Source of the DNA: a virus
Strand: one strand, 5' to 3'
DNA: 24,561 nucleotides
IMG/VR virus record: IMGVR_UViG_3300030339_000227
Span: 1-24,561 of that record
Part shown: in pieces, positions 1 through 24,561 of the stretch
How the letters are laid out: every line of letters starts with the position of its first letter
How positions within the stretch are numbered: position 1 is the first letter of the stretch
Program-made: the position numbers and the translations under genes
Notes under the pieces: generated by a model
Seen by the model: only the letters and a program-made list of their open reading frames with translations
The model's database searches: none
Told to the model about the DNA's origin: nothing

Positions 1-358
1 CTTCGGGTGCCAGGGCTTTGGAGGTGGTATCCATTTGCCGTTGTAGGTCGGAAGCGGTTTTTTTGAGCTGGGACATGGTCATGTTCTCGAGTCCCATGGA
101 TTTCTCGTGCTCCTTGACCAACAGGGTATTGTTAGCGATTTCTTTTGAATTAGTTTTATAGGTGGCCTCGAGGTTTTTCCACTGATCGGTGTTCTTTTTT
201 CCCTGGCCTTCGAGGTCGCGCATGGCTTTGCTGATATCCTTGTTGGTGGATATAAGTTCTTTGTTAGCGACATTGAGTTTTTGGATTTCCTGTTGTGCCT
301 GGTTGGCATCTATGGAGAGTATCCATTTTATTTGATCATCGGTTAGTTTTGAGGCCAT
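1..358 (-). CDS. Phage tail tape measure protein, N-terminal part (runs off the window)
   Basis: The reading frame opens with MASKLTDDQIKWILSIDANQ and stays open to the window edge, giving about 119 residues. The visible part is Lys/Gln/Asn-rich and predicted to be helical or coiled coil (repeated NKE, DLEGQGKKN and QLKKTASDLQRQM segments). This is how TP901-type tape measure proteins of Bacteroidota phages usually begin. These proteins set tail length and are usually among the longest phage genes, so most of it lies outside. A gp10-like neck/tail gene ends 63 nt upstream. A 41-bp dispersed palindromic repeat sits 14 nt before the ATG. The call rests on the N-terminus and position only; confidence is good for tape measure and low for subtype. 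Confidence 0.8.
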   Translation of the reverse strand, partial: MASKLTDDQIKWILSIDANQAQQEIQKLNVANKELISTNKDISKAMRDLEGQGKKNTDQWKNLEATYKTNSKEIANNTLLVKEHEKSMGLENMTMSQLKKTASDLQRQMDTTSKALAPE

Positions 359-372
359 GGTGTTTATTTAAA

Positions 373-413
373 GAACCCCTAACCCCTAAAGGGGGATAAG
401 AGTGGGTTAGTAT
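373..413. repeat. 41-bp dispersed palindromic repeat, copy A
   Basis: It contains CCCCTAACCCCTAAAGGGG followed by GGATAAGAGTGGGTTAGTAT. It is identical over 41 bp to 8498-8538, and both copies lie 14-15 nt upstream of an ATG GCC start. On the minus strand CCCC(TTTA)GGGG can form a short hairpin, with a second GGGG as competing partner. Confidence 0.9.
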
Positions 414-421
414 GGATTGTT

Positions 422-820
422 TTATTTTTGTTTTAATTGATTTCCGGCTTCTGTTAGTTGGTCGTGAATGGATGTTTTGATTTCTTCAGTAAGACCGTAT
501 TTTAATTCGGGCAGGGTATCGACATAGAGCTGACCCCATACTTTTTTGTTGTAGACTTTTAGGTTTCCGAGTTTCTTCATATCGAGGAACCGGAGCTTCT
601 TGGTGAACTGCATGGAGAATAAGGATAATCCCTGATTGGCGGCTATTGACAACGATCGTGACCGTACATCTGCGAGGATGGTGTCGATATCAGGAAACTT
701 TTTACGTACATCGTCACCGGCTCCGGCGATGCGTTCGATCTGGATCTTTAGAACGGCATCCAAGCCTTTTTGAACGGTTTGGACGATGAAGGTGTCTTTG
801 ATGATTGTATCGGATATCAT
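422..820 (-). CDS. Putative tail completion/neck protein (gp10-like position)
   Basis: A 132-aa, mostly helical, charged protein. No membrane segment or catalytic motif is seen. It ends 63 nt before the tape measure gene, where many siphovirus maps carry an HK97-gp10-like tail or neck protein, and its size fits that family. The sequence alone does not prove it. The ATG follows a leader holding a 22-bp tandem ATTTACACAGAT repeat, with a rho-independent terminator further upstream separating it from the preceding gene. It could instead be another small tail protein. Confidence 0.5.
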   Translation of the reverse strand: MISDTIIKDTFIVQTVQKGLDAVLKIQIERIAGAGDDVRKKFPDIDTILADVRSRSLSIAANQGLSLFSMQFTKKLRFLDMKKLGNLKVYNKKVWGQLYVDTLPELKYGLTEEIKTSIHDQLTEAGNQLKQK

Positions 821-833
821 ATTTTTTTGATTT

Positions 834-928
834 TCACAGATTTAAGAAGGATTTACACAGATAAGAAAAGAGATTTACACAGATAAGAAAAGAGTTGACC
901 ACAGATTACACTGATTTCCACAGATTAT
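834..928. repeat. ATTTACACAGAT repeat cluster
   Basis: Several copies of the unit (A/T)TT(T/C)ACACAGAT lie in 95 bp, including a perfect 22-bp tandem duplication at 850-871 and 872-893. Related copies occur at 15344-15380. Such units are common in Bacteroidota chromosomes. The cluster is in the leader of the gene starting at 820. No gene lies in 821-1040. Confidence 0.85.
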
Positions 929-972
929 GAAAACAAAGATAAATGAATGAGAAAGGGAAGGAAAGGACAGAA

Positions 973-1003
973 AAAGCCCCGGAACTTAGAGTACCGGGGC
1001 TTT
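973..1003 (-). terminator. Rho-independent terminator after the 130-aa gene
   Basis: Perfect 10-bp inverted repeat AAAGCCCCGG/CCGGGGCTTT with an 11-nt loop, ending in a T-run on the minus strand. It sits 38 nt downstream of the stop at 1041. Because both arms end in A/T runs it could work in both directions. Confidence 0.85.
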
Positions 1004-1040
1004 AAATAGTAAATAGTAAATGAAAAAATAGTAAATGAAT

Positions 1041-1433
1041 TTATTCTCCTAATCCAAAATTTTTATGAATGGATGCATTGATGGCGCGTTTGCGATCTTC
1101 GGCGTTCATAGACTTGTAGGAGTCCTTTTTGCTGTCGATGGTGGATTGTCGAAGAGACGCGCTGAGTTCTGCCTGACCGACTACCCAGCCATCGTTGTAT
1201 GACTCCATTTCGGGGGAATCGGGATCGTTGAGGGCGCGTTCGATATCGCTGAGTGATTGTGAACTGATATGACCGCGCAATATGCTGACGGCATGCGACG
1301 CGGGTAGTGAGTGACGGCCACATTCGTAGAGGATATCGAAGGGGGTTTTATTTTCGATATCGAATGGTTTGGACTGTTTTACGGGTTCCGGGATGATTTC
1401 GTCATCTTCGTCGGGATCTTTGAATTTTTTCAT
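1041..1433 (-). CDS. Hypothetical phage protein, acidic N-terminus, tail region
   Basis: A 130-aa soluble protein with a very acidic, Pro-containing start (KDPDEDDEIIPEPV) and a helical body. There is no signal peptide, membrane segment or recognised motif. It lies two genes before the tape measure gene, the usual place of tail assembly chaperones, so a chaperone or tail-accessory role is possible but unproven. No slippery sequence was seen at its 3' end. A strong terminator follows, so it ends a transcription unit. The antirepressor gene ends 16 nt upstream. Confidence 0.6.
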   Translation of the reverse strand: MKKFKDPDEDDEIIPEPVKQSKPFDIENKTPFDILYECGRHSLPASHAVSILRGHISSQSLSDIERALNDPDSPEMESYNDGWVVGQAELSASLRQSTIDSKKDSYKSMNAEDRKRAINASIHKNFGLGE

Positions 1434-1449
1434 GGGGGTGATAGTTAGT

Positions 1450-2058
1450 TTATTCTTCTAAATCGGTATTTTGCATTTCTAATTCTATAGGTTCTGATTC
1501 TTCTAAAAAATCAAGTTTAAACTGATTCTTATTCATTTTATAATCATCGAATGTATAACCTTTCGCCTGATTCATTTTCTTTTTTGCTTCATCTAAATTA
1601 AACCGGGCATCACGAAAATCATGTTGTAAAGTCTGATACTTGTCTAATTGTATTTCAATGGCACGTCCACGAACTTCGACAAATTCGGCATATTCCGAGA
1701 AATAATCATAAAGCACATTATAACATTGAAGTTTGTACGCAATAACTTCCGGACGCGCTTCATCTTTTACCCTGCTGGTATCAATTGAAAATAACCATCC
1801 GAATACAAATTTAAGAGGTAAACAGAACATTTCATAGTCTTTTCCATCGCTTCCAGTTGCCTTTGTCATAAAGGCAACTGAATTTAATATTTCATCCCTA
1901 TTTATTCGCTGTCTCTGACCCTCAAAATCGACACCTAAAGCTTCACAAAGTGGCTTTATAGGAATAATCTTTTTACTCTTGTTTTCTTCGATCACTACAA
2001 TCGACACACCGTTTACTTTGGCAATTGATCTTTGTTTAATTTCGGGTTTTGTTTCCAT
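1450..2058 (-). CDS. Phage antirepressor, P22_AR_N-type
   Basis: A 202-aa protein. The N-terminal ~110 residues match the pattern of P22-type antirepressor N-terminal domains: a short beta region (VNGVSIVVIEENKSKKI), then IPIKPLCEALGVDFEGQRQR, INRDEILNS and a FCLPLKFVFGWLFSID segment. The C-terminal half is charged coiled coil (about 130-165) with an acidic tail. Antirepressors of this class bind and inactivate phage repressors; here the target is unknown because no repressor is in the window. It is clearly more AT-rich than the flanking genes and has its own promoter overlapped by a 14-bp inverted repeat, so it looks like an independently controlled insert among tail genes. A KilA/BRO-like regulator is an alternative label. 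Confidence 0.85.
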   Translation of the reverse strand: METKPEIKQRSIAKVNGVSIVVIEENKSKKIIPIKPLCEALGVDFEGQRQRINRDEILNSVAFMTKATGSDGKDYEMFCLPLKFVFGWLFSIDTSRVKDEARPEVIAYKLQCYNVLYDYFSEYAEFVEVRGRAIEIQLDKYQTLQHDFRDARFNLDEAKKKMNQAKGYTFDDYKMNKNQFKLDFLEESEPIELEMQNTDLEE

Positions 2059-2092
2059 TTTAATTGATTTAGTAGTTAATAATTCTATGATA

Positions 2093-2136
2093 CAAATATA
2101 GTGTATATAATTATTATATAACTATATACACTATAT
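2093..2136 (-). promoter_or_regulatory. Antirepressor promoter with overlapping palindromic operator
   Basis: TATATTTG (2100-2093, minus strand) matches the Bacteroidota -7 box TAnnTTTG exactly and lies 35 nt before the ATG. A perfect 14-bp inverted repeat, ATATAGTGTATATA at 2096-2109 and TATATACACTATAT at 2123-2136, covers that box and the spacer, as an operator would. The -33 element is weak. The palindrome could instead be an AT-rich terminator for the preceding genes, but no T-run follows it. Confidence 0.6.
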
Positions 2137-2144
2137 ATTTTTTA

Positions 2145-2420
2145 TTATTCATAGAAGAATCCACGGAGTTTTAGTTTGAATTGTGCGATCAGGCTAAGTG
2201 AGTTGTGGAGTTCGACTAATTCTTCATCGCAATAGTTTTGAATGTTGAGCGTGGCTATGTCCTGTATGTGGGATATCGCGGTGACGTATTCTTTTAAGAG
2301 CGTCTGTGAATTTTCGGTTTCGGGTGACATAAATTCGTCGATGAGCATGACCATTTGCAGGTTGATGACTACTCCGTTAATTGTTACCTTGTTTTCGGCT
2401 GGGGTTAGTGTGATTGTCAT
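2145..2420 (-). CDS. Small hypothetical protein, last gene of a three-gene cassette
   Basis: A 91-aa soluble protein: a short beta-rich start (MTITLTPAENKVTINGVVIN), then helices with many Leu/Ile. No motif recognised. Its ATG overlaps the preceding stop in an ATGA junction, so the two are translationally coupled. It is followed by the antirepressor promoter region. Confidence 0.65.
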   Translation of the reverse strand: MTITLTPAENKVTINGVVINLQMVMLIDEFMSPETENSQTLLKEYVTAISHIQDIATLNIQNYCDEELVELHNSLSLIAQFKLKLRGFFYE

Positions 2421-2668
2421 TGTGGGCCTCCTTTTCTGAATGTGGTTGAACCGGTAGTGATCATGCCACGAATCATCGAAATGGCGGTGGATTCGTTGTT
2501 GATCGATAATTTGGATAAACGGATAAGCATTATGTTTTCCTGACGACTACGGATAACTAATGAATGAACGGACGTGTAATGAGTTTTGAAAGCACTCCAT
2601 GAATCGGTAAATTCAGGAGAAGTGAATGGATATATCACTTTTACGGGTGAAATAAATTGATTGATCAT
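2417..2668 (-). CDS. Small hypothetical protein, middle gene of cassette
   Basis: An 83-aa protein beginning MINQFISPVKVIYPF. The start at 2668 is chosen because its ATG overlaps the upstream stop as ATGA, matching the junction at its other end. An in-frame ATG at 2725 would run 60 nt into the upstream gene. It is rich in Ser/Thr and Ile, with no membrane segment or motif. Its function is not recognised. Confidence 0.65.
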   Translation of the reverse strand: MINQFISPVKVIYPFTSPEFTDSWSAFKTHYTSVHSLVIRSRQENIMLIRLSKLSINNESTAISMIRGMITTGSTTFRKGGPQ

Positions 2669-2949
2669 ATTTCGCCCCCTTCCTTTACTAAGCTTTTTTC
2701 GAGTTCCTGAATGTGAAGGGTACATATAATCCCCTTGCTGATCATGACATAAACCATTTCAACATCACTTTGATGGATGGATAAATCAATGCGTTTGTTA
2801 CCGTTGGCCATCTCGCTGATAACATTGAGCATGGTTTCACTAACGGATTGTACACGGGCACGTTTGTGGAAAATTTGTTGTAATGAAGATACAACCGGAT
2901 GGTTCTTTTGATTTTTAGCCTCTTTGAGACTGGATCCTGTTTTGTTCAT
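2665..2949 (-). CDS. Small hypothetical protein, first gene of cassette
   Basis: A 94-aa, basic, helical protein starting MNKTGSSLKEAKNQKNH and ending EKSLVKEGGEI. No motif recognised. It heads three overlapping genes (2949 to 2145) and follows a structured leader that ends in a T-run 31 nt before its ATG, so expression of the cassette may be controlled by termination in that leader. Confidence 0.65.
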   Translation of the reverse strand: MNKTGSSLKEAKNQKNHPVVSSLQQIFHKRARVQSVSETMLNVISEMANGNKRIDLSIHQSDVEMVYVMISKGIICTLHIQELEKSLVKEGGEI

Positions 2950-2979
2950 TTTGATTGATTATTTGGCTTTTATATGTAC

Positions 2980-3064
2980 AAAAAAACGGCTGTACATTTA
3001 CCGGTCGCCAAACCATCAATCATAGAGCAGTGCTCAAAAATCGAAAAGTAAATAATACAGCCGT
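2980..3064 (-). ncRNA. Structured leader or small RNA ending in a T-run
   Basis: On the minus strand ACGGCTGTA (3064-3056) pairs perfectly with TACAGCCGT (2994-2986). After a 2/1-nt bulge, ATTTAC/GTAAAT (3053-3048 with 3001-2996) adds six more pairs. Inside is a perfect GAGCA/TGCTC hairpin (3025-3035). The basal stem runs into TTTTTTT at 2986-2980, just before the gene starting at 2949. This is the form of a terminator-bearing leader (attenuator) or a stand-alone small RNA. No known riboswitch was recognised. Confidence 0.55.
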
Positions 3065-3091
3065 CGTTTATATTGACGCAAAAAAGGGAAT

Positions 3092-3131
3092 AAAAAAACC
3101 CTCTTTAAAAGGGCGTAGTTTTTAAGACTAC
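3092..3131 (-). terminator. Hairpin pair with T-run (terminator)
   Basis: On the minus strand there is a GTAGT/ACTAC hairpin (3131-3115) followed by CCCTTTTAAAGAGGG (3113-3099) and seven T's. It lies ~100 nt downstream of the 133-aa gene and could terminate it, or it could act early in the leader that begins at the promoter 3156-3185. Confidence 0.6.
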
Positions 3132-3155
3132 TCTACATCTGATAGTTTAGCGATG

Positions 3156-3185
3156 CAAATGTGAGAATAATATTTTAATTGACAA
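3156..3185 (-). promoter_or_regulatory. Candidate Bacteroidota promoter for the leader and cassette
   Basis: TTG (3185-3183), 19 nt, then CACATTTG (3163-3156), one mismatch from TAnnTTTG. Predicted transcripts would start near 3150, run through the hairpins at 3131-3092 and 3064-2980, and reach the gene at 2949. Confidence 0.45.
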
Positions 3186-3230
3186 GCATAAGTTTAGTTA
3201 AAAGATATTATTTGTTTAAATTCTACTCTT

Positions 3231-3632
3231 TTATACAAATAAACTATTTATTTCAGAATATATCCTTTCAGTATATTTCCCTGTTTTCAAAGCAATAATA
3301 AATTCCCTTTCATTATAAATTATTCTGATAAATAATTCAGATAAATTTTTCTTTTTTGCACCCAAAGCTCCACCAATTAATAATCCAATACCACCGGTTA
3401 ACATACCTCCTATTAAAGCACCGGCAACCGTTTTTCCGGCTGATCTTGATGTCGCTTTATCAAATGATACATCTATTATATTATCTTTTTTAATAGATAT
3501 ATTTTTACTATTATTTAATAATCCTCTTGATTCTAATTCAATAGTATTATTACAATAATCTATATAAAAACTTGCCTTTTGTGGTTTATTCCAACTTGGA
3601 TGTCCACCATCATATTCAATATCATAAACCAT
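3231..3632 (-). CDS. PH-like domain protein with glycine-rich membrane hairpin
   Basis: A 133-aa protein. N-terminal and C-terminal beta-strand segments (FYIDYCNNTIELES; LFIRIIYNEREFIIAL) flank a Gly/Ala hairpin at about 63-95 (GKTVAGALIGGMLTGGIGLL then IGGALGAKKK). This layout is common in small bacterial PH-like or SHOCT-type proteins, where the Gly hairpin likely inserts in a membrane. It is much more AT-rich than the phage morphogenesis genes, has its own TATCTTTG -7-like box (3672-3665) and is flanked by terminators, so it looks like an independently transcribed accessory gene. Its role in the phage is unknown. Confidence 0.65.
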   Translation of the reverse strand: MVYDIEYDGGHPSWNKPQKASFYIDYCNNTIELESRGLLNNSKNISIKKDNIIDVSFDKATSRSAGKTVAGALIGGMLTGGIGLLIGGALGAKKKNLSELFIRIIYNEREFIIALKTGKYTERIYSEINSLFV

Positions 3633-3683
3633 AAAATTAAATTTAAAGGGTTAATATTATTTGACAAAGATATATAAAATTAC

Positions 3684-3715
3684 AAAAAAAATCCTCACAT
3701 CGCTGCAAGGATTTT
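3684..3715 (-). terminator. Rho-independent terminator after the 245-aa gene
   Basis: AAAATCCT (3715-3708, minus strand) pairs with AGGATTTT (3695-3688), continuing into a run of T's to 3684. It begins only 6 nt after the stop codon of the gene at 3722. Confidence 0.8.
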
Positions 3716-3721
3716 AATAAG

Positions 3722-4459
3722 TTACACCGGTTTAGGGGTAGGGGGTTCTTTTTTCTCGGCGGCAATGCGTGCCAGGCGGTTATCTACCTGTTGGCGAAAA
3801 TACTCGATGTTGTAATTGAGTTTGTCAATCAGGTCATCGTAGGTGTTTTTACCGGATATCACTGCTTTGGCGTTGATAAGCAATACCAGGGAGTTGTAAT
3901 TGGCGTCGATATGTTTCCGGTTATCCATTACATTGAGCGTTTTGGCTTTAATTTTTTCGGCTCCACGCTCCTTGAAATAATCGGTAATAACGATGTTCGA
4001 TTCAATCAACGAGACTAACAGATTTGACAGGCCAATTTTGGCAATATCATCCTGATAGGTAGATTCTAATTCGTCATGGCGTACGGCAATCAACGTGCTT
4101 TGCTCCTGATACGGAAAAGTACGCATGTTGCCGTATTTATTCATCACGAACAGCACTCTTTTACCGGCATTTCGAATGGTTTCGTCGGGATCGAGCGCGG
4201 CTGATTTTACCTTTAACCTGAGGCTGGATTCTATTTCTCCACGCTGTTGAATGGAGTTTTGAATTTCCAGTGTCTTGTCACTTCCCCGGGTGCGGGACAT
4301 GGCGGTGGTTTGATCGAGCACATTATAACTGTAATCGGTCATTACCGGCAATTGATTCATTTCGGTATTAGCGTTTACTAATCCGATCACAATGGTGTGG
4401 AACTGGTGATGCTCGCTGTTGTTGAGCCTCATCAAAGAGAATTTTGAGATTTGTTTCAT
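3722..4459 (-). CDS. DUF6261-like hypothetical protein
   Basis: A 245-aa, largely helical protein starting MKQISKFSLMRLNNSEHHQF. The opening (Lys-x-Ile-x-Lys-hydrophobic-x-x-Leu/Met-Arg-Leu-x-Asn-x-Glu) and overall helical repeat look like the DUF6261 family that is widespread in Bacteroidota. The family has no assigned function that I can state. The C-terminus is Lys/Pro-rich (EKKEPPTPKPV). A palindromic repeat lies 28 nt upstream of the start and a clear terminator follows, so it can be a separate unit. It might be host-derived cargo or a phage protein. The family call is from memory of the N-terminal pattern. Confidence 0.55.
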   Translation of the reverse strand: MKQISKFSLMRLNNSEHHQFHTIVIGLVNANTEMNQLPVMTDYSYNVLDQTTAMSRTRGSDKTLEIQNSIQQRGEIESSLRLKVKSAALDPDETIRNAGKRVLFVMNKYGNMRTFPYQEQSTLIAVRHDELESTYQDDIAKIGLSNLLVSLIESNIVITDYFKERGAEKIKAKTLNVMDNRKHIDANYNSLVLLINAKAVISGKNTYDDLIDKLNYNIEYFRQQVDNRLARIAAEKKEPPTPKPV

Positions 4460-4486
4460 AATTAATTGATGTTTTTTTAAGAATTC

Positions 4487-4513
4487 AACCCCTAACCCCT
4501 AAAGGGGGATAAG
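4487..4513. repeat. Dispersed palindromic repeat copy
   Basis: CCCCTAACCCCTAAAGGGG core with trailing GGATAAGA, located in the leader of the 245-aa gene. The rest of 4460-4627 is AT-rich, with one TATTTTTG -7-like box at 4590-4583 (minus) and no ORF. Confidence 0.9.
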
Positions 4514-4627
4514 AGGAAGACTTAGTTGGTTAGATAAATCGTGAATTATTTACTATTTTATTGATCGATCATAAAATATACGCAAAAATATAAGGCAAAA
4601 TAAATACATAAAAGGACATATTTTAAA

Positions 4628-4690
4628 GAACCCCTAACCCCTAAAGGGGGATAAGAAAAGAAATAAAGAACCCCTAACCCCTAAAGGGGA
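4628..4690. repeat. Two palindromic repeats in tandem, 40 bp apart
   Basis: Copies at 4628-4655 and 4668-4690 share GAACCCCTAACCCCTAAAGG and the joining AAGAAA(A)GAAA sequence. They follow directly after the SufE-like gene's stop and may act as its hairpin 3' end. Confidence 0.9.
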
Positions 4691-4701
4691 AAAAAAGAAG
4701 A

Positions 4702-5091
4702 TTAAAGTAGCAAGTAGAGCATCTGGAGGAGTGCTCCGTATCGTGCGGGGGTGAGGTGGTGAATGAGGTCGGTGCGGAAATGGAAGTCGATCAGGGTGTC
4801 GTATATTTCGTCACGGGTACATCCCTGAAATATTTCTTTGATCACCATTACGAGTCCTGCGGGTATGCATGAGTTAGAACGGCCGTAAATGTGCGCCACG
4901 TCGTCGATATAGGTGCAACAAAAATAGGTGTTACTCATGCAGCCCTGTATTTTGTGAGCGGGGATAACGAGGTGTTCGGGCATGGGTGGCAATTCGTCGG
5001 AGAGAGCCATGAGGTAGTTGAACCGGTTGGGCCATTCTTCCAGAGAGTTGAATATATCAACAAATTCATTTTGGCGTTGTTTCAGGTTCAT
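4702..5091 (-). CDS. SufE-like sulfur-acceptor protein
   Basis: A 129-aa protein, close to the ~138 aa usual for SufE. It follows the family pattern from end to end: RQNEFVDIFNSLEEW with FNYLMAL, then DELPPMPEHL, then IQGCMSNTYFCC around Cys51, then GLVMVIKEIFQGCTRDEI, and a LTPARYGALLQML tail. Cys51 in the GCxS loop matches the sulfur-accepting cysteine (Cys51 in E. coli SufE), which takes persulfide from the cysteine desulfurase SufS for Fe-S cluster assembly. No sufS or sufBCD is nearby; the neighbours are tail-region genes. It may serve host SUF machinery or mature an Fe-S tail protein (lambda gpL carries such a cluster). Extra cysteines at 58, 59, 75 and 91 are unusual. Loss of catalytic function is possible. 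Confidence 0.8.
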   Translation of the reverse strand: MNLKQRQNEFVDIFNSLEEWPNRFNYLMALSDELPPMPEHLVIPAHKIQGCMSNTYFCCTYIDDVAHIYGRSNSCIPAGLVMVIKEIFQGCTRDEIYDTLIDFHFRTDLIHHLTPARYGALLQMLYLLL

Positions 5092-5109
5092 GGTTTTTCT
5101 TGTCTTACT

Positions 5110-5131
5110 CCCCTTTAGGGGTTGGGGGTTC
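5110..5131. repeat. Dispersed palindromic repeat, inverted orientation
   Basis: CCCCTTTAGGGGTTGGGGGTT fits in the 41-nt gap between the stop at 5133 and the SufE-like start at 5091. Confidence 0.85.
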
Positions 5132-5132
5132 T

Positions 5133-5687
5133 CTATTTTACTGAATTTTCATTGTCAAACAGGGCTGTCCAACCCATGCGACCCTCGAATAGTTCGGGGA
5201 TAATGGGGACTATGTTGGCGGGAAACTTTATGAGCTTCAGGGCACAGGCGTCGAGGTCGGTTTGGTCGGTCTGCATTTGTTCAAGGATCGCGTTGAGTAT
5301 GTTGTTGCAATTGTTCATCAACAGGGCTTCGTTCAGGTTATCGTTGTTGGACATGTTGTATTCGCTGCATACGCTGATTCCCATTTTTTCGGAGACGCCA
5401 TCGGTGACGGTAGAGTCGTATGAAAACGCGCCGTATTCAATGAATAGGGTGATACCGCGTGCATTTTTTACGGAATCGCGTACAAACTTTTCGTTGGAGC
5501 TGACAATAAAGGCACCGATAGCGTCGATCACGTTATTTTCGCCCTGATCCATGATATCGGCTACCATCTCATCATACCCGGCACTACGGCTGACGGCTGG
5601 TTGTGAAAAATGATCCTGCAACACGGATTTGGGTACGAACCGTGAGTAGTAGCGAAAAATATTGAGTATAAAGTCTTGTTTGGTCAT
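5133..5687 (-). CDS. Hypothetical phage structural-region protein
   Basis: A 184-aa soluble protein with mixed helices and strands; no motif recognised. Notable segments are the start MTKQDFILNIFRYYSRFVPK and a beta-rich centre (ARGITLFIEYGAFSYDSTVT). It sits between the 309-aa gene and the SufE-like gene, downstream of portal and connector, where tail-terminator or neck proteins often lie. Its size fits those but nothing in the sequence proves it. The start is immediately preceded by a 160-bp octamer tandem repeat that forms its entire leader, which may affect its expression. Confidence 0.55.
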   Translation of the reverse strand: MTKQDFILNIFRYYSRFVPKSVLQDHFSQPAVSRSAGYDEMVADIMDQGENNVIDAIGAFIVSSNEKFVRDSVKNARGITLFIEYGAFSYDSTVTDGVSEKMGISVCSEYNMSNNDNLNEALLMNNCNNILNAILEQMQTDQTDLDACALKLIKFPANIVPIIPELFEGRMGWTALFDNENSVK

Positions 5688-5846
5688 TGGTTGATTGGTT
5701 AATTAGTTAATTGGTTAATTGGTTAATTGGTTAATTGGTTGATTGGTTGATTGGTTGATTGGTTAATTGGTTAACTGGTTAATTAGTTAATTGGTTAATT
5801 GGTTGATTAGTTAATTAGTTAATTGGTTAACTGGTTAATCGGGTAA
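5687..5846. repeat. Octamer tandem repeat, 20 units of TTGGTTAA-type
   Basis: Twenty consecutive 8-bp units with consensus TTGGTTRA (variants TTAGTTAA, CTGGTTAA, TCGGGTAA) and no break in phase. It begins at the ATG of the 184-aa gene and runs into the last codons of the 309-aa gene, whose final Leu-Thr-Ser-stop is written in repeat DNA. An array like this can change length by replication slippage. It is not a CRISPR: there are no unique spacers. Confidence 0.95.
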
Positions 5847-6756
5847 TGGTGTATGCACTTATGCCGGTTTGGGAGGCGAGTTCGTCGATTTTTACGCCGG
5901 AACTGAGGGCGGTGTTGATGGAATCCTTCAGGGCTTTGACCTGTGCGTTGTAGAATTCGATCACGTTTTTATCTTCGACAAATGAATAGCCTTCTTTTTC
6001 GAGGTAAAGCAGTATTTCGGACATGCCCAGGTTGATCTTGGAACTGTCGTCATCGTCACCGGTTTTTGTTGATTCGTAGAGTACGCTGTAAACAGGATGC
6101 TCCCGGAAGAACATGACAATGGAGGTAAACCAGTACATCACTCCGAAGGGTATTTCGGGCGAGTAGGTCTTGACACGGTGCATGGATAGGTCGTAGAGCA
6201 CGCACATGATTTTATTCAGGCAAAAGGTTTGTACTTTCGGGTCCTCGGCTTCACGGTAGGCATTGAGCAGGTCCACACAGTCGATAAACTTACGTGCGGT
6301 GATGTTGGTCTCCACTGTGACATCGCGGTCGAACGTCGGGGCGTCTATCCATCCTGAGAGTGGGTTGTGGTTGAAGTCGTAATTGGGTACGATCTTGTTA
6401 CCGTCGAGGGTGAAGGCAAATTTGATTTGTTCGGCCAGTTGAATGAGGTTGAATTGAATGTTTTCCTCGATTTCCTGTTCGTGAGCGAGCATCTCAATGA
6501 ACCGTTGTTTTCCTCTGAATATCCGGTAAAAAGTGAGATAAAACAGGCGTTTGGTGCAAAAAATAAAACCCCTTTTTAAAGATGGTCGGTAGCCGGTGAG
6601 GACTATGAGGACGTTGAGCCGAAACTGAAACGGGGTGATCTCGTTGGAGAATAAGAGCATCAGGTTCCGGAACACGGCGGGGATGTGATCGGGGCGAATG
6701 TCATCCCAGGAGTCGGGGAGGGAAATGGTGGTGCGTTTTAAGGTTATAACTTTCAT
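5827..6756 (-). CDS. Hypothetical phage protein with C-terminal HTH-like segment
   Basis: A 309-aa protein. Residues ~1-230 are helical with aromatic-rich stretches (a Phe/Arg/Tyr-rich cluster at 60-83) and no clear membrane span. The last ~40 residues, after a coiled region (FYNAQVKALKDSINTALSSG), contain KIDELASQTGISAYTITRL, which has the helix-turn-helix spacing of small DNA-binding domains (A..TGIS...I.R). It lies downstream of connector and hydrolase genes and may be a structural or assembly protein carrying an HTH-like fold. The final Leu-Thr-Ser-stop codons are made by the octamer repeat, so the original C-terminus could have been replaced. Function not recognised. Confidence 0.6.
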   Translation of the reverse strand: MKVITLKRTTISLPDSWDDIRPDHIPAVFRNLMLLFSNEITPFQFRLNVLIVLTGYRPSLKRGFIFCTKRLFYLTFYRIFRGKQRFIEMLAHEQEIEENIQFNLIQLAEQIKFAFTLDGNKIVPNYDFNHNPLSGWIDAPTFDRDVTVETNITARKFIDCVDLLNAYREAEDPKVQTFCLNKIMCVLYDLSMHRVKTYSPEIPFGVMYWFTSIVMFFREHPVYSVLYESTKTGDDDDSSKINLGMSEILLYLEKEGYSFVEDKNVIEFYNAQVKALKDSINTALSSGVKIDELASQTGISAYTITRLTS

Positions 6757-6762
6757 GGTTTA

Positions 6763-6787
6763 GGGGACTTTGGGGACGTTGGGGACT
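6763..6787. repeat. GGGGAC repeat array
   Basis: Three GGGGAC units (TAGGGGACTTTGGGGACGTT then GGGGAC) lie just upstream of the 309-aa gene's ATG. Related arrays occur at 8272-8285 (inside a gene), 23317-23347 and 24473-24487. Confidence 0.85.
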
Positions 6788-6797
6788 ATATTAGGTA

Positions 6798-7343
6798 TTA
6801 TGTATTATGGATTATAAATGGTTCGCACACTCCAGCCGAATAAAATGCAGCTGCTTTGAGAGCTGTCGATACTTTTTCTTTTGTTGGTATATCATTGCTT
6901 TGAATTGAATGTAAAGCACCTAATGCGTAGGGAGCACCACAACCGCATGACAAAATTCCATTCATGCTTTCGGCAACCTGATAATCTGAATAAATTTCAA
7001 ATAATCTGTTTTTATAGGCAACTAAAAAAGTACCTCCCATGTCTTCTCCATCTTTTGTTTTTTGCATAAACCCTCCATCAACAAAACATTTTCGAATAGC
7101 ATCAATAAAATCAGTACATAAGTATTCGTAAATATCCTTATTCTTGATTTCAGGTAGTTTTAGTGAAAACCGTAATAACTGAATCATCCGGAATGAAGAT
7201 GTACATCCGATTAAGAATGGACCATTTTTAAAGACTTTAGGGTCTTTTCTGATCGTAATTTCATAACCTGAACACCCTGCTGAATCAGCACCCATAGTTA
7301 CTGTTTTAGTTTTCTTATCGATAAATCCTACAATACATGTCAT
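6798..7343 (-). CDS. HslV/proteasome-beta-like Ntn hydrolase
   Basis: A 181-aa protein starting MTCIVGFIDK. Removal of Met would expose Thr2 as the N-terminal nucleophile used by Ntn hydrolases. Other family marks are TMGADSAG (acidic residue at 20), a Lys-rich RKDPKVFKNGPFLIG strand matching the catalytic Lys region of HslV, GGTFLVAYKNRLFEI, and the C-terminal CGCGAPYALGALHS and AAAFYSAGV segments. HslV forms rings that degrade proteins fed by the HslU ATPase; no hslU is present here. Phage homologues of this type exist, and their role is not settled to my knowledge. The gene is AT-rich against its neighbours and follows a 38-aa peptide gene by 22 nt, suggesting the two were acquired together. 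Confidence 0.85.
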   Translation of the reverse strand: MTCIVGFIDKKTKTVTMGADSAGCSGYEITIRKDPKVFKNGPFLIGCTSSFRMIQLLRFSLKLPEIKNKDIYEYLCTDFIDAIRKCFVDGGFMQKTKDGEDMGGTFLVAYKNRLFEIYSDYQVAESMNGILSCGCGAPYALGALHSIQSNDIPTKEKVSTALKAAAFYSAGVCEPFIIHNT

Positions 7344-7365
7344 AATTACAATTTATTTAAAGTTA

Positions 7366-7482
7366 TTATCTTCCTGATGGAGTTGGTGGATTACATGGGC
7401 GTCCGGACGGTCTACTGGGTGTAATGCATTGAGCCATCGGTAATGTGCTTTGTGCTAAAATTCTTGGTTTTGAATAATTCAT
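7366..7482 (-). CDS. 38-aa Pro/Gly/Arg/Cys peptide upstream of the Ntn hydrolase
   Basis: An ATG-started 38-codon frame. The first part is MNYSKPRILAQSTLPMAQ; the last part is rich in Pro, Gly, Arg and Cys with a repeated PSGR (PSRPSGRPCNPPTPSGR). The start has an A/T-rich leader, the stop is 22 nt before the hydrolase ATG, and base composition matches that gene. The split between a leader-like half with a YSKP motif and a Cys/Pro/Gly-rich tail recalls ribosomally made peptide precursors. It could equally be a small structural or regulatory peptide. Reality as a gene is likely; function is unknown. Confidence 0.5.
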   Translation of the reverse strand: MNYSKPRILAQSTLPMAQCITPSRPSGRPCNPPTPSGR

Positions 7483-7534
7483 ATTAATATGTTTTAATTA
7501 GATTTTATATTTTGTTATGTATATTCATGACTAA

Positions 7535-8482
7535 TTAATAAACAAATGAATCGTTTTCACAACTTCCTTGTGGTTTATAGGTCTGAGTAGAGGCGCGTCC
7601 CTGGGTTTCGGTGATGGCTTCGGTGGATAGCTTCAGATCCAGGGCACGCCAGTAGGCATCGGCTTTGGTTTGGAACGTGATGGCTACTTTTTCGCGTATA
7701 TAGGTTTCGGATAGGTCCTTTTTGTTTTTGGAGTCCATCTCGTTGTTGATCTCGAGGCGAATGGTTTCGGGCAGGCAATAGTAGGACAGGCGAATGCAGG
7801 CACGTGCCATGGTTTCGTAACACACTGCCCGGGCGATGTCGTCGGTCTTTTCAGGGGCTTTCTTGCGGGAGAGTACGCAGTCGTTCCACACTTCGCGAAC
7901 TATCCAGGAGGTATTTAGCATAAAGTATTCGTCGGAGATACCGAGCCACTTTTTGAAGTCGTCGAGCTTCACGGGTATTTCGTTGATGGATTTTTGAGCG
8001 GCTGAATTTTTCCAGTCGGTAAACCGCTCGACATTGGCTTCGAGTACCTTGATCAGCTGATTCATCCAGAACCATGCATCGGTGATGAGTTTATTTTCGA
8101 GCTGGTCCTGTTGGTATTTATAGATCGTTGTTTCGTCGGTACCCTTTTTGATCGTAATGCCGTCGTTCCCGATTTTGGCAATCAGGAATATGGTGTGGTG
8201 ATACATGGCGAAATTGGCCATCGCGTACTGCAGGTGATCTTTGGCGAGGGCATTGAGTTCGGCAGCAGTGGGGACGTTGGGGACATCGGTGACGGTGGTG
8301 GCTGCCGTGGAGGTACAAATCTTATCGTACAACGCCTGACCGATAAGCTGAGCTAATTCGACACCGATTTTGAATAACGTACTTTCGATGTTGTCGTAAG
8401 CGAGCGTTACATTAACGCCAGAGAGCTTTGATTTAAAGTCGGCGGCGAAGGAGGAACGGGTGAATGGGATATTTAGGGCCAT
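7535..8482 (-). CDS. Putative head-tail connector/adaptor protein (DUF6712-like)
   Basis: A 315-aa, mainly helical protein directly after the portal gene in transcription order. The helical N-terminal bundle (LFKIGVELAQLIGQALYDKI; LQYAMANFAMYHH) and position resemble the DUF6712-type proteins of Bacteroidota phages, thought to act at the head-tail junction. Residues Asp-Val-Pro-Asn-Val-Pro at about 66-71 are encoded by a GGGGAC dispersed repeat (8272-8285) read in frame. The ATG lies 15 nt after the second copy of the 41-bp repeat. Confident as a phage structural gene; the exact role is inferred from position. Confidence 0.65.
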   Translation of the reverse strand: MALNIPFTRSSFAADFKSKLSGVNVTLAYDNIESTLFKIGVELAQLIGQALYDKICTSTAATTVTDVPNVPTAAELNALAKDHLQYAMANFAMYHHTIFLIAKIGNDGITIKKGTDETTIYKYQQDQLENKLITDAWFWMNQLIKVLEANVERFTDWKNSAAQKSINEIPVKLDDFKKWLGISDEYFMLNTSWIVREVWNDCVLSRKKAPEKTDDIARAVCYETMARACIRLSYYCLPETIRLEINNEMDSKNKKDLSETYIREKVAITFQTKADAYWRALDLKLSTEAITETQGRASTQTYKPQGSCENDSFVY

Positions 8483-8497
8483 GGTTGATTATTTATA

Positions 8498-8538
8498 GAA
8501 CCCCTAACCCCTAAAGGGGGATAAGAGTGGGTTAGTAT
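8498..8538. repeat. 41-bp dispersed palindromic repeat, copy B
   Basis: Identical over 41 bp to 373-413 and placed at the same distance from an ATG GCC start. The two flanks also resemble each other (minus-strand TTTAAATAA versus TATAAATAA). Confidence 0.9.
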
Positions 8539-8579
8539 TGGTTATTAATTTATCTTTCATAATAAACTTGGTCTTTACA

Positions 8580-8616
8580 CCCCTTTAGGGGCTTGGGGTT
8601 CTTTAGGGGTTCTTTG
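8580..8616. repeat. Inverted palindromic repeat forming the portal gene's end
   Basis: CCCCTTTAGGGGCTTGGGGTT plus an extra TTTAGGGGTTCTTT. In the minus-strand frame of the portal gene it supplies the last codons Lys-Asn-Pro and the TAA stop. Confidence 0.85.
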
Positions 8617-10144
8617 GGGCCTCTGCTGTGGCCGTATTCGTCAACCGGTCCTTGGGTGTTGTTTCCTGTTGTTTTGCCGGGATATCGATCCAGAAGCCTA
8701 ATTTTATTCCCTGAGCTTTAGCTGAAGGAAAATTGATCTGAATAGCCCGGTTGAGTTCCTGAAGAATAAAAAATTCGTCCCATGTGAGCGTAGATACATA
8801 CAACAGGTAATTGTAGTACACATCGGCACCGGCAAGGGAAATGACGCCATCTTTATCGACTCCAGTTAATGCTCCGGGAATACCCAACGAAGCAAGCACG
8901 ACCTGGTCGGACCGCTTATCGTTGCTGTTGATTGATTCGATGAATTCTTTGAACTTACCGGGGAAATCTTCGAACTTCCATGGATTATCACCCCACTGGG
9001 TGGTAGCATATAGTTTGCCCTGGTTCTTTCCTTCGCCGGACATCAGCGAAGTAATACGTTTGAGTTCACAGTTGATCAGGTCGTCCACCATCGTTTCAAA
9101 GAAGCGGAAAGGTTTACCGATGTCGTCCACCAGCTTAACACCGCGGTATTCGGTTTGCAGGGGCGTATCAGGATCACCCATCAGGTTGTTGGAACAAATG
9201 CTCTCGAGTATCGTTTTTTGCTGCATGTACCAGTCGCCCGGGATAATGACGTGAACGTGGGCATTGAGGGCATTTTTATAATATGAGTTGGTGTACTTTG
9301 GTGCCAGGTTGGACGACTTAATGTATTCGGAAGCTCCCTTGAACCAGTCGGAATATGCGTATACCCATTTGGTAAAATTTTCGTCGGCATTGAAAGCGAT
9401 CGAATACGGATATTTAAACGGGGCGCGTGGATCGAAACGCGGGAAAACGTCGTACTGGTGAGAAGATATGTATAACCAATCACCAACGATCACGGACTGG
9501 CAATCTTCCATTTTAATGCGACGATTGACGAAATCACCTACGGCAGCGGGACGGGCTTCGTCGGAACCGACATACGACAATGCATCAATCGAAGCGGGTG
9601 CACCGATACGACGTCCTTTGTTCATGTTGTATTTTGTGACACATGTTTTGACGAAATAATAGTCGGTAGCGAGTTTTTTGAGGTATTTCCAATAATGTGG
9701 ATATCCTTTTTCTTCCCAACTTTCGAGCCAGTTTTCAATGTTTGAATCAACCCAGGGAACCCTGACGCGGCGTTTGTCTTTTCCTTCGCCAATGGTTTGC
9801 TCCTGATACAGGCGCGGACCTTTTCCGAATAAGAAATTAACCTGTTTTTTTATCAGTTGAGGGATTAACTTATGTTCGCCTGTTGTGGCTGCCACTTCCT
9901 GAGGGTACAAGTTATGTCCTTCGCCCCAATAGGGTACATTAAAATCACCAAGGCGCATCGAAACGCGATCGTTTGTGTATTTGCTGTACAGGGTCTGAAA
10001 TTCGCGGGTAGTGATATCCTGACGTTCGGATACTCCCTGGATCTCGAAAGTTACGACATTGGCCTGTGAAATAGCCACACCGCGATGGTTGTTTACCCAA
10101 TCGACTTTTATTTCACTTTCAGGGATTAATTTTTTCATATTCAT
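8603..10144 (-). CDS. Phage portal protein
   Basis: About 513 aa, typical of portal proteins, placed after the terminase genes and before a connector. The sequence carries features of Bacteroidota phage portals: KKQVNFLFGKGPRLY, an aromatic-rich clip region (YAYSDWFKGASEYIKSSNL) and a C-terminal SLGIPGALTGVDKDGVISLAG then YVSTLTWDEFFILQELNRA, similar to the end of the portal core. The portal is the dodecameric ring at the capsid vertex through which DNA passes. The start at 10144 (MNMKKLIPES) is preferred because it is the first ATG after the upstream stop at 10153; an ATG at 10162 and a GTG at 10177 would overlap that gene. The final Lys-Asn-Pro-stop comes from a dispersed repeat. Confidence 0.85.
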   Translation of the reverse strand: MNMKKLIPESEIKVDWVNNHRGVAISQANVVTFEIQGVSERQDITTREFQTLYSKYTNDRVSMRLGDFNVPYWGEGHNLYPQEVAATTGEHKLIPQLIKKQVNFLFGKGPRLYQEQTIGEGKDKRRVRVPWVDSNIENWLESWEEKGYPHYWKYLKKLATDYYFVKTCVTKYNMNKGRRIGAPASIDALSYVGSDEARPAAVGDFVNRRIKMEDCQSVIVGDWLYISSHQYDVFPRFDPRAPFKYPYSIAFNADENFTKWVYAYSDWFKGASEYIKSSNLAPKYTNSYYKNALNAHVHVIIPGDWYMQQKTILESICSNNLMGDPDTPLQTEYRGVKLVDDIGKPFRFFETMVDDLINCELKRITSLMSGEGKNQGKLYATTQWGDNPWKFEDFPGKFKEFIESINSNDKRSDQVVLASLGIPGALTGVDKDGVISLAGADVYYNYLLYVSTLTWDEFFILQELNRAIQINFPSAKAQGIKLGFWIDIPAKQQETTPKDRLTNTATAEAPKNP

Positions 10145-10152
10145 TGATTTAT

Positions 10153-10461
10153 TCAAAACCATTTTATTGTAAGCCACTCATTTGAGGGTGGGAAAGCTAT
10201 TTTGCGGATCAGTTTTTTAAAACAGGTACGGGCTTCACCGGTATTGACATTTTCGAAGAATAAGTAATGATCGGAATTTACGGCTAATCCTTCGGTTTTC
10301 ATTGCTGGCCGGATACGGCAATCTTCGTATTTGCGGATTTGTCCGTACTCATTTCGCTGTAAATCGCAGGTTATGAAAATAATGGCAAATGTGGCTCCGG
10401 GAATGAGTTTAATATTGCGGATCCGCGTAAATGCATCGGTACCTGAAATTGTTTTTTCCAT
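10153..10461 (-). CDS. Small hypothetical phage protein upstream of portal
   Basis: A 102-aa protein starting MEKTISGTDAFTRIRNIKLI. The ATG at 10461 is preferred to an in-frame TTG two codons earlier. Strand-rich centre (GATFAIIFITCDLQRNEYGQ) and a basic end (ARTCFKKLIRKIAFPPSNEW). No motif recognised. It ends 8 nt before the portal ATG, so it is co-transcribed with portal. A terminator and a palindromic repeat lie upstream, partly isolating it from the terminase genes. It might be a minor head or packaging accessory protein. Confidence 0.6.
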   Translation of the reverse strand: MEKTISGTDAFTRIRNIKLIPGATFAIIFITCDLQRNEYGQIRKYEDCRIRPAMKTEGLAVNSDHYLFFENVNTGEARTCFKKLIRKIAFPPSNEWLTIKWF

Positions 10462-10509
10462 ATACAAAAAAAGTCGAAATTGAGGGATTTTAAAAGGACA
10501 GAAAAGAAA

Positions 10510-10534
10510 GAACCCCTAACCCCTAAAGGGGAAT
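10510..10534. repeat. Dispersed palindromic repeat copy
   Basis: CCCCTAACCCCTAAAGGGG core with trailing AATAAG, between the terminator at 10538-10569 and the gene starting at 10461. Confidence 0.9.
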
Positions 10535-10537
10535 AAG

Positions 10538-10569
10538 AAAAGCCCCGAAGAATGAACGTCGGGGCTTTT
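10538..10569 (-). terminator. Rho-independent terminator after the 64-aa gene
   Basis: AAAAGCCCCGA/TCGGGGCTTTT, an 11-bp perfect stem with a 10-nt loop and T-runs on both strands. It begins 6 nt after the stop codon at 10576. It would stop or attenuate transcription between the terminase and portal genes. Confidence 0.85.
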
Positions 10570-10575
10570 ATTGAA

Positions 10576-10770
10576 TCATTCAGCAAATGATTGATTAATA
10601 AATTTACCATTTAAATCAAAATATATATTTGAATAAAAAAAGGTATAACCTATTAATTTTTTATGTTCGCCACTTTCTAAATGTAAATAAATTGTATCAC
10701 TTAATTTTTTTTCAGTAAGTTTAATACCAACCGATTTGTAAAGTTGTTTGAAATTTTCTAAGTCGTTCAT
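10576..10770 (-). CDS. Small AT-rich hypothetical protein
   Basis: A 64-aa protein starting MNDLENFKQLYKSVGIKL, with a beta-rich second half (KKLIGYTFFYSNIYFDLNGK). It is markedly more AT-rich than terminase and portal around it and has its own terminator. The start lies 15 nt after the TerL stop. The pattern (short charged helix, then three or four strands ending in a FDLNGKF loop) resembles small host-range or accessory proteins, but I do not recognise a family. Probably an inserted accessory gene. Confidence 0.6.
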   Translation of the reverse strand: MNDLENFKQLYKSVGIKLTEKKLSDTIYLHLESGEHKKLIGYTFFYSNIYFDLNGKFINQSFAE

Positions 10771-10785
10771 AATATAGTTATTTAG

Positions 10786-12498
10786 TTAGTTTGTTGAATA
10801 GGTCCCCGCTCCCATGACTGTGACAGTACGACGGTCTGAATCGGGTAACAGGCGACTGAATTCGCCCCATAACAGGTACATAAGAGCAGATGCGATCTGG
10901 GTGGAGTAGAATGCCTGATCTTTATAATCGAGCAACTTTTCGGAGCTTTTGTCGAGTTCAATTTTACCTTCAGTACGTTTGAGCGGTGAATGGTAAATAC
11001 TCGATACGGTTGCTTCACACTCATTTTCGTCAATCATTACATCATCCCGGTTGCCTTCGTTTTTGCCGAATAACAGATTTAACAGTCGGTAATGTTGTGA
11101 ATAGAAAATCGTGGGTTGTCCCAGGCTCATCAGGGTAACGTTCCAACCGAGCTTCTGTAAGGCCGTTTTAAGCAAGATGGCATCGGTGTCGTTCAAATCC
11201 CCGTTCAGGGCATAATACTTGCGATAATGGGGGTCACGTTGATTCGCTGCCCTATCGTAGTGCAAGATGATTGTCTTTTTTCGTTGATATTTGAAGAATT
11301 CATTGAATTTAAGTGCCATTTCTTCGTGTTGCTCCGGATGAATGACCCACATATCTTTAATAAGCCTGAATTTCTTTTCTTTTTTATTGCGCTGGGCGAT
11401 GACCATGCTCGAGAACGGTCCGGGATCCAGTCCGATGATCAACGGTTGATTTGCATCCCAATATTTCAGATTTTTGCAGGAATGATCAAACTTCTGATCG
11501 ACTGACAACTTATCGATGTGCTTGTAATTGTATCCATCGTCGAATGTGTGTTCTTTGCCAAATCGACCGAAAAAACGGTCTTTAACCATGTTTTTACGAA
11601 TGGCCAGAATCGACGTGTTGAGTTTATCGATATCCTTAATGGATTTAATTTGATTTTCGATATAGTCGATCCCTAAAATCTTAAGGTTCGAAAATGAGGA
11701 TGCCCGGGCATAGAAAGTCTGACCACGTCGGAGTTCTGTCAATCGTTTTTCCCATCGATCGATAAATGCAGTTAGTTTTTTGATGTTCTTTTCATCGAAA
11801 TTCTTCTCGGCAATTATCAGGTCCGATTTACGCATGTCGACCTCCCTGGCAATTTCCTGAATGCATTTAATGAGTTCGATATTCATATTCGCTTCATAGC
11901 GTATCCACCAATCGTGGTCGGTCTCAAAATTGGGAGTGGATGATATGCCGGTAATGCCCATAAAGTAATGAGAATGCCCAAATTTTGAACGATCGGCACG
12001 CAAAGCAGGGATAATGCGTTCGGTGAATTTATCTTCAGGAATACGCAGCATTTCGTCCACTAATAAATGAGCGGCATTCTTACCCAACATGGATTCAGGT
12101 CGATCGCAGGATACGAATTGAACAACGCACCCATTGACAAAACTGATGGTATGCTTCCAGTTGTCAATATAGGTCGAGCATTTAGCGAAATGTTTAGGGG
12201 GTTGTTTGCCTATTTCGAAGTAAATACCGCGCTCATAATGCTCATAGAAGTACTCCATAAGACCAGGCAGAATGTTTTCGAATATCGATATGTAGGTCGA
12301 TGCAGCCAGTACAATGACAGCACCCGGCATATCATTCTGTATACGATCCAGGCGGGGGGCTAATATGTGGGTAGTCTTACCCGATCCACGCCCTAACTCA
12401 CAAAATAGAAAGGTAGGATCGGCTAACTTTATCTGGATCTGAATAATGGTCAGGTAGACAGTCAGGAAGATATCCAGTGCATACTTACGTATTTTCAT
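10786..12498 (-). CDS. terL: Terminase large subunit (ATPase/nuclease packaging motor)
   Basis: A 570-aa protein. The N-terminal ATPase has a Walker A motif GRGSGKTT (about 37-44), an adenine-side region ILAPRLDRIQ, and Walker B with catalytic Glu in HLLVDEML (about 144-151). The C-terminal RNase H-like nuclease begins at PLIIGLDPGPFSSMVIAQ (about 350), with IILHYDRAANQRDP as a later acidic strand. TerL translocates and cuts concatemeric DNA at the portal. Its start overlaps the upstream TerS-like gene by 14 nt. Length is within the usual range. Transcription comes from the promoter at 13126-13156. Confidence 0.92.
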   Translation of the reverse strand: MKIRKYALDIFLTVYLTIIQIQIKLADPTFLFCELGRGSGKTTHILAPRLDRIQNDMPGAVIVLAASTYISIFENILPGLMEYFYEHYERGIYFEIGKQPPKHFAKCSTYIDNWKHTISFVNGCVVQFVSCDRPESMLGKNAAHLLVDEMLRIPEDKFTERIIPALRADRSKFGHSHYFMGITGISSTPNFETDHDWWIRYEANMNIELIKCIQEIAREVDMRKSDLIIAEKNFDEKNIKKLTAFIDRWEKRLTELRRGQTFYARASSFSNLKILGIDYIENQIKSIKDIDKLNTSILAIRKNMVKDRFFGRFGKEHTFDDGYNYKHIDKLSVDQKFDHSCKNLKYWDANQPLIIGLDPGPFSSMVIAQRNKKEKKFRLIKDMWVIHPEQHEEMALKFNEFFKYQRKKTIILHYDRAANQRDPHYRKYYALNGDLNDTDAILLKTALQKLGWNVTLMSLGQPTIFYSQHYRLLNLLFGKNEGNRDDVMIDENECEATVSSIYHSPLKRTEGKIELDKSSEKLLDYKDQAFYSTQIASALMYLLWGEFSRLLPDSDRRTVTVMGAGTYSTN

Positions 12499-13108
12499 TG
12501 TCTTCCCCCTCTATGTCTATGTCCAGTTCACGCGATACCTCTGTCCTTAACCTGTCCTTATCGGTACTACTGATATCAAAGTCATTGATTAGTTTCATTG
12601 CCTTTTCGTATGCAGGCAACAGTCCTTGCTTCTCTATGCCCATACGCATGAGCTTCATATCGGCACTAACAATCTGAGGTTTGAACTTAATACGATCGGG
12701 GTTTACTGCATTGCCCGATGCCAACAGATTCCATGCCCTGGCATCTTCTATGCATTCACGCGCTTCCTTAAAGTCATGAGCAACCAGGTTAACTTCAAAC
12801 AAACGCATAACCTTATCGGCATAGAACAGGTTCCATGCTTCTGAGGTTACGGAACAATCGGCATTCAGGTAGTTGATAGCATCGTATATCCGATCCTTGC
12901 AGGTGGATACAGATAGCATGCGATATACACGTTGTAGTTGTTTGGCACATTCGGTAATCGATTGATACTTCTTAAGCAGGTTGGATGCTTCATTTACCTG
13001 GAGTATGTACTCTGCCAATGGTTGTGGAATACCAACCTGTTTAAAGTCTCGTGTATCCAGGAATCTTTCTACAACTTCAACAGGCAATTTACGTAAGTGA
13101 TCTATCAT
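12485..13108 (-). CDS. Putative terminase small subunit
   Basis: About 207 aa, almost entirely helical, directly before and overlapping TerL by 14 nt, the usual place of TerS. The start at 13108 (MIDHLRKLPVEVVERFLDTR) is chosen because a near-consensus promoter at 13126-13156 lies just upstream; the in-frame alternative at 13183 would be upstream of that promoter. The N-terminal PVEVVERFLD...FKQVGIPQPLAEYI region could form an HTH. Its acidic end (EGEDNENT) would suit TerL contact. Sequence similarity to known TerS is not evident by eye; TerS proteins are poorly conserved. Confidence 0.65.
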   Translation of the reverse strand: MIDHLRKLPVEVVERFLDTRDFKQVGIPQPLAEYILQVNEASNLLKKYQSITECAKQLQRVYRMLSVSTCKDRIYDAINYLNADCSVTSEAWNLFYADKVMRLFEVNLVAHDFKEARECIEDARAWNLLASGNAVNPDRIKFKPQIVSADMKLMRMGIEKQGLLPAYEKAMKLINDFDISSTDKDRLRTEVSRELDIDIEGEDNENT

Positions 13109-13125
13109 TGTTGATTTGTTTTGTT

Positions 13126-13156
13126 CAAAGTTAATAGATGTGCTTTTGTACCCAAA
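13126..13156 (-). promoter_or_regulatory. Near-consensus promoter of the packaging operon
   Basis: TTTG (13156-13153), 19 nt, then TAACTTTG (13133-13126), an exact match to the Bacteroidota form TTTG-N19-TAnnTTTG. Expected transcription start is near 13119, leaving a short leader before the ATG at 13108. Confidence 0.75.
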
Positions 13157-13161
13157 GGACG

Positions 13162-13198
13162 AAACGAATGGTTTTTGAAACAAAACGAATCGTTTTTG
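13162..13198. promoter_or_regulatory. Two phased 16-bp direct repeats upstream of the promoter
   Basis: AAACGAATGGTTTTTG (13162-13177) and AAACGAATCGTTTTTG (13183-13198) differ at one base and are 21 bp apart, two helical turns. The second copy is itself palindromic (AAACGA-A-TCGTTT). They lie directly upstream of the -33 box, where an activator would bind. Confidence 0.6.
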
Positions 13199-13255
13199 GG
13201 ATGTTTTTCCTGTTTATTCAATTGAATGTGTAACTATCTGATTGATAGGTGTAAA

Positions 13256-13357
13256 TCATATATCCCCTTTTTCGGGGATCCTTGCATTCCAAACCGCGAT
13301 CTTAGCGGCACGGTCTCGTCTAACATGCAATATATATGTGTTTTTTATTTCAAACTG
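13256..13357 (-). other. Coding-like or structured island in the intergenic region
   Basis: In the 358-nt gap 13109-13466 one minus-strand frame without an ATG reads HVRRDRAAKIAVWNARIPEK then GDI and a stop, which looks protein-like. The same DNA has an outer inverted repeat TTGCAT/ATGCAA (13282-13287, 13325-13330), a CCGC/GCGG inner pairing and an ATCCCC/GGGGAT hairpin (13262-13279). It may be a dispersed repeat, a structured RNA or a gene remnant. The remaining gap (13358-13466) is AT-rich and shows no feature. Confidence 0.35.
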
Positions 13358-13466
13358 TTAGTTGTTGTAATATCAGCGTTTTAGGGGTCTAAAAAATATC
13401 AAACTGCCCGAATCCGTTGGTTTATGGATGCATTCCGTGTTTTTTAGCTCATTTTCTAATGGTTTA

Positions 13467-13955
13467 TCAGGTCAAAAGGAGTTTTATGATCTCATGCTTT
13501 ATTTTTGCACGGGTGAGGTTGAGCTCCCAGCTGGCCAGTTCATCGTCCGACTTGTATTTTTTGGTACGGATCTGACTTTCGATGCGACGAATGTTCTGTA
13601 TGACGTTGGTTACTTCATTTAAGAATGCTTCGGGGTTGGTGGCCTTCATCTCCGTAAGGTCAGTTAATTGGTCGTTGTTGTATTTGCGTGCCCTGGCGAG
13701 GCTGTGAATGCACAAAAACGTGTGGTTATCGTTGAAAGACTGGAGCTCGTTGTGGGCCGACTGGTTACGGATATCGAGCTGTACCATTTCGAGGGCGAGT
13801 TCGGGATGGTCGTCTATAGATGCATCAATCTCCTGCAGGCGATGATACGTGTTAACGCGTTCGTCATACAGGAGAATGCATGTTTGAATATCTGGATCAG
13901 TATTATCTGACCAGGCTATTCCTGGGAATTCGTCGTACTTGAGTCGCTTTTTTTT
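13467..13955 (-). CDS. Downstream frame of a frameshifted gene pair (tail assembly chaperone-like)
   Basis: The open frame runs for 162 codons, from the nine-A tract inside the 3' end of the previous gene to 13467. It has no ATG, GTG or TTG for its first ~54 codons; the first ATG is at 13787. Yet those codons read like ordinary protein (YDEFPGIAWSDNTDPDIQTC; RVNTYHRLQEIDASIDDHPE), so translation must enter from upstream. A -1 shift at the A tract joins it to the 183-aa gene to give a protein of about 335 aa. The body is helical with conserved-looking Asp/Glu-rich loops. This matches the G/GT architecture of siphovirus tail assembly chaperones. A sequencing error in the A tract would make it simply the C-terminal part of one gene. 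Confidence 0.7.
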   Translation of the reverse strand, partial: KKKRLKYDEFPGIAWSDNTDPDIQTCILLYDERVNTYHRLQEIDASIDDHPELALEMVQLDIRNQSAHNELQSFNDNHTFLCIHSLARARKYNNDQLTDLTEMKATNPEAFLNEVTNVIQNIRRIESQIRTKKYKSDDELASWELNLTRAKIKHEIIKLLLT

Positions 13956-14467
13956 TCATCAACAGTGGGGACGGTGATGACTGGAGCGACAGTGGTATCG
14001 ATAGCTGGAGTTTCTTTAGTAACCGGAGTTTCAGGAGCTTCAATTGTAATAGTTTTCACACCATTTAATTCGGATTCGGCTAATGCTTTTTCCTGAGCTT
14101 CTTTAATTTTGGCATCTGCTAATAACTGAGCTTCTGAGTCTGCTATTGCCTGAGCTTTGGCATCTTCTTTTTCCTTTTTTTCGGCTTCTTTGGCGGCTTT
14201 GATATCGGCTTTTTTCTTGTTGGCCAATTCCAGGGGAGTGAGGCGGTTGTTAAGGATGTCTTCCTGATCAACTTTGGCGAGCAATTCGTACAGCATACGA
14301 CCGTGAAGGGAATCCATGTTGTGCTCGTTTACTTTGGTTAATTGAGCACTGAGTTTAGATCCGGGGAAATAGTCGTTGAATAATTTCAGATCAAGGTAGA
14401 AATGCTTTGCAGATTTCATCTGTTCGGCCATCTCACCCCTTTCGGATATTGTTAATATTTTTTTCAT
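13916..14467 (-). CDS. Upstream frame of a frameshifted gene pair (tail assembly chaperone-like)
   Basis: A 183-aa protein. Residues 1-80 are compact and helical (QMKSAKHFYLDLKLFNDYF; LSAQLTKVNEHNMDSLHGRM). Residues ~85-135 are Ala/Glu/Lys coiled coil, then a Pro/Thr/Val-rich linker (PETPVTKETPAIDTTVAPVI). The frame meets nine A's (GAT GAA AAA AAA AGC) and stops ten codons later. A -1 shift there continues into the frame ending at 13467. It directly follows a likely tail tube gene, the normal position of tail assembly chaperones. The tape measure gene is, however, ~13 kb further on rather than adjacent. A terminator-like hairpin precedes the start. Confidence 0.7.
   Translation of the reverse strand: MKKILTISERGEMAEQMKSAKHFYLDLKLFNDYFPGSKLSAQLTKVNEHNMDSLHGRMLYELLAKVDQEDILNNRLTPLELANKKKADIKAAKEAEKKEKEDAKAQAIADSEAQLLADAKIKEAQEKALAESELNGVKTITIEAPETPVTKETPAIDTTVAPVITVPTVDEKKSDSSTTNSQE
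13948..13956 (-). other. Putative -1 ribosomal frameshift / slippage site (A9)
   Basis: On the minus strand the bases are GATG followed by nine A's and GCGA. Zero-frame codons are GAA AAA AAA AGC; the -1 frame reads AAA AAA AAG CGA. A_AAA_AAA is a strong tandem slip site, and A9 can also cause transcriptional slippage. The zero frame ends 32 nt later at 13916. Confidence 0.65.
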
Positions 14468-14481
14468 GTTTTTTTAGTTTA

Positions 14482-14511
14482 AAAAAAGGTGCACTGTAAT
14501 ACACCTTTTTT
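14482..14511 (-). terminator. Rho-independent terminator-like hairpin between tail genes
   Basis: AAAAAAGGTG/CACCTTTTTT, a 10-bp perfect stem with a 10-nt loop, in the 62-nt gap after the 268-aa gene. It probably reduces read-through into the frameshift pair. Confidence 0.8.
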
Positions 14512-14529
14512 AGTTAAACAATAAAATGG

Positions 14530-15336
14530 TTACGTACGGTACACTTCGTAGAAGGCAAAACCGGTAGCCGTTTTGGTAATCTGGAAACTGATGGAATTAC
14601 CAACAGCACCCGTGAATGACAGACCAGCGTTCAGAATAAATGCGGTAGAATTGGCAATGGTAGTCGGGAAATTAACTCCGGCACCAACGAGTTCGATAAT
14701 ACGTCCAACATCGCCAACGGTAACGCCCGTGATATCGGTCAGAGCTTTGGCAGCCGTATTGTCGGAAAGCAGATACTGAGAACCGGTACCGATGGCAAAT
14801 GTAGTCAGGGCAGCCAGTGAGATAACGGTAGCTACTTCACGAACGACAGGTCCATCGTAGAATAGGAATGGTTCAGGGCAATCGGCACCATCGAGCGACA
14901 AGGCAGCACCCAGCACTTTGGTTGCGATTTCACCGATTCCGGTATACTTCAGTACCAATCCACCACTGCATGGTGAGCCACCAATGAATTTTTGACCATC
15001 GGAACAACGTTCCCAAATGGCAATAAATTCTTCACCGGCATTTTCATAGATCCAGGTAAGCAATGCTTTGCTTAATCCTTCCACTGAGAATGGCAATGCG
15101 AGTTTGCCTGACTGTGGGGTTTCACCGGCAGCTGCGTTTGGTTTCAGAGTCGAAATCAGCGTGTCGATATACTTGAAATACTGACCGGCCAGCAACGGGT
15201 TAGTCGAAATGGTGGCACCTACCGCTTTCGGGAAGTTGTCAATATCCACAGAACTCAAACGTGCGAGGAAAAGCCGGAATTTTAACGACGATAATTTGTC
15301 GTTTTTATTGATATTGCGGGTTTGATCCAATAACAT
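14530..15336 (-). CDS. Putative major tail (tube) protein
   Basis: A 268-aa protein. The N-terminal two thirds carry a strand-rich region with EEFIAIWERCSDGQKFIGGS followed by PCSGGLVLKYTGIGE, a pattern I associate with tail tube or major tail proteins of Bacteroidota phages. The last ~100 residues are Gly/Ala/Thr-rich and beta-like (TGVTVGDVGRIIELVGAGVN; NSISFQITKTATGFAFYEVY), as in an added Ig-like or decoration domain. It follows the capsid gene and precedes the frameshift pair, which fits tube then chaperone order. It could instead be a head decoration or minor capsid protein. The ATG lies 7 nt after an ATTTACACAGAT repeat pair. Confidence 0.6.
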   Translation of the reverse strand: MLLDQTRNINKNDKLSSLKFRLFLARLSSVDIDNFPKAVGATISTNPLLAGQYFKYIDTLISTLKPNAAAGETPQSGKLALPFSVEGLSKALLTWIYENAGEEFIAIWERCSDGQKFIGGSPCSGGLVLKYTGIGEIATKVLGAALSLDGADCPEPFLFYDGPVVREVATVISLAALTTFAIGTGSQYLLSDNTAAKALTDITGVTVGDVGRIIELVGAGVNFPTTIANSTAFILNAGLSFTGAVGNSISFQITKTATGFAFYEVYRT

Positions 15337-15343
15337 ATTATTT

Positions 15344-15380
15344 TGATTTACACAGATTAAAAAAATGATTTACACAGATT
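15344..15380. repeat. Pair of TGATTTACACAGATT repeats
   Basis: Two perfect 15-bp copies at 15344-15358 and 15366-15380, 22 bp apart, the same spacing as the tandem copies at 850-893. They lie directly upstream of the start at 15336. Confidence 0.9.
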
Positions 15381-15388
15381 TTTTGAAT

Positions 15389-15415
15389 AAAGGGCAACCA
15401 AACTGATTGCCCTTT
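15389..15415 (-). terminator. Hairpin after the capsid gene
   Basis: AAAGGGCAA/TTGCCCTTT, a perfect 9-bp stem with a 9-nt loop, 18 nt downstream of the capsid stop. The following T-run is short, so it may attenuate transcription or protect the mRNA end rather than terminate fully. Confidence 0.65.
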
Positions 15416-15433
15416 GGTTTATTCAGAAGCTAC

Positions 15434-17413
15434 TTAGACAGTAACTTTGCGTTCGAGTTCGAGGAATTTACCGGTTGGAGTTGTCACTTTTACCGATTTA
15501 CCATCGATAGTAGTTGCAACATCATGTAATTCGGCATACACCTTGATGTAGTCACCAACGGCAGCTGGCTGGAAGTCGGCAGAAATCGTGCTGAATGCAC
15601 CTGCTTTCACCAGTTTGGTAGTTGCAAAATCAGCACCGGCAACTAATTTATAAACCGTTTCAATACTTGCATTATTAACGGTTGTAACAGATGCTACAGT
15701 TCCGGAAATAGTGAACAAATTATTGGCAGCAAATGACATGGTAGCAGCTATCGTAATAGCTGATGCAGGGAAATTTGTAAAGATCCATTGCAATTTACGA
15801 CCTGAAGCGGTAAGTTCGGCCAACGTTTTAAATTTAGCACCCGGTTGTAAAACTCCGGCACCTTCTTTCCAACGTGTCATCGTCAGTATGACTTCAAAAC
15901 GACGTTCGAAATAGAATGCAAGCATTTCCATCGGTTTGTCTTCGTAATTTTCAACATTACCAGGTAACGTGATCCACATCTTGTAATTGTTGTTCGGGAT
16001 GTTTGGAACCCAGGTAATATTGTCCGGGTGAAGATCAGGCAATTGTTGTCCTAAAACAACAGCACCGGTATATGCACCGTATTTTTCAGCCCAAAGTGCC
16101 GTATACCATGGTTTGTGTTTTAAATTGGCAAACACTTTGTAGCCTTCGGTAGTATCCAGAATCTGAACAATTTTGTTCCAGAAAGAAGTCACATAATCCA
16201 ACATGGTAGCATCAGTGTACAATGCCAGGTCAGTGAAAGGAAGTACTTTCAATTCTTCTTCAACACGTTCGATAGCACGAAGGGCACCATCGGCACCTAA
16301 CATGGCAGGATTGGCAACAACATCCTGTTGAGGAACTGCCACACCTACAACGCGACGACGTTGTTGTTCGTTGAACAATGATTTACCAAAATATACCATG
16401 ATCCATTCCATGAATGTCCATTTGATCACGTCAGAACCTTCACGGTTGTAATAACCGATGTATTTCTTTTCGAGGGCGATCATGTCAGCGAATTTGTACT
16501 TGAACATCACGTCAATAACCTGATACACTTCTGCAGCAAATTCGACAGATCCTTTAAAGTATTCACCTTCGCGATAACCTTGTGACAATTCTCCAAAAGT
16601 AGCTGTAGGAGCAACTTCTTTGTTTTGAATATTTGAAACAAGTGGGAAAATACCTGCAACTGAAGGTAACGAACGGAAATAAGCCAACATCATATCGGAA
16701 CGACGTACTGTATATTCACCATTCAATCCAGCAACTGTATCAGTTAATGAAGAATAATCGATATGACCTTCGCCAGCCATCATTTGCTTTAAGTTTAGAG
16801 AACCTAATTGATTGTTAGCAGCCAATTCAATAACACGATTGCTCAATCCCTGGGCGAAATTACCAAATGCAGCCATGAAACTTTCCTTATCGGATTGGTT
16901 CAGGGTATTACCCATTGGTGTGCGGGTAGCAGTAATTTGATTCCACCAGTTTGAACGAATGTACATTGGTTCGTCGATACCGAACAAATGAGTCGATGTG
17001 TGAGGAGTGTGACCAATGATCATAGGAATAATGCGGGCTGCGTTAGCTTGCATCGATACGGTTACAGGAACAACAACTTCAGGTTCGTCGGATAACGTTT
17101 TGATTTGTTGTTGCTGAGTTTTAACCGTTTTAGCTAAAACAGTAACAGCTGCTGCCGGTGTAGTTGGAGCCTCGGCAGTAGTTACATTCAAAAGAGTTGC
17201 TATTTCAGCAATTTCTTCAGCCGATAATAATGTCTGCTCAATGACTACATCCTCATTGAGTCTTTTGTCTTCTTCCAACGAAACACCATAAGTTGTTTCG
17301 TAGTTGGTGACCATCGTTCTGATTTCTTCAGCGGTCAAAGAACTGGCTTTGACCTTTTCAGAAAAACCAAGACTAATGATCAACGCCATTAATTGTTTTT
17401 GCCACTTTTTCAT
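15434..17413 (-). CDS. Major capsid protein with N-terminal scaffold-like region
   Basis: A 659-aa protein, long for a capsid protein. Residues ~1-125 are helical and low in complexity (SAEEIAEIATLLNVTTAEAP; VTVLAKTVKTQQQQIKTLSD), as in a scaffolding or delta domain removed during maturation. The middle (~130-560) is the shell protein, with FGNFAQGLSNRVIELAANNQ, YTVRRSDMMLAYFRSLPSVA and FYFERRFEVILTMTRWKEGA. The last ~90 residues are Thr/Val/Ala-rich beta (ITIAATMSFAANNLFTISGT) and may be a surface Ig-like domain. The S49 protease gene ends 3 nt upstream, fitting proteolytic prohead maturation. The fold (probably HK97-type) is inferred from context, not from a motif. Confidence 0.75.
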   Translation of the reverse strand: MKKWQKQLMALIISLGFSEKVKASSLTAEEIRTMVTNYETTYGVSLEEDKRLNEDVVIEQTLLSAEEIAEIATLLNVTTAEAPTTPAAAVTVLAKTVKTQQQQIKTLSDEPEVVVPVTVSMQANAARIIPMIIGHTPHTSTHLFGIDEPMYIRSNWWNQITATRTPMGNTLNQSDKESFMAAFGNFAQGLSNRVIELAANNQLGSLNLKQMMAGEGHIDYSSLTDTVAGLNGEYTVRRSDMMLAYFRSLPSVAGIFPLVSNIQNKEVAPTATFGELSQGYREGEYFKGSVEFAAEVYQVIDVMFKYKFADMIALEKKYIGYYNREGSDVIKWTFMEWIMVYFGKSLFNEQQRRRVVGVAVPQQDVVANPAMLGADGALRAIERVEEELKVLPFTDLALYTDATMLDYVTSFWNKIVQILDTTEGYKVFANLKHKPWYTALWAEKYGAYTGAVVLGQQLPDLHPDNITWVPNIPNNNYKMWITLPGNVENYEDKPMEMLAFYFERRFEVILTMTRWKEGAGVLQPGAKFKTLAELTASGRKLQWIFTNFPASAITIAATMSFAANNLFTISGTVASVTTVNNASIETVYKLVAGADFATTKLVKAGAFSTISADFQPAAVGDYIKVYAELHDVATTIDGKSVKVTTPTGKFLELERKVTV

Positions 17414-17416
17414 ACT

Positions 17417-18331
17417 TTAAAATTTTAATTGTGAATACATTGTTTTGTTTTGTGATGATATTGCAAGAACCGCGTCAATCGCTTGGTTAAGGTTCATAAG
17501 GCCGTCGATAGCTTTGTACGATATTGCATCATACGCGTAAAATTCACGTCCCTCCAAAATACCTTCGACCGACTGATCGATTTTTGGACGGCATTCTTTT
17601 ATGATATTCTGAAAATGAATTGCCATTGGGGTGAGTGATTCGTCGATCATGGGTTTATTATCCCCTTCCAATGCTTTACGGAACGTCAGGTTTTTGAAAC
17701 TCGATTCGGGCGGATAAATGGAACGGATAACAATGCCGGCGTTTTCCAACATTTTAGATTGATCAATCAGTTGGGCGAATGTTCCGATAGAACCCCATTT
17801 GCACATGCGATTGGTGGCATATACTTTATCGCAAAATGCTGCCACATACGCGCCACCTGATTCGCACATTCCATCAATAAGGCCAACACATGGTTTTGTA
17901 CGATTACGAAGTGCATCTTCGAGTTGGTAAATTGAATCGGTACATCCTCCTGGAGTATTGATGAGTAAAATAGTACCTGCAATATTTTGAGCTTTATCGG
18001 CTTCACGAATCAAGTTGGCAATTGAATCCATCCCGATGATGTACTTGTATTCATCCCAGTCGATTCCGGAATACTTCATCATCATGCCAATAATTGGTAA
18101 AATGACAACGGATCCATCTTCATAACCAGAGAATGGACCTGAATCATCGCTTTCCATACAATCGGAACTAATCATATTCGGGTGCAATCGGAGCATGGAA
18201 GGTTTAACACTTCTATCTCCCGAAAAATGTGATGGTGATATCATCCGGGATATAAGTAATTGCGCTTCGTTTATTCCTGATTCGGAAAGAAGAAGCGGTG
18301 AGGAAGTGAGTTCGGTGAGTAGGTTAGTCAT
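17417..18331 (-). CDS. S49-family prohead protease (SppA/ClpP-like)
   Basis: A 304-aa protein. Core motifs are GTILLINTPGGCTDS (about 119-133), the nucleophile loop GMCESGGAYVAAFCDKVYA with Ser158, and KWGSIGTFAQLID (about 178-190), followed by a Lys-containing segment QSKMLENAGI as in S49 peptidases that use a Ser/Lys dyad. Phage members cut the scaffold region of the capsid during head maturation. The capsid gene starts 3 nt downstream, so the pair is a maturation unit. The start codon lies inside a perfect 9-bp hairpin (18329-18355), suggesting that its translation is restrained. The N-terminal 65 residues are variable and may be a linker. Confidence 0.88.
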   Translation of the reverse strand: MTNLLTELTSSPLLLSESGINEAQLLISRMISPSHFSGDRSVKPSMLRLHPNMISSDCMESDDSGPFSGYEDGSVVILPIIGMMMKYSGIDWDEYKYIIGMDSIANLIREADKAQNIAGTILLINTPGGCTDSIYQLEDALRNRTKPCVGLIDGMCESGGAYVAAFCDKVYATNRMCKWGSIGTFAQLIDQSKMLENAGIVIRSIYPPESSFKNLTFRKALEGDNKPMIDESLTPMAIHFQNIIKECRPKIDQSVEGILEGREFYAYDAISYKAIDGLMNLNQAIDAVLAISSQNKTMYSQLKF

Positions 18332-18355
18332 TGCACTTTAGTTTATAGTGCAATG
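18329..18355 (-). promoter_or_regulatory. Hairpin enclosing the protease start codon
   Basis: On the minus strand CATTGCACT (18355-18347), loop ATAAACTAA, AGTGCAATG (18337-18329). The ATG at 18331 forms the last three bases of the stem and the A-rich initiation leader is in the loop. Confidence 0.7.
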
Positions 18356-18388
18356 ATAACCAATTTGAGGGGTGATGTAAATGACAGA

Positions 18389-18757
18389 TTACATCGGGGA
18401 TGAGGCTTCGAAGTTGGCGGTTGCTGTAATTTTATTGTTTGAAATTGTTTTGAGGGCGGGATATTCGGTGGATCCTACAATAAAATTGGCGTCGGAAGTT
18501 ACTGCCTGCAGGATATAGTATTGCCGTGAATTGATAAGTCCGGCGGCTTCATCGGAATAGGCGGTGATACTAACCGTCTCATGGAGGATGGTTCCGGCGG
18601 TGGTGGGATCGGTAGTGGATGTGTATACCGCAGGTTTGATTCCTTTTAACTTTGTAAAGGATTGACCATTTTTGAACTCAACAATGTTGTTGTCGATTGA
18701 TTCGACACCGGAAACATGTACATAATTAATGTAACTACATATAATTGTTTTTTTCAT
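18389..18757 (-). CDS. Hypothetical head-region structural protein
   Basis: A 122-aa protein starting MKKTIICSYINYVHVSGVES; the ATG at 18757 is preferred to an in-frame TTG at 18805. It is beta-rich and Thr/Ser-rich (VYTSTTDPTTAGTILHETVS; FIVGSTEYPALKTISNNKIT), typical of small virion proteins such as head decoration or fibre-like proteins. No motif recognised. It lies just upstream of the protease-capsid pair. The N-terminus (KKTIICSYI) is too short and polar for a clear signal peptide. Confidence 0.6.
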   Translation of the reverse strand: MKKTIICSYINYVHVSGVESIDNNIVEFKNGQSFTKLKGIKPAVYTSTTDPTTAGTILHETVSITAYSDEAAGLINSRQYYILQAVTSDANFIVGSTEYPALKTISNNKITATANFEASSPM

Positions 18758-18824
18758 GGTAAAATGTGTGTTTTTTTTAAGAGTTTTTGCAATAAAAAAG
18801 GACAAAGGGCTTAAAAATATATTT

Positions 18825-19355
18825 TTAGTTGTTAATCAAGTACTTACGATTCTTTTTTAAGTCTAATCGTACATTTTCACTTATTTTCACACGATTTCGA
18901 TAATCATATTTGGAAATCATGTCGTACGTGAAGAAATATTCGTCGCGATTTAGGTCCCGCAAAATAGCATCGATGATGGTATCGCGGGTGTAATGACGTT
19001 CGTATCCAATGACGAAGAATTCACGAATAGTGAGATCGTAATACGACTCTATAAAAAGGCGTAATTGTTCCTGTTTCCACCGCGGAACGTAAATGTGATT
19101 GTATTTGGAAATATAGTGCATGGAGGCGGTGATTGGCAATGACACACTGACTGGGTTCTTGAATTCCAGGCACGGGGGTTTTTCGGAGGTGATCCACATG
19201 GAGGTGATCATTTTACCGACCGGGTTCTGGGCGTTGAGGTCAATGGACCCTGCGGAATTGACTCCGAAGAGGTACCGGAGGAATAATTCGTACTTTTTTT
19301 TCAGTTCAAATACTAAAACCGGGCGAAATGTCTCTTTTTTGGCGTTTGGACTCAT
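18825..19355 (-). CDS. Hypothetical phage protein, first gene of the structural operon
   Basis: A 176-aa basic protein rich in Tyr, Arg and Lys (RDLNRDEYFFTYDMISKYDY; VRLDLKKNRKYLINN). No motif recognised. It begins 33 nt downstream of a promoter close to the Bacteroidota consensus and is the first gene after the 677-nt control region. It may be an early-late switch or head protein, but nothing seen decides this. Confidence 0.6.
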   Translation of the reverse strand: MSPNAKKETFRPVLVFELKKKYELFLRYLFGVNSAGSIDLNAQNPVGKMITSMWITSEKPPCLEFKNPVSVSLPITASMHYISKYNHIYVPRWKQEQLRLFIESYYDLTIREFFVIGYERHYTRDTIIDAILRDLNRDEYFFTYDMISKYDYRNRVKISENVRLDLKKNRKYLINN

Positions 19356-19387
19356 AATTTGGGTGGTTTTTTAGGTGCATTTGGATG

Positions 19388-19419
19388 TAAATATAATCAT
19401 TAAAATGCTATTTACCAAA
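19388..19419 (-). promoter_or_regulatory. Promoter of the structural operon
   Basis: TTTG (19419-19416), 20 nt, TATATTTA (19395-19388), one base from TAnnTTTG. It drives the gene starting at 19355 and probably the head genes behind it. Confidence 0.65.
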
Positions 19420-19495
19420 CATTTAACTAAGTATTTTCGTAAAAATCGGGTTTTTTTTTATCTATTTTCGGTGTTTTTCAAAATAATATTTTCTT

Positions 19496-19678
19496 GCCTA
19501 CCACATACCACAATGGGTTAAACGATTATGATTCATATTATTAACGTGTGGTAGGCTTGTGGTAGGCGGTTTTGGTGGTTGGCTTGTGTATGCTGTGGTA
19601 GGTGGTGTTATTTTGGACTAATACCACATTTTAAACGTGTGAATCAATGGTTTATGAGGTTTGTGGTATGTGGTAGGC
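19496..19678. repeat. Inverted repeat with TGTGGTAGG iterons (origin or control region)
   Basis: Perfect 18-bp inverted repeat GCCTACCACATACCACAA (19496-19513) and TTGTGGTATGTGGTAGGC (19661-19678). Between them are direct copies of TGTGGTAGG at 19547, 19558 and 19594, a reversed ACCACA at 19624, and two ACGTGTG copies. It lies in the 677-nt gene-free stretch 19356-20032 between the replication and structural modules. Such clustered, oriented copies suit binding sites of a replication initiator or master regulator. The rest of the stretch holds the promoter at 19388, a very AT-rich segment (19690-19755), a doubtful small ORF and two palindromic repeats. Confidence 0.65.
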
Positions 19679-19769
19679 TAACTTTGCTATTTTTTGCTTC
19701 ATGTAATAGTTTATTTATATAATTAAAACTTATATTTTATTTTTTATATATAAGAGGCGTAGTAGTGTA

Positions 19770-19916
19770 TCAGTGCCGAACAGAGTGTAAAGTAATCCGA
19801 ACGACGGTAATCATGATGTATAGTTCCTGGGGGTCAATAGATGGCGGTACGCGGGGTAAAGATCGGGCGGTATCAGGGAAAAAATATTCATTTAATTGTT
19901 TGGTGGATAGGTACAT
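19770..19916 (-). CDS. Doubtful 48-aa ORF
   Basis: An ATG-started frame beginning MYLSTKQLNEYFFPDTARSL. There is no recognised motif, a short A/T-rich leader, and it lies alone between two palindromic repeats and the iteron region. It may be a small regulatory peptide or chance. Confidence 0.3.
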   Translation of the reverse strand: MYLSTKQLNEYFFPDTARSLPRVPPSIDPQELYIMITVVRITLHSVRH

Positions 19917-19946
19917 ATTGATTATCTTTATGTCGAAATTAAATAA

Positions 19947-20027
19947 GAACCCCCAGCCCCTAAAGGGGAGCCGGGGAGAATCGGTGTGATGGGTAGTGAG
20001 GGAACCCCTAACCCCTGAAGGGGGATA
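19947..20027. repeat. Two diverged palindromic repeat copies
   Basis: GAACCCCCAGCCCCTAAAGG (from 19947) and GAACCCCTAACCCCTGAAGG (from 20002) are variants of the dispersed palindrome. They sit just after the methyltransferase stop. Confidence 0.85.
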
Positions 20028-20032
20028 ACTGG

Positions 20033-20710
20033 TTATGAGAATAAGTCTTTTGGTTGGTCGAAGTTCCACACAAGAATCTCGGTGCGGGTTTTTGGTTTGG
20101 ATCCAACACATCCTTCAAGGTTTGACGTTTTAATGCTTATATTGATCTTACGATACTTCCAGCTGTATTTCATTACATGATATTTTAGTATGTTGGTGAA
20201 ATAGTTTGAGAGAATAAATTTACCTTGTATCGTTGAAAGCACCTGGCATAATTCGTATAGTTGCAAGTGAGTATATCCGGAGTAATGTCCCTGATCAGTT
20301 CCCGGATACGGAGGATCAATATAAAAGATAGTATCTGGAGTATCCCGTTCTAATATTACTTTGATAGCGTCATGGCATGATATCTGAACCGTTCGTAAAC
20401 GATCATATATTTTTTTACTGAAGCTATTTCGTTTGTTATTTATAAATACACCGGTATGCGAACCTGAAGATCCATTGTTCCATTTCCATACTCCATTCAT
20501 CTTAGCCAGGAAACTGCAATTGGTAAGTAACCATACTGACCATGCTCGTTCAACTTCACCTGCAGGAATACTATTATTCAAAACATTTCGTGCGTGCCTG
20601 TGTTGGGCCTCTGAATGAAGTGTGTTATTGATTAAGTACTGAATTCCTGCATTATTATTTTTTACCATTTTATCCATGATGGATAGTTCTGAGATTTGAT
20701 TTTCTGACAT
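20033..20710 (-). CDS. D12-class DNA adenine methyltransferase lacking its N-terminal SAM motif
   Basis: A 225-aa protein. It contains the catalytic motif IV, TIFYIDPPYPGTDQGHYSGY (DPPY at 132-135), preceded by AWSVWLLTNCSFLAKMNGVW, SGSHTGVFINNKRNSF and LRTVQISCHDAIKVI, the usual middle of Dam-type enzymes, and followed by IQGKFILSNY. These enzymes methylate adenine N6. Normal members begin with a YPGGK motif and an FxGxG SAM-binding motif, then an ND pair. Here ~60 residues are missing; the protein starts near the region normally after them. No upstream frame supplies them: the preceding 82 nt hold a hairpin and no coding sequence. It may be inactive, depend on another protein, or keep only DNA binding. 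AT-rich. Confidence 0.8.
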   Translation of the reverse strand: MSENQISELSIMDKMVKNNNAGIQYLINNTLHSEAQHRHARNVLNNSIPAGEVERAWSVWLLTNCSFLAKMNGVWKWNNGSSGSHTGVFINNKRNSFSKKIYDRLRTVQISCHDAIKVILERDTPDTIFYIDPPYPGTDQGHYSGYTHLQLYELCQVLSTIQGKFILSNYFTNILKYHVMKYSWKYRKINISIKTSNLEGCVGSKPKTRTEILVWNFDQPKDLFS

Positions 20711-20760
20711 GATCTTTTATTTTATGGGGTTAATTGTTTTGGGGGTTTGTGGGGTTTGAA

Positions 20761-20792
20761 CTTTTCCAAAGTCAAAAGAAACTTTGGAAAAG
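20761..20792 (-). terminator. Perfect 12-bp hairpin between Cys-rich and methyltransferase genes
   Basis: CTTTTCCAAAGT/ACTTTGGAAAAG with an 8-nt loop, starting at the base after the stop at 20793. No long T-run follows, so it may be a weak terminator, an mRNA processing or stability element, or an operator. Confidence 0.55.
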
Positions 20793-20918
20793 TTATTCGG
20801 GTTGATTGATGACCTTATGTTTACAGGTTTTGCAATCCTGATCGAGCGTGGATGTCATGGTATCGACATAAGGGCATGAGAAGTTATTGGACGGGCATTT
20901 GAATTGAATAGTTTTCAT
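20793..20918 (-). CDS. 41-aa four-cysteine protein, possibly zinc-binding
   Basis: An ATG-started frame beginning MKTIQFKCPSNNFSCPYVDT and ending DQDCKTCKHKVINQPE. Cys8 and Cys15, each followed by Pro, and a CxxC pair (29, 32) followed by His34 suggest a small zinc-ribbon-like fold. An A-rich leader precedes the ATG and a perfect hairpin follows the stop. It lies in line with the other genes of the early operon. Function unknown; small zinc proteins in phages often bind DNA or host proteins. Confidence 0.6.
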   Translation of the reverse strand: MKTIQFKCPSNNFSCPYVDTMTSTLDQDCKTCKHKVINQPE

Positions 20919-20948
20919 AATTTTTTTATTGTTAGTTGATTTAAATGA

Positions 20949-21101
20949 TTAAATTTTAAGTGAGATATCTGCCAGGTAACACAATACTCCGAGCACGAAG
21001 GCAATGGCAGCTCCGATAAAAGCACCAATGGATATCTCGTTATTTGTAGAGGCCTGTTTGATTCGTTTCATGGCTACTTTGATGATGTTGGTGATAAACA
21101 T
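20949..21101 (-). CDS. Small one-span membrane protein overlapping the lipoprotein gene
   Basis: A 50-aa protein starting MFITNIIKVAMKRIKQ. It has a basic N-terminus and one membrane segment near the C-terminus (ISIGAFIGAAIAFVLGVLCY). It overlaps the 3' half of the lipoprotein gene in another frame by 62 nt. ATG 21101 is preferred; an in-frame ATG (21122) and GTG (21140) would lengthen the overlap. With the lipoprotein it recalls overlapping spanin or lysis gene pairs, but order and topology differ from lambda Rz/Rz1. A holin-like role is another option. Confidence 0.55.
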   Translation of the reverse strand: MFITNIIKVAMKRIKQASTNNEISIGAFIGAAIAFVLGVLCYLADISLKI

Positions 21102-21195
21102 ACCGGGATCCGTGCAGTCCATGTGAGAGTCCGGTGGCACAACCGGTGAATAAGAGAATTGAGAGAATTAGGAAGAGTAATTTTAGAGTTTTCAT
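21040..21195 (-). CDS. Small lipoprotein (o-spanin-like candidate)
   Basis: A 51-aa protein. MKTLKLLFLILSILLFTGC is a textbook lipoprotein signal ending in the lipobox LFTGC, so the mature peptide would start at Cys19 and have only 33 residues, rich in His, Ser and Gln (YVYHQHHQSSHET). The ATG lies 5 nt after the radical SAM stop, with an AATAAATAAA leader, so it is translated in the same operon. Its 3' half is overlapped in another frame by a small membrane protein. Size and nesting are those of Rz1-type outer-membrane spanins, but no proline-rich stretch is present. Alternatives are an immunity or exclusion lipoprotein. Confidence 0.7.
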   Translation of the reverse strand: MKTLKLLFLILSILLFTGCATGLSHGLHGSRYVYHQHHQSSHETNQTGLYK

Positions 21196-21200
21196 TTTAT

Positions 21201-22022
21201 TTATTGATTGAATTTTTTACAATTAACTGCTGTTATAATAGGATTTGCATATTCACGTTGAAACTTCTTCCAATTCGTGTTAACTATCCCTTTTTCGTTT
21301 CTCCACAACATTGCGAAGGGAAAAAATCCAGCTCTTACTGTTTGCTCTATTCGTATTAGAGCTTTATCAAATGTATCTGTAGGATAACCAATCAAAACAT
21401 AACATCTTGCTTTCCTTGTTTCGTAAGTTATATTTGCAGGTTTCAATAATTTGCCGGCTTCGATAAGGGGATCCAAATCATCCGGAGTATCATAAGCACA
21501 AAATAACTGTTCTAACCGTATTTTACTAAATAGATCAACATGCCAACTTTTCAATAATTTTGCTTCAATACCTCCGGAAAAAACTGCGGGTTTTGGTTGT
21601 AATTTCAACATTTCAAAAACTGAACGAATATGCTGATCAGAACATGCCAGTAAATTATCATCCTGAATAATCCAACCTGGTTTAATGATAAGTTCTTTTA
21701 CTTCGGGTTCCCGTTTCCACACTGAACAAAACCAGCATTTATTTGTACATCCGCGTGATGTAATAGTATAACCGTTTTTTAAATACATTCCAGGTTCAAA
21801 TTCAGTTCCGATACTATTTAGTGCTGGACCTCCAATTTCAACCGGTGCAACATGTTTCCATTCGTTATAAAGCTTTTCAGCAATTGGAATATCATAAGTA
21901 AATGCAACGCTTATGTTTATCTTGTCAGCTTCATCAAATAACTCGGGATTCCGATTTATTATAGCAAATTCATCATCAGGAGTAGCACGTGTTTTACGAG
22001 GAAAAATTCGGAGTACTTTCAT
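21201..22022 (-). CDS. Radical SAM protein
   Basis: A 273-aa protein. Cys92, Cys96 and Cys99 in TSRGCTNKCWFCSVWKRE form the CX3CX2C motif that holds the [4Fe-4S] cluster used to cleave S-adenosylmethionine. FSGGIEAKLL (~148-157) fits the GGE region, and CYVLIGYPTDTFDKAL (~207-222) a later strand of the partial TIM barrel. Residues 1-85, with EIGGPALNS, resemble a shortened cobalamin-binding-type Rossmann region, though no DxHxxG is seen. The substrate is unknown; phage radical SAM enzymes may modify nucleotides, RNA or peptides. It starts 2 nt after the VapE-like gene, in the same operon. AT-rich relative to that gene, so possibly a later acquisition. Confidence 0.85.
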   Translation of the reverse strand: MKVLRIFPRKTRATPDDEFAIINRNPELFDEADKINISVAFTYDIPIAEKLYNEWKHVAPVEIGGPALNSIGTEFEPGMYLKNGYTITSRGCTNKCWFCSVWKREPEVKELIIKPGWIIQDDNLLACSDQHIRSVFEMLKLQPKPAVFSGGIEAKLLKSWHVDLFSKIRLEQLFCAYDTPDDLDPLIEAGKLLKPANITYETRKARCYVLIGYPTDTFDKALIRIEQTVRAGFFPFAMLWRNEKGIVNTNWKKFQREYANPIITAVNCKKFNQ

Positions 22023-22024
22023 AA

Positions 22025-23296
22025 TTATTTGATGAATACTACGTGATAGCCTTTTCGGGATTCGTTGTTGTCTTCTTTGGAGCGGAATGAGATTACTTCA
22101 TAACCCAGGTCGTGGAGGGCGGTTCCGATTTTTTGTGAATTGATATCGTCGTCATTTTTGATGTGGCGCATTTCGACAAGCCGGTTGAGAATTTGTGTTG
22201 GGGTCATTTTTTCGCCTACTTCCATTTTTTGTGTTTCTTCGTCAAAACGTGGAGGACGTACGTACTTAATCAGGCGTTTCATTGCCATTGTTTCAATTCG
22301 ATAACGCAAGTTATATTCAAGAAAGTCAGCATAATCGGGATTATCGAAATGGTAATCAAAATTGGCATCGCTGTATAAAACTAATGCTTCGGCCCATATT
22401 TGATTGATATCGATAATTTGTGAATAAGATTTATCAATATCATCAATTTCGATTAATCCGAAACGGCGGGTGTCAGGTCCGTACCATCCATAAATAAAAC
22501 CGCCGTTTTCACTATTAAAATTTGTACTGAGTACGCCACATCCTATCCGGTTCTTTTTAGTGGCATAGATTTCATCACGACGCTTGATGGTAATTTTATC
22601 GGTAGTCTGAACCTTTTTAAGGGTATTAATAGTTCCCTTGGTAATTCCTTCAAGTTCGTCATAATTTACAATCATATAGCGGGTATATACGTCCTCCATA
22701 TCGAACTTCTTTTCATCCTTAGAGGATTCTATATAATAATCCTGAAGGCATGGAGGTAGAAAGTATTTCATCATAAATGATTTTCCGGATCCACCCTTTG
22801 ATTGAATGAAACCAAGGATCACATCATTCGGAACATTATCGAGCCACGTTCCTACACATGCAACCAACCATTTTTTAATGAGCTTATGTGCGCGAAGGGT
22901 GTACGGTTTATCTACAGTTTCTCCAAATTCCCGGATTTTAATGTGAGAGCACAGGATATCAATTTGAGAGGTTCCGTTCCAGGTACCGCGTACGGAGTCG
23001 AAGTATTCTTTGATGGGATCGACGTGGGGGATGTAGTATGGCGAACTGAGAATCTTTCGAAGGGTGGCATCTCCTACCCTAATGCCGTCGGAAGCCAGGT
23101 GAAGGGATATTTCGCGCTCGTTGGGCTCTATGTTCTGCCGATCGGCATCCTTACAACGTATGTATTTTTTTGATGGATCCTGAACTGAAACGCGGATTTC
23201 GTAGTGTTGGAGTAAAAAATCAGCGATAGGTTTGATATTATCATCAAAGATTGATTTTTGAGTATCCTTTTGTGCAGGGAGTTGAAGAATGGCCAT
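22025..23296 (-). CDS. VapE-like (virulence-associated E) AAA+ replication helicase
   Basis: A 423-aa protein. An N-terminal ~150-residue region precedes the ATPase core: Walker A GFIQSKGGSGKSF (162-174), Walker B YMIVNYDELEG (207-217), sensor 1 GVLSTNF (254-260) and an arginine finger region YGPDTRRFGLIEID (272-285). KVQTTDKITIKRRDE is also typical of the VirE domain. The ~70 C-terminal residues (TPTQILNRLVEMRHIKNDDD) look like a winged helix. These proteins act as replicative helicases, often with a primase, in phages and integrative elements. No primase domain is visible, so one may be encoded outside the window. It is followed 2 nt later by the radical SAM gene. Confidence 0.88.
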   Translation of the reverse strand: MAILQLPAQKDTQKSIFDDNIKPIADFLLQHYEIRVSVQDPSKKYIRCKDADRQNIEPNEREISLHLASDGIRVGDATLRKILSSPYYIPHVDPIKEYFDSVRGTWNGTSQIDILCSHIKIREFGETVDKPYTLRAHKLIKKWLVACVGTWLDNVPNDVILGFIQSKGGSGKSFMMKYFLPPCLQDYYIESSKDEKKFDMEDVYTRYMIVNYDELEGITKGTINTLKKVQTTDKITIKRRDEIYATKKNRIGCGVLSTNFNSENGGFIYGWYGPDTRRFGLIEIDDIDKSYSQIIDINQIWAEALVLYSDANFDYHFDNPDYADFLEYNLRYRIETMAMKRLIKYVRPPRFDEETQKMEVGEKMTPTQILNRLVEMRHIKNDDDINSQKIGTALHDLGYEVISFRSKEDNNESRKGYHVVFIK

Positions 23297-23316
23297 GTTA
23301 TTGAGTAATTAAGATT

Positions 23317-23347
23317 GGGGACTATGATGACTTAGGGGACTATGATG
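23317..23347. repeat. Tandem GGGGACTATGATG repeat
   Basis: Two copies 18 bp apart. The second copy overlaps the end of the 238-aa gene and supplies its last codons and TAG stop. The gap to the VapE-like gene is 43 nt. Confidence 0.9.
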
Positions 23348-24056
23348 CGTGATTGACTTGACCGTGTTTGTTTAAGAAATCTTCACGGCTATTCTCTAAA
23401 TCATACTTAATCTGTTCGTTGATTAATTCGTTTTTTTTATCTAAATACTCAGGTCCATGTAAATCAGAATATAATTCTTTCATTTTTTTGGATACTTCTG
23501 TTTTCGCGTTCCTGATAATTTCCTCCATTTTTTTTTGAAGTTCGGTTTTTACGGGTTTTGTAGTTTCGTTTTTCAGTTGCATTTCGACGCGGTTCTTGCT
23601 ATCCAGCAAATTGCGTTCGGTGGCGTACTGAACAAATGCGTAGAGGATTCGCTGTGCATCGACTGATCCGTAGAAGGTACCATATTCAGCCTTCATTATT
23701 TTTTCGAAAATGATTTTCAAATCGGATAAGTACAGCATTTTATGATCTTTATAAATCATATACGCCACAGAGTCGAGTTCGGTAAGGGGTTTATTGATGT
23801 TGGACAACCGATTGATAAATCCTAACCAGTTGACCAGGTAATCGACCGAACAGTTTTTGTTTTCTTCGGGATAAATTATCCGGATGTCATCAATGGTCAT
23901 GCGTGGAATGGACAGTGACTGTTCGATGGTGTTCACATCGTCGTACGTAACGAGTAACTGAGCCGGTTTGTAATCGTTAAAGAATTTTGGATATGTAGGA
24001 TATAAACTGAGGGTCTTCTGCTGAATCGGGTTCAGATTGTCGAGTGGAAGCATCAT
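23340..24056 (-). CDS. Hypothetical replication-module protein (238 aa)
   Basis: Starts MMLPLDNLNPIQQKTLSLYP. Globular first half with YLVNWLGFINRLSNINKPLT, DSVAYMIYKDHKMLYLSDLK and IFEKIMKAEYGTFYGSVDAQ; charged coiled-coil second half (KTELQKKMEEIIRNAKTEVS). The central pattern resembles proteins near phage replication genes in Bacteroidota, perhaps DUF6633-like, and may be a helicase loader or replisome organiser. It overlaps the previous gene by 80 nt and precedes the VapE-like gene. Its C-terminus and stop lie in a GGGGAC-type repeat. Confidence 0.65.
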   Translation of the reverse strand: MMLPLDNLNPIQQKTLSLYPTYPKFFNDYKPAQLLVTYDDVNTIEQSLSIPRMTIDDIRIIYPEENKNCSVDYLVNWLGFINRLSNINKPLTELDSVAYMIYKDHKMLYLSDLKIIFEKIMKAEYGTFYGSVDAQRILYAFVQYATERNLLDSKNRVEMQLKNETTKPVKTELQKKMEEIIRNAKTEVSKKMKELYSDLHGPEYLDKKNELINEQIKYDLENSREDFLNKHGQVNHAS

Positions 24057-24210
24057 ATAGTTGGATTTTAATGTCGGTTAATTGTTCGATCTCTTTATTC
24101 AGGATAATTAAAATTGCATGTGGGACATATCGTTCATTGATTATGTAATTGAGGATATAACTAATCTTTTTATCCACTTCAATGATATCGCTGGCCATGA
24201 ACTTATCCAT
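23977..24210 (-). CDS. Small hypothetical protein, early operon
   Basis: A 77-aa helical protein starting MDKFMASDIIEVDKKISYIL. No motif recognised. It overlaps the upstream gene by 8 nt and the downstream gene by 80 nt, as in a compressed operon. The C-terminus (QSEPDSAEDPQFISYISKIL) is encoded wholly within the overlap. Confidence 0.6.
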   Translation of the reverse strand: MDKFMASDIIEVDKKISYILNYIINERYVPHAILIILNKEIEQLTDIKIQLYDASTRQSEPDSAEDPQFISYISKIL

Positions 24211-24457
24211 CTTTGCCGTATTTTTTAAGCTGGTCCTTTAGTCTTATATTTTCTTCAGTAAGGAGGCGTATCATCAGGGCAATGCTTTCGTTTTTGCGGG
24301 CTTCCATCGCGTTGAATTCTTCTTTGCCGGGTAACTCTACATCTATTGCAAACCTTCCGGAAGAATCTTTGGCACGACCGGCGGGACGTGGTTTGCGGAG
24401 CTTCTTTATCGTAATCAGGTTGTCGAAAAAGATATCTAACTGAATGGCTGATTCCAT
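24203..24457 (-). CDS. Small hypothetical protein with C-terminal coiled coil
   Basis: An 84-aa protein starting MESAIQLDIFFDNLITIKKL, a basic centre (KKLRKPRPAGRAKDSSGRF) that could touch nucleic acid, then a coiled coil (SIALMIRLLTEENIRLKDQL). No family recognised. A GGGGAC repeat pair (24473-24487) lies in its leader. Confidence 0.6.
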   Translation of the reverse strand: MESAIQLDIFFDNLITIKKLRKPRPAGRAKDSSGRFAIDVELPGKEEFNAMEARKNESIALMIRLLTEENIRLKDQLKKYGKDG

Positions 24458-24504
24458 AGCTTTATTTTTATGGGGACATTGGGGACTGAGACGACATTGA
24501 ATGA

Positions 24505-24561
24505 TTAGTATTTTAGGTCGGTGAAGTGGATTATTTTTCCTTCGAAACCATCGAAAAACCA
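24505..24561 (-). CDS. 3' end of an unknown upstream gene (partial)
   Basis: The final 18 codons read WFFDGFEGKIIHFTDLKY before a TAA at 24505-24507, and the frame is open to the window edge. The stop is 48 nt before the next start, so it probably belongs to the same early operon. Too short to identify. Confidence 0.5.
   Translation of the reverse strand, partial: WFFDGFEGKIIHFTDLKY

Follow-up and report, generated by a model that had tools for sequence, protein, structure and literature searches.

A conserved tract of nine adenines suggests RNA polymerase slippage in a putative tail assembly chaperone gene of Bacteroidales siphoviruses

Two overlapping reading frames in the window (the whole of virus record IMGVR_UViG_3300030339_000227, 24,561 bases long) are best read as a single siphovirus gene, from a virus of Bacteroidales, with two proteins as its expected products. 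RNA polymerase would slip on a run of nine adenines (A9) near the end of the first frame, so that some mRNAs carry ten A's. Ordinary translation of the unslipped mRNA would yield a 183-aa N-only form, and ordinary translation of the ten-A mRNA a 333-aa fusion consisting of an N domain, a linker and a C domain. The short form would coat the tape measure protein, as in the lambda gpG/gpGT system, and the C domain of the fusion would recruit the tail tube protein encoded just upstream. The probability of this account as a whole (polymerase slippage, two products, and a chaperone pair as their most likely role) is put at about 0.68.

Both frames are located on the minus strand. The upstream (zero) frame (13916..14467, 183 codons) encodes the short product, which is made up of an N domain of ~75 aa, a low-complexity linker rich in K, E and A, and a 10-codon tail followed by the stop. 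The A9 tract (13948..13956, minus strand; T9 on the plus strand) is followed by a G, and the zero frame reads through it as GAT GAA AAA AAA AGC ... CAG GAA TAG, ending at the TAG at 13916..13918, ten codons past the tract, as had been claimed. The downstream (-1) frame (13467..13955, minus strand, 162 codons) is open from 13955 to its stop at 13467 and encodes a helical C domain, which is reached only via the tract. The same 333-aa fusion would result if the RNA gained an A or if the ribosome shifted by -1. The -1 frame has its first ATG, GTG or TTG 56 codons in, namely an ATG at 13787; the original prediction of a coding stretch that precedes any start codon is therefore upheld, with its count of ~54 codons corrected to 56. 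Residues encoded ahead of this ATG (K..DEFP.I.W..N...IQ.CILLYDERVNTY) are kept in relatives at 33-75% identity, so this part of the frame is real coding sequence. Alignment of the relatives shows that conservation of the C domain sets in with the residues right behind the tract, well ahead of any start codon.

Searches with the C domain retrieved relatives in viral contigs, in contigs of Bacteroidales genomes and in prophages of Porphyromonas gingivalis, and an HMM of the N domain matches all but 3 of 98 loci. Domain profiles located both halves in 95 loci, 83 of which have split frames and 12 a single frame. The tract in the split-frame loci is A9 in 78 of the 83, A10 in four and A8 in one; the -1 arrangement is found in 80 of the 83 and is combined with A9 in 77. 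Removal of close copies leaves 59 split-frame clusters below 90% identity, with A9 in 54, A10 in four and A8 in one, and the out-of-frame A9 with the -1 arrangement dominates (53 of 59). Other runs of at least seven A's in the same flanks are exactly nine long in only 6 of 159 cases. Ten further records from phage collections, eight of them P. gingivalis prophages, all carry A9; nine show the split of the window, and the remaining one lies too near a contig end to tell. An A9 that joins two frames in the -1 arrangement, which had been proposed from the window alone, is thus borne out by the window sequence and by the conservation of both the tract and the split in its relatives. Three split loci (L037 with A10, L065 with A8 and L103 with A9) need a +1 rather than a -1 change; they could reflect misassembly, or be genuine variants for which slippage of the polymerase would serve as well.

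We reject two other explanations of the split because of how tract lengths and frames are distributed. Homopolymers are error prone, but a sequencing error or a decayed gene has a negligible chance of accounting for an identical A9 and split that recur in dozens of separate contigs as well as in isolate prophages, in which both frames and the zero-frame stop are conserved. Phase variation, in which replication slippage in the DNA at the homopolymer would toggle the fusion, is very improbable. Such runs are mutable, and A8 and A10 forms exist, but no locus has the frames fused through the A-tract (an outcome that had been posed as a refutation of the split), the out-of-frame A9 prevails as described above, and those relatives that are fused are devoid of the tract altogether.

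The fused relatives comprise 12 loci (L038-L047, L104 and L105), in which a single uninterrupted frame covers N and C and the tract is lacking; they are monophyletic on the tree. To judge from this clade, N and C act as one chain. A second gene for an N domain was sought within the stretches examined in this clade and was not found; only the fusion was seen. The capsid, protease and, where seen, tube-like genes of the clade are on the strand opposite to the fused gene, which adjoins the portal gene. In the clade of the window, the Ile codon that overlaps the zero-frame stop is ATA in 28 of 30 sequences, and the other Ile codons vary. As ATA yields TAG or TAA in the zero frame and is kept even though Ile codons elsewhere vary, the zero-frame stop is conserved. 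Taken with the one-frame clade, this comparison indicates that both products are under selection. Conservation, together with the clade whose fusion is encoded by a single frame, strongly supports the view that an N-only protein and an N-C fusion are produced at A9 in a programmed way.

Either RNA polymerase or the ribosome could slip on the tract. In bacteria, runs of nine A or T give efficient slippage of RNA polymerase, whose hybrid is 9-10 bp long (PMC5009743); the tssM3 gene of Yersinia undergoes slippage at A9 with an efficiency of 15-25% (PMC4256274). In many genomes, selection against runs becomes evident at length nine (PMC1088944). In the ribosomes of Bacteroidia, the anti-SD is occluded (PMC8710568). 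The A9/-1 clusters are distributed over codon phases 0, 1 and 2 as 27, 9 and 17, with at least 15 changes of the codon phase of A9 on the tree. For an in-frame A AAA AAA, seven A's would be enough in phase 2 and eight in phase 1, yet no tract in these phases is shorter than nine. A G follows the tract in 52 of the 59 clusters, in every phase, and follows other A-runs in 147 of 470 cases. AAA is not forced by codon usage, since 40% of the nearby Lys codons in the same genes are AAG. The tract thus has the features of a slippage site, a run of at least nine A or T of conserved length whose presence is independent of codon phase. A constrained length with a free phase points to polymerase slippage rather than to a ribosomal heptamer.

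Classical -1 programmed ribosomal frameshifting at A AAA AAA or A AAA AAG would give the same products and is an unlikely, though by no means negligible, alternative. Known recoding of tail chaperones is ribosomal (PMC5009743), an in-frame A AAA AAA heptamer is present in any A9, which means that slipping of the ribosome can contribute, and the -1 arrangement in nearly all of the split loci is the one that such a shift needs. Against it stand the fixation of nine A's in all phases where seven or eight would suffice, and the 3' G that is independent of phase. A stimulator for a ribosomal shift, either an SD-like element or a stem 5-10 nt downstream, was not found: an SD-like motif precedes the tract in 1 of 57 cases, and stems starting near it are rarer than in control windows (38/57 versus 242/285). 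Nor is the A-run replaced by another slippery heptamer in any split locus. We infer both the slippage itself and the polymerase as the machine that slips from these sequence patterns, which suggest polymerase slippage over ribosomal frameshifting by about three to one; both could act. The ribosomal shift implied by the original prediction is accordingly retained in its -1 arrangement and, given length nine in all three phases, becomes less likely as far as the ribosome is concerned.

The region contains two hairpins. One (13821..13883, minus strand, z -3.82) is conserved inside the coding sequence of the C domain; in the relatives, synonymous variation is suppressed in its arms and compensatory changes are present. 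The P. gingivalis prophages have a separate strong hairpin at overlapping codons (L002 near 15520-15595), and neither the fused clade nor the Prevotella-type relatives have the hairpin. It was considered as a frameshift stimulator and set aside, because it starts ~65 nt 3' of the tract, farther away than stimulators usually lie, and because the large Prevotella-type clade lacks it but retains A9; both points also speak against the ribosomal shift. Guesses at its role include RNA processing, packaging or a protein-binding site. The second hairpin (14475..14525, minus strand, z -4.52) is terminator-like, has arms made of A and T, and is located between the tube-like gene and the pair, although it falls outside the rules of the terminator scan. 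Hairpins unrelated to it in sequence occupy the same gap in L004, L006, L009, L012, L021, L030, L058 and L073, and none is present there in L002, L022 and L110. The gap hairpin may lower the expression of the pair relative to that of the tube. A search of Rfam gave nothing above threshold.

The neighbouring genes, all on the minus strand, place the pair in a block of structural genes. Directly upstream of it is a probable tail tube protein (14530..15336, 268 aa), the AlphaFold2 model of which is beta-rich with a pLDDT of 91.9. Its Foldseek matches are mostly tube, neck, baseplate and Hcp proteins, individually weak (E 0.01-1), and one of its homologues matches the tail tube family phrog_185 (E 0.0037). 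The predicted tube-like fold supports the position after a tail tube gene that had been assigned to the pair. Further upstream are the major capsid protein (15434..17413; ~30% identity over 99% to annotated Porphyromonas phage capsids) and a head maturation protease of the S49 family (17417..18331; phrog_53 6e-34, PF01343). Downstream are a protein in the position of the small terminase (12485..13183, identified by position and conservation only), the terminase large subunit (10786..12498; phrog_2 3e-9), the portal protein (8603..10177; aligned to an annotated portal gene of a P. gingivalis phage) and, cut by the contig end, the N-terminus of the tape measure protein (2..358; phrog_25337 1.1e-12). 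The order of protease, capsid, tube-like protein, pair, terminase, portal and adaptor is conserved. As noted originally, terminase, portal and other genes, ~13 kb in all, separate the pair from the tape measure gene; this order had been called unusual, but it is the norm in this Bacteroidales virus family and not an oddity of the contig. The minus strand of the window also carries a SufE-like gene inside the structural gene block (4702-5091; PF02657, E 1.5e-23), a gene for an HslV-type peptidase between the adaptor and the tail genes (6798-7343; phrog_1040, E 1.8e-22) and a gene for a radical SAM protein (21201-22022; phrog_9298, E 1.8e-19).

The AlphaFold2 model of the natural fusion L104 (pLDDT 89.5) consists of an all-helical N domain with five confident helices, a disordered linker and a C domain that forms a helical bundle with a pLDDT of ~97. 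Comparison of the fusion with Pfam, PHROGs, NCBIfam and PDB sequences revealed no credible family, and a fold search of the PDB and BFVD gave no significant match. Alignment with hhalign to lambda G or T, and likewise to lambda V, did not produce a match. A search for close relatives with the upstream protein alone returned nothing; its linker diverges. As in G/GT-type genes, the overlapping frames are arranged, in a conserved manner, to give N-only and N-C proteins, both of them predicted; similarity in sequence or fold to known chaperones was not detected in the databases searched. We infer the function from gene order and from this arrangement: the best reading, and a reasonably probable one, is a tail assembly chaperone acting in the manner of gpG/gpGT, because the gene follows the tube-like protein in a conserved order. 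Of the G/GT identity proposed earlier, the position directly after a tail-tube-like gene is supported and a match to known chaperones is not. It is possible, if doubtful, that the two products of the gene serve in a different role, such as that of a scaffold or an accessory protein of the capsid or terminase. The missing match to known chaperones, the location of the pair in the head gene block and the placement of the fused-clade gene by the portal, opposite in strand to the capsid and tube-like genes, would fit such a role. The position of the pair directly after the tube-like gene, its all-helical two-domain form and its N/N-C output, which fit the logic of G/GT, argue for the chaperone instead.

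Recoding of tail chaperones is textbook ribosomal frameshifting. Literature searches outside subscription papers turned up no case of transcriptional slippage described for a phage tail or tail-chaperone gene. The same output as in G/GT recoding seems to be reached here at the level of transcription, and since the run has stayed at nine A's while shifting among all codon phases, the two mechanisms can be separated by comparison. Whether one goes further and holds that, in a large group of siphoviruses of Bacteroidales, polymerase slippage at an A9 of hybrid length governs the ratio between two tail-assembly proteins, in place of the ribosomal G/GT shift, with one clade having turned to a plain fusion, is in our view an even bet.

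Known slippage genes include dnaX of Thermus thermophilus (A9), tssM1 of Citrobacter (A11), tssM3 of Yersinia (A9), mxiE of Shigella and IS elements. Like the gene described here, each of them carries an internal run of A or T no shorter than nine and has a short and a long product. Unlike them, the present gene is a phage morphogenesis gene, its tract is kept across a large and diverse group of phages, and its slippage is predicted. The closest described phages are the P. gingivalis prophages (BK068097-BK068113 and PP754931; proposed Nixviridae type), which are alignable and share both the gene order and the gene split at A9. In GenBank, the prophage pair (BK068097-BK068113, e.g. L002:14966-15945) is annotated as two hypothetical proteins, the second of which begins at an internal ATG; current annotations of this Bacteroidales virus family would thus miss a fusion protein. 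The G-T frameshift of lambda gpG/gpGT and of HK97-type phages is similar in that it lies right after the tail tube gene and, through a net -1 shift late in the first frame, gives rise to both an N-only protein and an N-C fusion. It differs in using a ribosomal heptamer fixed in phase, where the present gene has an A9 with free codon phase, and there is no detectable homology between the two. Also unlike lambda, the gene described here has a long low-complexity linker, and terminase and portal genes separate the pair from the tape measure gene. Finally, lambda needs both forms, whereas in the fused clade the fusion alone is seen; this clade offers a natural case for testing whether two forms are needed.
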